A program made the translations under genes and the position numbers. A DNA stretch of 64,000 bases from Crassaminicella thermophila (GTDB taxonomy: Bacteria; Bacillota; Clostridia; Peptostreptococcales; Thermotaleaceae), in the NCBI RefSeq assembly GCF_008152325.1, contig NZ_CP042243.1:625026-689025 (forward strand), written 5' to 3'. The first letter of the stretch is position 1. Every line of letters begins with the position of its first letter. This document shows, in pieces, positions 1-64,000 of this stretch. The notes beneath the pieces were generated by a model. It was given only the letters and a program-made list of their open reading frames with translations. It searched no databases and was not told where the DNA came from.

Positions 1-1333
1 ATTCAAAGACAGAAATGGATCTAGGCTGTTCTTTAATGTAGGAGATAGCTGCTTTTGAAATATAACCATTCATTTTATAATAAATTCTCTCAAAAGATTC
101 TATATCATAAGGATTTAATGCTATATCTAAAAAAGCTAATAAATCTTTTACTATCCAATGATTGAAAAAAGACATATTAAAGCCTTGTATTGTAAAAGGG
201 AGATTGTTTCTTTCTAATGCATCAATCAAAGTAATGGCTGATATATTATTGCGATACAATATAGCAGTATTTTTATAAAAATTAGAAGTTGCAAGCTCCT
301 CTATCAAATAATTGGTTTGATCTGCTATATTTTGTACTTTTACCATATGAATAGGGGCATCATATTCATTTTCTGTGTACATGTTTTTTGCATATCTTTG
401 TGTGTTTCTTTGAATAAATGTATTGCTAATTGAGACAATTTCTTTTGAAGAACGATAGTTTTGTTCTAAAAAGAAAGTGTTAGCGCCTTTATATATTCTT
501 GAAAAATGCAACAATGCTTCAGGATAGGCACCTCTAAACCCATAGATACTCTGATCATCATCAGCAACCATAAACAAATTATTTTTCGGATAAGCAAGTA
601 ACTGAATAATTGCATGCTGCACCTTTGAGGTATCTTGTGCTTCATCTACTTGAATATATGGATATTGCTTTTTGTATTGATTTAATAGATTTTGGTTATT
701 TTGTAGTATTTTTAGAGCAAGGCTTAACATATCATCAAAATCAATAAGGTGATTTTTCTTTTTATAGTTTTCATACTTTGTATAGATTTCGTTAAAGCGG
801 TCTATTGAAAAGTCATAATTAGAAAAATCATCTTTCTTAATCATTGAATTTTTTACAAAACTAATGGCACTTAAAAGTTCTTCAAGTTTTTCTTCATTTA
901 GAAAATCATGATTTATTTCTTGGTAGATTCTTTTTAATAGGGTGTTTTTATGAATAGATGGATTGTCTCCTTCTATGATTGAGTATTTAATATTATTAAT
1001 TTTGGCATATCTTTGGACAATTCGAAGCGATAAGCGATGAATTGTAGAAAAATATACATTTTGATTAATATATTTTCCAAATACTTCATAAAAACGTCTT
1101 TTCATATCTTGAGCAGAAGCTCTGCTAAAGGTTACAGACAATATATTTGAAGGGTTAATTTTATGATTTAGAATTAAATTAGCTGTCCGACAAATGAGTG
1201 TTGTAGTTTTTCCGCTTCCAGGAACAGCTAATACAAGGCTTGGACCATCTTTATGCAGTACAACTCTTTTTTGTTGATGGTTTAAATCAATATTGTGTTG
1301 ATTTTTTAGCATTTGAAAAAATGATTCACTCAA
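1..1333 (-). CDS. UvrD/PcrA-like ATP-dependent DNA helicase, N-terminal 444 residues (runs off the window)
   Basis: Superfamily 1 DNA helicase that unwinds DNA with ATP. Reading leftwards, the protein opens with a Q-motif (LNHQQKRVV, residues 17-25), Walker A AVPGSGKTT (36-44), a motif II of the DEAQD type, then DDDQSIYGFRGA and QNYRSS (motifs III and IV). These are hallmarks of the UvrD/Rep family; the C-terminal motifs lie outside the window. The start is taken as TTG at 1333 because GGAGG sits 8 bases upstream and no ATG fits. Motif II reads VDEAQD, as in UvrD-family enzymes. Whether it is PcrA itself or a smaller UvrD paralogue cannot be told from this part. It is divergent from the sigma-54 regulator. 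Confidence 0.9.
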   Translation of the reverse strand, partial: MSESFFQMLKNQHNIDLNHQQKRVVLHKDGPSLVLAVPGSGKTTTLICRTANLILNHKINPSNILSVTFSRASAQDMKRRFYEVFGKYINQNVYFSTIHRLSLRIVQRYAKINNIKYSIIEGDNPSIHKNTLLKRIYQEINHDFLNEEKLEELLSAISFVKNSMIKKDDFSNYDFSIDRFNEIYTKYENYKKKNHLIDFDDMLSLALKILQNNQNLLNQYKKQYPYIQVDEAQDTSKVQHAIIQLLAYPKNNLFMVADDDQSIYGFRGAYPEALLHFSRIYKGANTFFLEQNYRSSKEIVSISNTFIQRNTQRYAKNMYTENEYDAPIHMVKVQNIADQTNYLIEELATSNFYKNTAILYRNNISAITLIDALERNNLPFTIQGFNMSFFNHWIVKDLLAFLDIALNPYDIESFERIYYKMNGYISKAAISYIKEQPRSISVFE

Positions 1334-1507
1334 GCTTGATGCCTCCTAATAGTAAAATACAATAGACAGTATAGCATATATAGTAATAACTTCATAGTTT
1401 TAGAATTTCTAAAAATATTATGGGATAAAAAAATGATTTTTATTTTTTAAGGCGAATATATAATTTGTGAATATATTGATTGTTTAGAAAATCATAAGGA
1501 GGCAAAA

Positions 1508-2902
1508 ATGAGTAGAGCAAAAAAAGATTTTCTAGAAAGTATGGAATATATAGATGGAATCACTATTATTGATAGAAATGGCACTATATTATTTTCTGTG
1601 AAATTTAACCCATGGTTTCACCCTGAGATTATTGATGGAGAAGAAGTGATTGGAAAAAAGCTTTGTAATGTATTTACGAATATTGATGAAGATACAAGTA
1701 CCTTATACAAAGCCATAGAGTTAGGTAGACCTATTCATAGAAAAAGGCAAATGGTTTCGGATATAGAGGGGAATAAGATTGTTACTATGAATATATCCTT
1801 ACCCATAAAAGGAGAAGATAGAATTATTGGAGCTATTGAACTTTCAAAAGATATTACAAAATACAAAGATAAGAGTACGCATATCATTCCTATGAATTCT
1901 GAATGTTTTTCTAAAATGGATACAATGAAAAAACACTTTGGCCCAGATCGAGCAAGATATTCTCTTGATGATATTATCTCAAGCAATGTAAAAATAAAAG
2001 AATTAAAATATTTTATAAAAAAAATTGCAAATGGAAGGTCATCTGTTTTTATTTATGGGGAGACAGGCACAGGAAAAGAATTGTTTGCCCATGCTATTCA
2101 TAACGAAAGCAATCGTTCAAAGGGACCTTTTATTTCACAAAATTGTGCAGCTATTCCTGAAAATTTGTTAGAAAGTATTTTATTTGGAACAACAAAAGGG
2201 AGTTTTACAGGAGCCTATGACCAACCTGGATTGTTTGAACTAGCAGAAGGAGGAACCTTATTTTTAGATGAAATTAATTCTATGCCTATGCATCTGCAGG
2301 CAAAATTATTAAGAGTATTGCAGGATGGATATGTAAGAAGGTTAGGAGATCAAAAAGAACGAAAAGTAGATGTAAGAATTATTTCAGCATCGAATATGAG
2401 TCCTAAAAAGTGTATGAAAGAAGGACATCTAAGACAAGATATTTATTATCGATTAAGCGTATTATCTATGCATATTCCTTCTTTAAGAGAGCGAAAAGAA
2501 GACATTGAAATATTATTAAATTTTTTTATTAATAAATATAATAAACAACTCAATAAAAATGTAAACAAAGTATCAAAAGAAGCTTATGATCATTTATTAG
2601 CGTATAACTGGCCAGGAAACATAAGAGAATTAGAGCACATGATAGAATATGCAATGAATATTGTTGATGAATCAGATGATGAAATCGAAATAGAACATAT
2701 TGAAAATATGATAAAAGAAGTAGAAGATGAGGAAATAGGAATACCCATACAACCTTTGAAAAATGTTGTATCAAAAATAGAAAAAGAACTCATTCAAAGG
2801 GCGATTCAAAAAACAAAAGGAAATGTTTCACAAGCAGCAAGGTTATTAGAAATTCCTAGGCAGACCCTTCAAAGAAAGTTAAAAATTTATAATCTTATAT
2901 AA
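1508..2902 (+). CDS. Sigma-54-dependent transcriptional activator with PAS sensor domain
   Basis: Enhancer-binding protein that opens promoters for RNA polymerase-sigma-54. Domains in order: PAS-like sensor (about 10-115), AAA+ central domain with Walker A GETGTGKE (184-191), the sigma-54 contact loop GSFTGA (231-236, a usual variant of GAFTGA) and Walker B LFLDEI, then a C-terminal Fis-type helix-turn-helix (about 425-464, KGNVSQAARLLEIPRQTLQRKL). The start ATG follows AAGGAGG with good spacing. There is no receiver domain, so a small ligand sensed by the PAS domain probably controls it. The gene just downstream has a perfect sigma-54 promoter, so this is very likely its activator. The ligand is unknown. 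Confidence 0.95.
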   Translation: MSRAKKDFLESMEYIDGITIIDRNGTILFSVKFNPWFHPEIIDGEEVIGKKLCNVFTNIDEDTSTLYKAIELGRPIHRKRQMVSDIEGNKIVTMNISLPIKGEDRIIGAIELSKDITKYKDKSTHIIPMNSECFSKMDTMKKHFGPDRARYSLDDIISSNVKIKELKYFIKKIANGRSSVFIYGETGTGKELFAHAIHNESNRSKGPFISQNCAAIPENLLESILFGTTKGSFTGAYDQPGLFELAEGGTLFLDEINSMPMHLQAKLLRVLQDGYVRRLGDQKERKVDVRIISASNMSPKKCMKEGHLRQDIYYRLSVLSMHIPSLRERKEDIEILLNFFINKYNKQLNKNVNKVSKEAYDHLLAYNWPGNIRELEHMIEYAMNIVDESDDEIEIEHIENMIKEVEDEEIGIPIQPLKNVVSKIEKELIQRAIQKTKGNVSQAARLLEIPRQTLQRKLKIYNLI

Positions 2903-2927
2903 TTGAATACATAAATAGGAGCAGTAA

Positions 2928-2965
2928 TGCCAAAAAAATAACAACAACTGCCCAAAAAATAACAA
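2928..2965 (+). promoter_or_regulatory. Tandem 17-bp repeat, probable enhancer (UAS) for the sigma-54 activator
   Basis: Two copies of TGCC(A/C)AAAAAATAACAA, at 2928-2944 and 2949-2965, differ at one base and start exactly 21 bp apart, two turns of the helix. They lie about 145-180 bp upstream of the -24/-12 promoter, the usual distance for activator sites. Assignment to the regulator at 1508-2902 is inference. Confidence 0.55.
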
Positions 2966-3109
2966 AAAAGCTGTGCAAGATGTATTATTTTGCCAGTTTT
3001 TTTTCTTCCTTATTCAAAAAAATGAAGATCACTCTATAAAAAAAGAATCTTTTAGCAGAGCAATGCATTGAATTTACTAGATTTAAACAATAAAAAAATG
3101 AATACATAA

Positions 3110-3125
3110 TGGCACGAAGATTGCA
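3110..3125 (+). promoter_or_regulatory. Sigma-54 (-24/-12) promoter of the ald-like gene
   Basis: TGGCAC, 5 bases, TTGCA: an exact match to the sigma-54 consensus with the GG and GC dinucleotides in the required spacing. It lies about 45 bp before the ATG at 3172. Confidence 0.88.
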
Positions 3126-3171
3126 ATAAATGATCTTTGTAAATGATTCATCACAAAAGGAGGAGACAAAA

Positions 3172-4344
3172 ATGATTATTGGGGTATTAAAAGAGATCAA
3201 GCAAGGAGAATCTCGTGTTATTATGACACCAACAGAAGCAGGACAGTTGTGTACACAAGGCCATAAGGTACTTATTCAAAGTCAAGCAGGAGCGGGTGCT
3301 GGTTTTGAAGACGAAGCATATATTGCTGTTGGTGCAGAAATAAGAAATGATATGAGAGAAATCTATAGAGAAAGTGATATGGTTGTAAAGGTTAAAGAAA
3401 TTGAGCCTATAGAATATGAATTGATCAAAGAAGGACAAATTATTTTTACGTGTATTCATCCAGCTGCAAATAGGCAAGAGGTAGATGCGCTTTTAAAAAG
3501 AAAAGCAATTGCATTTACAGCAGAAGATACGCATAGATTTGGGTCACCAAACTGTGAAGTAGCAGGGAAATTAGGAGCATTAATGGGTGTGTATCATCTA
3601 CTTAGTATTAATGGTGGAAGGGGGCAATTAATTTGTGGAATTGGAGGAGCACCCGGGGCAAATGTATTGGTTTTAGGGGCAGGAATTGTTGGAAAAGGCG
3701 CGACGCAAATTATAGCATCATTAGGTGCTCGGGTTACAGTGATGGATATTAATATTGGTGTTTTAAGGCAGTGTGAGGAAATATTTCCAAAGAATGTACA
3801 GACCATGTTTTCTAATCAACAAAACATAAAAAAAATATTACCAGATATAGATTTGGTTATTAATTGTGTGAAGTGGCCAAAACACAGAAAAGATCATTTG
3901 ATTACAAAGGAAATGCTAAAGCTTATGAAGAAAGGATCCGTTATTGTAGATGTGAGTGCAGACGTTGGAGGGGCAATTGAAACATATAAACCAACAACAC
4001 ATGAAAATCCTACTTATGTAATCAATGGAGTAGTTCATTATGGTGTAGACAATATACCAGGGGCTGCACCCCATACCACATCTATTGCATATGCTGCATC
4101 TGTTTTTCCACATTTGTGTTCTATAGCAAATAATGGAATTGTAGAAGCATGCAGAAAAGATGGATATTTAAGAAGAAGTTTAACTGTATATAAAGGTATT
4201 TTAACCCATGAAGAAACAAGTGTCATTCAAGATAGACCGTGGATAACACCAGAAGAAGTTTTAGGATTAGAAGGTTGCAAAGATTTAGATATAGTACCAA
4301 AGGCAACAACTACAATTAGCAAAAAAGCAAATGCGCTTAAGTAA
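3172..4344 (+). CDS. ald: Alanine dehydrogenase-like protein (AlaDH/PNT family)
   Basis: Probable NAD-dependent alanine dehydrogenase (alanine to pyruvate plus ammonia), 390 residues. Family landmarks sit where expected: Arg15, Lys75 and His96 (substrate and catalytic residues), a GAGIVG nucleotide-binding loop (169-174) and an Asp in VDVSADVGG (264) aligned with the catalytic Asp270. The family motif around PGAVPRTST reads PGAAPHTTS here and the stretch 232-243 is unusual, so the protein is a divergent member and its substrate is not certain. An upstream ATG at 3130 is rejected because AAGGAGG lies inside that frame and serves the ATG at 3172. Its sigma-54 promoter suggests induction by an amino acid. 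Confidence 0.8.
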   Translation: MIIGVLKEIKQGESRVIMTPTEAGQLCTQGHKVLIQSQAGAGAGFEDEAYIAVGAEIRNDMREIYRESDMVVKVKEIEPIEYELIKEGQIIFTCIHPAANRQEVDALLKRKAIAFTAEDTHRFGSPNCEVAGKLGALMGVYHLLSINGGRGQLICGIGGAPGANVLVLGAGIVGKGATQIIASLGARVTVMDINIGVLRQCEEIFPKNVQTMFSNQQNIKKILPDIDLVINCVKWPKHRKDHLITKEMLKLMKKGSVIVDVSADVGGAIETYKPTTHENPTYVINGVVHYGVDNIPGAAPHTTSIAYAASVFPHLCSIANNGIVEACRKDGYLRRSLTVYKGILTHEETSVIQDRPWITPEEVLGLEGCKDLDIVPKATTTISKKANALK

Positions 4345-4385
4345 AATACTTGTGCTTGTTAGGAATGAATTGATTAAATATGCTT

Positions 4386-4426
4386 ATAACAAAGGCATTT
4401 ACATTATAAGTCAATGCCTTTGTTAT
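4386..4426 (+). other. 14-bp perfect inverted repeat between ald and the nhaC-like gene
   Basis: ATAACAAAGGCATT (4386-4399) pairs perfectly with 4413-4426 across a 13-base loop. No T-run follows on either strand, so a simple terminator is unlikely. An mRNA processing or stability element that sets the ald/antiporter ratio is possible. Confidence 0.5.
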
Positions 4427-4455
4427 CAATAAAAATAAAAGGAGAGATGAAGAAT

Positions 4456-5865
4456 ATGCAAGCAGGAACAACAATGGGAATAATTTCATTATTGCCAGCT
4501 ACAATTGCAATTATACTTGCTTTTAAAACGAGGAATACGGTATTTTCATTAGCAGTAGCAATTTTTATTGGTGTTTTGGCTGCTGGAAAAGGTCTTATGG
4601 GTTTTCCTACTATTCTTAAAACTTCATTAGGCACTACAAGTTTTTCTTGGATTTTATTACTTGAATTGTTTATTGGAATTGTTATTGCATTTTTTCAAAG
4701 AACAGGTGCTATTCAGGGATTTACAAAAATAATGGAAGATAAAAAGCTTAGTAGAGTAAAAATACAATTAACAGCTTGGATTATGGGAATGTTTGTATTT
4801 TTTAGTGATTATTTTAGTCCATTATTTGTAGGCTCTACGATGAGGAGCTTATCTGATAAGGCAAAAATATCTAGAGAAAAATTAGCATATATTGCAGATT
4901 CAACATCTGCTCCTGTAAGTGTTTTGGCACCTATTACTGGATGGGCTGTATTTATTTCAGGATTATTAATTGGTATGGGGCCAGTAGAAAATGCTGAACA
5001 AGCCATGATGGTATTTACAAAGGCAGTTCCTTTTAACTTCTATGCAATTATTGCAGTATTATTAGTAGGTTTGTTTGCATTAGGTGTTATACCTGATTTT
5101 GGACCTATGAAAAAAGCAGAAAAAAGAGCATTAGAAGAAGGAAAGGTCTTAAGAGATGGAGCAGAGCCTCTTATAGGAGAAGAATTAACAGATACGCCTC
5201 CTTATGAAGGAATTAAAACACATGTATTCTTTGATTTTATATTTCCAGTACTTATTGTTATTAGTATTGCAATCGGAACCTTTATCACATTAAAATCAGC
5301 AAAAACGATGGAAGCTTTCCTTACAGCTGCAGTAGTATTAGGAATTATTATGAGAATACAAGGTGTTCCTTTTAATGATATTATGAAAACGGCTATGTCA
5401 GGAATGAAAGGTGTTATGCCTGCAATTATTATTCTAGCCCTATCTTATACGATTAATGCTTTAAGTAAAGAAATGGGAACAGCAAATTATATTATTGCCA
5501 TAACAAGAAGCTGGTTAACACCAAATTTATTACCTTTTATTACTTTCTTTATTGCAGCACTTATCTCTTTTTCAACAGGAACTTCATGGGGAACATTTGC
5601 CATTGTCATGCCTATTGCAGCACCTTTAGCATTTAGTTTTAGTGGAAATGAAGTGACTGCATTGGTTCTTGCTACTGTTGCTGCAGTTGCTGGAGGGGGA
5701 GTATTTGGAGATCATTGTTCACCCCTTTCAGATACAACCATACTTGCTTCTACAGGGGCAGCTTCTGATCATATAGATCATGTAAAGACACAGATTCCTT
5801 ATGCTTTATTAGCAGCAGGATTAGCAGCAGGAATCTATTTAATCATAGGATTTGTTGCAATTTAA
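4456..5865 (+). CDS. Na+/H+ antiporter, NhaC family
   Basis: Multi-spanning inner-membrane transporter of the NhaC/ion-transporter superfamily, about 469 residues with some 11-12 hydrophobic segments. The motifs FSTGTSWGTFAIVMPI and GGGVFGDHCSPLSDTT followed by ASTGAASDHIDHV are typical of NhaC proteins and line the transport path. Three in-frame ATGs exist (4414, 4447, 4456). AAAGGAG at 4438-4444 is too close to 4447, so 4456 is preferred. It follows the ald-like gene with only the 4386-4426 hairpin between, so it is probably co-transcribed from the sigma-54 promoter. NhaC relatives include sodium/malate-lactate exchangers, so the true substrate pair could be an organic acid rather than protons. 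Confidence 0.85.
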   Translation: MQAGTTMGIISLLPATIAIILAFKTRNTVFSLAVAIFIGVLAAGKGLMGFPTILKTSLGTTSFSWILLLELFIGIVIAFFQRTGAIQGFTKIMEDKKLSRVKIQLTAWIMGMFVFFSDYFSPLFVGSTMRSLSDKAKISREKLAYIADSTSAPVSVLAPITGWAVFISGLLIGMGPVENAEQAMMVFTKAVPFNFYAIIAVLLVGLFALGVIPDFGPMKKAEKRALEEGKVLRDGAEPLIGEELTDTPPYEGIKTHVFFDFIFPVLIVISIAIGTFITLKSAKTMEAFLTAAVVLGIIMRIQGVPFNDIMKTAMSGMKGVMPAIIILALSYTINALSKEMGTANYIIAITRSWLTPNLLPFITFFIAALISFSTGTSWGTFAIVMPIAAPLAFSFSGNEVTALVLATVAAVAGGGVFGDHCSPLSDTTILASTGAASDHIDHVKTQIPYALLAAGLAAGIYLIIGFVAI

Positions 5866-5876
5866 TAGAAAGATAG

Positions 5877-5909
5877 AAAAGTCCACTATAAGAAATATAG
5901 TGGGCTTTT
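5877..5909 (+). terminator. Intrinsic terminator after the antiporter
   Basis: AAAAGTCCACTATA and TATAGTGGGCTTTT form a 14-bp stem (one wobble pair) around AGAAA; the stem ends in a short T-run. Confidence 0.8.
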
Positions 5910-6042
5910 CATTTGTATAGATTAAAACATACAAAATATTACATAATTTGGATAATGATGATATAATAAATACATTAAGTATATTTTCTTAAATCATTTT
6001 ATAAAAAAGGATCAAAATTAAGCTTAGAAAGTAGGAAAATAT

Positions 6043-7437
6043 ATGAATGAGAGAAATGAATTGTTGCATCAACGTAATCAATTGATGGTAAAAATTTTAA
6101 TTGTCTTTTATCTATTGGACAATATATTTAATATAATTATGTATAAAGAGGCTTTAGAACATTATACGAGTACAGGAATTATTTTTATTTTTATTTCCAT
6201 ATATTTTGTTTGGAAAAAGAAATGTCCCATCATTACGATGTATTGCATAACTACTTTTCTTTTCATTTTTATATTTTCACTCATTTCTTCTTGGCCTTGT
6301 TTAGTAAATTTTATGTTTATATGGGTTGCATTGGTATTTACTTCTCTTTATCATGATCAATATATTATTATATTATCAGGATTTTATTCTATGGTTATGT
6401 CTGTATATTTTTTTTATACATATCGTAATGAGATTTTTCTAGGTTCAGATCTAGATGATATTGTTTTTTATATTATATTTGATCTTTTTTTAACAATATT
6501 TTTGCTTTTTACTACTAAATTTACTAAAAGCTTGTGGTTAAAGGCAGAGGAAAGTGAGCAGCAGCTTAAGAATATCTTGGATTATGTAGACGTAATTACG
6601 TGGTCTTTTGATATAAATTCTCAAAAAATGAAGATTTCTTCTAGTGTTGAAAAAATTTGTGGTGTACCTGCAATACATTTTTCTAAAGATAAGGATCAAT
6701 GGAGAAAAATTGTGCATCCAGATGATTTATGCAGGGTCAACAAAGAAGTACGTCAATTACTTTTGGGGAAGACATATATAATGGAATTTCGGATTCTTAC
6801 ACCTGATGGACAAATAAGATGGATACAAAACAGAGGAATTCCAATTAAAGATCATTGTAATAAATTGATTCGACTAGATGGCGTAGTGATCGATATTACA
6901 CAGCGTAAGAAAATGGAAGAAAAAATAGAATACATGGCTTATTATGATTTTTTAACAGCACTACCAAATCGCATTTTATTAAATGAATATTTTTTAGCTT
7001 CTAAAAATGAAGCAAAGAAAAAAAGACAGCAATTAGCAATATTGTTTATTGATTTAGATGGTTTTAAATTTGTAAACGATACTTTTGGGCATGAGATGGG
7101 TGATCTGCTATTAAAAGATATAGCAAAAAGATTAAAAAGCATCCTACGTGAAAAGGACATGGTTTGTCGTATCGGTGGAGATGAATTTATTCTTTTGTTA
7201 GGAAATATTTCAAAGGAGCAAGCTGCTAGTATAGCACAAAGAATTATTCATGTTTTATCGGAAGTTTTTATTTTTCAAAACAATCAATTGATGATTAGTG
7301 CTAGTATAGGGATCAGTATCTATCCTAAAGATGGTATGAATATAGAAACATTGATAAAAAAAGCCGATGATGCCATGTATGCAGCAAAGAGAAATGGAAA
7401 AAATAGTTTCCAATTTTATGAGGAAAGTGTTTCATAA
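6043..7437 (+). CDS. Membrane-bound diguanylate cyclase (PAS-GGDEF)
   Basis: Makes the second messenger c-di-GMP from two GTP. The N-terminal 175 residues carry about five to six hydrophobic helices, followed by a PAS/PAC domain (about 180-300; HPDD and DGVVIDITQRK are typical) and a GGDEF domain (about 310-460). The active-site motif is intact, GGDEF at 378-382, and the inhibitory I-site RxxD is present at 369-372 (REKD), so the enzyme should be active and product-inhibited. The gene is monocistronic, ending in a terminator shared with brnQ. The membrane domain is not a family I can name. An HD-GYP phosphodiesterase at 42350 is a possible counterpart. Confidence 0.93.
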   Translation: MNERNELLHQRNQLMVKILIVFYLLDNIFNIIMYKEALEHYTSTGIIFIFISIYFVWKKKCPIITMYCITTFLFIFIFSLISSWPCLVNFMFIWVALVFTSLYHDQYIIILSGFYSMVMSVYFFYTYRNEIFLGSDLDDIVFYIIFDLFLTIFLLFTTKFTKSLWLKAEESEQQLKNILDYVDVITWSFDINSQKMKISSSVEKICGVPAIHFSKDKDQWRKIVHPDDLCRVNKEVRQLLLGKTYIMEFRILTPDGQIRWIQNRGIPIKDHCNKLIRLDGVVIDITQRKKMEEKIEYMAYYDFLTALPNRILLNEYFLASKNEAKKKRQQLAILFIDLDGFKFVNDTFGHEMGDLLLKDIAKRLKSILREKDMVCRIGGDEFILLLGNISKEQAASIAQRIIHVLSEVFIFQNNQLMISASIGISIYPKDGMNIETLIKKADDAMYAAKRNGKNSFQFYEESVS

Positions 7438-7443
7438 TGCTTA

Positions 7444-7475
7444 AAAGCCCCCTATGTTTAAACATAGAGGGCTTT
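7444..7475. terminator. Bidirectional terminator between the GGDEF gene and brnQ
   Basis: AAAGCCCCCTATGTTT pairs with AAACATAGAGGGCTTT (one mismatch), with T-rich flanks on both strands, serving two convergent genes. Confidence 0.75.
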
Positions 7476-7477
7476 GA

Positions 7478-8776
7478 TTATTTTGCATAAGCCTTATTTT
7501 GATTTTTCTTATTCAATAATATTGTAGTGATGAATCCGCCTAAAATAGAAGGGATTACCCAAGCAAATCCAGCATTTGCAAGGGGGATTTTAGAGATAAT
7601 ATTTCCTAAAAAGTTTATATGGATATTCATAACGGATAATCCTTCGTATAAACTTACAAATAGTGCACCTGAAACAGCTCCAATATAGGAAGTTTGAGGA
7701 ATATATTCATCAAATATATTCATTAAGATTAGTACGATTGCAACAGGATATACTGTAACAAGTAAAGGAACAGCAATCTTGACAATCATTTCAACCCCTA
7801 CATTTGCAAAGACTGCACTAAATATACAAGTAGCAATGACAATGAATTCATAACTTAATTTATTATTGCTTAATTTATTAAAAAAGTTTCCTACTGTTGC
7901 AGTAAGACCGATTGATGTTGTTAAACATGCAAGAGAAACTACAATTGCTAAAGTGATTTTTCCAAAGCTTCCTAGTAATGTATCTGTAATTGCCATTAAT
8001 AAATCGGATTTAGGTATATCAAAAGGATAAACCGTATTTGCTGAAGATCCAAGATAGATTAGTCCTCCATAAACAAGGCCAAGACCGATAGTAGCAATGA
8101 CCCCAGCTTTTATTGTTAAACTTATTTGTTCATCTACATTTTTATATCCTTTAGATACAAGGGTATTTAACATAACACTAGCAAATACTAAAGATGCTAG
8201 TGCATCCATTGTTTGATATCCTTCTTTAAATCCTTTTGATAAAGGGTTTTCATCCATTAAAGTAGTAGCTACCCCTATAGGTGAGGAAATACCTTTTATA
8301 ATAATAATAAAGATTGTGAGTAAAAGTAGAGGAGTTAATATTTTTCCTACTTTGTCTACAATTTCAGATGGCTTTATTACAAAATAAAGTGTAAGTCCAA
8401 AAAATAGGATAGAAGTAAGCACAGGGCTGAAACCAGAAAATAAAGGTTTTATTCCCATTTCATATGTAGTAGCGCCTGTTCTTGGTATTGCCAAAAGTGG
8501 TCCTATTGCTAATATAATAACAGTTGCGAATATTTTACTGAAAACAGAACCTACTTTATTCCCCACATCATCAATTGTTCCTCCAGCTTTAGCGGATGCA
8601 ATAATACCTAAAAGAGGAATTCCTATGGCTGTTAAGAAAAAACCAACGGCACACATTATCCAGTTTTTACCTGATATAAGCCCTAAAGATGGTGGAAATA
8701 TTAAATTTCCTGCTCCAAAGAACATAGCAAATAGTGCTAGTCCTAGTACGAAAACATCTTTACTTTTTTTGTTCAT
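7478..8776 (-). CDS. brnQ: Branched-chain amino acid transporter, LIVCS family
   Basis: Sodium-coupled uptake of leucine, isoleucine and valine across the membrane. The 432-residue protein has about 12 hydrophobic helices and the family opening LFAMFFGAGNLIFPPSLG followed by GIPLLGI, diagnostic of BrnQ. Length equals the family norm. ATG at 8776 follows GGAGG at 7-base spacing. The short leader begins at a strong sigma-A promoter (8871-8899) and contains a terminator-like hairpin resembling that of the ilvD T-box, but no T-box sensing domain. Confidence 0.95.
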   Translation of the reverse strand: MNKKSKDVFVLGLALFAMFFGAGNLIFPPSLGLISGKNWIMCAVGFFLTAIGIPLLGIIASAKAGGTIDDVGNKVGSVFSKIFATVIILAIGPLLAIPRTGATTYEMGIKPLFSGFSPVLTSILFFGLTLYFVIKPSEIVDKVGKILTPLLLLTIFIIIIKGISSPIGVATTLMDENPLSKGFKEGYQTMDALASLVFASVMLNTLVSKGYKNVDEQISLTIKAGVIATIGLGLVYGGLIYLGSSANTVYPFDIPKSDLLMAITDTLLGSFGKITLAIVVSLACLTTSIGLTATVGNFFNKLSNNKLSYEFIVIATCIFSAVFANVGVEMIVKIAVPLLVTVYPVAIVLILMNIFDEYIPQTSYIGAVSGALFVSLYEGLSVMNIHINFLGNIISKIPLANAGFAWVIPSILGGFITTILLNKKNQNKAYAK

Positions 8777-8805
8777 GTATATCCCTCCAAGTTAAATTTT
8801 TATAA

Positions 8806-8857
8806 ACAAAAAATCTTTCGTTCCTATGAATATATAAATCCATAGGGGCGAAAGATT
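8806..8857 (-). terminator. Terminator-like hairpin in the brnQ leader
   Basis: Read leftwards, the arms 8857-8839 and 8830-8812 form a long stem (9 bp, a 2x2 internal loop, then about 8 bp) followed by six Ts. Arms and flanks closely resemble the ilvD T-box terminator in this window. As it lies right after the transcript start, it may attenuate brnQ or protect the 5' end. Confidence 0.65.
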
Positions 8858-8870
8858 ACCCATAAATTGT

Positions 8871-8899
8871 ATTATATGCATATTTTTATCTATTGTCAA
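8871..8899 (-). promoter_or_regulatory. brnQ: Sigma-A promoter of brnQ
   Basis: TTGACA (8899-8894) and TATAAT (8876-8871) with exactly 17 bp between; transcription would start near 8864. Confidence 0.85.
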
Positions 8900-8998
8900 G
8901 ATTTCAATTAGGACCATGTTTGATTTTTAAAAAGAATTATAATAAACTTTAAAATATATAACTGTATGATTTTTCATAAAAAAAAAGAGGTGAGATAA

Positions 8999-10585
8999 AT
9001 TAATAAAAATTTTACCTTACAAACGAGGATAACCATATTAATTACTGTATTAATTCTTATATCAGTTAGTATAATAATTATATTTATAGGAAACTGGTCA
9101 TTAAATCATATTCAAAACAAAGTAGAAGCAAATATAAAGAATGTATCAAAAATATTGGCAAGTTCTCCAAATATACAGAAAGCTTTAAAAGAAAAGGATG
9201 CAGTAAAAGTTCAAACACAGGTCAAAAAAATACTAAGGAAACTTGATGGAGTAGATATTATTACTATAGCAGATATGAAAGGGATAAGATATGCTCATCC
9301 AAATTCCAATAGAATAGGAGAACGTTTTGTAGGAGGAGATGAGGAAAGGGTTATAAAAGAAGGTGTATCTTATATATCTCAAGCAGAGGGAACATTAGGA
9401 GTTTCTATTAGAGCTTTTGAACCTATATTTTATGAAGGGAAACAACTAGGTTTTGTAATGGCGGGTGTATTATATGAAGATATAAAAAAATTTCGCATGC
9501 ATGCACTTATTACTATGTGTGGATTTACCTTGTTTGGAATTTTGTTAGGGGTTATAGGTGCATTAATGATTGCAAGAAAAATAAGGGCTAGTCTATTAGG
9601 ATTAGAGCCTAATGAAATTGTTTATTTATATAGGGAAAATAAAGCCATGTTAGATTCTATTAGTGAAGGAATAATTGCTATTGATGCAAAAGGGAAAATA
9701 ACATTAGTTAATGATTATGCAATAAAGATATTAAATATAAATAATCCATGTGTAGTAGGGGAATATGTTTTAGATGTGTTTCCAACAAGCAGATTATTAG
9801 AAGTCCTTAAAACAGGAGAAAGTGAATATAATGAGGAACAAATCATCAACGATACAGTTATTTTAACCAATAGAGTTCCTATAAAAGATGGAGAAGAAAT
9901 TATAGGGGCCATGGCTTCCTTTAATGATCGAACCAAAATAAAGCGTTTGGCAGAGGAAATTACAGGGGTAAGACAAATTATTCATGCATTAAGGGCAAAT
10001 ACACATGAATTTATGAATAAGTTACACTTAATACTAGGGCTTATTGAATTAAATGAAATTGATGAAGTGAAAAAATATATTAAAAGTGTGGCAAGGGAAC
10101 AGGAACAAATAAGATTTTTTTTGATGAAAAAAATAAAAAATCCAACTATTTCAGCAATTATACTAGGAAAGTTAAGTAGGGCAAAAGAGCTTAAAATAAA
10201 TATGGAAATAGATGAAAATTCATATTTAGAAAAATACTATAAAAATATTCAGAATGAAACATTAGTAACTATTATTGGAAACCTATTAGATAATGCAATG
10301 GAAGCGATTATAAAAAAAGGAAAAGAAGGAGAAATTTTTTTAAGAATAGAGGATGTAGGAGAAACTATTGAAATAGAGGTTGTAGACAATGGCATAGGAA
10401 TAAAGAAGGAAGATATAAAAAAAATATTCAAAAGGGGATTTACTACTAAAAAGGAAGAAGGCGGAATAGGGTTATACTTGGTTGAAAAAAGTATAAAGCA
10501 GTTAGCGGGTGAAGTTTTTGTAGATTCAAAATTTAAAGAAGGAACCAGTATTTTAGTTAGGATACCTAAGGAGGTATATAAATGA
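8999..10585 (+). CDS. CitA/DcuS-family sensor histidine kinase (apparent ATT start)
   Basis: Membrane sensor for di- or tricarboxylates. Order: transmembrane helix 1 (about 10-30), extracytoplasmic PAS-like domain (about 40-170), helix 2 (about 175-200), cytoplasmic PAS (about 215-310), DHp with phospho-acceptor His336 in THEFMNKLH, and an ATPase domain with GNLLDNAMEA, VDNGIGI and GGIGLYLV. The frame stays open from a stop at 8996-8998. No ATG, GTG or TTG occurs before TTG at 9155, which would remove helix 1. ATT at 8999 lies just behind AGAGGTGAG and gives a normal N-terminus, so ATT is the likely start (528 residues); a mutated or misread ATG is the alternative. It overlaps the next gene by 4 bases. 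Confidence 0.88.
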   Translation: MNKNFTLQTRITILITVLILISVSIIIIFIGNWSLNHIQNKVEANIKNVSKILASSPNIQKALKEKDAVKVQTQVKKILRKLDGVDIITIADMKGIRYAHPNSNRIGERFVGGDEERVIKEGVSYISQAEGTLGVSIRAFEPIFYEGKQLGFVMAGVLYEDIKKFRMHALITMCGFTLFGILLGVIGALMIARKIRASLLGLEPNEIVYLYRENKAMLDSISEGIIAIDAKGKITLVNDYAIKILNINNPCVVGEYVLDVFPTSRLLEVLKTGESEYNEEQIINDTVILTNRVPIKDGEEIIGAMASFNDRTKIKRLAEEITGVRQIIHALRANTHEFMNKLHLILGLIELNEIDEVKKYIKSVAREQEQIRFFLMKKIKNPTISAIILGKLSRAKELKINMEIDENSYLEKYYKNIQNETLVTIIGNLLDNAMEAIIKKGKEGEIFLRIEDVGETIEIEVVDNGIGIKKEDIKKIFKRGFTTKKEEGGIGLYLVEKSIKQLAGEVFVDSKFKEGTSILVRIPKEVYK

Positions 10586-11280
10586 TTAATGTACTTGTAG
10601 TAGAAGATGATCCAATGCTTGCAGAATTAAATAGAAGGTTTATAGAAAAAATAGATCCTTTTGTTGTTGTAGCTGTTGCGGGGAATGGAGAAGAAGCTAT
10701 AAAAGCATTAAAAAATAAAAAAATTGATTTAATCATACTAGATATTTATATGCCAAAGATGGATGGTATGGAATTATTTAAAAGGGTTCGAAAGCAAAAT
10801 AAAGAGGTAGATTTTATATTGGTTACAGCAGCTAATGATACAGATAAAATTGATGAAGCTTTAAAATTAGGAGCAGTAGATTATCTAGTAAAACCCTTTG
10901 AATTTGAAAGGCTTAAAAAGTCGCTTATAAACTATAAAATAAGAAAAAATTTATTAATAAAAAAACCTTTTGTCAGTCAAGAAGAAATTGATAAATTGTT
11001 TATTGGAGATATAGAAGGATTTGCCCAGAATGAAGAGAGAGAGCTTAAAAAAGGGTTGCATAAGTTTACATTAGATAGGGTTATAAGATTTTTAAAAGAA
11101 AATAAAGAAATTTTGTTATCTAGTGAAGTTATATCAGAAAATTTACAGATGTCTAAGGTTACAATTAGAAGGTATTTAGATTATTTAGAAGCTATAGGAA
11201 AAATTCAAAAGAAAATGGAATACGGATCAAGAGGAAGACCATCATATCTATATCGCTATATAGATAAAAATAACAAATAA
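10582..11280 (+). CDS. Response regulator of the CitB/DcuR family
   Basis: Partner of the preceding kinase, 232 residues. Receiver domain (1-120) with acidic EDD near residue 9, phospho-acceptor Asp54 in ILDIYMPKMDG, Thr in LVTAAND and Lys in LVKPFEFER; a linker; and a C-terminal helix-turn-helix (about 175-225, SSEVISENLQMSKVTIRRYLDYL), as in CitB, DcuR and DctR. Start ATG overlaps the kinase stop (ATGA), so the two are translationally coupled. The genes downstream (malic enzyme and a 2-hydroxycarboxylate transporter) are the classic targets of such pairs, so malate or citrate is the probable signal. Confidence 0.93.
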   Translation: MINVLVVEDDPMLAELNRRFIEKIDPFVVVAVAGNGEEAIKALKNKKIDLIILDIYMPKMDGMELFKRVRKQNKEVDFILVTAANDTDKIDEALKLGAVDYLVKPFEFERLKKSLINYKIRKNLLIKKPFVSQEEIDKLFIGDIEGFAQNEERELKKGLHKFTLDRVIRFLKENKEILLSSEVISENLQMSKVTIRRYLDYLEAIGKIQKKMEYGSRGRPSYLYRYIDKNNK

Positions 11281-11289
11281 AATAAATAA

Positions 11290-11326
11290 AACTCTTATTG
11301 ACAAAGTTTTGTCGATAAGAGTTTTT
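11290..11326 (+). terminator. Intrinsic terminator after the two-component genes
   Basis: AACTCTTATTGACAAA pairs with TTTTGTCGATAAGAGTT (one mismatch), followed by a T-run. Confidence 0.85.
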
Positions 11327-11358
11327 TACATATATTTAAGATTTTTTTAGTTTTGAAA

Positions 11359-11441
11359 AAAGTTTAACAATATATTTTTTATTTACTTAATTATTAGAAT
11401 AAGTTTTAAATATTTTAAAAAGAATAAAGTTTAATTATAAT
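11359..11441 (+). promoter_or_regulatory. Promoter region of the malic enzyme operon with three AAGTTT(T)AA repeats
   Basis: A -10 box TATAAT stands at 11436-11441 with no good -35, as expected for an activated promoter. Upstream, AAAGTTTAAC (11359), TAAGTTTTAAAT (11400) and TAAAGTTTAATT (11425) repeat a common core. They are candidate sites for the response regulator at 10582-11280; this link is inference. Confidence 0.45.
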
Positions 11442-11505
11442 CGAATATAACAAAGATATGGTTGTACAACCAATTATGAAAAGACTAGAAAGGAATGAAG
11501 ACAAA

Positions 11506-12678
11506 ATGGATTATTCAAAAAAAGCTCTTGAAATGCATGAAAAATATAAAGGAAAGATCAGTGTTGTATCAAAGGTAAATGTTACCAACAAAGAAGAATT
11601 GAGTATAGCATATACACCAGGAGTAGCAGAGCCATGTAGAAAAATAGCAGAAAATAAGGAGGAGGTATATAAGTATACTGCTAAAGGAAATTTGGTTGCT
11701 GTTGTAAGTGATGGAACTGCGGTATTAGGACTTGGAGATATTGGTCCAGAAGCAGCTATGCCTGTAATGGAAGGAAAAGCAGTTCTTTTTAAAGAGTTTG
11801 CAGGTATAGATGCATTTCCAATATGTGTAGATACAAAGGATGTAGATGAAATTGTAGATCTTGTAAAAAAGTTGGCACCAACCTTTGGAGGAATTAATCT
11901 AGAAGATATTTCAGCACCAAGATGTATAGAAATAGAAAAGAGGTTAAAAGAGGAATTGGATATACCTGTATTTCATGATGATCAACATGGAACAGCTATT
12001 GTAGTTGTTGCAGGATTAATTAACGCATTAAAATTAGTAAATAAAAAATTTGAAGATATAAAGATCGTTGTCAATGGACCAGGAGCAGCAGGATCTGCAA
12101 TTGTTAAGATGTTGATTAATATGAAAGCAAAAGAAATTTTAGTATGTGGTAGAACTGGAATAATTTATGAAGGAAAAGAAGATAATGATGAATTAAGAGA
12201 AGCATTAGCTAAAATAACAAATCCAAATAATGAAAGGGGAACATTAGCAGATGCAATGAAAAATGCTGATGTGTTTATAGGAGTTTCAGCTCCTAATGTA
12301 GTTAGCAAAGAAATGGTAGCTTCTATGAACAAAGATGCTATTGTATTTGCTATGGCGAACCCTATTCCGGAGATTATGCCTAAATTAGCTAAGGAAGCAG
12401 GAGCGAAAGTTGTTGGTTCTGGTAGATCGGATTTTGAAAATCAGATTAATAATGTTTTGGCATTTCCAGGAATATTTAAAGGTGCATTAGAAGTAAGAGC
12501 GTGTGATATTAATGAAGAAATGAAGGTTGCGGCAGCTTATGCTATAGCAGAAATAATAGATGAAAAAGAATTAAGTGAAACATATATTATACCAAAGCCT
12601 TTTGATAAAAGAATCGTTGAAAATGTTGCAAAGGCAGTAGCAAAAGCTGCAAAGGATACAGGTGTATCAAGAATATAA
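11506..12678 (+). CDS. Malic enzyme (malate dehydrogenase, oxaloacetate-decarboxylating)
   Basis: Converts malate to pyruvate, CO2 and NAD(P)H. About 390 residues, the short bacterial type. Visible landmarks: SIAYTPGVAEPC and SDGTAVLGLGDIGPEAAMPVMEGK near the N-terminus, the metal/substrate motif FHDDQHGTA, and the Rossmann motif VNGPGAAGSA. An in-frame ATG at 11458 exists, but the family N-terminus (MDYSKKALEMHEKYKGK) begins at 11506. The gene is 16 bases upstream of the transporter and forms an operon with it: uptake of malate or citrate followed by oxidative decarboxylation. The neighbouring two-component system probably induces it. Confidence 0.95.
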   Translation: MDYSKKALEMHEKYKGKISVVSKVNVTNKEELSIAYTPGVAEPCRKIAENKEEVYKYTAKGNLVAVVSDGTAVLGLGDIGPEAAMPVMEGKAVLFKEFAGIDAFPICVDTKDVDEIVDLVKKLAPTFGGINLEDISAPRCIEIEKRLKEELDIPVFHDDQHGTAIVVVAGLINALKLVNKKFEDIKIVVNGPGAAGSAIVKMLINMKAKEILVCGRTGIIYEGKEDNDELREALAKITNPNNERGTLADAMKNADVFIGVSAPNVVSKEMVASMNKDAIVFAMANPIPEIMPKLAKEAGAKVVGSGRSDFENQINNVLAFPGIFKGALEVRACDINEEMKVAAAYAIAEIIDEKELSETYIIPKPFDKRIVENVAKAVAKAAKDTGVSRI

Positions 12679-12694
12679 CAAAGGAGGAGAAAAA

Positions 12695-13984
12695 ATGACA
12701 GCAAACAAATTAGAGAATAAAGGATTTCAATTAATGGGAATCTCTTTGCCTATGTTTTTAATATTAACAGCTGTAGTTTTATTTGCAACCTATATGGGTG
12801 TATTGCCAAAGGGAATGATTGGAGCATTTCCACTTATGATGATTATAGGTGCAATACTAAATGAATTAGGAAATCGATTGCCAATTGTAAAAGATTTTCT
12901 AGGTGGAGGAGCAATTATTGTTATATTTGGATCAGCAGCATTAGTTACTTATGGAGTGTTGCCTGAAAGTTCAAAAGAGATTATGAAAAACTTTATGAAG
13001 GGTGAAGGATTTTTAAGCTTTTATATTGCAGCTCTAATAACAGGTAGTATTTTAGGAATGAATAGGAAATTATTAATAAGTGCTTCTGTTAGATATTTAC
13101 CTGTTATTCTTGGAGGTGTTATTGTATCGTTAGGACTTACTGGACTTGTAGGTATGGTAATGGGTTATGGTGCAAAAGAAGCTATTTTCTATGTAGCTAT
13201 TCCAATTATGGGAGGAGGTATGGGAGCAGGAGCAGTTCCTTTATCTCAAATATTTGGACAGGCATTAAACACAGATCCTACACAAATGATGTCTAAGATG
13301 GTTCCGGCATTAGCATTAGGTAATGCTATGGCAATTGTTGTAGCTGGATTATTAGATAGAGTAGGGAAGAAAAAAGTTTCTTTAACTGGAAACGGAAAGC
13401 TTATGAAATCACAAAATGCAATAAAAGAAGAAGAACAAAAAACAATGAAACTAGATTATAAATTGATGGGAATAGGAATATTATTATCTACTACCTTCTT
13501 TGTATGGGGAAAAATACTTGCTAAATTTATACCAATCCATGCTTATGCATTAATGATTATAAGTGTTGCTGTTGTAAAGGTATTGGGAATTATACCAGAA
13601 AAATATGAAAAAGGTGCCTTCCAGTGGTTTAGATTTGTAATGACAAACTTTACACCTGCATTACTTGTTGGAATTGGTGTAGCATATACAGATTTAAATG
13701 CAGTAATAAATTCTTTATCAGTTATTTATGTAATATTAGTATTTACAACTGTATTAGGTGCAACGATAGGATCTGGTTTTGTAGGAAACTTACTAGGATT
13801 TTATCCAATAGAAGCATCTATAACAGGTGGACTTTGTATGGCAAATATGGGTGGAACAGGAGACGTAGCTGTACTTTCTGCATGTAATAGAATGGAGCTT
13901 ATGCCGTTTGCACAAATATCTTCCCGTATTGGCGGAGCATTTATGTTAATATTAGCTACTAGTTTATTATCTATATTCTTATAA
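12695..13984 (+). CDS. 2-hydroxycarboxylate transporter (CitS/MaeN family)
   Basis: Sodium- or proton-coupled symport (or exchange) of malate, citrate or lactate, 429 residues with about 11 membrane segments. The two re-entrant-loop signatures of the 2HCT family are visible: GGGMGAGAVPLSQI in the first half and ANMGGTGDVAVLSA in the second. A C-terminal MELMPFAQISSRIGGA carries the conserved substrate-binding Arg. ATG at 12695 is chosen over 12662, since AAGGAGG precedes it by 7 bases. It is co-transcribed with the malic enzyme. Whether malate or citrate is preferred cannot be read from sequence; the malic enzyme partner favours malate. Confidence 0.95.
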   Translation: MTANKLENKGFQLMGISLPMFLILTAVVLFATYMGVLPKGMIGAFPLMMIIGAILNELGNRLPIVKDFLGGGAIIVIFGSAALVTYGVLPESSKEIMKNFMKGEGFLSFYIAALITGSILGMNRKLLISASVRYLPVILGGVIVSLGLTGLVGMVMGYGAKEAIFYVAIPIMGGGMGAGAVPLSQIFGQALNTDPTQMMSKMVPALALGNAMAIVVAGLLDRVGKKKVSLTGNGKLMKSQNAIKEEEQKTMKLDYKLMGIGILLSTTFFVWGKILAKFIPIHAYALMIISVAVVKVLGIIPEKYEKGAFQWFRFVMTNFTPALLVGIGVAYTDLNAVINSLSVIYVILVFTTVLGATIGSGFVGNLLGFYPIEASITGGLCMANMGGTGDVAVLSACNRMELMPFAQISSRIGGAFMLILATSLLSIFL

Positions 13985-14023
13985 TAGAATAATAATTAGG
14001 AGTGTAAATAAATCTATGTTTAA

Positions 14024-14092
14024 GTAAAAATAATTTCTCCTTTCTGGAAAGAATTAACAATACAATTCAAACCAGGAAGGAGATTTTTTATG
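14024..14092 (+). terminator. Intrinsic terminator of the malic enzyme operon
   Basis: ATTTCTCCTTTCTGG pairs with CCAGGAAGGAGAT over a loop of about 24 bases and is followed by TTTTTT. Confidence 0.7.
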
Positions 14093-14106
14093 AGTACTTT
14101 GAGAAA

Positions 14107-14196
14107 ATGATTAATGATGGAAATCTGAAAACAGCAGGAGATATTTATAGTCAAATTAGCTATCTAAAAAACAACCATAGATATCCATCATCTTAG
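14107..14196 (+). other. Short open frame, possibly a gene remnant
   Basis: A 29-codon open frame from ATG 14107 overlaps the end of the opposite lipoprotein gene by 9 bases. It has no clear ribosome site of its own and lies just after a terminator. I do not recognise it; it may be chance or the tail of a decayed gene. Confidence 0.15.
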
Positions 14197-14979
14197 TTTT
14201 TTAAGTGTTTTTAAAACTTCCTCTACCTCTAAATTCATTTTATAAAATACTTTACTTTCAGGATGATCTTCAGGAAAAGCAAAATCAGTTGGTCTACCTA
14301 TAAAGTATTTAATATCGTTAACTTCAAAGTATCGCTTATCACCTATAGTATCATATGAATTTTCATTTAAATCTGCTGATTCAGTATTAATGATACTAAA
14401 AAACTCTCCACACATATCTTTCATTTGTTCCTTAGGTTTAAAGTATACAGTGATTCCCATATCATATTCTTCAACCCTATACTTACCTTCCCAACTTTTA
14501 GGGAATGTAAGTGAAAACCCTAGTTTACTGCTTTTGAATTGCAAAAGAGTTAGCTTTTTCTCTAAAGTAGTGATTTTATTAATGTTTTGCTTATCTATAT
14601 TATTTAACTTCCCTTGAATATCTGTGCTATTTGGATGATACCAAGAAAATTGTGAAAAATAATCATTATACTTTTGTGTAGAAAATATATATCCATACTT
14701 TGCAAAGATTGAGTTTCTTAAAATTGATAATTCATTTGTATTTAAGTTCTTGAGTAAATTATCTTCAAAAGGTTTATTAAGATTGTATTCATAATTATTT
14801 AATAAAAGTATTATATCACCTTCTACTTTCTTTTTGCTGTCAATAGCTGTTTCACTTGTTGTGATTGTAGTTGTTACTATCTTACTACTAGAAGTATTTG
14901 TATTTTCATTACGTGAGCAACTAGAGAAAATAATACATATTAAGAATACTACAATAAGTCCATTTATTTTTAGTTTCAT
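14188..14979 (-). CDS. Lipoprotein with a YARHG domain
   Basis: Membrane-anchored extracellular protein of unknown role, 263 residues. A lipoprotein signal ends in IIFSSC (Cys about residue 21), followed by a Thr/Ser-rich linker. Residues about 82-140 match the YARHG domain, whose core ILRNSIFAKYGYIF and later WYHPN are seen; this extracellular domain occurs in many Gram-positive surface proteins and is thought to bind cell-wall or peptide ligands. The C-terminal 110 residues (FSLTFPKSWEGKY onwards) resemble the beta-rich domains of other secreted Clostridia proteins. ATG at 14979 follows AAAGGTGAT. It has no obvious functional partner nearby. Confidence 0.8.
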   Translation of the reverse strand: MKLKINGLIVVFLICIIFSSCSRNENTNTSSSKIVTTTITTSETAIDSKKKVEGDIILLLNNYEYNLNKPFEDNLLKNLNTNELSILRNSIFAKYGYIFSTQKYNDYFSQFSWYHPNSTDIQGKLNNIDKQNINKITTLEKKLTLLQFKSSKLGFSLTFPKSWEGKYRVEEYDMGITVYFKPKEQMKDMCGEFFSIINTESADLNENSYDTIGDKRYFEVNDIKYFIGRPTDFAFPEDHPESKVFYKMNLEVEEVLKTLKKLR

Positions 14980-15181
14980 AATATCACCTTTTATATTTCA
15001 AAATTTTGTTGTTTTATTAAAGTATCTTAATTTTTTCTAATATCTTTGACATGGAGTTTGAACTTGTACTGAAAGTAAGAAGTTTTAATTGTATTACCTA
15101 TATTAGTAAAAAATTAGTTGAATTACCATATTTTGATTATTATAATAGTATTAAACAGAAAAAAGGAGAAGTGATTTATTT

Positions 15182-15427
15182 ATGACTGAAATTATAAGAT
15201 TTTCATTACTAGCAGGATTATTAGTAGCTCTTCTATTTGCTTATATTCAAATGAAAAGGCAGAAAAAAATAACAAAGATAGTTAATGATAAATTTGTTAC
15301 TAATATTGAAAATCTATTAAACAAACTTGCAGACGATAAAGAAGATGATAAAAAATTCAAAAAAGAAGTTTTAAGAGTTTTACATAAAATAGAAGAATCA
15401 ATAGATGATAAAAAAACTAATAGCTAA
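15182..15427 (+). CDS. Small single-pass membrane protein with coiled coil
   Basis: 81 residues, family not recognised. Residues 5-24 form one transmembrane helix, followed by basic MKRQKK, so the rest should be cytoplasmic. Residues 35-78 are highly charged with heptad-like hydrophobics (IENLLNKLADD, FKKEVLRVLHKIEESI), suggesting a coiled coil. AAAAGGAGAAGTG stands 10-15 bases upstream of the ATG, and a strong terminator follows directly. Size and layout resemble UviB/BhlA holin-like or other small anchor proteins, but no motif proves it. Confidence 0.6.
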   Translation: MTEIIRFSLLAGLLVALLFAYIQMKRQKKITKIVNDKFVTNIENLLNKLADDKEDDKKFKKEVLRVLHKIEESIDDKKTNS

Positions 15428-15449
15428 TATGTTAGCTATTGTTTTTTTT
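15419..15449 (+). terminator. Intrinsic terminator of the small membrane protein gene
   Basis: AATAGCTAA, four-base loop, TTAGCTATT, then a run of eight Ts. It overlaps the end of the coding region. Confidence 0.85.
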
Positions 15450-15582
15450 ATTTTCTATATCTTTTAAAAGCTTTAAAACTTTTTGCTTAAAAATCAAATT
15501 CTTTTCATTATTTTTTTGAATTGCTTCTAACAAGGCAGTAGATTCTCTTTCTGCCGCTTCGTGAGCAAGTGGAGGGAGCAGT

Positions 15583-16278
15583 TCACTCTTGAGAGTTTTC
15601 TTTATCTTTGTTGAGTTTATTTAGATATCTATAAATACTAGGTTCTGAACAACGAAGTTGTTTGGCAACCTCGCTTACGGCACCTTTGAGCATGAAAATA
15701 CCTTTTTGATTTAAAATATCTACAACCTTTAAGCGTTCATCTTGTGTTAAGCGTTCGATTGGGATGTTATTCTTTGATAATATTTTGTTTAATACAGTAT
15801 TTGTTACCTCTGCAATGGAGTCAGGAAAACTTTCAGTCTCGTCATCTAAAATAGAATTGATTGATTCATAGGTGCTATTTTTTTCGATTAATTCATCAGG
15901 ATGACATAATTTTAATATTTGATTGCTAAGATCTACATATCTTTTATCATCAAAGTTAATGCATAACATTCCTACTAGTTCTTCATTCTCATCTTTAATA
16001 AAAAGTGTTGAAGATCTTAAAAGTCTTTGATCCTTAGAAATACCGTTGTAATTAATTTTATAATCGATATCTTTATAGCTTTTATCCGAAATTACAGTTA
16101 AGCCAAGATTTGTCATTGGTGCACCAATTGTGCGACCACTGACATGACCATTGGCAATAGCTACGATAGAATTGGTATAGTCGCTTACATCATGTAGAAC
16201 CACCTCGTAATCAGGACCTAGAGCCTTACCTAAAAATTCTACTAAAATACTATATTGTTTTAATATATTTTGGTTCAT
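15583..16278 (-). CDS. YheO-type transcriptional regulator (PAS_6 plus HTH_22)
   Basis: DNA-binding regulator of 231 residues. The N-terminal YheO/PAS-like domain (about 8-125) shows LGPDYEVVLHDVSD, SIVAIANGHVSGRTIGAP and STLFIKDENEELVGMLCINFD, all typical. The C-terminal helix-turn-helix is about 185-225 (KGAVSEVAKQLRCSEPSIYRYLNKL). The family includes the D-arginine regulator DauR and proteins linked to RidA and amino-acid lyases. It is divergent from ridA-tnaA, so it probably controls that operon. ATG at 16278 is chosen over GTG 16287, because AGGTG fits the ATG at 6-base spacing. Confidence 0.9.
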   Translation of the reverse strand: MNQNILKQYSILVEFLGKALGPDYEVVLHDVSDYTNSIVAIANGHVSGRTIGAPMTNLGLTVISDKSYKDIDYKINYNGISKDQRLLRSSTLFIKDENEELVGMLCINFDDKRYVDLSNQILKLCHPDELIEKNSTYESINSILDDETESFPDSIAEVTNTVLNKILSKNNIPIERLTQDERLKVVDILNQKGIFMLKGAVSEVAKQLRCSEPSIYRYLNKLNKDKENSQE

Positions 16279-16291
16279 TTTATTCACCTAC

Positions 16292-16398
16292 TTTTATCGA
16301 TATCTTATATAGTAGATTAGCATGATAATAAAAAAAAAGCAATAGAAGAAGCGTGTATAATAAAATAAATTTTTATCACGATAAAAAAATATTTTATC
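16292..16398. promoter_or_regulatory. TTTTATC repeats, candidate operators of the YheO-type regulator
   Basis: The regulator/ridA gap holds TTTTATC at 16292-16298, the near-palindrome TTTTATCACGATAAAA at 16371-16386, and another TTTTATC at 16392-16398. Repeated half-sites between divergent genes suggest an operator cluster; no binding evidence. Confidence 0.4.
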
Positions 16399-16528
16399 AA
16401 AATTCGTCGAAATAGAAGGGGGAATATGTAAAAACATAAAGAAATTATGAGAAAAACCTTTTTTATTACCATAATATAGAAAATAACATAAAACGTTTGT
16501 GAATTTTGCAAAATTTCAATAAAATCAC

Positions 16529-16557
16529 TTGACTACTTTTTATAATGGTGATAATAT
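16529..16557 (+). promoter_or_regulatory. Sigma-A promoter of ridA-tnaA
   Basis: TTGACT (16529-16534) and TAATAT (16552-16557), spacing 17 bp, about 22 bp ahead of the ridA ATG. Confidence 0.75.
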
Positions 16558-16579
16558 TGTGTCAAAGGAGGCGAAGCAT

Positions 16580-16963
16580 ATGAAAAAAATAATTGATACG
16601 AAAAATGCACCATCTGCCATAGGACCATATTCACAAGGAACGGCAGGTTCAGGATTGATATTTGTTTCTGGGCAGCTTCCAATAGATCCTAATACAGGAG
16701 AATTTGTAACTGGTGGTATAGAGGAACAGACGAGACAATCTCTTGAGAATTTACGCCAAATTTTGGAATCTGCAGGATCAGGTCTTGATAAAGTTTTAAA
16801 AACTACTGTTTTTCTTAGCGATATGAATAATTTTGCGCAAATGAATAAGGTATATAAAGAAATGTTTGGGGATTCAAATTATCCGGCACGTTCAGCAGTA
16901 GAAGTAGCAAGATTGCCTAAGGATGCATTAGTAGAAGTTGAGGCTATTGCCTTAGAAGGTTAA
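16580..16963 (+). CDS. ridA: RidA family enamine/imine deaminase
   Basis: Hydrolyses reactive 2-aminoacrylate and related imines released by PLP enzymes, giving keto acid and ammonia. 127 residues, the family norm for this trimeric protein. Seen: [12 protein letters not shown] at the N-terminus, the [24 protein letters not shown] signature and the substrate-binding Arg104 (Arg105 in E. coli). ATG at 16580 follows AAAGGAGG. It lies 27 bases before tryptophanase, a PLP lyase that passes through aminoacrylate, so its role as clean-up partner is direct. Confidence 0.95.
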
Positions 16964-16990
16964 TAAAAAATAAAAAGGAGGAGGGTTTAT

Positions 16991-18376
16991 ATGGCGATAA
17001 AATATATACCAGAACCGTTTAGAATCAAGATGGTAGAAACTATAAAAATGCTTACTAGAGAAGAAAGAGAACAAAAGATTGCAGAGGCAAAATATAATGT
17101 TTTTAATCTTAGAAGTGAAGATGTTTATATTGACTTATTGACAGACAGTGGAACAAATGCAATGAGTCAAGAGCAGTGGGCTGGTGTTATAAGAGGGGAT
17201 GAAGCTTATGCAGGTGGATCAAGCTATTTTAAGTTAATAGAAACAGCACAAGATATTTTTGGATATAAGTATATCCAACCAGTTCATCAGGGTCGTGCAG
17301 CAGAGAAGGTTCTTTTTGGACTATTGCTAGAAGAGGGGAAATATTCTATTTCTAATATGCACTTTGATACAACAAGAGCGCATGTTGAATTAGCTGGTGG
17401 TAGAGCTATTGACTGTGTAGTTGCTGAAGCTGCAGATCCAGCAAAAAGAGCACCTTTTAAAGGAAATATGGATGTTGAAAAATTAGAATCATTAATTAAT
17501 GAATATGGTGCAGAAAAAATTGGACTTGTTATTATGACAGTGACAAATAATTCTGCTGGTGGGCAGCCTGTATCTGTACAAAATGTTAGAGAAACAGCAG
17601 AAATATGTAAAAAATATGGTATTAAATTCTGTATTGATGCTGCACGTTATGCAGAAAACGCTTATTTTGTGAAACAACGTGAGTCTGGTTATGAAAATAA
17701 ATCAATAAAAGATATTGTTAAAGAGATGTTTAGCTATGCAGATATGTTTACAATGAGTGCGAAGAAGGACACAATTGTAAATATGGGTGGCTTAATTGGT
17801 ATTAAAGAAGATGAAGAGTTATTCCAAGCTTGTAAGGCACGTACAATTTCATTTGAAGGTTTTACTACTTATGGAGGTCTTTCAGGACGTGATCTTGAAG
17901 CTTTAGCAATTGGTCTTTACGAGGGTCTTGATGAAAGCTATTTAAGATATCGTATTGGTCAGCTAGAATATCTTGCGTCTCGTCTTGATGAAGCTGGTAT
18001 TGCATACCAATCACCAGTAGGAGGACATGGATTGTTTGTAGATGCTAAAGCTATGTTCCCTCATATTCCTTATTATGAGTTCCCTGGACAAGCACTTGCT
18101 ATTGAGCTTTATAAAGAAGCTGGAATCCGTGCATGTGACATTGGATCTTATATGCTAGGAAATGATCCTGATACTGGAGAACAATTAAAATCTAAGTTTG
18201 AGTTTACACGTCTAGCTATTCCACGTCGTGTTTATACTCAAGCGCATATAGATATCATGGCAGAGGCTCTTATAGCTATTAAGGAAAGAGCAAGTGAAGT
18301 AAGAGGTTATAGAATTACATGGGAGCCACCAATTCTTAGACATTTCCAAGCTAGTCTTGAGCCAATAAATAAATAA
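16991..18376 (+). CDS. tnaA: Tryptophanase (tryptophan indole-lyase)
   Basis: PLP enzyme splitting tryptophan into indole, pyruvate and ammonia, 461 residues. Typical beta-eliminating-lyase motifs: [49 protein letters not shown], and the PLP-binding Lys259 in MSAKKD. Tyrosine phenol-lyase is the close alternative; the tryptophanase-type residues HFDTTR (Asp where TPL has Thr) and [17 protein letters not shown] (no Arg equivalent to TPL Arg381) favour tryptophanase. It shares a transcript with ridA and is probably under the divergent YheO-type regulator. No tnaC-like leader is evident. Confidence 0.9.
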
Positions 18377-18386
18377 TATTAAAGAG

Positions 18387-18414
18387 AATAACTAGGAAAT
18401 ATTTCCTAGTTATT
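18387..18414. terminator. Bidirectional terminator between tnaA and citrate synthase
   Basis: Perfect 28-bp palindrome, AATAACTAGGAAAT and its complement, between two convergent genes, with T-rich sequence on the + side. Confidence 0.75.
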
Positions 18415-19876
18415 TTCTTTCGCATAAAGGAATGTATTCATTTTTATGGGATACACTTTTATAAGCTGGGCGAATTATTTTTTGATCACTTACAATTTGT
18501 TCTATTCTATGGGCACACCAGCCAGCAACTCTAGCAGTAGCAAATAAAGGTGTATATAGCTCTTTTGGAATATTTAGCATTTCATAAACAAATCCTGAAT
18601 AAAGGTCTACATTTGCACTTATTACTACATTTTCTCCTTTTATTTCTTTAAATAGTTCAATAGTTAATTCTTCGATGTTTTTATATAAGTTAAATTCATC
18701 TACAGCATCCTTTTCAACTGCTAATTCAAATGCTTTATCTTTAAGTAGTACAGCTCTTGGGTCTGATTTTGTGTAAACTGCATGACCCATTCCATAGATT
18801 AGTCCTTCTTTATTAAAAGCTTCTTTACGCAAAATCTTTAAAAGATAGTCTTTTAGCTTTCCTATATCATTTATGTTAGATACATTTTCTTTAATATCTA
18901 AAATCATTTCCCTAACCATTATATTTGCACCACCATGCTTATGTCCCTTTAATGAGCCAACAGCAGCAGCAATAGCAGAGTAGGTATCTGTACCAGAGGA
19001 GGAAACAACATGGGTTGCAAATGCAGAGTTATTTCCTCCTCCATGCTCAGCGTGAAGAACTAATGCTAAATCAAGTGTTTCAGCTTCTGTTTTTGTATAC
19101 TGATTATTAGCTCTTGTCATATATAATATATTTTCTGCAGTTCCTATGCCAGCTTTAGGTGAGTGAATAAATAAGCTCTTATTATCAAAGTTATGAGTTT
19201 TTGCTTGATAACCGTAGGATATTATAGTTGGAAATCTTGCAATAAGTTCAATGCTTTGTCTTAATACATTTTTAACACTTATATCATCTGGATTTTCATC
19301 ATGGGAGTAAAGAACTAGGATGCTTCTTTGAAGTTTGTTCATAATGTTTTTGCTTGGAATTTTTAGAATCATATTTTCTGTAAAACTATGTGGTAAGTGT
19401 CTTGATTCATCAAGCAAATTGTTAAAATCAGCTAATTCATTTTTAGTTGGTAGCTTACCAAATAAGAGAAGATATGCAACCTCTTCATATCCTGGGCGAT
19501 TTTCATTTTGGAAGCCAGTAACAATGTCTTTGATGTTTATCCCTCTATAAAATAGCTGCCCATCCATTGGAATTTTCTTATTATCTTTTAATATATAACC
19601 TTCTACAGAACCAATATCAGTAAGCCCTACTAAAACTCCTGTACCGTTTTTATTTCTTAAGCCTCTTTTAACATTATACATTTCATAGAATTCTGGATTT
19701 ATTAAATTGTTCTTTAAAGCCAAATCTGCTAAAAATTCAAGTATAGCATTATCTTTATGTTCATTAAACTTATTTACTTCTTTAATCATTTCATAGAATT
19801 CTGGCTTTGTAATGTTGTTTTTTTCAGCTAAAATTGCTAAGTTTCCAAGAATATTACTATTTGACCATTTACGCAA
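18410..19876 (-). CDS. Citrate synthase with N-terminal repeat extension
   Basis: Condenses oxaloacetate and acetyl-CoA to citrate, the first step of the oxidative TCA branch. Catalytic landmarks: HAEHGGGNNSAFATHVVSSSGTD, the histidine in LKGHKHGGAN, GMGHAVY followed by DPRA, and the aspartate in ANVDLYSGFVY. About 488 residues, 50-100 longer than most bacterial enzymes: the N-terminus has two copies of a 22-residue unit ending in PEFYEM. TTG at 19876 is preferred as start because GGGGGTGA lies 5 bases upstream; GTG 19885 and TTG 19891 are in frame but overlap that site. Last gene of the aconitase-icd-citrate synthase operon. Confidence 0.93.
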   Translation of the reverse strand: MRKWSNSNILGNLAILAEKNNITKPEFYEMIKEVNKFNEHKDNAILEFLADLALKNNLINPEFYEMYNVKRGLRNKNGTGVLVGLTDIGSVEGYILKDNKKIPMDGQLFYRGINIKDIVTGFQNENRPGYEEVAYLLLFGKLPTKNELADFNNLLDESRHLPHSFTENMILKIPSKNIMNKLQRSILVLYSHDENPDDISVKNVLRQSIELIARFPTIISYGYQAKTHNFDNKSLFIHSPKAGIGTAENILYMTRANNQYTKTEAETLDLALVLHAEHGGGNNSAFATHVVSSSGTDTYSAIAAAVGSLKGHKHGGANIMVREMILDIKENVSNINDIGKLKDYLLKILRKEAFNKEGLIYGMGHAVYTKSDPRAVLLKDKAFELAVEKDAVDEFNLYKNIEELTIELFKEIKGENVVISANVDLYSGFVYEMLNIPKELYTPLFATARVAGWCAHRIEQIVSDQKIIRPAYKSVSHKNEYIPLCERK

Positions 19877-19893
19877 CGTATTCACCCCCAAGA

Positions 19894-20907
19894 TTAATCA
19901 ACAGATAAGGATAGGAGCTTCTCTATTATTGCATTGGTCATATCATTTGTGCTAGCAGAGCCTCCTAAATCTCTTGTAACAAATTTTCCTTCATCAATTG
20001 TTTTTAAAACGGCATCAACAATAAAATTGGATTTTTCTTTTTCACCTAAATGATTTAGCATCATAGCAGCTGATAGAATAATGGCAGTAGGATTTGCAAG
20101 GTTTTTACCAGCAATATCTGGTGCACTTCCATGGACAGCTTCAAATATTGCTAAATCATTTCCTATATTTGCTCCAGGAACAAGGCCAAGCCCTCCAACA
20201 AGTCCTGCACAAAGATCAGATAGTATATCTCCATAGAGATTTGTTGTTACAATTACTTGGAATTGGGATGGATTCATTACTAATTGCATACACATATTAT
20301 CTACAATCACTTCTTCAAGATCAATATTTGGATAATTTTTAGAAATTTCTCTTGCACAATCTAAGAATAACCCATCTGTAAGCTTCATAATATTTGCTTT
20401 ATGAACGATTGTAACCTTTGTTTTGTTATTTTTTTCTGCATAAGAAAATGCTTCTTTTACAATGCGGATAGACGCATCTTTTGTAGTAAGCTTTATGGCT
20501 TCAGCCGAGTCTTCTGAAGATTTTTTTTCAATACCACTGTATAAGCCTTCTGTATTTTCTCTAAAAATTACAAGATCTATATTTTTAAATGGTGTATTAA
20601 TACCAGGAATTGTTCTTATAGGACGAACATTTGAAAATAAATTATATTTTTTTCTTAACATGACATTAATACTTCTAAAGCCACTTCCTACAGGTGTAGT
20701 AATAGGACCTTTTAGGGCAACCTTATTTTTTTCTATACTTTTAAAAACTTTATCAGGGACAAGGACTCCAGTTTCTTCATAAACAGTTAATCCTGCATTA
20801 ACAATATCCCACTTTACTTCTAAGCCAGTAGCTTCAACTACATTTTTAGCAGCATCAGCAACTTCTGGACCTATTCCATCACCAGGTATTAGTGTTATAT
20901 TATACAT
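19894..20907 (-). CDS. icd: Isocitrate dehydrogenase, NAD-type (isocitrate/isopropylmalate dehydrogenase family)
   Basis: Oxidatively decarboxylates isocitrate to 2-oxoglutarate. About 337 residues, the short homodimeric type. Seen: LIPGDGIGPEV, the substrate-binding stretch GFRSINVMLRKKYNLFSNVRP (SxNxxLR pattern), FRENTEGLYSG, TNLYGDILSDL and EAVHGSAPDIAGKNLANPTA. Homologues include isopropylmalate dehydrogenase; the SINVMLRK motif and the aconitase/citrate synthase operon favour isocitrate. NAD rather than NADP use is inferred from this subfamily. ATG at 20907 follows AAAGGAG at 8 bases; GTG at 20916 overlaps that site. Confidence 0.88.
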   Translation of the reverse strand: MYNITLIPGDGIGPEVADAAKNVVEATGLEVKWDIVNAGLTVYEETGVLVPDKVFKSIEKNKVALKGPITTPVGSGFRSINVMLRKKYNLFSNVRPIRTIPGINTPFKNIDLVIFRENTEGLYSGIEKKSSEDSAEAIKLTTKDASIRIVKEAFSYAEKNNKTKVTIVHKANIMKLTDGLFLDCAREISKNYPNIDLEEVIVDNMCMQLVMNPSQFQVIVTTNLYGDILSDLCAGLVGGLGLVPGANIGNDLAIFEAVHGSAPDIAGKNLANPTAIILSAAMMLNHLGEKEKSNFIVDAVLKTIDEGKFVTRDLGGSASTNDMTNAIIEKLLSLSVD

Positions 20908-20922
20908 GCTATTCACTCCTTT

Positions 20923-22851
20923 TTAGTAAGCATGGTTCTTTACAAAATTTAGATATCCGCCACTCTTTAATATTTCAATATCTCTTTTAGATCCTTCAAA
21001 TATTAGTTGAACAGAAATATTTTTAGTTTTATTGATTAATTCTATTAGCAATTCATTCTCAAGGGAATTTATTACATCATTTACCTTTATATCATCAAAT
21101 TCATCAAAATATGCATAGTCATCTTTATCTTTAAATACCAAAGGAAGGATTCCAGCATTTATTAAATTAGCTTTATGAATTCGTGCAAAAGATTTTGCAA
21201 TAACAGCTTTAACTCCAAGATAAAGAGGAACTAATGCAGCATGTTCTCTGCTTGAACCTTGTCCGTAATTTTCTCCACCTATTACAAAGCCACCTTTATA
21301 CTCATTTGCTCTATTGCAAAAATCGTCCACAAGAGTACCGAAACAATACTTGGATAATTCTGGAATGTTAGATCTGTATGGTAATAGCTTTGCATTTGAA
21401 GGCATAATGTCATCTGTTGTAATATTGTCACCTGTTTTTAATAATACTTTTCCATAAATGTTTTTATTTAGTGCTTCGTTTATAGGGAATGGCTTAATGT
21501 TTGGGCCCATGACTACTTCTAAATTACTTCGATCTTTAGGAGGATATATAAAATAGTTTTCGTGAACATGAAATTTTTCAGGAATTTCAACTACTGGCAT
21601 ATTGCCAAAGGTTGATGGATCTGTTAAATATCCTGTAATAGCTGAGACTGCTGCTGTTTCAGGGCTTACTAAATAAACTTCTGCATTTTTTGTTCCACAT
21701 CTGCCTTTAAAATTTCTATTAAAGGTTCTTAAGGATATAGCGTTTGATTTTGGTGCCTGCCCCATTCCAATACATGGGCCACAAGTAGCTTCAAGAATTC
21801 TTGCACCAGCAGCTATCAAATCAGCTAAAGCTCCGTTGTCTGCCATCATTTTCAATATATTACTTGATCCAGGGGAGATTACTAAGCTTACATCTTCATG
21901 GACTTTTTTTCCTTTTAGTATTTTTGCTACTTTCATTAAATCGGTATAAGAAGAATTGGTACAGCTACCAATAGCAATCTGGTCTATTTTTATTTTGTCT
22001 AGTTGTGAAACTTTTACAACATTATCTGGACTATGAGGCATAGCTGTCATTGGAACAATATCACTTAGGTTAATTATGATTTTTTTATCGTAAATAGCAT
22101 CATCATCTTTAGATAAAGGAACAAAATCTTTTTCTCTACCTTGTCTTATTAGGAAATCTTTTGTAATTTCATCACTTGGGAAAATAGATGTAGTAGCACC
22201 AAGCTCAGCTCCCATATTTGTTATTGTAGCTCGATCTGTAACAGATAAAGCTTTTACGCCTTCACCAGAATATTCCACAACATATCCTACACCGCCTTTA
22301 ACGGTTAGTTCTTTCAATATATATAAGATAACATCCTTTGCAGAAACCCAAGGATTTAACTTTCCTACAAGCTCGATATTTAGTACCTTTGGAGCTTTTA
22401 GATAATAAGATCCTTTTGCCATGCCAACTGCTACATCAAGACCTCCAGCTCCTATACTAAGCATTCCTAAACCACCACATGTAGGAGTATGACTATCAGA
22501 GCCAATAAGAATATCACCAGGCTTTGCGAATCTTTCTAAATGTAATTGGTGGCATATTCCATTTCCAGGCTTTGAATAAATAATTCCGTATTTTGCTGCA
22601 GCTGATTTTATAAATTCATGATCATCTGCATTTTCAAATCCAGCTTGTAAGGTATTGTGATCAATATATGCTGCTGATAAATCTGTTTTTATATCTTTAA
22701 TGCCCATAGCTTCTAATTGAAGATATACCATTGTGCCAGTTGAATCTTGCGTGAGTGTTTGATTGACTTTTACAGAAATCTCGTTTCCTGGCTTTAATGT
22801 GCCTGAAAGTAAATTTTTTTCTAAAATTTTATATGTCAAACTTTTTCCCAT
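20923..22851 (-). CDS. Aconitate hydratase
   Basis: Isomerises citrate to isocitrate with a 4Fe-4S cluster, 642 residues, the compact aconitase type. Cluster ligands are visible in IAIGSCTNSSYTDL and in ATCGPCIGMGQAPKSNA; also SDSHTPTCGGLGMLSIGAGGLDVA and, in the swivelling domain, GGENYGQGSSREHAAL and KSFARIHKANLINAGILPL. The 5'-most gene of the operon. ATG at 22851 follows AAAGGTGGG; the frame is open farther upstream but that part overlaps the promoter. Together with icd and citrate synthase it supplies 2-oxoglutarate for glutamate. Confidence 0.95.
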   Translation of the reverse strand: MGKSLTYKILEKNLLSGTLKPGNEISVKVNQTLTQDSTGTMVYLQLEAMGIKDIKTDLSAAYIDHNTLQAGFENADDHEFIKSAAAKYGIIYSKPGNGICHQLHLERFAKPGDILIGSDSHTPTCGGLGMLSIGAGGLDVAVGMAKGSYYLKAPKVLNIELVGKLNPWVSAKDVILYILKELTVKGGVGYVVEYSGEGVKALSVTDRATITNMGAELGATTSIFPSDEITKDFLIRQGREKDFVPLSKDDDAIYDKKIIINLSDIVPMTAMPHSPDNVVKVSQLDKIKIDQIAIGSCTNSSYTDLMKVAKILKGKKVHEDVSLVISPGSSNILKMMADNGALADLIAAGARILEATCGPCIGMGQAPKSNAISLRTFNRNFKGRCGTKNAEVYLVSPETAAVSAITGYLTDPSTFGNMPVVEIPEKFHVHENYFIYPPKDRSNLEVVMGPNIKPFPINEALNKNIYGKVLLKTGDNITTDDIMPSNAKLLPYRSNIPELSKYCFGTLVDDFCNRANEYKGGFVIGGENYGQGSSREHAALVPLYLGVKAVIAKSFARIHKANLINAGILPLVFKDKDDYAYFDEFDDIKVNDVINSLENELLIELINKTKNISVQLIFEGSKRDIEILKSGGYLNFVKNHAY

Positions 22852-22909
22852 ATGAACCCACCTTTCAAATTTTAGGAAGTAAGTACAAAAACATCCATGA
22901 TTGTATTGA

Positions 22910-22954
22910 TGTATTATTGCATACAATTATATATGTATAAGGAAACACTGTCAA
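22910..22954 (-). promoter_or_regulatory. Sigma-A promoter of the aconitase operon with an overlapping inverted repeat
   Basis: TTGACA (22954-22949), 17 bp, TATAAT (22931-22926). Just at the start point, TGTATTATTGCATACA (22910-22925) is an inverted repeat (TGTAT/ATACA), a candidate operator for a citrate- or nitrogen-responsive repressor. Confidence 0.7.
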
Positions 22955-23010
22955 TAGAAAGGGCAAAAAATATTAAGAAAATTTAATAATTATTCATTTT
23001 AAAAAAAGGA

Positions 23011-23039
23011 ATAAAAAAAACCCACGTTTTGTGGGTTTT
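23011..23039 (-). terminator. Intrinsic terminator of the LUD-domain gene
   Basis: AAAACCCAC, 5-base loop, GTGGGTTTT, then eight Ts on the minus strand; directly abuts the stop codon. Confidence 0.85.
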
Positions 23040-23681
23040 TTAGTATCCTAAAGATTTTCCTACTAATATGACTTTTATTCTTCCTTTTATGCTTTGTCTT
23101 CTTATCAAAACATATTCATTACAAATTCTTTCAGGACTATTACAGTCTGTACAATAGCCTAGATTTGCACAAGGGGTTTTTTTATTTAATCTTTTGGTAT
23201 TTGCTGGGGCAGCTATGCTTTTATTTCTTTCAATTGCTTCTTCTAGGTTTTTTACGATTTTATTAACTCCTGCAACAACTATTACCTTATCAGGACCATA
23301 AAGCATTGCAGCTACTCTATTACCAGTTCCATCTACGTTATATAATGCACCATCTTCTGTTATTGCATTACTGCTTGTAAAGTATGCATCAGCACAAAAG
23401 CTTTTTCTATAAAGTTCTTTTATATCATCTTTAGTTAAGCCTGGTTTAGAGCGATCTAGAAAATTATATTTTCCATTACGAAGAAGATCAATAACGCCAG
23501 TTTCAAAAAGAGTCATAGACCCTCCAACAGATACTGTATCTCCTTCATTAATTAATTCACAGATTTTTTTATGTAGTTCATTTTCATCTTTTACATAATA
23601 AGCTTCCATATTGTTTTTTTCTAAGTTTTCTATAGTTCTTTTAACTCTTTGTTCAATAACCCATGTTGTATTTTGATCCAT
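23040..23681 (-). CDS. LUD-domain protein (DUF162, LutC/YkgG-like)
   Basis: Stand-alone LUD-domain protein of 213 residues; relatives include LutC of lactate oxidation, but the biochemical role of the single-domain clostridial form is unknown. Seen: DTVSVGGSMTLFETGV, FTSSNAITEDGALYNVDGTGNRVAAMLYGP and VIVVAGVNKIV, all typical of the NagB-like fold. Near the C-terminus Cys residues in TPCANLGYCTDC and CN suggest a metal site. It stands alone between the aconitase promoter and addB, without LutA or LutB. ATG at 23681 follows AAGGAGGAG. Confidence 0.88.
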   Translation of the reverse strand: MDQNTTWVIEQRVKRTIENLEKNNMEAYYVKDENELHKKICELINEGDTVSVGGSMTLFETGVIDLLRNGKYNFLDRSKPGLTKDDIKELYRKSFCADAYFTSSNAITEDGALYNVDGTGNRVAAMLYGPDKVIVVAGVNKIVKNLEEAIERNKSIAAPANTKRLNKKTPCANLGYCTDCNSPERICNEYVLIRRQSIKGRIKVILVGKSLGY

Positions 23682-23841
23682 AAAAGTCTCCTCCTTGTTA
23701 TTTTTTTCAATAATATTATTATAAATGAATTATTTGTATGAGGTAAGGGACTATTTTAAATAAAATATTAAAAAACATATAAAGGATATAGTTTTTTTTA
23801 TTATGATATAATTTACTATATGTAATTTAAGGGGTGAGAGG

Positions 23842-26800
23842 ATGATAAGATATATCTTTGGAAGAGCTGGTACTGGAAAAACACATTTGGTTTTAGAAGA
23901 GATAAAAAAGAGATTAGAAAATACAGATCACAATAGATTGATTTTGATTGTACCAGAACAGTTTACATTACAAGCAGAAAGAGATTTAATAGAAAAACTT
24001 AATTTGCCAGGAATCATAGATGTAGAAGTTTTGAGCTTTACAAGGCTTGCACATAATGTATTAAATGAAGTAGGTGGAATTACAAGGATTCATATTAATG
24101 AACAAGGAAAAAATATGGTTCTTCGAAAGATTATTGATGAAGCAGAAAAGAACCTAACAATATATAAGAAAGCATCTCAACAGGATGGATTTGTTTCAAT
24201 GTTTAATGATTTATTATGCGAACTAAAGCAGCATGATATATTTCCAATGGATTTAATTAAGGGATTAGAGGAGATTGAAGAAGAAAGTATTCTTTATCAT
24301 AAAATAAAAGATATTGCTTATATTTATGAGCAATTTGAAGAATATTTGCAAGGGCGTTATGTTGATACAGAAGACTATTTGAATCTATTGATTGAAAAGA
24401 TGGAGCATGCAAAGTTTTTAAAGAATGCAGAAGTATGGATTGATGGTTTCCAAAGCTTTAACCCACAGGCTTATCATATTATTGAAAAACTAATGACCAT
24501 GGCAAAACAGGTAAGTATTACTTTTACAATGGAATTTTCAGGAAAAGGTAATGATGGAGATTTGTTTAAAGTATCTGATATTACCTATCGCAAAATTCAT
24601 GATATTGCTATGAAATATGGACTGCCAGGTGAAATTATAGACTTAGATAAGAAAAAAAGAAAAATTTTTAAAAAATCCAATGAGATTCAACATATAGAAC
24701 AGGAATTCTATGCTTATCCATATAGACGATTTGATAAAGATATAAAGAATATAGAATTATTTGCAGGCCTTAATCTTTATACAGAGATTGAAAATGCTGC
24801 TTCAAAAATTGTTTCTTTAGTAAGGGAAAGAGGTTATAGATGGAACCATATTGCTGTTGTTTGCAATGATTTAGATAATTATGGACCACTGATTAAGCGT
24901 ATTTTTGATGAATATGATATTCCTTACTTTTTAGATCAAAAAAGAAATATTATGCATAATCCGATTATCGAATTAATTCTTTCAGTATTGACAGTAGTGT
25001 ATAGAGGATATAGGTATGAAGATGTTTTTCGATTTTTAAAAACAGGATTTAGTGGTATAGATGTGGATATTTGTGAAAAGCTAGAAAACTATGTTCTACA
25101 GTATGGGATAAAAGGAAACAAATGGAATGAGGAATTTACCCTAGGAGAAGAAACAGAAAACCTAGAAGAATTGAATCAAGGAAGAGAAATTTTCATAGAA
25201 CCTATGAAAAAATTAGAAAAAAGGATAAAAGGGAAAAAGACAGTAGGAGAAATTACAAAAGGATTATATTCATATTTACAAGATATTCAGCTTAATAAGC
25301 AGTTAGAAGACTGGATTGATATTCTAAGAGAGAAGAAGCAGTATGAATATGTAAATGAAAATACTCAAATATGGAATATTGTAATGGAAGTATTTGATCA
25401 GATGGTAGAAATTATTGGAGAGCAAAAAATTACACTAAGAGAATATATTCGTGTATTAGAGTCTGGATTTTCATCATTAGAGATAGGTATTATTCCAACA
25501 ACTATTGATCAAGTATTAGTAGGAAATATCCAAAGATCAAAAAGCCATGATATTAAAGCATTGTTTGTAGTAGGAGTAAATGATGGAATTTTACCATCGG
25601 GAAAAGATATGGATGGAATACTGTCTGATGAAGAAAGAATTTATATGAAAGAAAAAGATATAGAATTAGGGTATGACAGCGAAAGAAAAGCCTATGAAGA
25701 AAAGTTTATAATTTATACAACATTCACAAAACCTAGTGAATACTTGTGGATTAGTTATGCTATGGCAGATGGAGAAGGAAAAGCAATGAGGCCATCTGTT
25801 TTAATTGATAGATTTAAGAAAATATTCACAAAATTAAATGTAAAAAGTGATGTTATCAACAACTTTGATCAGCAAAAACGTCTTATATCCACACCAAAAA
25901 GTACCTTTAAATATTTGGTTGAGAATATTAGGCAAAATATAGATGGAAAACCGATTGAAGAAGTATGGTGGAATGTATACGACTGGTATTATAAGCATAA
26001 AGAATGGGATGCAAAACGTAAAGCAGTTATAGAAGGTTTTTTTCATAATAATCAAGTAGAATACATTGAATCAAGCAGTGCTAAAAGATTATACAACACT
26101 CCAATTCGATCTAGTGTATCTAGACTTGAACAGTTTGTAAACTGTCCATTTGCTCATTTTGTAAGATACGGATTAAAGCCTAAAGAAAGAAAAATGTTTG
26201 AAGTAAAGGCACCAGATATAGGAGAAATTTTTCATAAGTCGATGGAAACCTTTACGGATATGTTAAAAAAAGACAATATAGATTGGCGTAAGCTAGATAA
26301 AGATAAATGCTATAAAATGGTTGATGATGTGGTTGACAACATAGTGCCTAATTATGGAAATGGAGTTATGTTAAGTACTAATAGATATAAGTATCTTGTG
26401 AATCGATTAAAAAGAATTAGTCGTAGGGCAGTTTGGACATTAACAGAGCATATTAAAAAAAGTGGGTTTGAGCCTACGGCATATGAAGCTCAATTTGGAA
26501 TAGGTAAAATGTATCCACCGATTGAAATAGAACTTGCTGATGGAGAAAAAATTTATTTAGAAGGAAGAATTGATCGGGTAGACTTATTAGAGGATGAAGA
26601 AAATATTTATGTAAAAATTATGGACTATAAATCAGGAAACAAAGATTTTAGTCTTTCTGATGTATATTATGGACTTCAGCTACAGCTTATGATTTATTTA
26701 GATGTTGTTTTAAGAAGTAAAAAGGATAAAAATGAAAAAGAGAAAAAGCCTGCTGGTATTTTTTATTTTAAAATAGATGATCCAATGATAAAAACAGAAG

Positions 26801-27213
26801 AAAAAGTTATAGAGGTTATTGAAAAAGAAATAAGAAAGAAGCTTAAAATGAAAGGATTAGCTTTAAAGGATACAAGAATTGTTAAGGAAATGGATCGTGA
26901 TATTGACAGATATTCTGATATTATTCCTGTAGGACTTAATAAGAATGGAGGTTTTTACAGCAATTCTTCAGCAGTTGATGAGGCTGATTTTATGGATTTA
27001 ATTAAGCATGTTCAAAAATTGGTTCAGGAAATTACCTTTGAAATAATGAAAGGAAACATTCAAATTGCCCCTTGTAAAAATGGTAAACAAACGGCTTGCG
27101 ATTATTGTTCATATTCAAGCATTTGTCAATTCGACACGAGATTAGAAGAAAATGAGTATAAGAATATGAAAAAACTATCAGATAAAGAGGTCCTTGAAAG
27201 GATAAAAGAGTAA
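23842..27213 (+). CDS. addB: ATP-dependent helicase/nuclease subunit B (AddB)
   Basis: Half of the AddAB complex, which resects double-strand breaks for recombination (the RecBCD counterpart). 1123 residues, typical of clostridial AddB. Walker A GRAGTGKTH is at residues 7-15. The C-terminal RecB-type nuclease has IMDYKSGNKD, and the 4Fe-4S staple is formed by Cys in NCPFAHFVRYG together with the cluster CDYCSYSSICQFD near the end. Start ATG follows GGGGTGAG. The partner addA lies 6.4 kb downstream rather than next door, separated by eight small genes. Confidence 0.97.
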   Translation: MIRYIFGRAGTGKTHLVLEEIKKRLENTDHNRLILIVPEQFTLQAERDLIEKLNLPGIIDVEVLSFTRLAHNVLNEVGGITRIHINEQGKNMVLRKIIDEAEKNLTIYKKASQQDGFVSMFNDLLCELKQHDIFPMDLIKGLEEIEEESILYHKIKDIAYIYEQFEEYLQGRYVDTEDYLNLLIEKMEHAKFLKNAEVWIDGFQSFNPQAYHIIEKLMTMAKQVSITFTMEFSGKGNDGDLFKVSDITYRKIHDIAMKYGLPGEIIDLDKKKRKIFKKSNEIQHIEQEFYAYPYRRFDKDIKNIELFAGLNLYTEIENAASKIVSLVRERGYRWNHIAVVCNDLDNYGPLIKRIFDEYDIPYFLDQKRNIMHNPIIELILSVLTVVYRGYRYEDVFRFLKTGFSGIDVDICEKLENYVLQYGIKGNKWNEEFTLGEETENLEELNQGREIFIEPMKKLEKRIKGKKTVGEITKGLYSYLQDIQLNKQLEDWIDILREKKQYEYVNENTQIWNIVMEVFDQMVEIIGEQKITLREYIRVLESGFSSLEIGIIPTTIDQVLVGNIQRSKSHDIKALFVVGVNDGILPSGKDMDGILSDEERIYMKEKDIELGYDSERKAYEEKFIIYTTFTKPSEYLWISYAMADGEGKAMRPSVLIDRFKKIFTKLNVKSDVINNFDQQKRLISTPKSTFKYLVENIRQNIDGKPIEEVWWNVYDWYYKHKEWDAKRKAVIEGFFHNNQVEYIESSSAKRLYNTPIRSSVSRLEQFVNCPFAHFVRYGLKPKERKMFEVKAPDIGEIFHKSMETFTDMLKKDNIDWRKLDKDKCYKMVDDVVDNIVPNYGNGVMLSTNRYKYLVNRLKRISRRAVWTLTEHIKKSGFEPTAYEAQFGIGKMYPPIEIELADGEKIYLEGRIDRVDLLEDEENIYVKIMDYKSGNKDFSLSDVYYGLQLQLMIYLDVVLRSKKDKNEKEKKPAGIFYFKIDDPMIKTEEKVIEVIEKEIRKKLKMKGLALKDTRIVKEMDRDIDRYSDIIPVGLNKNGGFYSNSSAVDEADFMDLIKHVQKLVQEITFEIMKGNIQIAPCKNGKQTACDYCSYSSICQFDTRLEENEYKNMKKLSDKEVLERIKE

Positions 27214-27275
27214 TAAACTTCATTTTACAAAAAGCTTATATTAAGAATTTTGTATAAAATAGGAAAAGGAGATAA

Positions 27276-28868
27276 ATGATGCAATTTATAAACTATTATA
27301 TACAGATGTTAAGACGATTCGTTTCAAAAAAAGAAATTGACAAAAAAGTAGATAAAGAGCAAAAACAAAAGATAAATTTTTTACACTTAAAAGCATTTGT
27401 TTCTCAATTTAGTGATAAGGAAGTAAATATTTCTGATGACACATGGAATGATTTGAATATGGATGATGTGTTTTGTCATATTGATAAAACTATTACTACT
27501 TGTGGTGAACAAGTTTTATATAAAATGCTTAAAAATCCTTTGTTTAGTGAGGAGGGATTAAAAGAGAGAGGATATTATATATCATATTTTCAAAATCATA
27601 TTGAAAAAAGAAAAAAGATTCAAGATATATTAAATAAGCTAGGAAGAATTAACAAGGATGTAACATCTGTATTATGCAATAAATTAAAACCAAATTTAAA
27701 ATTAAAATTATTAGTCTCTATTTTGCCATTACTTTTTTTTATTAACATCTTTATGCTTTCTTTTATAAAGAGTAAAGTATGCATATATTCTTTAATCGTT
27801 TTAGGATTAACAAATATATGTGTACATTATAATATGGGGTATTTAATTATGGAACAAATTGCAGTAATACAATATATTGGAAGAATTATAAATATCAGTA
27901 ATAAGTTATATGTAGTTTTAAAGGATGTATCACCTGAATATGCAATTAAATTGAAGAACTTATATGATAAATGTAAAATTATTGGAAAAAGAACGAGTAT
28001 ATTATCAAGGATAGAAGGAATGGATGTTTTTGCGGATTATTTAAATATTATATTTCTTATCAAAGAAAGAAATTATTTTACTATTGCTTCTTATATTGAA
28101 AAATTTAAAGATGAGATTATTCAAATGTATATGCTAGTTGGGAAGTTAGATGCTTTGATTTCTATAGCACTATATAGGGATAGTATAGATCAATTTGTTG
28201 AGCCTGAATTTGTAAATGAAAACAAGGTTTTGGATGTAGAGGGTATTTTTCATCCATTATTAGAAAAACCGGTTAAGAATTCTTTAAAGGTAAAAAATAA
28301 TGGAATTATAATAACAGGCTCAAATATGAGTGGAAAGTCAACATTTATGCGAACAATTGGAGTAAATGCAATATTTGCTCAAACTATATATACATGTCTA
28401 GCGAATAAGTATCGAACAAGTTTTTACAATATAGTGTCATCTGTGAGCTTAAATGACGACTTAATAAAAGGGAAGAGTTATTATTTGTGTGAAGCTGAAG
28501 CTATTTATAAAGTATTAAACATATGTGAAAAATCAAGTTGTTGCTTAGCATTGATAGATGAGATATTTAACGGGACTAATCCAACAGAGAGGATTGGAGC
28601 AGCAGTTGAGATACTTAATTATTTAGCAGAAAAAAATACATTGACTATAGTATCAACACACGATTTACAGTTAATACAAATGTTGAAAGGATATGAAGCT
28701 TATTATTTTAAAGAAACTGTTACAAAAGAAGGTTTGAAATTTGATTATCATATTAGAAAAGGAATTTCTCAAAGCAGAAATGCAGTTAAAATATTAGAGT
28801 ATTTAGGATATCCATATGATTTAATTACAAGAATAAATAAAAGAGTAAAAATAATTGAAACAGCATAA
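27276..28868 (+). CDS. MutS-family ATPase with membrane helices
   Basis: Protein of 530 residues carrying the MutS domain V ATPase at the C-terminus: Walker A GSNMSGKST (348-356), Walker B ALIDEIFNGTNPTER and the STHD switch. Upstream are helical MutS core-like regions and two hydrophobic segments (about 145-190, LLVSILPLLFFINIFMLSF and the following stretch), so it is probably membrane-attached. It lacks the mismatch-recognition domain I, so it is neither MutS nor MutS2 (no Smr domain). Such membrane MutS-like proteins are widespread in Firmicutes without a known function. First gene of the segment that splits addB from addA. Confidence 0.82.
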   Translation: MMQFINYYIQMLRRFVSKKEIDKKVDKEQKQKINFLHLKAFVSQFSDKEVNISDDTWNDLNMDDVFCHIDKTITTCGEQVLYKMLKNPLFSEEGLKERGYYISYFQNHIEKRKKIQDILNKLGRINKDVTSVLCNKLKPNLKLKLLVSILPLLFFINIFMLSFIKSKVCIYSLIVLGLTNICVHYNMGYLIMEQIAVIQYIGRIINISNKLYVVLKDVSPEYAIKLKNLYDKCKIIGKRTSILSRIEGMDVFADYLNIIFLIKERNYFTIASYIEKFKDEIIQMYMLVGKLDALISIALYRDSIDQFVEPEFVNENKVLDVEGIFHPLLEKPVKNSLKVKNNGIIITGSNMSGKSTFMRTIGVNAIFAQTIYTCLANKYRTSFYNIVSSVSLNDDLIKGKSYYLCEAEAIYKVLNICEKSSCCLALIDEIFNGTNPTERIGAAVEILNYLAEKNTLTIVSTHDLQLIQMLKGYEAYYFKETVTKEGLKFDYHIRKGISQSRNAVKILEYLGYPYDLITRINKRVKIIETA

Positions 28869-28970
28869 GGGGATATTTTGTATTACTTTGAAATATATAA
28901 TGAAAAGTATAATATACACATAAGAAATGTATGTCCAAGAAAAATAATTTTTTTAGAAGGGGGTTATGGG

Positions 28971-29627
28971 ATGGGGGATATAGAACGAATAAAAAAAGAG
29001 AAAAAGTTTTGGGAAAAAATTGCGAACAAATATGATAATCAAACAGGTATTAAAGATAGAGTAATGTATAAAGATTTGATTGAAAAAATAAAAAATGAAC
29101 TAAATGGTCAAGAAAATGTTTTGGAAGTAGCATGTGGGACTGGAATCATAGCATTAGAAATAGCAAAATTTTCAAAAAAAGTTATAGGGATTGATATTTC
29201 TGAAAAAATGATTCAAATTGCTAACAGCAAATTGCAAAAAGAAGAAATATACAATGTAGAGTTTAAAATAGGTGATGGATATAATATTAATTTTAAAAAT
29301 AATTCCTTTGATATTGTATTATTGTGTAATGTTTTACATGTAGTTAAAGACCCTACAAAGTTATTAAAAGAAGCAAAAAGGGTTTTAAAAGATGAAGGTG
29401 TAATAATAACTAGCACAGATTGTTATGGAAAAAAAGACACTTTAAAAGCAAAATTTCAATATATTTTTACTATAATAGCTAATAAAATAAGAATAATTCC
29501 GTATTTGAGTTGGTTTAGAGAAAAGGATATAATTAATCTAATAGAAGAATGTGGGTTTAAAATTGTTGACAAAGCCCAGTTTAAATATATGGGTATTACG
29601 GGTTGTTATGTTAAAGCAAGAAAATAA
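28971..29627 (+). CDS. SAM-dependent methyltransferase, class I
   Basis: Small-molecule methyltransferase of unknown substrate, 218 residues. SAM-binding motif I VLEVACGTGIIALEIA (about 50-65), acidic VIGIDISEKM, motif DIVLLCNVLHVV and LLKEAKRVLKDEG are all classic for the Methyltransf_11/UbiE-like group. ATG at 28971 is supported by GAAGGGGG 7 bases upstream; the frame is open from 28878 but lacks a good site there. No pathway neighbour hints at the acceptor. Confidence 0.85.
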   Translation: MGDIERIKKEKKFWEKIANKYDNQTGIKDRVMYKDLIEKIKNELNGQENVLEVACGTGIIALEIAKFSKKVIGIDISEKMIQIANSKLQKEEIYNVEFKIGDGYNINFKNNSFDIVLLCNVLHVVKDPTKLLKEAKRVLKDEGVIITSTDCYGKKDTLKAKFQYIFTIIANKIRIIPYLSWFREKDIINLIEECGFKIVDKAQFKYMGITGCYVKARK

Positions 29628-29665
29628 AGTGGATATCCTCTAATGATCATAAATCCATAAAATAG

Positions 29666-29695
29666 AAAATCTCCTGGTGTGATAAGGAGATTTTT
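29666..29695 (+). terminator. Intrinsic terminator after the methyltransferase gene
   Basis: AAAATCTCCT and AGGAGATTTT pair around an 8-9-base loop, followed by further Ts. Confidence 0.8.
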
Positions 29696-29768
29696 ATTAT
29701 GTTAAAATTATGATAAAATTGTAAATATATAGGAATTAAAATTCAAGAGAAAATTAAGGAGTTAGAAT

Positions 29769-30374
29769 ATGGGATTGAAAAAAGTAATAAAAATATTATT
29801 GAGCGTGTTTATAATACTCATAAATATTATCAATATGAATATAAGTGAAAGATTAGCGTTTGATCGATTAGAAGCTGAAAAGTTATTAAAGGAGACATAT
29901 AGGCCTTTGGAAAACTTCACAAAGGAACTAATCGTTTCAGAAGATGAGAAATTGCTTTTAGTACCAAATTATATAAAAAATGAAGAGGATTTTATTAATC
30001 TGTTTAAAGAAAAAATGCAAGAACACAATGCTAAAGGCTTTTATAAAGATTTAATTGTACAAAAAAGAGGTCAATTATTTGTAGATGGATTTGTATATAT
30101 ACCAAGTATTTATACAAAAAATGGAAGAGTAACAAGAGCTTATATAAAGGAAAAACAAAAATTAATTTCAAAATTATTTGGGAATGATGATAAAAAAATT
30201 GTGGAATTAATTATAAAAGAAGAATGGACGATTAGTGGAGAATGGCATAAAAGAAGTAATTATTATATTAAAAATCAAAATGGTAAATGGATGCTAGATC
30301 ATGCAAACGGGACAAGTAGTTATAGATTTGTTGATATAAATAATAATCCATGGAGAGCATATTGGAAAGATTAA
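29769..30374 (+). CDS. Hypothetical exported or membrane-anchored protein
   Basis: 201 residues, not recognised. One N-terminal hydrophobic helix (about 5-25, VIKILLSVFIILINIIN) without a lipoprotein Cys suggests a signal anchor; the rest is charged and soluble. The C-terminal part is rich in aromatic residues (EWTISGEWHKRSNYYI, WMLDHANGTSSYRF, NPWRAYWKD), which may indicate a small beta-sheet domain of the NTF2-like or cystatin kind, but no motif settles it. AAGGAG lies 8 bases upstream of the ATG and a terminator precedes the gene, so it has its own transcript. Confidence 0.65.
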   Translation: MGLKKVIKILLSVFIILINIINMNISERLAFDRLEAEKLLKETYRPLENFTKELIVSEDEKLLLVPNYIKNEEDFINLFKEKMQEHNAKGFYKDLIVQKRGQLFVDGFVYIPSIYTKNGRVTRAYIKEKQKLISKLFGNDDKKIVELIIKEEWTISGEWHKRSNYYIKNQNGKWMLDHANGTSSYRFVDINNNPWRAYWKD

Positions 30375-30558
30375 GAATTGATGAAGCATATCAAAAAATC
30401 ATTCATAGGTGTATAAATTAGTAGATAAGGAGAAAAAGCTATAGGGGTTGATATTTCTTTAGAATACTCTCATTCGCAGTAGCAATTAGGGAGTATATTT
30501 TAAATACAGAAAATGGTAAAATATGCATAAAACATATTGTGTATATGGGGGAAGATAT

Positions 30559-31038
30559 ATGGGAAAGGTTAAAAAAACAAATGCTATGCGTATTTTAGAT
30601 AAAGAAAATATAAACTATACGATTATTACTTATGATAGTAAAGATGGAAAAATTGATGGCATTTCTGTAGCAGAGAAAATCAAAAAACATCCTAAATACG
30701 TATATAAAACACTGGTTACAAAAGGGAATAGCAAAGAAATATATGTATTTATAATACCTGTACTGAAAGAGCTGGATTTGAAAAAAGCAGCTATAGCTGT
30801 TAAAGAAAAAAAGATTGAGATGATCCCAGTTAAAGATATTTTTAAAACGACGGGTTATATAAAAGGTGGATGCTCTCCTATAGGGATGAGAAAAAATTAC
30901 AAAATCTTTATAGATTCTAGTGCATCTCAAATTGATAGTATCATTGTAAGTGGTGGCAAAATAGGAGTACAAATAGAATTAAGTGTAGTTCAATTAAAAG
31001 AAGTGGTAAATGGAGAAATGGTAGAGGTTGTTAAGTGA
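30559..31038 (+). CDS. ybaK: YbaK/EbsC-type Cys-tRNA deacylase
   Basis: Trans-editing protein that hydrolyses Cys-tRNA(Pro) and similar mischarged tRNAs. 159 residues, the family norm. Seen: the N-terminal TNAMRILDKENINYTIITYD, GISVAEKIKKHPKYVYKTLVTKG (with the catalytic-site Lys of the KTL motif), FIIPVLKELDLKKAA, and GYIKGGCSPIGMRKNYKIFID, where the GGxSP(I/L)G loop is diagnostic. GGGGGA precedes ATG 30559; the frame is open from 30523 but the later ATG fits the family N-terminus. A GNAT gene follows at once. Confidence 0.9.
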   Translation: MGKVKKTNAMRILDKENINYTIITYDSKDGKIDGISVAEKIKKHPKYVYKTLVTKGNSKEIYVFIIPVLKELDLKKAAIAVKEKKIEMIPVKDIFKTTGYIKGGCSPIGMRKNYKIFIDSSASQIDSIIVSGGKIGVQIELSVVQLKEVVNGEMVEVVK

Positions 31039-31057
31039 TAAAGTTGAAGGTGATATT

Positions 31058-31552
31058 ATGATGATAAGAAAAATTAAAGAAGACGATGCAGGAATGTTTT
31101 TAAATATGTTAAAAAGATTAGATAATGAAACAAAAAATATGATGTTTGAGCCAGGGGAAAGAAAAACAACTGTAGATGAAATAAAAGCAGATATAAGAAA
31201 TCTATATCATTCAAACTCATTAATATTAGTTGCAGAAGAAAATGGAGAGATTGTTGGATTTTTATCAGCTGAAAGAGGATTTGCAAACAGAATAAAACAT
31301 AGTGCATATATAGTAATAGGTATACTAAATGATTATAGAGGGAAGGGGATTGGAACAAAATTATTTGAGGAATTAGAAAAATGGGCAAATGAAAAAAATA
31401 TAACAAGATTAGAATTAACAGTAATGCTTCATAATGAGAGAGGGATAAGATTGTATGAGAAAATGGGATTTAAAATAGAAGGAATAAAAGAAAGATCACT
31501 GATTGTAGATGGAGAATATATAGATGAATATTATATGGCAAAATTAATGTAG
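31058..31552 (+). CDS. GNAT family N-acetyltransferase
   Basis: Acetyl-CoA-dependent acetyltransferase of unknown substrate, about 165 residues covering a complete GNAT fold. Motif A, IGILNDYRGKGIGTKLFEELEKWA, carries the acetyl-CoA P-loop (R-G-K-G-I-G), and motif B follows as RLELTVMLHNERGIRLYEKMGFKIEGI. Start ATG 31058 or 31061 behind AAGGTGAT; an open frame back to 31028 overlaps ybaK. The gap to ybaK is only 19 bases, so they share a transcript. Confidence 0.85.
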   Translation: MMIRKIKEDDAGMFLNMLKRLDNETKNMMFEPGERKTTVDEIKADIRNLYHSNSLILVAEENGEIVGFLSAERGFANRIKHSAYIVIGILNDYRGKGIGTKLFEELEKWANEKNITRLELTVMLHNERGIRLYEKMGFKIEGIKERSLIVDGEYIDEYYMAKLM

Positions 31553-31633
31553 AATCAGCTTTTTTGTTAACTATTGAAATAGTATAAAGAAAGCAAATAA
31601 TAGTAATGGATTATGCAAGAAGGTGAATAAAAA

Positions 31634-32020
31634 ATGAGTAAAATCTCAGATATGATTAGTTATTTAGGAATAAATACGTATATATTTTTATTATGGGGAT
31701 ATAAAATGTTAATATCTAGTGATATACCAGTTGAAATATCTTTTAAGGAAGCAATATTTATGTCGTTTTTATTAATCTTATTCTTAGCAATATATGGTGT
31801 TTATTTTAAAAATACAAAGTATATATTATTAAATATTTTATTTTTATTTATGCCATTAATTCTGTGGTTTATGTCTATGCAACAGGCATTAATTTATCAT
31901 TATCATAAATACGATACAATCATTAGTATTTTAGGATTTTTTATAACACTGATTGTTTTTTTGCAACTCATTTATAGGCAATTAATGTTAACAATTGAAA
32001 AAAGAAATATAAAAAGATAA
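31634..32020 (+). CDS. Small integral membrane protein, unknown
   Basis: 128 residues with about four hydrophobic helices (near 12-30, 42-62, 66-85 and 98-118), ending in a basic tail (KRNIKR). No family motif recognised. AGAAGGTGA lies a few bases ahead of the ATG. It sits between two GNAT genes in the accessory block that divides addB and addA. Confidence 0.6.
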   Translation: MSKISDMISYLGINTYIFLLWGYKMLISSDIPVEISFKEAIFMSFLLILFLAIYGVYFKNTKYILLNILFLFMPLILWFMSMQQALIYHYHKYDTIISILGFFITLIVFLQLIYRQLMLTIEKRNIKR

Positions 32021-32104
32021 TGAAAGAAATTATTATACATATGTATTTTGGGAGGATAGTTATATTGAAGCAAATGGACTTAATAAAGAAACGGAGGGCT
32101 AAAT

Positions 32105-32623
32105 ATGAATATAAGAGTAGCTACCATAGATGATGCAAAAGATATAGCATATATAAATGTTGAAACATGGTTAACTACATACAAAGGGATTGTACCCGAT
32201 AAATTTCTACAAGAAAGAAAAGAAAAAATAGAAGAAATAGTTGAAAATATACGAAAAAAGTTAAAAGATAATAATATAAAAGCGTTAGTATGTGAAAAAG
32301 ACAATAAAATAGTAGGCTTTGCAACATATGGAAAGGAACGAGATAATGATTTAGTGTATCAAGGAGAATTGTATGCAATCTATATTTTAGAGTCTTATCA
32401 GAAAAAAGGATTAGGAAAAGAAATTTTTAAACAAGTAGTAAAAAATCTAATAAGTATGGGAATGAATAATATGTTTATATGGGCATTAGAAGAAAATAAG
32501 TCATGTAGATTTTATGAAAAATTAGGTGGAACAATAGTAAAAAGAAGAAATATTAAAATAGGTGGAAAAGAATTAAAGGAAGTAGGATATGGGTGGAATG
32601 ATTTAAAAGGAATTTGCTGTTAA
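32105..32623 (+). CDS. GNAT family N-acetyltransferase
   Basis: Second acetyltransferase of this block, 172 residues. N-terminal MNIRVATIDDAKDIAYINVETWLTTYKGIVPD is typical of the YhfO/RimI-like GNATs that open with a W-x-x-x-Y-x-G segment. Motif A is AIYILESYQKKGLGKEIFKQVV, and the C-terminal IWALEENKSCRFYEKLGGT completes the fold. ACGGAGG precedes the ATG. It shares only the general fold with the GNAT at 31058, so it is not a recent duplicate. Confidence 0.85.
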   Translation: MNIRVATIDDAKDIAYINVETWLTTYKGIVPDKFLQERKEKIEEIVENIRKKLKDNNIKALVCEKDNKIVGFATYGKERDNDLVYQGELYAIYILESYQKKGLGKEIFKQVVKNLISMGMNNMFIWALEENKSCRFYEKLGGTIVKRRNIKIGGKELKEVGYGWNDLKGICC

Positions 32624-32702
32624 ATGTATAAAGAACTATTTTTTGAATAATTTAATAAGATAAATGTAGAAGCTGGTTTTATAATTTATGGGAGGCTAGG
32701 AT

Positions 32703-33485
32703 ATGTTGACGTTTAATCTTGATAAGATGCTCATATTAGGACCTAGTTTTTTTGAAAATTATTTTTATAGTACATTTATGATTATGAATCATATTTTTGA
32801 TGATTTTAAAGTTAGTGAAGGAGATATCATTGTTGTAAAGCCTTACTTTGAAAATATTATTCAAAAATATTCAAAAGTAGATGATCTTTTAAAAGACCAT
32901 GAAGAAATTGATACGATTGTTATAACAGGTGTAGGTAGTTCTATTTTTGGAACAGCTGCTCTTGCTAAAACAGTGGCCAATGTATTAATGAAACCTGTTG
33001 CTGGAATTGTTTCTGGATATGGAAGTCTTGATCTAATTCAAGAGGCCGTTGAAGGTTATTATAAAATAGTTCAAAAGACAATAACTTCTACATTATTTAA
33101 CAAACAAGAGATTTATGTTAAAGGAGTTAAAGATTCAGAGGTTCTTATAGAACTATTAGAAAAGAATAGTGATCGTATGAAAATGCTAGTTGGACATAGT
33201 AAAGGAGCATTAAGCATTGCAAATGCTTTATTTGGATTAGAAAATAAATTAATAAAAATTGATAGAAATATAGAGATTGTTACATTTAGTTGTCCTGTTC
33301 ATTTACCAAAATCATATAAGAATATCCGCCAGTATCTAGGATTTTTTGATTGGTTTTTAGGCCCTGTTAACAAGACAGCTGATAATGAGGAGTATAAAAT
33401 TGTTTACATTGCTGGTCATACTACCAATATGATGATTCCTTATCATATGCCTGTTGAATATTTGCTAACTACTCATAATTTATAA
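32703..33485 (+). CDS. Alpha/beta-hydrolase-like protein, unknown substrate
   Basis: 260 residues. A nucleophile elbow GHSKG (164-168, Ser166) sits in the right context (KMLVGHSKGALSIANALFG) for a serine hydrolase of the alpha/beta fold. His239 or His248 (GHTTNMMIPYHMP) could complete the triad, with the acid not identified. The N-terminal half (VITGVGSSIFGTAALAKTVANVLMKPVAGIVSGYGSLDL) is Gly-rich and resembles lipase-like proteins of Clostridia. No signal peptide, so it is cytoplasmic. GGGAGG precedes the ATG and a terminator follows. Specificity cannot be inferred. Confidence 0.65.
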   Translation: MLTFNLDKMLILGPSFFENYFYSTFMIMNHIFDDFKVSEGDIIVVKPYFENIIQKYSKVDDLLKDHEEIDTIVITGVGSSIFGTAALAKTVANVLMKPVAGIVSGYGSLDLIQEAVEGYYKIVQKTITSTLFNKQEIYVKGVKDSEVLIELLEKNSDRMKMLVGHSKGALSIANALFGLENKLIKIDRNIEIVTFSCPVHLPKSYKNIRQYLGFFDWFLGPVNKTADNEEYKIVYIAGHTTNMMIPYHMPVEYLLTTHNL

Positions 33486-33496
33486 GTTGAGTGATG

Positions 33497-33528
33497 AACC
33501 TTCTATTTAAATAAATAGAGGGTTTTTT
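33497..33528 (+). terminator. Intrinsic terminator before addA
   Basis: AACCTTCTATTTA and TAAATAGAGGGTT form a 13-bp stem with one wobble, then six Ts. A TATAAT at about 33534 may serve as the addA -10. Confidence 0.8.
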
Positions 33529-33590
33529 CTATGATATAATTTTATATAGGTAATAGGGATGCCATTGGGATAAAAAGGAGAGGAATACAA

Positions 33591-36500
33591 ATGGTTATGT
33601 GGACTACAGATCAAAAAAGTGCTATTGATTCAAGAGGCAGCAATCTTTTGGTTGCAGCAGCAGCAGGATCAGGAAAAACAGCTGTATTAGTTGAGAGAAT
33701 AATACAAATGATTATAAAAGATAAGATTGATATAGACAGATTGTTAATTGTAACTTTTACTAATGCTGCAGCAGGAGAAATGAGAGAAAGAATAGGAGCA
33801 GCTATTTTAGAGGAATTGGAAAAGAAAGATGAAAATGAAGAACACTTAAGAAGACAAATGAACCTGCTTAATAGAGCTTCTATTAGTACATTGCATTCAT
33901 TTTGCATAGATGTAGTGAAAAAATATTTTCATTTGATTGATATAGATCCTAATTTTCGTATTGGAGATGCAACAGAGACTAGCATTATGAAGATTGAGGT
34001 TATACAAGAATTATTTGAAAGGGAATATGAAAAAGAAGAAGAAGGATTTATAGGATTAGTAGAACGATTTGGAGGAAATAAAGAGGATACTCCTCTACAG
34101 GAATTGGTATTAAAGTTATATGAATTTATTCAAAGTAAACCATATCCTAAAAAATGGCTTAAAGATAGAGTTGAAGATTTTTGTTTAGATATGGATGGAT
34201 TTGAGAAAACAAAATGGTATGAAACAATAGTTAAGCAGATTGAAATTTCATTAGCAGGGGCAAAAGAAGCATTTCTTGCAGCAAAGGATTTATGTTTAAG
34301 ACCTAATGGAGTAGCAGCTTACACTGAAGCAATCCTTGAAGACATACGAATAATAGATGAGTTAGAGACTTCTTTAAAAGCGGGATTAACTAGTTTTTAT
34401 TATGCATTAGAAAATGTATCGCATAAAAGATTAGGACGCACAAAAGATGTGGATGAAATATTAAAAGAAGAGATAAAGGGGTTAAGAGAACAGGGGAAAG
34501 ATATTATAAAAAGTATAAAAGAAGATATTCTAGTTAAGAGTCCAAAAGATTATATAAAGGATTTGAATGAATTATATCCATATATGAAATATTTATATAA
34601 TTTGGTTATAGATTTTGAAAGCTTATACCATGAGAAAAAGGTTGAGAAGGGAATTGTAGACTTCAATGATTTAGAGCATTACGCTTTAGCTATTTTAGAA
34701 AATGAACAAGTAGGAAAAGAATATCAAAAAAGGTTTGAATATATATTTGTAGATGAGTATCAAGATAGTAATATTGTACAAGAAACCATATTAGGTTTTA
34801 TTAAAAAAGAGGACAACTTATTTATGGTAGGAGATGTAAAACAAAGTATTTATAGATTTAGATTGGCAGATCCTTCCTTATTCATAGAAAAATATGAAAC
34901 ATTTAAGAATGATTCAAATGCTATAAATAGAAGAATTGATTTAAGTAAAAACTTCAGAAGTAGAGAAGAAGTTATCGATGGGGTAAATTTTATTTTCAAA
35001 AATATTATGACTAAAGAACTTGGTGAGATTGATTATGATGAAAGTGCATACCTATACAAGGGAGCAGAAAATGAACCGATGGATGATTTAGCTATTGAAC
35101 TAAATTTAATAGAAAAAAATGCACAAGAAGAGATGGAAGAAGAATTTGAAGAAATAGAAGATATGGAAGTAGAGGCAAGAATTACTGCAAAACGAATAAA
35201 GGCTTTACTAGATAATGAAATCTATGATAGCAAGCTTAAGGAATATAGAAATATTACCTATAAGGATATAGTAATACTTCTTAGAACTACAAAAAACTGG
35301 GCACAAACCTTCTTAGAAGTTTTCATAGAAGAAGGAATTCCTGCTTATGCAGATGTCAATACAGGTTACTTTGAAGCAATTGAAGTAAATATATTTATGA
35401 ATCTATTAAAGATTATAGATAACAAAAGACAAGATATACCTCTTCTTAGTGTAATGCGTTCTCCAATAGGAGGCTTTGATACTGAAGAACTTATTAAAAT
35501 TCGCGTTCAAAGCAGTAAAAAAACTTATTTTGAAGCTATAGAAGAATATATAGAGCAAATAGATGATCCATTAGCATTAAAATGCAAGAATTTTTTAGAG
35601 AAAATAAATAAGTGGAAAGATAGTTCTCGATACATTCATTTGGATGATTTTATTTGGAATCTTTTAAAAGAAACAGGTTATTATGATTATGCAGGAGCTA
35701 TGCCTGGAGGTATTCAAAGACAAGGAAATTTAAGAGTTTTAGTTGATCGAGCAAGACAATTCCAAAATACATCTATAAAAGGATTGTTTAATTTTATTAA
35801 ATTTATTGACAAGTTAAAAGATAGCAGTGGAGATATGGGAACGGCTAAAACATTAGGAGAAAATGATGATGTTGTTAGAATAATGAGTATTCATAAAAGT
35901 AAGGGGTTAGAGTTTCCTGTAGTGATTGTAGCGGGTATGGGAAAGCAGTTTAATCTGATGGATATTAATTCACAAGTGTTATTTCATAAGGATTTAGGAA
36001 TTGGACCTAGATATGTAGACCCAAATATTCGACAGTATACAGATACAATTGCAAAAATAGCTATGAAAAATAAAATAAAAATTGAAAGCTTATCTGAAGA
36101 AATGCGGATTCTATACGTTGCATTAACAAGGGCAAAGGATAAGTTGATTCTTATAGGAAGTATTAAAGATATAGAAAAATCAGCAAAAAAATGGACAAAG
36201 GGTATGACTCCTTTTTATCTTTCGAAGGGTAGATGTTATCTTGATTGGATAGGACCTGTTTTAATGAGGCATAAGGATGGAGAAAATTTGAGAGAATGGG
36301 CTAATGTCCTTTGGAATGAAGATATGCTTATGAAAGATAATTCAAAGTGGAACATAAAAAGAATTCATAAAACAGATATTCAAAAGGAAGAAATAGAAAA
36401 AAAGATAAATAAATTATCTTATTTAAAGTTTTTAAGGGATTTTGATGAAAAAGCAATAAAAAAAGATTATGCTTTTGTAGCAAAGAGGCTTGACTGGAGT

Positions 36501-37160
36501 TATCCAAATAAAGTTGCAACAAAGATTCCTTCAAAACTATCTGTAACAGATATTAAAAGAATATCAGCAAAGGAATTAGACAGTATGGGGATGAATATTC
36601 CTTCTCTTATTCAAAAGCCTAATTTTATGAATGAAAATAAACAGTTTGCAGCAGCAGAAAAGGGAACTATTATCCATTTTGTAATGCAGCATCTAGATTT
36701 AAATAATATAGAGAGCAAAGAAGCAATTAAAGAACAAATTGAAAAAATGGTAGAAGCTGAATTATTAAAGATTGAAGAAGCAGATGTGGTTGATATTTCA
36801 AAAATACTTACATTTTTTGAAAGCAATATTGGAAAGCGAATATGCAAGGCTAAAAATGTTTTTAGAGAAGTACCTTTTAACTTTGTAAAAAAAGCTTGTG
36901 AGGTAATACCTAATTTATATGATTGTGAGGAAAGCCTTTTGATTCAAGGGGTTATAGACTGCTATTTTGAGCAAGAGGATGGACTTGTATTAGTGGATTA
37001 TAAAACAGATTATATTGGCTTTGGAAGAAAAGAAGAAATTGTTAAGAAATATCGAATTCAAGTTGATTTATACAAAGAAGCTTTAGAAAAAATAACAAAT
37101 AAGAAAGTAAAAGAGAGTTATCTTTACTTATTCCATTTAGATGAAGAGGTGAAACTATGA
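33591..37160 (+). CDS. addA: ATP-dependent helicase/nuclease subunit A (AddA)
   Basis: Motor and nuclease subunit of AddAB, 1189 residues. UvrD-like helicase motifs: Walker A AAAAGSGKTAVL (about 23-34), TFTNAAAGEMRERI, EYIFVDEYQDSN, GDVKQSIYRFRLADP, LSKNFRS, MSIHKSKGLEFPVV and EEMRILYVALTRAKDKL. The C-terminal nuclease has VIDCYFEQEDGLVLVDYKTD. ATG 33591 follows AAAAGGAGAGG. Its stop overlaps the sbcD start (ATGA), so addA-sbcD-sbcC form one operon for double-strand-break processing. Its usual neighbour addB is 6.4 kb upstream. Confidence 0.97.
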   Translation: MVMWTTDQKSAIDSRGSNLLVAAAAGSGKTAVLVERIIQMIIKDKIDIDRLLIVTFTNAAAGEMRERIGAAILEELEKKDENEEHLRRQMNLLNRASISTLHSFCIDVVKKYFHLIDIDPNFRIGDATETSIMKIEVIQELFEREYEKEEEGFIGLVERFGGNKEDTPLQELVLKLYEFIQSKPYPKKWLKDRVEDFCLDMDGFEKTKWYETIVKQIEISLAGAKEAFLAAKDLCLRPNGVAAYTEAILEDIRIIDELETSLKAGLTSFYYALENVSHKRLGRTKDVDEILKEEIKGLREQGKDIIKSIKEDILVKSPKDYIKDLNELYPYMKYLYNLVIDFESLYHEKKVEKGIVDFNDLEHYALAILENEQVGKEYQKRFEYIFVDEYQDSNIVQETILGFIKKEDNLFMVGDVKQSIYRFRLADPSLFIEKYETFKNDSNAINRRIDLSKNFRSREEVIDGVNFIFKNIMTKELGEIDYDESAYLYKGAENEPMDDLAIELNLIEKNAQEEMEEEFEEIEDMEVEARITAKRIKALLDNEIYDSKLKEYRNITYKDIVILLRTTKNWAQTFLEVFIEEGIPAYADVNTGYFEAIEVNIFMNLLKIIDNKRQDIPLLSVMRSPIGGFDTEELIKIRVQSSKKTYFEAIEEYIEQIDDPLALKCKNFLEKINKWKDSSRYIHLDDFIWNLLKETGYYDYAGAMPGGIQRQGNLRVLVDRARQFQNTSIKGLFNFIKFIDKLKDSSGDMGTAKTLGENDDVVRIMSIHKSKGLEFPVVIVAGMGKQFNLMDINSQVLFHKDLGIGPRYVDPNIRQYTDTIAKIAMKNKIKIESLSEEMRILYVALTRAKDKLILIGSIKDIEKSAKKWTKGMTPFYLSKGRCYLDWIGPVLMRHKDGENLREWANVLWNEDMLMKDNSKWNIKRIHKTDIQKEEIEKKINKLSYLKFLRDFDEKAIKKDYAFVAKRLDWSYPNKVATKIPSKLSVTDIKRISAKELDSMGMNIPSLIQKPNFMNENKQFAAAEKGTIIHFVMQHLDLNNIESKEAIKEQIEKMVEAELLKIEEADVVDISKILTFFESNIGKRICKAKNVFREVPFNFVKKACEVIPNLYDCEESLLIQGVIDCYFEQEDGLVLVDYKTDYIGFGRKEEIVKKYRIQVDLYKEALEKITNKKVKESYLYLFHLDEEVKL

Positions 37161-38305
37161 GGATACTTCATACTTCGGACTGGCATTTAGGAAGAATTTT
37201 TCATGGAGTGCATCTAACCAATGATCAAGCCTATTTATTAGATAAGTTTATAGAATTGGTAAAGGATATTAAACCAGATGTTATTTTGGTTTCAGGAGAT
37301 ATATTTGATAGATCTGTACCTCCTACTGAAGCTATAAATCTTTTAGATGATGTTGTATCTAAGATTTTGATAGATTATTGTGTTCCTATTATTATGATTG
37401 CAGGAAATCATGATAGTCCTGACCGACTTGGATTCGGATCAAGAATTCTTAAGGGAAGAGGATTAAATATTTCAGGAAAGCTAATTACAGATATAAAGCC
37501 TGTTGTGATTTATGATGATTATGGACCTGTAAACTTTTATACCATTCCTTATGTTGAAGTAGCTACTGTAAGGGAAACTTTTGATGATAAAGGGATTAAT
37601 GTTCATGATGAAGCCATGTTTAAAGTGATTAATCACATAAGAGGAAGTATGAATACAGACAGCCGAAATGTATTAATAGCTCATGCATTTGTTGCAGGGG
37701 GAGAAGAAAGCGAATCAGAACGTCCCCTTTCTGTAGGAGGATCAAGTGTTGTGAATGCTTCTTATTTTAAGTCTTTTGATTATGTAGCTTTAGGACATTT
37801 ACACAGGGCCCAAAGGGTAGGAGCAGAAAATATAAGGTATTCAGGATCTTTAATGAAATATTCTTTCTCAGAAGTAAATCATAAAAAAGGAATTTGTTTT
37901 ATTGAAATGGATGAAAAAGGGAATGTGTTAATTGAAAATATAGAATTAAAGCCTAAAAAAGATTTAAGATGTATAGAAGGATATTTAGATGAAATTTTAA
38001 AGGGTCCTAAAAATGGTGAAAACAAAGATGATTATATTTGTGTAACATTAAAGGATGAAGGAGCTATTTTGGATGCTATGGGAAAATTAAGAAAGGTTTA
38101 TCCAAATGTAGTGCATATAGAAAGACCTCAATTTACAATCAATAATGATTGTGTAGGGGCAGATAAGGACTTTAAAAAAATGAGTGAAATAGATTTGTTT
38201 GCTTCCTTTTACAAACAGGTAACACAAAGTACTTTTACAGATGAATACAAAACTGTATTTAAGAATATTTTAGATCAATATTATAGCGTTATGAGGGGGG
38301 AATAA
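37157..38305 (+). CDS. sbcD: Nuclease SbcCD subunit D
   Basis: Mre11-type nuclease that, with SbcC, cuts hairpins and protein-blocked DNA ends. 382 residues. All metallophosphoesterase motifs are visible: HTSDWHLG, SGDIFDRSVPP, IAGNHDSPDRL, LIAHAFVAGG and ALGHLHRAQ, which bind two manganese ions. The start overlaps addA by 4 bases and the stop is 2 bases before sbcC, so the three are translationally coupled. Confidence 0.96.
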   Translation: MRILHTSDWHLGRIFHGVHLTNDQAYLLDKFIELVKDIKPDVILVSGDIFDRSVPPTEAINLLDDVVSKILIDYCVPIIMIAGNHDSPDRLGFGSRILKGRGLNISGKLITDIKPVVIYDDYGPVNFYTIPYVEVATVRETFDDKGINVHDEAMFKVINHIRGSMNTDSRNVLIAHAFVAGGEESESERPLSVGGSSVVNASYFKSFDYVALGHLHRAQRVGAENIRYSGSLMKYSFSEVNHKKGICFIEMDEKGNVLIENIELKPKKDLRCIEGYLDEILKGPKNGENKDDYICVTLKDEGAILDAMGKLRKVYPNVVHIERPQFTINNDCVGADKDFKKMSEIDLFASFYKQVTQSTFTDEYKTVFKNILDQYYSVMRGE

Positions 38306-38307
38306 TT

Positions 38308-41300
38308 ATGAGACCTCTTAAACTTTTTATTAGTGCTTTTGGACCTTATGTGAAAGAAGAGATAGATTTTACTGAATTAAAAGATAAAAGCATATTTTTG
38401 ATCCATGGACCAACTGGATCTGGTAAAACTACTATTTTAGATGCTATGTGCTTTGCTCTTTATGGAGATACGAGCGGGAATGAGAGAAATAGTAAAAATA
38501 TGAGAAGTCATCATGCACAGATTGATCAGATTACAGAAGTAACATTTGATTTTGAAATAAAGGGTTATAGATACAGAGTTAATCGAAAACCAGAGCAGAT
38601 AAGGCTTAAAAAATCTGGAAAAGGTACAACAATTCAAAATCCTGAAGCTACCCTATGGAAACTTAATGAAGAAGAAGTTTTACTTCAAACTGGATGGAAG
38701 AATGTAACGGATACAGTAGAAAATTTGATAGGCTTTAAAAGCAGTCAGTTTCGTCAAGTAATAATGCTACCACAGGGGGAGTTTCGAAAACTATTATTAG
38801 CTGATTCAGTAGAAAGACAAGATATTTTAGAGAAATTATTTAGTACAGAGATTTATAGGAGAATAGAAGAAATATTGAAAAAATCAGCAAAAGAAATAAA
38901 AGAGACAATAAAAGACTTAGAAAAACAAAAACAATGGCTTTTAAAAAAGGCAGAATGTGAGACAATAAAGGATTTAGAAGAGGAAATTAAAATTTCTCAA
39001 GAAAAGCTAATAAATATGCAGGAAATATTAAAAGAAAAAGCAGAGAAAGTAAAATATGTTCAGGAAGCTTTTATAAAAGGAAAAGAAGGAAATGAAAAAT
39101 TAAAAGAAAAAGAATTAGCTCAAAAGGAATTAGAAATACTAAAAGATAAAATTTTGTATATACAGCAAAAAAGAGAAATGTTAAATAAAGCAGTACAGGC
39201 TGCTACTCTTGAAGAGACGGAAAAATCTACAAGATTAAGAAGTAAGGATCAAAAAAAATGCAAAAAAGATTTGGAAGAAGCTGATAAAAAATTAAATGAA
39301 GCAATTGAAAATTATAAGGAATCAGAAATAAAATTAGAAGAGGAAAATGAAAAGGAAGAAGATAGGGAAAAACTTAAAAAGCAGCTTTTACTTATTGAAA
39401 GCTATTATGATAAAGTAAATGCCTTAGAGAATTCGAAAAAAAAACTAGAACAGTTAAAAATAGAGCTACATAAAGAGGAGCTTGAAAAAGAGAAAGTGAT
39501 AAGAAAATTAAAAAAACTTGAAGCTTTGCTAGAAAAACAGAGTATTATTACAGAAGAAGCGAAGGAGTATAGCTTAAAGTTAGCAGGATTTAAAGTAGAA
39601 TATGAAGGATTACAAAAAACTTATAATAAAAGAAAAGAGCTTGATAAGCTAAATAATATATATGAGGAAATAAAGAAAAAATATGATTATTCATTAGAAG
39701 AATACAAAAAAGCAGAAAAGTTGTATAGCAAGATAAAAAAAGAATTTTTTGCTTTGCAGGAAGTATACCAAAGAGGTCAAGCAGCTATACTTGCAAGTAA
39801 TCTTGATGAAAATATGCCTTGTCCAGTATGTGGCTCATTAGATCATCCAAGCTTAGCTAAAAAAGAGGATTGGATGCCAACAGAAGAAGAAATAAAGGAA
39901 AAACAATTATCTGTTGAAAAGTTAGAAAAACAAAAAGATAAAATGAAAGATGTGGTAAATAAAAAGGAGCTTGAAAAAGAAAAAGTAGAAAATAGGATAA
40001 AAACTATTCAGGAGGAACTAGGGGAAAATGCTTATATAAAGATACAGATATTAAAAGATAAATTACAAGATAAGCAAAAAATATTTGAAGAGGCTCTTGA
40101 AAAATCGAAAAAATTAGAGTTTTATCAAGTTCAGTTAGAGAAGCTGAAGGAAGAAGAAAAGGAAAATAAGGAGATTTTAGAAAGGATAGAAGAAGCTTTA
40201 AAAAATAAAATTGAAGCTTATCAAAAGCATGAGGGAGCTTTAAAGGAGCAGGAAGAAGCTATTCCTGAAAATATTCGGAATATAGAATTGTTAAAAATAG
40301 CACAAAAACAAGCAAAAGAACAATTGGATAAATTGATAAAAAGCTTTGAAAAAGCCAAGGATGACTTTGATAAAGCAACAAAGGAATTAACTGTTGCAAA
40401 AACGTCAAAAGAAAATGCAAAGAAGGCTTTAGAGGAAGCATATACAAAGTATATACAGGAGAGAAATGCTTTTATAAAGAAGTTAAGTGAAGCAGGATTT
40501 TTAAGCTATACGGATTATGAAAAGGCAAAAAAGGATGAAAATTTAAGGAAGCAGTTAGAGCAGGAGATAAAGGAATTTGAAGGAAATTTACATGCTGCAA
40601 AAGATCGCCTAAATCGTGCAAAGAAAGCTTCAGAAGGAATTGTAATGGTAGATATAGTTAAGCTTGAGAAAACTTTAAAAAATGTAGAAAAGGAAAAGGT
40701 TGAAGCTTTAAAAATAGAAAATACTCTACTTGAGAAAATAAAATATAATAAGAGCTTGTTGAAGGATTTAGTAAAATTAGATAATTTGATTGATGAGAAA
40801 GAAAAGGAATATTCTGTTGTTGGAAAACTATCAGAGGTAAGCAATGGTGTAAATCCTTATGGGCTTACATTCCAAAGATTTGTTTTAAGTACGTTATTAG
40901 ATGATATTACTATTGCTGCAACAGAAAGATTAAAATTGATGAGTAAGGGAAGATATCATCTAAGAAGAACAATGGATCGAGCACGAAAAAATGCAGCAGG
41001 AGGATTAGAACTAGAGGTGTTTGATACTTATACAGGAATGCAAAGACCTGTAAGCACCCTATCTGGTGGAGAAACTTTTCTTGCTTCATTATCTTTAGCT
41101 TTAGGGTTATCAGATGTTGTGCAAGCTTATTCAGGTGGAATTAGTCTAGATACCATTTTTGTAGATGAAGGGTTTGGAACACTAGATCCTGAAGCATTAG
41201 ATTTTGCTATGAAGACACTCATTGATCTGCAAAAAGGGGGAAGGCTTGTAGGAATTATTTCTCATGTGCCAGAGCTAAAAGAAAGAATAGATGCGAGACT

Positions 41301-41352
41301 TGAAGTTATTCAGGTAGAAAAAGGAAGTGTGGCAAAGTTTAAAATATCTTAG
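38308..41352 (+). CDS. sbcC: Nuclease SbcCD subunit C
   Basis: Rad50-type ATPase of 1014 residues. Walker A GPTGSGKTTILDAM stands near the N-terminus (about 33), followed by about 750 residues of coiled coil broken at the centre by the zinc hook CPVC (Cys505 and Cys508). The C-terminal half has the signature LSGGETFLASLSLALGL and Walker B TIFVDEGFGTLD. Strong charge-rich heptads explain the extreme Lys/Glu content. GGGGGG precedes the ATG. Terminal gene of addA-sbcD-sbcC, with queG starting 20 bases after. Confidence 0.96.
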   Translation: MRPLKLFISAFGPYVKEEIDFTELKDKSIFLIHGPTGSGKTTILDAMCFALYGDTSGNERNSKNMRSHHAQIDQITEVTFDFEIKGYRYRVNRKPEQIRLKKSGKGTTIQNPEATLWKLNEEEVLLQTGWKNVTDTVENLIGFKSSQFRQVIMLPQGEFRKLLLADSVERQDILEKLFSTEIYRRIEEILKKSAKEIKETIKDLEKQKQWLLKKAECETIKDLEEEIKISQEKLINMQEILKEKAEKVKYVQEAFIKGKEGNEKLKEKELAQKELEILKDKILYIQQKREMLNKAVQAATLEETEKSTRLRSKDQKKCKKDLEEADKKLNEAIENYKESEIKLEEENEKEEDREKLKKQLLLIESYYDKVNALENSKKKLEQLKIELHKEELEKEKVIRKLKKLEALLEKQSIITEEAKEYSLKLAGFKVEYEGLQKTYNKRKELDKLNNIYEEIKKKYDYSLEEYKKAEKLYSKIKKEFFALQEVYQRGQAAILASNLDENMPCPVCGSLDHPSLAKKEDWMPTEEEIKEKQLSVEKLEKQKDKMKDVVNKKELEKEKVENRIKTIQEELGENAYIKIQILKDKLQDKQKIFEEALEKSKKLEFYQVQLEKLKEEEKENKEILERIEEALKNKIEAYQKHEGALKEQEEAIPENIRNIELLKIAQKQAKEQLDKLIKSFEKAKDDFDKATKELTVAKTSKENAKKALEEAYTKYIQERNAFIKKLSEAGFLSYTDYEKAKKDENLRKQLEQEIKEFEGNLHAAKDRLNRAKKASEGIVMVDIVKLEKTLKNVEKEKVEALKIENTLLEKIKYNKSLLKDLVKLDNLIDEKEKEYSVVGKLSEVSNGVNPYGLTFQRFVLSTLLDDITIAATERLKLMSKGRYHLRRTMDRARKNAAGGLELEVFDTYTGMQRPVSTLSGGETFLASLSLALGLSDVVQAYSGGISLDTIFVDEGFGTLDPEALDFAMKTLIDLQKGGRLVGIISHVPELKERIDARLEVIQVEKGSVAKFKIS

Positions 41353-41371
41353 AAGAAACGGAGAAATAAAT

Positions 41372-42268
41372 GTGAAGGAATGCTTAAAGGGATTTTGCAA
41401 AAAATTAAATATTGAACGTGTAGGAATTGCACCTATTGGTCCTTATAAAGAACTAGAAAAGATATTAAAGGATAGGATTGATAAAGGTTATATTACAGGG
41501 ATGGAGGAAGAAGATATAAAAAAGAGAATTAATCCAAAGGAGACAATGCCGGATGTAGCTTCTATTATTGTTTGTTTATTTCCTTATTTTACAGGGTACT
41601 TTGATTCGAATATTTCTAAATATACTTATTCAATAGATTATCATAGGATTATTAAAGAAAAGCTAGATAAAATAGGAGAATTTCTTAAAGAGAGGATAGA
41701 AAACTTTTCTTATAAAGCTTTTGTAGATACAGGTCCATTAGTAGATAGATATTTAGCTTATTTAGCAGGGCTAGGATATTTTGGAATAAACAATAACTTA
41801 ATAAATGATAAGTATGGATCTTATGTATTTATTGGTTACATTCTAAACAACTATAAATTTGAAGTAGACAAGCCCTTGAATAAAACCTGTAAAAAATGCG
41901 GTGAATGTATAAAAAAATGTCCAGGAGGTGCTATACTTGGAGATTTCCAAATGAATCCAAGAAGGTGCCTATCTTTTATAACTCAGAAAAAAGAAGAGCT
42001 AACGCAAGAAGAAAGAGATATTTTAAAGAAAAATAAAATGGTATTTGGTTGTGACATTTGCCAAGATGTATGTCCTCATAATCAAAATATTGAACATACA
42101 AATATGGAGGAGTTTAGGAAGAATTTGATTTATATTCTTGATGAAAAAGAAGTTTTAGACATGTCTAATAAGGCTTTTAAAAGAAAATATGGTGATAGAG
42201 CCTTTAGCTGGAGAGGGAGAAAAATTATATTAAGAAATTTTGAGGTTTTAAGGGAAATAAAAAACTAG
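41372..42268 (+). CDS. queG: Epoxyqueuosine reductase
   Basis: Last step of queuosine synthesis on tRNA: cobalamin-dependent reduction of epoxyqueuosine. 298 residues. The catalytic Asp119 lies in FVDTGPLVDRYLAYLAGLGYFG, followed by two 4Fe-4S ligand sets, CKKCGECIKKCPGGAI and CDICQDVCPHN. GTG at 41372 is chosen because ACGGAGA precedes it and the earlier frame overlaps sbcC. C-terminal HEAT-like region is shortened compared with E. coli QueG (about 380 residues), as is usual in Clostridia. Confidence 0.93.
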   Translation: MKECLKGFCKKLNIERVGIAPIGPYKELEKILKDRIDKGYITGMEEEDIKKRINPKETMPDVASIIVCLFPYFTGYFDSNISKYTYSIDYHRIIKEKLDKIGEFLKERIENFSYKAFVDTGPLVDRYLAYLAGLGYFGINNNLINDKYGSYVFIGYILNNYKFEVDKPLNKTCKKCGECIKKCPGGAILGDFQMNPRRCLSFITQKKEELTQEERDILKKNKMVFGCDICQDVCPHNQNIEHTNMEEFRKNLIYILDEKEVLDMSNKAFKRKYGDRAFSWRGRKIILRNFEVLREIKN

Positions 42269-42349
42269 TAACGGAATTTGTCGAAATTTGATATAATTAT
42301 TTTAAATTAAGATATAAAGGTTGATCAAAAAATATAAGGAGTAATAATT

Positions 42350-43516
42350 ATGAGACTTATACCAATTGGTAGTGCAAAAGAAGGAATGTATTTAGCACAA
42401 ACCCTAAATGATAAAAATAATAGAGTTTTATTGCAAAAAGGAGTAAAATTAAATCAAAATCTTATAGGGAAGATAAAAGAAAATGGAATATACAGTATAT
42501 ACATAAATGATGAATATAGTGATAACGAGATTGAAGATGTTATTAGCCCAAAACTGAGAAATGAGGCGATAAAGACTATTAAAGATACCTTTGATGGTTT
42601 GGATAAATATTTTAAGCAGAGGGAAAATGCGATAAAGGTAAAACAATTGGAGCAAGAGGGAGAAAAAAATATTCAATCGTTAAATAATATATCTAAAGAG
42701 TTTGTAGATGAGATTTTAATGAACAATAATATAGTAGTGAATTTGGTTGATATAAAAAGTATCGATTCTTATACTTATCAACATTCTGTAAATGTTGCTG
42801 TATTGTCTTTAATTTTAGGAATAGAAATGGGACTAAATAGAAATGAGTTACATGATTTATGTATTGGGGCAATGCTTCATGATATAGGAAAAGCATTCAT
42901 TCCTAAAGAGATTCTTTTAAAGAAAGCTCCTTTAACAGAGGAAGAATTGGATATTGAAAAGGATCATACAAAGAAAGGGTATGAATACTTAAAAGAGAAA
43001 TATGAAATAAAGGCTACAACAAAAGTGATTGCTCTTCAGCATCATGAAAGGGTGGATGGATCAGGATTTCCTTATGGATATAAAGGAGATAAAATTAATA
43101 AATTGGCTAGAATTGTTGCAATTGCAGATACTTACGATTATTTAACATCTGATACGGCCAATAAAAAAGCGGTACCTCCAAATGAGGCTATAGAACTTAT
43201 TATGGGTAGTGCAGGAAGATACTTTGATTTTAAAATGGTAGAAGTTTTTGCAAAAAAAATTATGCCTTATCCAGAAGGAAGTTTGGTTCAATTAAGTAAT
43301 GGAGAAATTGGTGTAGTGCAAGAAATACAACCAGATTTTCCATTAAGACCGAAAGTGAAAATAGTTCGTCAAAATGCAGTAAGTGTAGAAATGAAGATGA
43401 TTGATTTAATGAAAGAAACTAACGTTGTAATTAAGGGAATACTTTATGAAATTCCGAATGCATGTGTCCCGCGTAAAATGGGGGAAGGAAATTCTTTTAA
43501 AAATACAATCAGATAG
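42350..43516 (+). CDS. HD-GYP domain protein, probable c-di-GMP phosphodiesterase
   Basis: 388 residues. N-terminal DUF3391-like segment (about 1-60), a charged linker, and an HD-GYP domain (about 130-310). The metal and catalytic motifs are seen: HSVNVAVLSL, HDIGK (177-181), HHERVDGSGFP (231-241), DTYDYLTSD. The GYP tripeptide reads GFP, a tolerated change in active members. C-terminal residues 320-388 form an extra beta-rich region. The gene has its own short leader and a terminator shared with gdhA. It can counter the diguanylate cyclase at 6043, though genomes of this type usually encode many such enzymes. Confidence 0.9.
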   Translation: MRLIPIGSAKEGMYLAQTLNDKNNRVLLQKGVKLNQNLIGKIKENGIYSIYINDEYSDNEIEDVISPKLRNEAIKTIKDTFDGLDKYFKQRENAIKVKQLEQEGEKNIQSLNNISKEFVDEILMNNNIVVNLVDIKSIDSYTYQHSVNVAVLSLILGIEMGLNRNELHDLCIGAMLHDIGKAFIPKEILLKKAPLTEEELDIEKDHTKKGYEYLKEKYEIKATTKVIALQHHERVDGSGFPYGYKGDKINKLARIVAIADTYDYLTSDTANKKAVPPNEAIELIMGSAGRYFDFKMVEVFAKKIMPYPEGSLVQLSNGEIGVVQEIQPDFPLRPKVKIVRQNAVSVEMKMIDLMKETNVVIKGILYEIPNACVPRKMGEGNSFKNTIR

Positions 43517-43555
43517 AAAAAACCTTCTTTGGAAGTTCCAAAGAAGGTTTTTATT
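43517..43555. terminator. Bidirectional terminator between the HD-GYP gene and gdhA
   Basis: AACCTTCTTTGGA (43521-43533) pairs perfectly with 43537-43549 across 3 bases, with A-run and T-run flanks. Confidence 0.9.
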
Positions 43556-43563
43556 ATAAACTT

Positions 43564-44955
<1,392 letters not shown>

Positions 44956-44980
44956 TTATTAGAAAAAACTTTACAATATG

Positions 44981-45009
44981 AATTTACCACAATAATACAA
45001 GATAGTCAA
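44981..45009 (-). promoter_or_regulatory. gdhA: Sigma-A promoter of gdhA
   Basis: TTGACT (45009-45004) and TAAATT (44986-44981), 17 bp apart. The leader has a small hairpin, TTTTTCTAA/TTAGAAAAA at 44946-44967. Confidence 0.65.
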
Positions 45010-45129
45010 TAATTGAATGTATAAATGATTGAGTAATTCCATGGAGGAATACAAGATAAAAAATAGATTTTGACTATTTAAATTTTATAAAGATGTGATA
45101 AAATCAAAGGTATATAAGTATGGATAAGG

Positions 45130-46035
45130 ATGATGAAAAAAATGGATATTTATTATATAGATAGAAAAACAGGACAAAGAATGAAAGAAATTGTAGCTGG
45201 AGATAAGTTTTTAAAATGGATTTATGATACAAAGCCAGGAAATACATTGCTTGAGATTTTTGTTAAAAGAAAAATATTTTCATTTTTGTATGGAAAATTG
45301 CAGGATACTTCTTTTAGTAGAAAAAAGATAAAGGGTTTTGTTCAAAAGCTCTCTATAGATATGAGTGAAGCTGAAAGAGAATGCATAGAGGATTATAAAA
45401 CCTTTAATGATTTTTTTGCTAGAAATTTAAAAAAGGAAGCAAGACCGATAGACTTAGAAAAAAAACATCTAATTTCTCCAGCTGATGGTCGTGTGTTGGC
45501 TTATGAAAATATTCATAAGGATAAAGTGATACAAGTAAAAGGCTCTCTTTATACTTTAGAAGAATTCTTTTGTGATAGAAATCTTGCTAAAGAGTATGAT
45601 CAAGGAGCATGTATTGTTATCAGATTATGTCCAGCAGATTATCATAGATTTCATTTTCCTGATAGTGGTATTCCTTATGCGTCTAAAAATATAAAGGGGC
45701 AATATTATTCTGTAAATCCTATAGCTCTTAAAAAGATTATGGGGTTATACTGCCAGAATAAAAGGGAAATAACAGTATTTTATTCTGATAACTTTGGTAA
45801 AATGATTCTTGCTGAAGTAGGAGCAACTTGTGTAGGATCTATAATACAAACTTATAAAGAGAAAAAACAGGTATATAAAGGGGAAGAAAAAGGATATTTT
45901 AAATTTGGCGGCTCAACGGTTATTATGTTTTTGAAAAAAGGAGAAATAAATATAGATAAGGATTTGCTTTATAACACACAAAAAGGAATAGAGACAAAAG
46001 TGAATATGGGAGAGTGTTTAGGGAAAAAGTTATAA
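45130..46035 (+). CDS. psd: Phosphatidylserine decarboxylase
   Basis: Makes phosphatidylethanolamine from phosphatidylserine; pyruvoyl enzyme, about 301 residues. The self-cleavage motif is FGGST (Ser262 becomes the pyruvoyl group), and catalytic-site stretches [10 protein letters not shown] and [11 protein letters not shown] are present. Length and GGST motif place it with the type II enzymes. Two ATGs overlap at 45130 and 45133 (and one at 45142) close behind AAGGATG; which is used is unclear. PssA is not in the window. A PHP-phosphatase gene follows after 32 bases and may be co-transcribed. Confidence 0.93.
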
Positions 46036-46067
46036 TGTAGAAATTATAAATAGAAAGGTTTGATATA

Positions 46068-46877
46068 ATGTATGATTATCATGTTCATACCACATTTTCA
46101 GATGATGCATCATTAGAAATGGAAGTAGCTATAAAAAGAGCTATACAAATGGGAATAAAAGAAATTGTATTTACAGACCATGCTGAACTTAGTGTGTGGA
46201 GACCAAATGGTTTAATTGTAGATGATTTGTTTGATATTCCATCATATATAGAGATACTTTATAAATATAAGGAAAAATATAAGGATAAAATTAGTATAAA
46301 GCTTGGGATAGAAATAGGTTTGCAAATAGAAGAAAAAGAGCGAATTAATCAATTAGTAAATGAGTATTCTTTTGATTTTGTTATAGGATCTAGTCATACT
46401 ATAGATAAATATGATCTATATTTTAGAAATTTATTTGAAAATAAAACAAAAGAAGAAGCCTATGAACGGTATTTTAAAGAAGTAAGAAAAATTGTAGAAA
46501 AAATAGATAGCTATAATGTATATGGCCATTTAGACGTAGTAAGAAGATATGCTTATACAGAATATGAAGATATTAATATAAATAATATTGAAAGAGAAAT
46601 GATTGAGGAAATACTAAAAATTATTATTCAAAAGGGAAAAGGAATAGAAGTAAATACTTCTGGCTTTAGATATGGAATTAAATCAACAAATCCAGACATT
46701 GATATATTAAGCTTATATAAAAGCTTAGGTGGAGAAATTATTACCGTAGGTTCTGATGCCCATAAAGAGGAGGATATAGGATATAAAATATTAGAAACAT
46801 ATGATCTTTTAAGGGATATAGGGTATAGGTATATTACTACATTTGAAAAAATGGAGCCTAAATTTGTGAGATTATAA
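46068..46877 (+). CDS. hisJ: Histidinol-phosphatase, HisJ/PHP family
   Basis: PHP-domain phosphoesterase, 269 residues. Metal ligands visible: YHVHTTFSDDAS at the N-terminus, IVFTDHAE, the middle GSSHTID, YGHLDVVRRY and VGSDAHKEEDIG. The overall length and the DYHVHTTFSDD opening match histidinol phosphatase HisJ/HisK of Firmicutes. No other his gene is near, so the substrate could be a different sugar or nucleotide phosphate. A terminator follows, shared with ilvD. Confidence 0.85.
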   Translation: MYDYHVHTTFSDDASLEMEVAIKRAIQMGIKEIVFTDHAELSVWRPNGLIVDDLFDIPSYIEILYKYKEKYKDKISIKLGIEIGLQIEEKERINQLVNEYSFDFVIGSSHTIDKYDLYFRNLFENKTKEEAYERYFKEVRKIVEKIDSYNVYGHLDVVRRYAYTEYEDININNIEREMIEEILKIIIQKGKGIEVNTSGFRYGIKSTNPDIDILSLYKSLGGEIITVGSDAHKEEDIGYKILETYDLLRDIGYRYITTFEKMEPKFVRL

Positions 46878-46884
46878 TAAATAG

Positions 46885-46920
46885 CTCCCATAGGGCAGAG
46901 CCCTATTGGGAGTGTTTTTA
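46885..46920. terminator. Terminator between hisJ and ilvD
   Basis: CTCCCATAGGGC and GCCCTATTGGGAG form a stem with one bulged base and a 3-base loop, followed by a T-run on the + strand. Confidence 0.8.
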
Positions 46921-46927
46921 CAAATAT

Positions 46928-48586
46928 TTACTTTAATACAGCACCAGTGCTTGCTGAAGTAACTAACTTTGCATATCTTGCAAGATATCCTTTTGTAACC
47001 TTTGGTTTAGGCTTTACAAAGCTTTCTTGACGTTTTTGTATTTCTTCATTGCTTAATTTAACTTCTAATTTTTTATTTGGAATATCGATATGAATTATAT
47101 CTCCATTTTTAATAAGAGCGATTAATCCACCTTCCATAGCTTCAGGAGATACGTGTCCAATTGCAGCACCTCTTGTTGCTCCTGAGAATCTACCATCTGT
47201 AAGAAGTGCAACATCTTTATCTAATCCCATACCAGCGATTGCAGAGGTAGGAGATAACATTTCTCTCATACCAGGTCCACCCTTAGGACCTTCATATCTT
47301 ATGACAATAACATCACCCTTTTGAATCTTTCCATCAAAAATAGCATCCACAGCTTCTTCTTCAGAATTAAATACTTTTGCAGGACCTTCGTGAGTAAGCA
47401 TTTCTTCAGCTACAGCTGATTCCTTTACAACAGCTCCATCTGGGGCTAAATTTCCTCTTAATATTGCAAGTCCTCCTTTGTTTCTATAAGGATTGTCAAT
47501 AGGGTGAATTATATCATAGTTTAATACATTTACCTTTTCAAGGTTTTCTCCGACAGTTTTTCCTGTAACTGTTAAAGCATTTGTATTTATTAATTCTTTC
47601 TTTGTAAGCTCTTTCATAAGAGCTGGGATTCCACCAGCACGATGTAAATCTTCCATATGATGTTTTCCACTAGGACTTAATTTTGTTAAATAAGGTGTTT
47701 TTTGACTGATTTCATCAAATAATTCAAGATCTAATTTAATCCCTGCTTCATGAGCAATTGCTGGTAAGTGGAGTACAGTATTTGAAGAACCAGCCATAGC
47801 CATATCAACGGTTATAGCATTTTTAAAAGCATCTAAAGTAAGAATATCTAATGGTTTTATGTCATTTTTTATACATTCCATAACCTTCATACCTGCATAT
47901 TTTGCTAGTTGAATTCTTTCACCAGAATGAGACATAGCAGTACCATTGTATGGAAGTCCCATACCTAAAACTTCTGTTAAGCAGTTCATACTATTTGCTG
48001 TAAACAATCCTGAGCAAGAACCGCATCCAGGACATGATTTTTTTGCTAATTCTTCTAACTCTTCTTCAGAGATTTTTTGATCCTTAAAAGATCCAACAGC
48101 TTCAATAACACTGCTAAAATCTAAAGCTTTGCCGTTGTGTTCTCCTGCACGCATAGGACCACCGCTAACAACGACAGAAGGGATGTTTAATCTTGCAGCA
48201 GCCATTAACATACCAGGGACAATTTTATCGCAGTTTGGAATTAGTACTAAGCCATCAAAACCATGAGCGATAGCCATTGCTTCAATAGAGTCAGCAATAA
48301 GCTCGCGGCTTGCAAGAGGATATTTCATTCCTTCATGACCCATTGCAATACCGTCACAAATACCGATAGCTGGAAATTCTACAGGAGTTCCTCCTGCCAT
48401 TGCAACACCCATTTTTGCTGCTTGAGCGATTCTATCTAAGTGCATATGTCCTGCAATTATTTCATTTTGAGCATTAACTATACCAATAATAGGCTTATTA
48501 ATTTCCTCTTTTGTATATCCCATACCATAGAATAAAGATCTAGCTGGAGCTCCTTTGGCACCTTTTTTTATAACATCACTTCTCAT
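46928..48586 (-). CDS. ilvD: Dihydroxy-acid dehydratase
   Basis: Fe-S enzyme making the 2-keto acids that become isoleucine and valine, 552 residues. Cluster and active-site motifs: [61 protein letters not shown] and [24 protein letters not shown] at 48586 follows AAGGAGG. It stands alone, without ilvB, ilvC or leuCD nearby, and is preceded by a complete T-box leader, so its expression rises when a branched-chain tRNA is uncharged. Confidence 0.96.
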
Positions 48587-48604
48587 AAAAAATCCTCCTT
48601 AGTT

Positions 48605-48912
48605 TTTATATAAATAAAAAATCTCTCATCCCTAAGATACAAACTTTATATCCTAGGGACGAGAGACTTTCCCGTGGTACCACCCTAATTTACAATTCAT
48701 TTGCATGAATTGACTCTTCAGGTCAAAAAATATTTTTAACCTTAGCCATATAACGGTGGCATATCTACAAAAGTAGAATCCCGGCCTCGTCTACTACAAT
48801 TGGTTCAACTTGGCAGCTTCGGAGTGATTATTATATACTGCTTTAACACTGACTCTCAGCAAACGTCAGCTCTCTGTAGTTAAAGGGGATGTATTTTTCT
48901 CTCCTTCATAGC
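48605..48912 (-). ncRNA. T-box leader of ilvD (Ile-type specifier)
   Basis: Reading leftwards: stem I with the AG-bulge/GA-motif region (AGAGAGCTGACG ... TGAGAGTCAG), a specifier loop ending ATAATCACTCC, whose likely specifier is ATC (48828-48826, isoleucine), the T-box TGGTACCACGG (48685-48672) inside AGGGTGG, and a terminator stem (48668-48618) ending in six Ts. In T-boxes uncharged tRNA pairs with the specifier and the T-box bulge and favours antitermination. Ile assignment is by position only and moderately sure. Confidence 0.92.
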
Positions 48913-48936
48913 TATTAGCTTGTATACTTTTGTCAA
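48909..48936 (-). promoter_or_regulatory. Promoter of the ilvD T-box transcript
   Basis: TTGACA at 48936-48931 with a weaker -10 (TAGCTA, 48914-48909) 16 bp away, just ahead of stem I. Confidence 0.55.
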
Positions 48937-49065
48937 ATGATTAAAATATATTTTACTACTAATTGATATTATCGTCAATATAAAATATTTAAAATTATCA
49001 TATATTTTTATAGATAAAGAATTATTAAAATAAACAATTAGCTTGTTAATTCAATACTGAAAACC

Positions 49066-49094
49066 TTGATAATTAGAGAAATATAGCATATAAT
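49066..49094 (+). promoter_or_regulatory. Sigma-A promoter of the mgtE M-box transcript
   Basis: TTGATA (49066-49071), 17 bp, TATAAT (49089-49094); the riboswitch begins within about 10 bases. Confidence 0.8.
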
Positions 49095-49100
49095 TATAAA

Positions 49101-49303
49101 GTGGTTGAATATTGTAATGTTAGGTGAGGCTCCTATTGAGATATACGCTGATGCCCAGAAATGTCGAGAGACGCCAATGGGTTAACAAGTATAATCGCTA
49201 AGGTTATATTTAATTCAGCTGACAAAAGGTCAAAGCTCAATAGTGCTAAAGCTCAACATAGAAGAAGATTTATTTTCTCTACTTGTTGAGTAGAGTTTTT
49301 TTG
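49101..49303 (+). ncRNA. M-box (ykoK) magnesium riboswitch upstream of mgtE
   Basis: Contains the M-box core GTTAGGTGAGGCTCCTA (from 49119), GACGCCAATGGGT (49171-49185 region), CAGCTGAC and AGTGCTAAAGCTC (to 49254). The switch is visible: GTTGA (49104-49108) can pair with TCAAC (49253-49257) in the Mg-bound fold, while the latter can instead pair with TGTTGAG (49284-49290), breaking terminator stem CTCTACT/AGTAGAG (49277-49295) that precedes seven Ts. High Mg should therefore stop transcription. Confidence 0.95.
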
Positions 49304-49332
49304 TTTTGGTAAAAATATTTTGAAAGGCTGGT

Positions 49333-49428
49333 GATGGTTATGGATTCTAGTCCTTTACCGAGGCAGAAAAATAAAAAATTAAATATAGAAAAAAGAGCCA
49401 TAACCATCTTTTTGGGTTTGTGGCTCTT
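49333..49428 (+). promoter_or_regulatory. Two mutually exclusive hairpins in the mgtE leader
   Basis: GATGGTTATGG (49333-49343) is perfectly complementary to CCATAACCATC (49398-49408), which is followed by five Ts: a second terminator or a lid on the leader-ORF start. AAGAGCCA (49393-49400) can instead pair with TGGCTCTT (49421-49428), just ahead of the mgtE ribosome site. The arms share 49398-49400, so only one can form fully. Confidence 0.55.
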
Positions 49429-49432
49429 CTAA
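49334..49432 (+). CDS. Putative 32-residue leader peptide ahead of mgtE
   Basis: Open frame ATG 49334 to TAA 49430-49432, lying between the M-box terminator and mgtE. AAAGG stands 6 bases before the ATG, and the stop overlaps the AAGGAGG that serves mgtE, so ribosomes finishing the peptide end on the mgtE site. The peptide has a Pro/Ser start (MDSSPLPRQ), a basic middle (KNKKLNIEKR) and a hydrophobic end (AITIFLGLWLF). Codons in the last third (GCC, ACC, ATC, CTC, TTC) are unusually C-rich for this genome, exactly where the RNA pairs. The short PLPR match to the Salmonella MgtL leader peptide (recalled from memory) may be chance. Confidence 0.5.
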   Translation: MVMDSSPLPRQKNKKLNIEKRAITIFLGLWLF

Positions 49433-49443
49433 GGAGGGGTCAA

Positions 49444-50781
49444 ATGAAAGAACGTGTCATTGAACTTATGAATGAAAAAAAGTATACAAAAGTAAGAGAA
49501 GAAGTAATAGAATTAAATGCAATTGATATAGCAGAACTTTTAGAAGAGCTAGATACCAATAATGCTTTGATACTTTTTAGGATGTTGCCTAAAGATGTAT
49601 CGGCAGAAGTATTTGCGAATTTATCTAATGAGAATCAAAAATACATTATTAATGCAATTACAGATAAAGAAATTCAGTTTATTATGGATGAACTTTTCTT
49701 TGATGATATGATTGACTTTTTAGAAGAAATGCCTGCTAGTGTTGTAAAGAAAATAATAAAAAACACAAAAGAAGATGAAAGAAGACTAATTAATCAGTTT
49801 TTAAACTATCCTGCTAACTCTGCAGGAAGCTTAATGACTATTGAATATGTTGGATTAAAAAAAGAAATGACTGTAAAGCAGGCTATGGAATATATTAAAA
49901 GAATCGGTATTGATAAAGAAACCATTTATACCTGCTATGTTATGGATGTAAATAGAAAATTAGAGGGAATTGTATCGTTAAGGAAATTAGTTGTAAGTGA
50001 TGATGATAAAACTATTGAAGAAATTATGGATACAGGAGTTATATATGTAAATACGCATGATGATCAAGAAGAAATTGCTCATGTATTCAAAAAATATAAC
50101 TTTATTGCCCTGCCAGTTGTTGATAAAGAAGAAAGATTGATTGGAATTATCACAATAGATGATATTGTGGATGTTATAGAGGAAGAAAACACAGAAGATT
50201 TTCATAAGATGGCAGCTATGGAGCCATCTGAAGAGGAATATCTTGAAACTAGTGTAATTACATTGGCAAGAAAAAGAATTGTTTGGCTTATGGCTCTGAT
50301 GATTTCAGCTATTTTTACAGGTAGTATTATTAGTAAGTTTGAAAGTGTACTGCAATCTGTTGTTGCTCTTGCTGCTTTCATGCCTATGCTTATGGGAACT
50401 GGTGGAAATGCAGGAGCACAATCTGCTACATTGATTATCCGGGGAATGGCTTTAGATGAAATTGAATTAAGTGATATTTTTAAAGTGATTTGGAAAGAGT
50501 TAAGAGTTAGTTCTTTAGTAGGGGTTTTATTATCTTTGGTAAATTTTATCAGATTATATTTTTTTCAACATGTAGATATAAGGATTGCTATGGTCGTATG
50601 TAGTACTTTGATTGTTGTAGTTATATTAGCAAAAATTGTAGGAGGGACATTACCTATTATTGCAAAAACTTTAAAACTTGATCCTGCTATTATGGCAAGT
50701 CCAATGATTACAACTATTGTGGATGCTGTATCGCTGTTTGTTTATTTTACAATGGCAAGTAGGATTTTGGGAATTGCGTAA
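49444..50781 (+). CDS. mgtE: Magnesium transporter MgtE
   Basis: Mg2+ channel/transporter, 445 residues, the family norm. Order: N-terminal helical domain (about 1-125), two CBS domains (about 125-250; SAGSLMTIEYVGL and NFIALPVVDKEERLIGIITIDDIVDVIEEENTED), a plug helix and five transmembrane helices (about 280-445) with the pore motif MLMGTGGNAGAQSATLIIRG. ATG at 49444 follows AAGGAGGGG at 6 bases; the open frame from 49420 overlaps the leader ORF. Under the control of the M-box and perhaps of leader translation. Confidence 0.96.
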   Translation: MKERVIELMNEKKYTKVREEVIELNAIDIAELLEELDTNNALILFRMLPKDVSAEVFANLSNENQKYIINAITDKEIQFIMDELFFDDMIDFLEEMPASVVKKIIKNTKEDERRLINQFLNYPANSAGSLMTIEYVGLKKEMTVKQAMEYIKRIGIDKETIYTCYVMDVNRKLEGIVSLRKLVVSDDDKTIEEIMDTGVIYVNTHDDQEEIAHVFKKYNFIALPVVDKEERLIGIITIDDIVDVIEEENTEDFHKMAAMEPSEEEYLETSVITLARKRIVWLMALMISAIFTGSIISKFESVLQSVVALAAFMPMLMGTGGNAGAQSATLIIRGMALDEIELSDIFKVIWKELRVSSLVGVLLSLVNFIRLYFFQHVDIRIAMVVCSTLIVVVILAKIVGGTLPIIAKTLKLDPAIMASPMITTIVDAVSLFVYFTMASRILGIA

Positions 50782-50867
50782 ATATACGACTATAGACCTA
50801 TAAGGATAAGGATGCTTTATTTACGATATATTTAATGTGTATAGTAGCAGATGGAGGTATTTGGGTA

Positions 50868-51464
50868 ATGGCAAAAGATATTGTTTTGGATGAGTATATT
50901 ATAAAAAAAAATAAGATACCAATTTTGATTAAAGATAAAAATTGGAAGGCTCTTTTTGAAGAACACTTGACAAGGGCAATGAAGAAGATAGTAAAAGACT
51001 TAGAATTAAAGTTAGCTGAAGAAAAAGAAGCAATGAGGCAAATGAAAGTATATAAAAAGCTTAAAAAAAATTTAATGGAGAAAATTCTTTATTTATCAGA
51101 TGAAGTAAATAATAATCAAAAAAAAGAAGCCTTGAATAAGTTAGAAGAAACAAAAGAAAAATTACTAGAAGTTAATGATAAGATAGATGAATTTTTGTTC
51201 CAAATAGAAATATTGCCAAAAGAAATAGAAAGGTTAAATCTAGAATTATTAACAGAAACTGTAAAGATTGCTTATAAAGATATTGAAGAAGGAAATGAAA
51301 AGATAGACGAGCTTACAGAAGAAATATTAAAATTAAGACAACAGTTAAAGAATGATTGGGATGAAAAAATAAATTTAGAAAAAAGAGTAGAAGATCTATA
51401 TTCTTATCTGCATAATACTTTAGGTTATGAACAAACTAATAAATTTGATAGAAAATTTTTATAA
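50868..51464 (+). CDS. Coiled-coil protein of unknown function
   Basis: 198 residues, not recognised. Apart from the N-terminal 40 residues (MAKDIVLDEYIIKKNKIPILIKDKNWKALF), the protein is almost continuous charged heptad repeat (about 45-190), with Lys/Glu-rich segments such as LEETKEKLLEVNDKIDEFLFQIEILPKEIERL. No membrane segment or Cys/His motif. ATG 50868 follows GGAGGT at 9 bases; the frame is open from 50835. The N-terminal part resembles small clostridial proteins lying upstream of acpS, but I can give no function. A terminator follows. Confidence 0.65.
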   Translation: MAKDIVLDEYIIKKNKIPILIKDKNWKALFEEHLTRAMKKIVKDLELKLAEEKEAMRQMKVYKKLKKNLMEKILYLSDEVNNNQKKEALNKLEETKEKLLEVNDKIDEFLFQIEILPKEIERLNLELLTETVKIAYKDIEEGNEKIDELTEEILKLRQQLKNDWDEKINLEKRVEDLYSYLHNTLGYEQTNKFDRKFL

Positions 51465-51492
51465 AGGTACGTATATTTACGTACTTTTTTTT
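51464..51492 (+). terminator. Intrinsic terminator after the coiled-coil gene
   Basis: GGTACGTA, short loop, TACGTACT, then eight Ts. Confidence 0.85.
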
Positions 51493-51559
51493 GATGAAAA
51501 GGGATTTATCGTATAAAATAGTAATATATAAGATGAATTTAAGATTGGAGATATGGATA

Positions 51560-51925
51560 GTGAAAGGAATTGGAATAGATATTATTGAAATTAAGAGGAT
51601 TAAGAATGCAATAAATAGGAATGATAAATTCTTACAAAGAATATTTTGCAAAGAAGAGATTAATTATTTTTCAACCATTAATTATCGTATCAATACTATT
51701 GCAGGAACTTTTGCTGCAAAGGAAGCTGTCATTAAGGCGTTAGGAACAGGACTTAGAAATTTTAAATGGACAGATATACAAATACATAGAGACCATTTAG
51801 GAAAACCTTTCGTAGTTCTACAGAATAATGCAAAAAAAATAGCACAAGAGAATTCTATAAAAGAGATACTAATAACCATATCTCATAGTAAAGAGTATGC
51901 TGTGGCACAAGCTTTAGCAATTTAA
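51560..51925 (+). CDS. acpS: Holo-[acyl-carrier-protein] synthase
   Basis: Transfers phosphopantetheine from CoA to acyl carrier protein, 121 residues. The Mg-binding motifs GIGIDIIEIKRI (Asp about 8) and FAAKEAVIKALGTGL (Glu about 58) and the C-terminal ITISHSKEYAVAQALA are all present. GTG at 51560 is chosen as start because the family begins with IGIDIIEI and GGAG lies 9-12 bases upstream; the frame is open from 51491 without a suitable site. First of acpS-nnrED-gerS-alr. Confidence 0.95.
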   Translation: MKGIGIDIIEIKRIKNAINRNDKFLQRIFCKEEINYFSTINYRINTIAGTFAAKEAVIKALGTGLRNFKWTDIQIHRDHLGKPFVVLQNNAKKIAQENSIKEILITISHSKEYAVAQALAI

Positions 51926-51951
51926 GATTTTTTTAGGGAGTGAGTATATTT

Positions 51952-53520
51952 ATGAAAATGGTAAATAGTGATCAGATAAAACAATTAGATAATATAGCTA
52001 TGGAAAGCTTTTGTATACCTGGGATTGTGCTGATGGAAAATGCAGGAATATGCGTTTTTGAGGAAGTATTAAAATACATAGAACAAAAAGAAAACAAAGA
52101 AGTAATAGTTGTATGTGGGCTTGGAAATAATGGAGGAGATGGCTTTGTTGTCGCTAGGCATTTATTTAACAAAGGAATACCTGTTAAGGTATTTATTACA
52201 GGAAATCCATCAGCTATAAGTGGCGACGCAAAGAAAAACTATGATATCATTCAAAAGTTAAATATAGATATTCAAATTTTAGTAGGTGTAAATAATTTAA
52301 AGAAATTTTCAGAGGTTGTGAAAGGCTGCGGATTGATTGTAGATGCTATTTTTGGAACAGGATTAAAAAGAGATGTTGATGGGTTTATACAAGAGATTAT
52401 TTCTATTATTAATAAGTCTGAAAAGGGAATTATTTCAATTGATATACCATCAGGAGTAGGTGCAAGTGACGGAAAAGTTTATGGATTAGCAGTAAAGGCA
52501 GATAAAACTGTTGTTTTAGCTCTTCCTAAAATTGGAAATATAAATTATCCAGGTGCTGATTATGCAGGAGAGTTGATTATTAAGGATATTGGAATTCCAA
52601 AAGCTGCTATTAAAAATATGGATTTGAATATGAATCTAATCACAAATGATATGGTAAAAGGAATCTTGCCTTTTAGGAAAAGAGATACTCATAAAGGAAA
52701 TTTTGGAAAAGCTTATGTTGTAGCAGGTTCTACAGGAATGACAGGAGCAGCTATTCTAACTTGTGAGGCAGCATTAAGAAGTGGAGTTGGACTATTGAAA
52801 ATTCCTGTTCCACAAAGTTTAAATACAATTATGGAAACAAGACTTACAGAGGCGATTACTGTACCCCTTCCTGAATTTAAAAAAGGTGTGGTAGGGATTA
52901 GTGATTTTGAAAAGATTCTTAAAACAATGGAAGAAAGTAATGTTATCGCAATAGGTCCAGGAAGTGGAAATAGTAGAGAACTAGAAGAGCTTTTAAGAAA
53001 TATTTTAGAACATACATCTAAACCTATTGTACTAGATGCTGATGCATTAAATTCTTTAGCCAATAGAAAGGAATTTTTAAAACTTATTCAATCTCAAACG
53101 GTTATGACACCTCATGTAGGGGAAATGTCAAGGCTAACAGAATTAGATATTGATTATATAAAAAATAATAGAATAGAGGTTGCGTCAGAGTTTTCTAAAA
53201 AATGGAACGTAGTAATTGTTTTAAAAGGAGCTAGAACAGTTGTAGCTGGACCAAATGGGGAAATCTATATAAACAAAACAGGAAATCCTGGTATGTCTAC
53301 ACCTGGTAGTGGAGATGTGCTTACAGGGATTATAACAGGCTTTATTGCCCAGGGAATAGAGCCTATAAAAGCGGCTGTAGCAGCTGTGTACGTTCATGGA
53401 AAAGCTGGAGATTTGGCAGCAGAAAGAATAGGAGAATATGGTTTATTAGCTTCAGATATAATAAAGGAGTTACCTATTACAATAAAGCATATTGTAGAAA
53501 AAATAAAAATAAATGCATAA
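51952..53520 (+). CDS. nnr: Bifunctional NAD(P)HX epimerase/dehydratase
   Basis: Repairs hydrated NAD(P)H. About 522 residues: N-terminal YjeF_N epimerase (about 1-215) with LMENAG, VVCGLGNNGGDGFVVARHL and AIFGTGLKRDV, and C-terminal ADP-dependent dehydratase (about 225-520) with AYVVAGSTGMTGAAILT, IAIGPGSG, VLDADALN, TPHVGEMSRL, NKTGNPGMSTPGSGDVLTGIITGFIAQG. The start is either ATG 51952 or 51958; GTG 51940 overlaps AGGGAG. Lies 26 bases after acpS, the usual clostridial order. Confidence 0.95.
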   Translation: MKMVNSDQIKQLDNIAMESFCIPGIVLMENAGICVFEEVLKYIEQKENKEVIVVCGLGNNGGDGFVVARHLFNKGIPVKVFITGNPSAISGDAKKNYDIIQKLNIDIQILVGVNNLKKFSEVVKGCGLIVDAIFGTGLKRDVDGFIQEIISIINKSEKGIISIDIPSGVGASDGKVYGLAVKADKTVVLALPKIGNINYPGADYAGELIIKDIGIPKAAIKNMDLNMNLITNDMVKGILPFRKRDTHKGNFGKAYVVAGSTGMTGAAILTCEAALRSGVGLLKIPVPQSLNTIMETRLTEAITVPLPEFKKGVVGISDFEKILKTMEESNVIAIGPGSGNSRELEELLRNILEHTSKPIVLDADALNSLANRKEFLKLIQSQTVMTPHVGEMSRLTELDIDYIKNNRIEVASEFSKKWNVVIVLKGARTVVAGPNGEIYINKTGNPGMSTPGSGDVLTGIITGFIAQGIEPIKAAVAAVYVHGKAGDLAAERIGEYGLLASDIIKELPITIKHIVEKIKINA

Positions 53521-53532
53521 GGGGAAAAAACA

Positions 53533-53564
53533 CACGTAAAGATTAATATAGGAATCTTTACGTG
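53533..53564 (+). other. 12-bp inverted repeat directly ahead of the gerS ribosome site
   Basis: CACGTAAAGATT (53533-53544) pairs perfectly with AATCTTTACGTG (53553-53564); GGAGGGG begins at the last stem base. No T-run follows, so it is more likely a translation or mRNA-processing element than a terminator. Confidence 0.5.
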
Positions 53565-53573
53565 GAGGGGAAT

Positions 53574-54194
53574 ATGGTGATTAAAAAAGTATTGATAGGA
53601 ATTTTGTTAATGTTGCTTATTGTTGGGTGTTCTCCTAAAACAGAGCAAGACATCTTTTATGAAGCACAAAAAAAATTAAACAAAATGGAAGGTTATAGCT
53701 GTCAGGTAGAAATAACTTCAATAGGTAATAAAAGTCCACAAAAATATATAATGAAACAATGGTTTAAAAAACCAAATAAATACAAATTAGAATTAATATA
53801 TCCAGAAAATTTAAAGGGAAAAATTACAATATCTAATGGGAATAGAGCATGGATTTATCATCCTAGCATTGAGCAGACATGGATTATGGAGAATTTTTCG
53901 AATTCTAAAGAGCAAAATATGTTTTTAGGATACTTTCTAAAAAACTGTTTAAACTCTGAAAAGGTTGATATTTGTACTGAAGAATTAGAAAATCAAAAAT
54001 ATCTTGTTATTACTACAGAGATTCCCGGTAATCATATCTATTTTCATAAGGAAAAATTATGGCTTAATCAGGAGTCTATGAATCCTTATTTATTACAGAT
54101 ATTTGATATGAAAGGGAAACTTAGAATAGAAGTAAAATATGAAAAATTTAAATACAATCCAAAATTACAGGATGATTTTTTTCAATTAAAATAA
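53574..54194 (+). CDS. gerS: GerS-like germination lipoprotein (LolA-like fold)
   Basis: 206-residue lipoprotein; signal helix ends in LIVGC (Cys about 19). The rest fits the LolA/LppX-like beta-barrel (QDIFYEAQKKLNKMEGYSCQVEI, KQWFKKPNKYKLEL, ISNGNRAWIYHPSIEQTWIM, LWLNQESMNPYLLQIFD). In Clostridioides difficile, gerS, a lipoprotein needed for CwlD-dependent cortex modification and spore germination, is adjacent to the alanine racemase gene alr2, and the same arrangement is seen here. The assignment rests on fold features plus neighbourhood. ATG 53574 follows GGAGGGG closely; GTG 53577 is possible. Confidence 0.72.
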   Translation: MVIKKVLIGILLMLLIVGCSPKTEQDIFYEAQKKLNKMEGYSCQVEITSIGNKSPQKYIMKQWFKKPNKYKLELIYPENLKGKITISNGNRAWIYHPSIEQTWIMENFSNSKEQNMFLGYFLKNCLNSEKVDICTEELENQKYLVITTEIPGNHIYFHKEKLWLNQESMNPYLLQIFDMKGKLRIEVKYEKFKYNPKLQDDFFQLK

Positions 54195-54233
54195 AAAAAT
54201 CCAAAAGATAAAGGTTTTGAAAGGGGGATAAAA

Positions 54234-55418
54234 ATGCTATCTTTAGAAAAAACAAGGCCTGTGTGGGCTGAAGTTAATTTAGATTATCTTGAACATAATC
54301 TAGAGGAAATAAAAAGGTTAGTAAGAGATAAAACGATGATTACAGGTGTAATCAAAGCAAATGCCTATGGACATGGTGCTATTGAGGTTGCAGATGTACT
54401 TATTAATAACGGAATAGATAGATTAGCCGTTGCAACATTGTCAGAAGCATTAGAATTAAGAAGAGTATATGAAGATATACCTATATTGATTTTAGGATAC
54501 ACGCAAGAGGCGAGTGCTGAAGAAGTAATCAAAAATAAAATAACACAGACTATTTTTACATTAAAGCAAGCGAAAACGTTTTCGGAAAAAGCAAAAGAGT
54601 TAAATAAAGACGTAATATTGCATATAAAGATTGATACAGGTATGAGCAGAATAGGATTTAGACCTGATAGAAATACTGTACAAATCATAAAAGAAATTGT
54701 TAATCTTCCAAATGTAGTAGTAGAAGGAATATTTACACATTTTGCTGTGGCAGATCAAAGGGATAAAACTTTTACATTTAAGCAATTTGAAAGATTTAAG
54801 AATTTATGCTATTTATTAGAAAAAGAGGATGTAAAAATTCCAATAAAACATGTGGCAAATAGTGCTGCGATTATGGATTTATCTGAAATGCATTTAGATA
54901 TGGTAAGAGCAGGGATTATTCTATATGGTTTATATCCATCGGATGAAGTAAGAAAGGATTTTATCAAATTAAAACCTTTATTATCTCTTAAGACAAAAAT
55001 AGACTATATAAAAGAAGTAGATAAAGGAGTAGGAATAAGCTATGGATTAACGTATGTAACAGATAAAAAATCAAAAATTGCTACTATTCCTATTGGCTAT
55101 GCAGATGGATTTACAAGGATGCTGTCAGGAAAAGGGGAAGTATTAGTAAATGGAAAAAAAGCACCTGTTGTAGGAAGGATTTGCATGGATCAATGTATGA
55201 TTGATGTTACTGATATATCAGATGCAAAAATAGGAGATGAAGTAATTTTAATAGGAGCTGATGGAGAAAATAGCATATCTGCAGATGATTTGGCAAAAAA
55301 GCTAAATACAATTAATTATGAAATTGTATGTATGGTAGGACGAAGAATTCCGAGAGTTTATATAAAAAATAATAAAATTGTAAAGATAAAAGATTATTTA
55401 TTTGATAAAAAAGATTGA
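54234..55418 (+). CDS. alr: Alanine racemase
   Basis: PLP enzyme giving D-alanine for peptidoglycan, 394 residues. PLP-binding Lys41 lies in VIKANAYGHGA, and the catalytic Tyr270 in GISYGLTYV; other motifs are HIKIDTGMSRIGF, GIFTHFAVAD, HVANSAAIMDL, MVRAGIILYGLYPS and GRICMDQCMIDVTD. GGGGGA precedes the ATG. It is 40 bases after gerS and upstream of the MazEF operon, which has its own promoter. Confidence 0.96.
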   Translation: MLSLEKTRPVWAEVNLDYLEHNLEEIKRLVRDKTMITGVIKANAYGHGAIEVADVLINNGIDRLAVATLSEALELRRVYEDIPILILGYTQEASAEEVIKNKITQTIFTLKQAKTFSEKAKELNKDVILHIKIDTGMSRIGFRPDRNTVQIIKEIVNLPNVVVEGIFTHFAVADQRDKTFTFKQFERFKNLCYLLEKEDVKIPIKHVANSAAIMDLSEMHLDMVRAGIILYGLYPSDEVRKDFIKLKPLLSLKTKIDYIKEVDKGVGISYGLTYVTDKKSKIATIPIGYADGFTRMLSGKGEVLVNGKKAPVVGRICMDQCMIDVTDISDAKIGDEVILIGADGENSISADDLAKKLNTINYEIVCMVGRRIPRVYIKNNKIVKIKDYLFDKKD

Positions 55419-55456
55419 TGTAAATTTTGGTATATGAGTATAAAAAAGTAGTCATA

Positions 55457-55486
55457 TTGACACACTTATAATGAATAGTATATAAT
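55457..55486 (+). promoter_or_regulatory. Sigma-A promoter of mazEF
   Basis: TTGACA (55457-55462), 18 bp, TATAAT (55481-55486), about 85 bp before the antitoxin start. Confidence 0.75.
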
Positions 55487-55571
55487 GAAGTATATGTTTT
55501 TGTATATACTAATATGGATGCGAATGCCTTTATATATATTGTTCTATTTTTGCCATTCAGGAGGTGCGAAC

Positions 55572-55847
55572 ATGGCTGAGTCCAAACGAATTATGATTAG
55601 TTTACCAAACACACTTTTACAAGAAGTAGATAATATTGTTGCAATGGAGAAAGGAAACAGAAGCCAATTTATTAGAGAAGCGATGAGATTGTATATTCGT
55701 GAAAGGCGTAAGATTCAAATAAGAGAAAATATGAAAAAGGGTTATAGAGAAATGGGGGCTATGAATTTAGCATTATCAGAGGTAGGATTAGATTTAGATA
55801 TAAGTGCACTAAAGAGCTATGAAGCAAAGTTAGCGGAGTGTGAGTAG
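55572..55847 (+). CDS. ndoAI: Type II antitoxin EndoAI/MazE (ribbon-helix-helix)
   Basis: 91-residue antitoxin. The N-terminal ribbon-helix-helix ([39 protein letters not shown]) binds DNA; the C-terminal tail (about 60-91) should wrap the MazF-like toxin. This matches EndoAI (YdcD) of Bacillus rather than the E. coli AbrB-fold MazE. AGGAGGTGC precedes ATG 55572; the frame is open from 55485 but overlaps the promoter. Its stop is 1 base before the toxin start. Confidence 0.92.
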
Positions 55848-55848
55848 T

Positions 55849-56199
55849 GTGATTGTAAAAAGAGGAGACATATTTTATGCAGATCTTAGTCCTGTTGTTG
55901 GTTCTGAGCAAGGTGGTGTAAGACCGGTCCTTGTTGTTCAGAATGATATAGGAAATAAATATAGTCCTACGGTTATTGTGGCAGCAATCACCTCTCAGAT
56001 TAATAAAGCAAAGCTACCAACGCATATTGAGATTAGCGCCTCAGAATATGGGTTACCGAAGGACTCAGTGGTGTTATTAGAGCAGATTCGAACTATTGAT
56101 AAAAAGAGACTAAGAGAAAAAATAGGGCATTCTGATGAAGAAATGATGAATAAAGTAAATGAAGCTTTATTAATTAGCTTTGGATTAATAGATTTTTAG
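55849..56199 (+). CDS. ndoA: mRNA interferase EndoA (MazF/PemK)
   Basis: Ribosome-independent RNase toxin, 116 residues, identical in length to Bacillus EndoA. Motifs: [50 protein letters not shown] and [20 protein letters not shown] 55849 is chosen over GTG 55840: GGAG is 10 bases away from the former and 1 base from the latter, and the family starts MIVKRGD. It belongs to the chromosomal MazEF set that follows alr in most Firmicutes. Confidence 0.95.
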
Positions 56200-56203
56200 A
56201 ATA

Positions 56204-56239
56204 GGCTGTTGACAAAGTCAACGGTCTATTTGTTTTTTT
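56204..56239 (+). terminator. Intrinsic terminator of mazEF
   Basis: ATAGGCTGTTGAC and GTCAACGGTCTAT pair with mismatches around AAA, followed by a T-rich run. Confidence 0.8.
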
Positions 56240-56472
56240 TGATTATTTCTGTTCTAAAAAGTAAAGAAATGGAAAATGCCATTTTGAATTGTGCTATAAT
56301 AATAGTGATACCAATGTCTGAACAAATGAAAAAAATAAAAAATAGGAACTGAAAAAGCTATTTGTTACGAATTTAAGTACTCTTTAACTTAAAACTTTCT
56401 AAATTAATTTTTTTGACTAACTTATATATCTGGTTATAGTAGTGTAAGAATTGATGGGAAAAAGGTGATCTT
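56240..56472. other. Intergenic region between mazEF and the AlkD-like gene
   Basis: No coding frame seen. An extended -10 (TGCTATAAT ending at 56300) and a second possible promoter, TTGACT (56413-56418) with TATAGT (56435-56440), spacing 16, could drive the next gene. Otherwise AT-rich with nothing clear. Confidence 0.4.
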
Positions 56473-57117
56473 ATGGATATATTTGAAAGCTTTTATAACT
56501 CTAGGAATGAAGAAAATTCTATAAAAATGGCAGCATATATGAAAAACAAATTTCATTTCCTTGGCATAAAAAAGCCTGAACGAGCAAAGTTAAGTAGAGA
56601 TTTTCTTAAACAACGTAAAAAAGATGTGTCTATTGATTGGAATTTTGTATTTAAGTGTTATGGTATGCTGGAGAGAGAATTTCATTATTTAGCTCTAGAC
56701 TATATTTTGCTACTTAAAAAACGACTTGTACCAGAGGATATCAACAATATTGAGAAGCTTATTACAACAAATTCATGGTGGGATAGCACAGATTGTCTAG
56801 ATAATATTGTTGGGTATATGTGTTTACAGTATCCACAATTAAAGAACTCTGTAATCTTAAAATGGATTGATTGTGATAATATCTGGTTAAAAAGGGTAGC
56901 TATAGATTTTCAACTGAAATATAAAGATAAAACAGATGTTAACATTTTAAGCAAAGCAATACTTAATAACTGTAATACATATGAATTTTTTATAAATAAA
57001 GCTATAGGATGGTCGCTAAGAGAATACTCAAAGACTAATAAAGAATGGGTTAAAAACTTTTTGAAGGAAAATAAATTATCTGCACTTAGTATTAGAGAGG
57101 CAAGTAAGTATCTTTAG
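56473..57117 (+). CDS. AlkD-like DNA alkylation repair protein
   Basis: HEAT-repeat DNA glycosylase that removes alkylated bases such as 3-methyladenine, 214 residues. Active-site residues of AlkD are found in context: Trp and Asp in NSWWDSTDCLD, Arg in IWLKRVAIDFQL, and Trp in INKAIGWSLREYSKTN. AAAGGTGAT precedes the ATG. Stand-alone gene, no ada or alkA nearby. Confidence 0.88.
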   Translation: MDIFESFYNSRNEENSIKMAAYMKNKFHFLGIKKPERAKLSRDFLKQRKKDVSIDWNFVFKCYGMLEREFHYLALDYILLLKKRLVPEDINNIEKLITTNSWWDSTDCLDNIVGYMCLQYPQLKNSVILKWIDCDNIWLKRVAIDFQLKYKDKTDVNILSKAILNNCNTYEFFINKAIGWSLREYSKTNKEWVKNFLKENKLSALSIREASKYL

Positions 57118-57239
57118 AGAGTAGAATTTATTTTATTGTAACATATTCGTAACTATTTCTCGTTTCATATACTGATATAATAAAAATATAAGGTTTACAT
57201 ATTGTTTTTTTTAGGAAACAAAGAGAGGAGAAATAGACA

Positions 57240-60047
57240 GTGAAAAATTTTAAAAAATTAATTATATCCTTTGGATTAGCATGTTCTATCTCTTTTGCCA
57301 ATATACAAGCTTATGCAGATTGGACAAACTCAGTTTATGAGGAAAAAGAAGAAGAATACATAGCAAAAGGTGTGAAGCATGAACATTTGTTAAAATTTAC
57401 AGATGAGGGTTGGCTAAATATTAATATACTTAGAATAAATTTAGATGAAAATGATGCTTCGTTAGATTTACTTTTTAATGAAAATGGATTAAATCAAAAG
57501 GGAAAGTTATCAGAATTTGTAAATCAAAGAGAAAATATTGTAGGTGCTGTAAATGGTGATTTTTTTAGTATGAAAGGTGCTGCTACAATAGGGCCTATGG
57601 TGAAGGACGGGAAACTTTTTACAACTACTTTCCATTTATCCGAAAAAGTACCTACTTTTAATTTGTCGAAATATAAAGAGCCATTTATTATTAATTGGAC
57701 AAATCCAAAGATTACATTAAAAAATGAAAATACTGACTTTTCTTTTGATATTTATACTATTAATAAAGAAACAAATCTTGATAATACAGCAGTGTTATAT
57801 ACACCAGAATGGGGAGAAAAAACACCTCCCTTTAGTCAAGGATTAAAAGGTATAGAAATTATTATAGAGGATGATATAGTAAAGGCGATCGTTCCTGCTT
57901 TTGAAGGAAGCTATATTCCAAAAAACGGGTATGTAATACTTGCAACAGGACAAAAGGCTTTTGAAATAGGCTCAAACTTTGTATGTAAAGACAAAGTAAG
58001 TTTTTCTTTGCAAACGAATCCAGATTTTAAAGAATTAGCTCTATCTATCGGAGGAGGGGCTTATATTGTAAAAGAAGGGAAGGTACAATCTGATTTTCAT
58101 ATAAACATTAAAGGAAACCATCCAAGAACAGCAATAGGAATATCTAAAGATAAAAAAGAAGTATTTTTTGTAACAATAGATGGAAGAACATCATCATATA
58201 CAGGGGTAACACAAGAAGAATTAGGAGAGATAATGATCTCACTTGGTGCTTATGATGCTATAAACCTAGATGGTGGTGGTTCAACTGATATGGTATTAAG
58301 ACCTCTTGGAGAAGAAAAAAGAACTGTAATAAATAATCCTTCAGGAGGAAGTGAAAGAAGGATTATGAACGGTATAGGAATTATAAGTACAGCGTCTAAA
58401 ACAAGTGAGTTAGGTGGAATCATCCTAGAATCAGAAGAGTCGAATATTCTAATAGATACTATGAAAAAGCTTATATTAAAAGGGTATGATAAAAACTATA
58501 ATCCAGTAGAAATTGATTATGATCAGGTGAACTGGCATGTTAGTGGAATCTATGGAAAATTTTACAAGGATTCTTTTAAAGCAACTACAGCAGGAGAAGG
58601 GATTATAGTTGCTGAGTATGAAGGGAAATACGCTACTTTACCGATTCGTGTGATAGATAATCCTGTAAGATTAGAAGTATCTCCATCAAAAATAAATATA
58701 GATAAAAACAAAGGAAAATTTATTAAAGTCAAAGTAGTAGATGAGGATGGGTATGGTGCTTATGTTAGTCTTTCGGATTTAGATATTGAAATACCAGATA
58801 ATTTAGGAGAAATAGATGATAAAGACTTTTTTGTAGCGAAAGACAAGTCAGGTTCAGGAATTATGAAAATTTCATATAAAAATATTACAAGCTATGTTCC
58901 TGTTGTAGTAGGTTCAAGAGAAGTAATTGTAGATGATTTTGAAAATACAAATGGGACATTTTTATCATATCCAGCAGATGTATTTGGTAGCTATAACTTG
59001 TCAAGCTTTAGTAAGGCTGGTAATTATTCTGGCGAAATTTCTTATGACTTTACCAAAACAGATGCAACAAGGGCTGCTTATCTAGTATTTGATAATGGTG
59101 GAATAAACTTTGACAAAAGACCTAAAAAGTTAGGAATGTGGGTATATGGTAATGGAAGCGGTCATATGTTAAAAGCAAAGTGTGTTTATGATAATGGTGC
59201 TTTTCAAAATATTCCTATTACATCTAGTATTGATTGGGAAGGATGGAAATTTGTTGAGGCTTCTATCCCTTCAGGATTAAAAGCTCCTTTCAAATTAGAA
59301 AGAATTTATGTAGTAGAAACAAGCCCATTATTAAAAGATGCAGGAAAAATATATATAGATCAGTTGACAGCATTTTATCCAAATACCTTTGATGGAAATA
59401 TACCAAAAGAACAAAAAATTATAGATTCTAGAAATACAAAAGCTAAATTAGAAGGTCAATCTTCCTTTAGACTTATAGCTTATGGGGAAATTTCTGGTAT
59501 AGATTCTTCATTAGACAGTAAAATAGCAGATATTTCTAATAAAGATAAAGGATTAAATCTATTTACGCAATCTATAGATCAAACACTTAAGGAAAAGCTT
59601 CAGAATCCAACCATTATGGTAGCTGGGGGATATGCTTCTACAAGACATAAAAATAGTTTGTTTATTCAATTAGATAACAGTCAAGGTAGTTTAAGAGAAA
59701 CAAATTTTGAACAATGGCGTTGGTTTTTAGAAAAAATTGAAAATGTTGATAGTCATAATGTATTCATTTCATTACCAAAGCCTCTTTATTTTAAGGACAA
59801 GCTAGAAGAAAAATTATTTAAAGATATATTAAAGAAACTAAAGGAAGAAAAGTCGGTAGATGTTTGGGTTTTAACAGGAGGACATGATAATTATTCTGTG
59901 TATCCTAAAGATGGAATACGCTATGTGGAATTAAAATCATATAAAAAAGATATGGATATATCTGAAGAACTGAAATATATACGGTTTACTGTGAATGATG
60001 ATAAGGTAACCTATGAGATTCTTCCATTATATGAAAAAGAATCATAA
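57240..60047 (+). CDS. Secreted phosphodiester glycosidase (NAGPA domain) protein
   Basis: 935 residues. Signal peptide 1-27 (cleavage after AYA). Residues about 80-385 carry the NAGPA/phosphodiester glycosidase domain: GAVNGDFFSMKGA, LSIGGGAYIVKEGKV, NHPRTAIGISKDKKEVFFVTIDGR, and INLDGGGSTDMVL (343-355). Then come an Ig-like/BIG-type stretch (about 390-555), a carbohydrate-binding-like jelly roll (about 560-720; VDDFE, MWVYGNGSGHMLK, GWKFVEASIP) and a C-terminal domain with MVAGGY and VWVLTGGHDN, perhaps phosphoesterase-like. Start GTG 57240 behind GAGGAG. Such proteins modify cell-surface polysaccharide; a polysaccharide cluster follows downstream. Confidence 0.85.
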   Translation: MKNFKKLIISFGLACSISFANIQAYADWTNSVYEEKEEEYIAKGVKHEHLLKFTDEGWLNINILRINLDENDASLDLLFNENGLNQKGKLSEFVNQRENIVGAVNGDFFSMKGAATIGPMVKDGKLFTTTFHLSEKVPTFNLSKYKEPFIINWTNPKITLKNENTDFSFDIYTINKETNLDNTAVLYTPEWGEKTPPFSQGLKGIEIIIEDDIVKAIVPAFEGSYIPKNGYVILATGQKAFEIGSNFVCKDKVSFSLQTNPDFKELALSIGGGAYIVKEGKVQSDFHINIKGNHPRTAIGISKDKKEVFFVTIDGRTSSYTGVTQEELGEIMISLGAYDAINLDGGGSTDMVLRPLGEEKRTVINNPSGGSERRIMNGIGIISTASKTSELGGIILESEESNILIDTMKKLILKGYDKNYNPVEIDYDQVNWHVSGIYGKFYKDSFKATTAGEGIIVAEYEGKYATLPIRVIDNPVRLEVSPSKINIDKNKGKFIKVKVVDEDGYGAYVSLSDLDIEIPDNLGEIDDKDFFVAKDKSGSGIMKISYKNITSYVPVVVGSREVIVDDFENTNGTFLSYPADVFGSYNLSSFSKAGNYSGEISYDFTKTDATRAAYLVFDNGGINFDKRPKKLGMWVYGNGSGHMLKAKCVYDNGAFQNIPITSSIDWEGWKFVEASIPSGLKAPFKLERIYVVETSPLLKDAGKIYIDQLTAFYPNTFDGNIPKEQKIIDSRNTKAKLEGQSSFRLIAYGEISGIDSSLDSKIADISNKDKGLNLFTQSIDQTLKEKLQNPTIMVAGGYASTRHKNSLFIQLDNSQGSLRETNFEQWRWFLEKIENVDSHNVFISLPKPLYFKDKLEEKLFKDILKKLKEEKSVDVWVLTGGHDNYSVYPKDGIRYVELKSYKKDMDISEELKYIRFTVNDDKVTYEILPLYEKES

Positions 60048-60115
60048 ATATATTTACAATCAAAAATTATTTTGTGATAAAATAAAGTAGTATGATATAT
60101 TTTAAGGAGGAAAAT

Positions 60116-60601
60116 ATGAAAAAAAAATCTTTTATGATATTAATTATTTCAACAGTGGTAATATCTTTTTCATATATTGTAATGGCAATTAGTGCTGAGC
60201 CAGGGTCTGAGGAAGATCCACTTGTTACTAAGAGCTATGTAGAAAAAAGAAATCAGCAATTAAAGTTTTATATAGAAGAAAGTATAAAAAACTTGCAAGA
60301 ACGTTTAGGTCAAGGAGATAATGAAGAAAATACTACAAATGGATATGAAGTTATAAATGTAGCTAAAGGAAATAGATTGGTTTTAGGAAAAAGTGCAGAG
60401 GTTATTTTAAGAGCAGGAAAAGCAACGGTTATACAAAGTCAATCAGGAGGGCTTGCTGACGTTACAATAGGAAGGGATTTAAAACAGGATGAAAATTTTC
60501 CAGCCAATCATCTTTTGATTGTTCCAAGAGATGATGGACGAGGAGCTATTGCAGTGACTGATTGTATTTTCATGGTAAAAGGAAGTTATCATATAGAATA
60601 A
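60116..60601 (+). CDS. Small exported protein of unknown function
   Basis: 161 residues. An N-terminal signal (about 4-24) is followed by a Glu/Ser/Pro junction (AEPGSEEDPLVTKSYVE), a short helical stretch (KRNQQLKFYIEESIKNLQERLG) and a compact C-terminal domain (about 80-161) with VAKGNRLVLGKSAEVILRAGKATV, GGLADVTIGRDLK and LLIVPRDDGRGAIAVTDCIFMVKGSY. I have seen this layout in Clostridia proteins without function. AAGGAGG precedes ATG 60116. It lies between the NAGPA gene and murJ and ends in its own terminator. Confidence 0.75.
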   Translation: MKKKSFMILIISTVVISFSYIVMAISAEPGSEEDPLVTKSYVEKRNQQLKFYIEESIKNLQERLGQGDNEENTTNGYEVINVAKGNRLVLGKSAEVILRAGKATVIQSQSGGLADVTIGRDLKQDENFPANHLLIVPRDDGRGAIAVTDCIFMVKGSYHIE

Positions 60602-60627
60602 AAAAGCAGCGTAGCTGCTTTTTTACT
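60600..60627 (+). terminator. Intrinsic terminator before the murJ-like gene
   Basis: AAAAAAGCAGC, 3-base loop, GCTGCTTTTTT: stem with a T-run. Confidence 0.88.
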
Positions 60628-60645
60628 TAATATTGGAGGAACTTT

Positions 60646-62199
60646 ATGACAGAAGGGAAAAAAACGATTCAAATGATTATCATGGTAATTGGACTTACCA
60701 TTACAGCGAAATTTTCAGGATTTTTTAGAGACGTTTTAATCGGGAGTAACTTTGGTACAAGCTCGGAAGCCGATGCTTATTTTATGGCACTAAAAATTAC
60801 AGCTATGGTGTTTATGAGTATGGGAAGTGCTATTACAACAACAATGATTCCAATTATTGTGCGTTATTTAACAAAAGATGATAGGGATAAAGCATTTCGT
60901 TTTGCAAATAAAATATTTACTATTTTGGTTTCAATAGGAATAGTTTTTATGTCTATGGGGATTTTGTTTAGCAATTATTATACAAAATGGATAGCCAGAG
61001 GATTTTATGGAGAAAAATTAGCTTTAGCAGTAACTTTAACAAGGATTATGTTTCCTATTTTGTTATGTTGTATGATTAGCTATATATTTGTTTCAATGCT
61101 TCAATCCTTTGGTAAATTTTCAATTACTTCTATATTAAGCATTCCTTATAATTTTGTATTAATTATTTATTTAAGCTTTTTTGCAGGAAAATATGGAATA
61201 GAAGGATTAGCATTTGCTACGGTAATAGGATGGATTACTCAGTTTGTCATTCAAATTCCTTATTTATATAAAAAAGGATATAGAATAAATTTTATATTAG
61301 ATTTTAAGGATCCTGATATTAAACGTTTTTTTAAGTTAATATTTCCTATTCTTTTATCAACTATGGTATATAACGTAAATATTATTATTGATTCAAGCTT
61401 AGCATCTACATTATCTGAAGGAAAGATTGCTGCTTTAACTTATGCATTTATTGTGTATACAGCAATTTCTTCTACTACAATATACGGTATAAGCACTGTG
61501 CTTTTTCCTAAATTTGCTCAGAATACGAGCTTAAAGGATTATACCAAATTTCAAGAACAAATTACATCAACAATAAAAGTATTATGTTTTTTGTTAATAC
61601 CATTAACCGTAGGATTGATTACATTAAGAACTCCTATTATCAAGCTTGCCTTTCAAAGAGGGGCTTTTGGTGAGCAAGGCGTTATTTTTACAAGAATTGC
61701 TTTGACATATTATGCAATAGGAATGATAGGCTTTGGTATACAGGAAGTATTAAATAAATGTTTTTTTGCTTTGCAAGATACAAAAACACCAATGAAATTT
61801 GGCATTATGAGTGTTACAATCAATATTATATTAAACATTATTTTAATAAAAAAAATGGATTTGGCAGGTCTAGCATTAGCAACTTCTTTAGCGACAATAA
61901 GTAATGCATTATTTTTGTATGGAGCTTTAATGAAAAAAATAGGGAAATTGGATACAGGAAAGATTCTTATAAATTTCTTTAAAGTATTAACTGCTTCTAT
62001 GGTAATGGCTGTTTTTACTTATAAAACCTATAAAGTATTTACTTTATTTGTTGGAATGGAGTCATTTAGTTTTAGGCTTATTACTATTATAGGATCTGTA
62101 TTTGTAGGTATATTGGTTTATGCTGTTATGGTACTTATTTTAAGAGTAGAAGAAGCAAAATATATTATTGAGAATTACTTAAAAAAATTGATTCCATAA
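60646..62199 (+). CDS. murJ: MurJ-type lipid flippase (MOP/MVF family)
   Basis: 517 residues with about 14 hydrophobic helices. N-terminal [33 protein letters not shown] is the MviN/MurJ signature (Arg in FRD lies in the central cavity), with ARGFYGE and [22 protein letters not shown] in the usual places and [16 protein letters not shown] in the second half. In the context of an acyltransferase and glycosyltransferases it may flip an O-antigen-like or teichuronic-acid-like lipid-linked unit rather than lipid II. The next gene starts 17 bases after the stop. Confidence 0.9.
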
Positions 62200-62216
62200 T
62201 GCATCGAGGTGAATTT

Positions 62217-62735
62217 ATGAAAAAGATACTTTTTTTAATGCTTTATTATTTTGTCGGAAGACATTTACCAAGCTCTCAGAGTCCATATTCTTTTGGGGCA
62301 AAGAAATTAAGATATTTTTTGTGCAAAGGATTATTTAAAGAAACAGGGAAAAATGTAAATATTGAACATGGTGCTTTTTTTGGAAAGGGTAGTGACATAA
62401 CAATAGGAGATAACTCAGGATTAGGTATTGACTGTAGAGTTTCAGGACCTTTAAAAATAGGAAAGAATGTGATGATGGGACCAGAAGTAATGATTTATAC
62501 TTCAAATCATAGAATTGATGATCTAGATAAACCTATCATTATGCAAGGAGAAACCCCTAAGGAATTAGTAGAAATAGAAGATGATGTTTGGATTGGAGCA
62601 AGGGCAATTATTTTGCCGGGTATAAAGATTGGCAAAGGTGCTGTTGTAGCAGCAGGAGCAATTGTTACAAAGGATGTTCCAAAGTTTGCTGTTGTAGGAG
62701 GAAATCCTGCAAAGATTATTAAATTTCGTAAATGA
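62217..62735 (+). CDS. Left-handed beta-helix acyltransferase
   Basis: Hexapeptide-repeat O-acetyltransferase of the CysE/LacA/WcaF type, 172 residues. Repeats such as [36 protein letters not shown] carry the catalytic His (about 96-100), followed by [51 protein letters not shown], an ending typical of the family. ATG 62217 follows GAGGTGA. Probably acetylates a sugar of the surface polysaccharide; acceptor unknown. Confidence 0.9.
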
Positions 62736-62760
62736 GTACTTTAATGAAGGGGATTTTTAG

Positions 62761-63876
62761 ATGAAAAAGAGTGTTCTTATATTTTCATTATTAAATTGGG
62801 AAAGTAAACTTTTGCATAGAGAGCATATGCTTGCAAAATATTTTAGTAAGAAAGGGTTTGATGTTTATTATATTCAAAAGGAGAATATAAGAAGTTTTAA
62901 TCAGTTGAAATTAAAGCCTAATATTTATAAAGATAATGACATAAATATTGTTAGTGTACAAGCATTTCCTTATTTTAAAGGGAAAATTAAAAGTATCTAT
63001 AATATTAATGATTATATAATTAAAAAACAATTAAAGGAAATCTTTTATTTGTTTAAAGACCCTCTTATTATATTAGAATCTCCTTACTGGATTAAAGGAA
63101 TTGAAGAAAGTCGAGACAATAAGGGGATTATTTGCTATGATATTAGTGACGATTTATCACAGTTTGCAACAAATGAAAAATGGAAAAAACAATTACTTTC
63201 TTATGAAAGAGAAACCATCAATAGATCAGATATTTTATTTGTTACAGCTGAAAAATTAAAGGAGAAAGCAAAAAATCATCCTAATTTATATCTTGTTGAA
63301 AATGGCGTTGATTTAGATGAATTTAAAAATGCAAAAAAGATACTAAAAGATTATGATGGACCTATCTGTGGTTTTATTGGGGGAATTTTTGAATGGATTG
63401 ATTTTGATTTGATAGATAAAGCAGCTAAAAGGTATCCAAATTATAACTTCGTACTTATTGGTCCTACTGATAGACCAAATAAATTAGAATATTTGTGTAA
63501 AAACTCAAATGTTTATTACTTAGGAGAAAAAGATAAAAAGGAAATAGGAAATTATTATGCAAGCTTTGATATAGGATTGATCCCTTTTGTTTCAGAAGAA
63601 AGCTATCCGAGACTTAAGACTGTGAATTCTAATAAGGTTTTTCAGTATTGTTATTTTGGCTATCCAGTTCTTTCTACAAGTTTTACACAGGTAAGAGGTT
63701 TAAAGGATTTTGTATCTGTATGTGAAAGCAAAGAAGAATTTATTAATAAAATAGAAATATGTTTAAAAGAGAATAACATGGATTTGGAAAATAAAAGGAA
63801 GTCTTATGCCATGGAAAATTCTTGGGAAAATAAAGTAGAACAAATGATTGCTTTTGTCAAAAACATAGGGGTGTAA
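62761..63876 (+). CDS. Glycosyltransferase (TuaH-like, GT-B fold)
   Basis: 371 residues. Opens with MKKSVLIFSLLNWESKLLHREHMLAKYFSKKG; middle ICYDISDD and ILFVTAEKLKEKAKNHPNLYLVENGVDLDEF mark the domain junction of GT4-like enzymes, with GPICGFIGGIFEWIDFDLIDKAAKRYPNYNFVLIGP and an EESYPRLKTVNSNKVFQYCYFGYPVLST nucleotide-sugar binding segment. It resembles TuaH of teichuronic acid synthesis, but sugar and linkage are unknown. AGGGGA precedes the ATG. Co-transcribed with the flippase and acyltransferase genes. Confidence 0.85.
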   Translation: MKKSVLIFSLLNWESKLLHREHMLAKYFSKKGFDVYYIQKENIRSFNQLKLKPNIYKDNDINIVSVQAFPYFKGKIKSIYNINDYIIKKQLKEIFYLFKDPLIILESPYWIKGIEESRDNKGIICYDISDDLSQFATNEKWKKQLLSYERETINRSDILFVTAEKLKEKAKNHPNLYLVENGVDLDEFKNAKKILKDYDGPICGFIGGIFEWIDFDLIDKAAKRYPNYNFVLIGPTDRPNKLEYLCKNSNVYYLGEKDKKEIGNYYASFDIGLIPFVSEESYPRLKTVNSNKVFQYCYFGYPVLSTSFTQVRGLKDFVSVCESKEEFINKIEICLKENNMDLENKRKSYAMENSWENKVEQMIAFVKNIGV

Positions 63877-63883
63877 AGGAGAA

Positions 63884-63920
63884 GGGAGGTTTCTGCTTAT
63901 ATAAAGCAGATGATCAAATG
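63884..63920 (+). promoter_or_regulatory. Ribosome site brought to the start codon by a hairpin
   Basis: GGGAGG (63884-63889) is 28 bases from ATG 63918, too far for use. TCTGCTT (63892-63898) and AAGCAGA (63904-63910) form a 7-bp hairpin between them; with the hairpin folded, the unpaired spacing is 9 bases. Confidence 0.45.
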
Positions 63921-64000
63921 AAAGTAATACATGTGATTAGTGGTGGAGATATAGGCGGTGCCAAAACCCATGTAATTAGTTTATTAAAAGAACTAAAAAA
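63918..64000 (+). CDS. Glycosyltransferase, N-terminus only (runs off the window)
   Basis: The first 27 codons read MKVIHVISGGDIGGAKTH and on to VISLLKELK, the standard opening of GT4-family glycosyltransferases (Gly-rich loop after the first strand). The rest lies outside the window. The gene follows the preceding glycosyltransferase by 41 bases. It belongs to the same polysaccharide cluster; its substrate cannot be inferred. Confidence 0.75.
   Translation, partial: MKVIHVISGGDIGGAKTHVISLLKELK

Follow-up and report, generated by a model that had tools for sequence, protein, structure and literature searches.

The window analyzed here is a stretch of 64,000 nucleotides of the Crassaminicella thermophila genome (contig NZ_CP042243.1, positions 625,026 to 689,025). 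On its plus strand, an M-box Mg2+ riboswitch, a short leader open reading frame (ORF), and the gene mgtE follow one another, with these features in window coordinates (the RNA pairings being predicted):

49109 to 49271, plus strand: aptamer of the M-box (ykoK) Mg2+ riboswitch (RF00380, 132.7 bits, E value 1.3e-29).
49277 to 49302, plus strand: terminator hairpin of the M-box expression platform (CTCTAC/GTAGAG plus T-run), recognized by eye, with a similar hairpin in relatives.
49323 to 49335, plus strand: extended Shine-Dalgarno (SD) sequence of the leader (AAAGG at 49323 to 49327 plus GGTGAT at 49330 to 49335), kept in an alignment of 17 leaders.
49333 to 49343, plus strand: segment 1, the 5' arm of hairpin A, over the leader start.
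49340 to 49432, plus strand: leader ORF of 30 codons, MDSSPLPRQKNKKLNIEKRAITIFLGLWLF, starting MDSSPLPR (ATG at 49340, stop codon TAA at 49430 to 49432).
49343 to 49363, plus strand: conserved peptide motif, codons 2 to 8 (DSSPLPR), similar to MgtL of E. coli, with amino acid conservation mainly in codons 2 to 7.
49393 to 49403, plus strand: 5' arm of hairpin B, overlapping segment 2.
49398 to 49408, plus strand: segment 2, the 3' arm of hairpin A.
49418 to 49428, plus strand: segment 3, the 3' arm of hairpin B.
49421 to 49429, plus strand: anti-SD, the 5' arm of hairpin C, from the minimum free energy (MFE) fold (0 of 100 shuffles as good in the window leader).
49431 to 49437, plus strand: SD sequence of mgtE, AAGGAGG, overlapped by the leader stop codon TAA.
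49434 to 49442, plus strand: segment 4, the 3' arm of hairpin C, over the mgtE SD, from the MFE fold, the pairing in 17 leaders, and the SD accessibility model.
49444 to 50781, plus strand: mgtE, encoding a CBS-domain Mg2+ channel/transporter (PF01769, PF03448, and PF00571, i.e., MgtE, MgtE_N, and CBS).

Elsewhere in the window, a T-box leader (RF00230; 48652 to 48918, minus strand) lies ahead of a divergent gene of 552 amino acids (46928 to 48586), whose product resembles dihydroxy-acid dehydratase.

The AAAGG site of the leader, the stop codon overlapping the AAGGAGG of mgtE, and hairpins A and B had all been described in the original prediction and are present as given there. The frame had been reported to span 32 codons; such a frame exists if counted from 49334, but the conserved start is at 49340, which is favored because relatives keep M-[D/E] at this position. 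Hairpin A of the window leader comprises 11 bp with a loop of 54 nt and is followed by TTTTT (49409 to 49413). The core of hairpin B (49393 to 49400 with 49421 to 49428) can be extended to 11 bp (49393 to 49403 with 49418 to 49428), and a third pairing, hairpin C, which had not been noted before, consists of 9 bp, 3 of them G-U (49421 to 49429 with 49434 to 49442). Since A and B share segment 2 and B and C share segment 3, A plus C on the one hand and B on the other are mutually exclusive, which bears out the claim that A and B cannot coexist. The MFE fold of the window leader contains A and C together. This single-sequence fold is just mildly beyond shuffles (z = -1.52; 13 of 200 shuffles equal), and because single-sequence folding is weak, the case for an RNA switch was built on comparative evidence.

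All 16 genomes of the family proved to carry mgtE, and 17 leaders were aligned. As the original prediction required, the frame is conserved among these relatives: the M-[D/E] start is kept, as is the beginning of the peptide (MDSSPLPR, MDTSPLPK, MDASPLPK, and MEGSPLPR), while the remainder drifts. The hairpins, for which a covariation test had been proposed, were paired in 97.9% (A), 85.9% (B), and 80.4% (C) of the alignment cells; compensatory changes affected 5 of the 11 pairs of A, 5 of the 11 of B, and 2 of the 9 of C. Pairs changed on both sides numbered 7 for A plus C, a figure reached by 1 of 500 shuffles (shuffled mean, 3.8), and 5 for B, reached by 3 of 500 (shuffled mean, 1.7). The measure "further pair types" was not beyond shuffles for either A plus C (305 of 500) or B (122 of 500). 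When the pairing partner was slid by 1 to 3 columns, the paired cells fell to 34 to 61% for A plus C and 37 to 54% for B. We regard the comparative evidence for these predicted hairpins as decisive.

For the wider survey, a leader was defined as an SD-preceded ORF that starts with M-[D/E] and has Pro at codon 4, 5, or 6. The 151 clostridial mgtE loci comprised 22 family loci, a further 29, and 100 class loci, the best-scoring among the matches listed, with matches in 221 of 391 genomes. Leaders were found in 84 of the 151 upstream regions, compared with 58 of 3,020 shuffled upstream regions (1.9%), so that the resemblance of MDSSPLPR to MgtL, first remarked on in the window, extends far beyond this genome. 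In 77 of these 84 leaders, codon 5 is the one that encodes Pro; the leader definition is circular for codon 2 and partly so for codon 5. SD-preceded upstream ORFs of any kind occur at 90 of the 151 mgtE loci and at 25 of 69 corA loci (see below); with no peptide rule applied, D2 plus P5 was the commonest residue pair of such ORFs before mgtE (65 loci). Many of the loci are related, and the leader counts are thus not independent; related leaders were counted singly except in the codon-conservation set (84 thinned to 67) and the cross-leader control (104 thinned to 81). Three R1-model matches (L010, L069, and L147) fall outside the leader definition and are not among the 84. Among the 45 ORFs of at least 150 amino acids in the window, only mgtE is preceded by such a leader.

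Searches starting from the leader itself led to the same gene. The leader covariance model matched 40 of 391 class genomes, the window's included; 29 of the 42 matches were inspected, and mgtE adjoined in 29 of 29. A motif scan of GTDB contigs, blind to the neighboring gene, gave 63 matches in 62 stretches, of which 35 lie 89 to 196 nt upstream of mgtE (partly in the same genomes as in the other surveys) and one (L204) precedes a CorA gene. Thermotalea metallivorans and Lutispora thermophila are among the species found to bear the leader. The remaining 27 were taken as chance matches, being long frames in genomes with a GC content of 0.45 to 0.78 with no mgtE nearby; CorA was sought at L204 only. 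A pattern scan of the class yielded 35 matches. Of the 30 loci read, 20 matches stand before mgtE and one (L279) before corA; of the five matches outside the loci read, the coordinates of four place them next to mgtE or identify them as that of the window. The nine read loci that precede neither gene were set aside, seven of them reading MDPGP.., which we take to be the frame of a peptidase gene, and two (L266 and L268) lying in frame inside long ORFs.

Several mgtE loci depart from the common arrangement. Tandem mgtE genes with a leader-like ORF for each copy occur at L217, L019/L011, L020/L012, L125/L127, and L129/L132, the ORF of L132 reading MDDGSCP and thus lying outside the leader definition; in two tandem cases from Geosporobacter, the M-box is present at the upstream copy only. 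A distinct leader type, MD[A/G][Y/H/V]PGR (L134, L135, L141, L142, L150, L153, and L174), is missed or barely seen by the R1 model. At L189, L190, and L185, ORFs before mgtE just outside the definition (MKSDSHICSSDSAPGR, MDSGSSSGINPGGR, and MDAGNAQSIKPKG) are perhaps more divergent leaders.

The match at L204 comes from Anaerosolibacter carboniphilus, in which an M-box is followed by the leader and then by a gene for CorA (PF01544, E value 1.9e-55). Because of this case and the second one (L279) from the class scan, a survey of corA was undertaken. Matches from 70 of 136 genomes were taken, and L333 was dropped as too short, leaving 69 upstream regions. Leaders were found in 25 of these, compared with 21 of 1,380 shuffled regions (1.5%), with Pro at codon 5 in 24, and D2 plus P5 was again the commonest residue pair when no peptide rule was applied (21 loci). 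The corA peptides often read MDxDP; examples are MDADPGEK, MDCDPDSN, MDTDPYPN, and MDSGPEHS. At L296, L297, L299, and L301, MDxDP leaders lie 208 to 287 nt upstream of corA; their sequence differs but the pairing logic is the same, as illustrated by AGAGTATCTTTTGACATCA against GTCAAAAGCTACTCT in L296. Among 30 regions upstream of clostridial P-type Mg2+ ATPase genes, 6 contained a leader by a looser rule and a wider search range, without shuffle control, and no claim is based on them; possible MDxxP leaders there (L364, L373, L374, and L375) read MDSCPRSQ, MDGSPDGL, and MDTYPSYT.

The RNA design was then followed across leaders. The hairpin, accessibility, and masking-versus-shuffle tests excluded four loci whose leader lies at a distance of over 160 nt, which reduced the 84 mgtE leaders to 80. 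In an alignment-free test, hairpin A was beyond shuffles (p ≤ 0.05) in 76 of 80 mgtE leaders and 20 of 24 corA leaders, and its pairing was also present in types of unrelated sequence (MDAYPGR, MDSGPYAS, and MDTDPYPN). In a harder control, where segment 1 was paired with other leaders, 45 of 81 leaders had their own pairing ranked among the best 5%, and 59 among the best 10%. Hairpin B reached p ≤ 0.05 in 59 of 80 mgtE leaders and in 19 of the 24 corA leaders, 20 of which were testable, and it overlaps segment 2 of hairpin A by at least 3 nt in 79 of 80 mgtE leaders; three near-identical leaders (L095, L097, and L098) have no B. This test scans the entire sequence as far as the SD, and 1 of 200 shuffles was as good for the window leader. 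It replaced a first version that took segment 3 from the C duplex, by which 46 of 80 leaders were testable and 34 significant and which the window leader failed (76 of 100 shuffles as good). Hairpin C alone was beyond shuffles in just 13 of 80 leaders; among mgtE genes lacking a leader, this was so for 2 of 67.

The five Ts behind hairpin A in the window could mark an intrinsic terminator, and on this reading the leader would control transcription. It does not generalize: a U-run follows A in 10 of 80 leaders, the window's included, and is missing from 70 of 80, and the A loop measures 54 nt in the window. Hairpin A as an intrinsic terminator is thus in our view very improbable.

To model a ribosome on the leader, the RNA was truncated so as to begin 30 nt inside the leader, which masks the first ten codons. 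In the window leader, the modeled unpaired probability of the SD was 0.54 for the whole leader, 0.82 with this early mask, and 0.43 when masked up to segment 2; the means over 80 mgtE leaders were 0.42, 0.57, and 0.39, respectively. Early masking shifted SD accessibility by more than 0.1 upward in 42 of 80 and downward in 1 of 80 mgtE leaders, compared with 113 of 800 up and 163 of 800 down for leaders with shuffled middles; for the other 38 of 80, the modeled gain did not exceed 0.1. At corA, 12 of 24 went up and 2 of 24 down (shuffles, 35 of 240 up and 59 of 240 down). The suggestion that a ribosome near the leader start breaks hairpin A is backed in silico. At corA, the mask up to segment 2 failed to conceal the SD in the way predicted (means, 0.39 for the whole leader, 0.585 with the early mask, and 0.47 when masked up to segment 2), and the OFF step is therefore less clear there.

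Codon conservation was analyzed in 67 mgtE leaders thinned to less than 85% identity. Amino acid conservation is high in codons 2 to 7 and fades after codon 8, with a MDSGPLP-like start consensus before mgtE, while third codon positions vary (Pro5 is CCT in 37, CCC in 14, and CCG in 9). The number of column shuffles, out of 300, that reached the observed conservation was 5 for codon 3, 0 for each of codons 4, 5, and 6, 1 for codon 7, 8 for codon 8, 17 for codon 9, 103 for codon 10, 101 for codon 11, and 4 for codon 12. If the peptide were a conserved small protein that acts on MgtE or CorA in trans, with the RNA pairing secondary, its N-terminal conservation would be explained, and the C-terminal halves of many leaders do look hydrophobic by eye; however, only about seven residues are conserved, the length varies, 14 frames overlap mgtE, and the RNA design is retained where the sequence differs, so that we give this reading hardly any credence, less than any other considered here.

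The position of the leader end varies, although half of the leaders match the window in this respect. Of 82 leaders with a stop codon in the examined DNA, 42 end 0 to 20 nt before the mgtE start, as in the window. Another 26 stop farther upstream, at most 100 nt before mgtE, and 14 stop inside mgtE, at most 82 nt in; a further two continue beyond the examined DNA. These figures bear on plain translational coupling, in which ribosomes finishing the leader would re-initiate at the transporter SD and the hairpins would only block direct initiation. The window's UAA overlapping the SD and the 42 leaders of like ending suit it, and coupling via the leader stop had been part of the original prediction; the 26 early and 14 overlapping ends weaken it, the conservation sits in the first codons, and hairpin B would be pointless. 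Coupling of this kind is accordingly improbable, and since the stop position varies, what the leaders share is the early codons, not termination.

The relation to the M-box was determined with Rfam, as a regular expression undercounts this riboswitch: all 56 regex-negative leader loci were put through Rfam, and 8 were positive. Together with the 28 found by the regular expression, an M-box is present at 36 of 84 leader-bearing mgtE loci, whereas 48 lack one in the examined upstream DNA (about 520 nt in short loci, 178 nt in L165). At one of the 8 added by Rfam (L064), the aptamer lies about 400 nt before the leader. The possibility that the leader is a part of the M-box (RF00380) expression platform, occurring only with the aptamer, is contradicted by these 48 loci. 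They also qualify the earlier proposal of a second layer of control after Mg2+ sensing: a ribosome-controlled layer stands in silico, but it is not merely "after" the M-box. Even within the family, 6 of 17 loci are without M-box by Rfam (L003, L007, L008, L009, L011, and L012); by eye, a terminator-like hairpin is still kept in four of these six leaders (L003, L007, L008, and L009). Compared with its close relative L004, L003 (about 1230 to 1400) has lost the aptamer that would lie behind a promoter-like TATAAT and ahead of the terminator hairpin, with terminator and leader kept.

All in all, the earlier observation is real and larger than stated. The architecture is well supported, and the arrangement is probably a ribosome-operated translational attenuator for Mg2+ uptake with an MgtL-like early pause or drop-off. 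The conserved peptide, M-D-x-[S/G/D]-P(-L-P), is encoded ahead of mgtE and, in many Clostridia, of corA, and its start codon lies in hairpin A. According to this model, the 3' arm of A could instead join the anti-SD as hairpin B; with B absent, the anti-SD could pair with the transporter SD as hairpin C. Initiation without completion would then be the ON state, and completion or no initiation the OFF state. With ample Mg2+, ribosomes would pass the acidic and proline-containing start and sweep the 3' part, A and C would form behind them, and the SD would be hidden. In low Mg2+, as on MgtL, the ribosome would pause or dissociate before it had passed more than five to seven codons; with the start region still occupied or re-initiated, A could not form, B would form, and the SD would be free for synthesis of the transporter. 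By the usual footprint, a ribosome held at about codons 1 to 5 covers segment 1, whereas one with codon 7 in the P site leaves most of it free; the footprint thus requires pausing at about codon 5 or earlier, or re-initiation. Asp-Pro runs stall ribosomes of B. subtilis lacking EF-P (PMC11381351), and therefore this type of motif can be hard to translate in Gram-positive bacteria, too. In the window, the leader would be a second gate after the M-box terminator; at loci without M-box, it would be the sole Mg2+ gate seen there.

That Mg2+ is the signal we infer from the linkage to two families of Mg2+ transporters, from the M-box neighbors, and by analogy to MgtL. The same attenuator might instead respond to charging of tRNA-Pro, to polyamines, or to generally slow translation, with Mg2+ uptake being only the response. 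The core of many mgtE leaders contains two prolines, and Salmonella mgtL also responds to proline limitation. However, many corA leaders have one Pro and two Asp (MDADPGEK and MDCDPDSN), i.e., the number of prolines is not kept, and the linked genes encode two families of Mg2+ transporter, with an M-box at several of the loci. We therefore consider such a signal unlikely, though less so than the other alternatives, and Mg2+ remains the favored one.

MgtL of mgtA in Salmonella and E. coli is, like the leaders described here, a short ORF with acidic and Pro early codons upstream of an Mg2+ transporter, and both are associated with mutually exclusive RNA structures, set here, in silico, by leader translation. 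According to PMC11282234, low Mg2+ leads to ribosome drop-off at EPDP and thereby to transcription of mgtA, and in the presence of EttA, a toeprint is seen that places Pro3 in the P site. MgtL differs in acting by Rho-dependent transcription termination on a P-type ATPase gene, whereas the anatomy here points to hiding of the mgtE or corA SD. CorL of E. coli and Salmonella is an upstream ORF before corA that depends on Mg2+ and whose translation represses corA (PMC11552253). It shares its place before corA with the corA leaders but differs in being Rho-dependent, and it is reported to have a single Pro in its conserved N terminus.

The RNA logic resembles that of Erm attenuators, which follow a 1:2, 2:3, and 3:4 pairing scheme. 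Here, 1:2 plus 3:4 would alternate with 2:3 pairing, with segment 1 over the leader start and C as the weak member. For an SD hidden and then freed by an early ribosome, as in Erm-type systems, the outcome is mixed: modeled accessibility agrees with it in the window and in 42 of 80 leaders (113 of 800 shuffles), and hairpin C alone is beyond shuffles in 13 of 80. The inducer of Erm attenuators is a macrolide on the ribosome, whereas no drug link was seen here and the neighbors are Mg2+ transporters. For ermB and ermC, PMC8274638 describes stalling on the leader peptide that frees a hidden ribosome binding site. In M. tuberculosis, the conserved uORF2 (Rv1805A) before pe20 has a conserved N-terminal Pro; it is flanked by an M-box and by Mg2+-linked genes, and SD/anti-SD pairing is described there as well (PMC12810186). 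It differs in that the M-box controls the uORF and the peptide, with Pro at position 7, is called mycobacteria-specific; unlike what is proposed for the clostridial leader, the excerpted passages describe no peptide-driven control of a transporter (PMC12810186).

No published description of the clostridial leader system was found in open-licence PMC papers, and leader-peptide control that combines an MgtL-like peptide with Erm-like RNA logic is a new variant. On balance, though with somewhat less assurance than for the attenuator itself, we favor the view that these leaders form a widespread clostridial family of nascent-peptide Mg2+ sensors, MD(S/A)(G/S/D)P(LP), acting by translational attenuation on two unrelated transporter families (MgtE and CorA), able to replace the M-box, with the Mg2+ dependence of the ribosome as the sensor, as in MgtL, through either convergence or ancient descent. 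The dozens of natural variants of the acidic/Pro motif offer material for testing nascent-peptide destabilization of the ribosome in low Mg2+, and the model predicts Mg2+ control of many clostridial mgtE and corA genes without M-box. If it holds true, ribosome-based Mg2+ sensing would be a general bacterial strategy rather than an enterobacterial peculiarity, and sensing by the ribosome would be seen to replace or back up a riboswitch.
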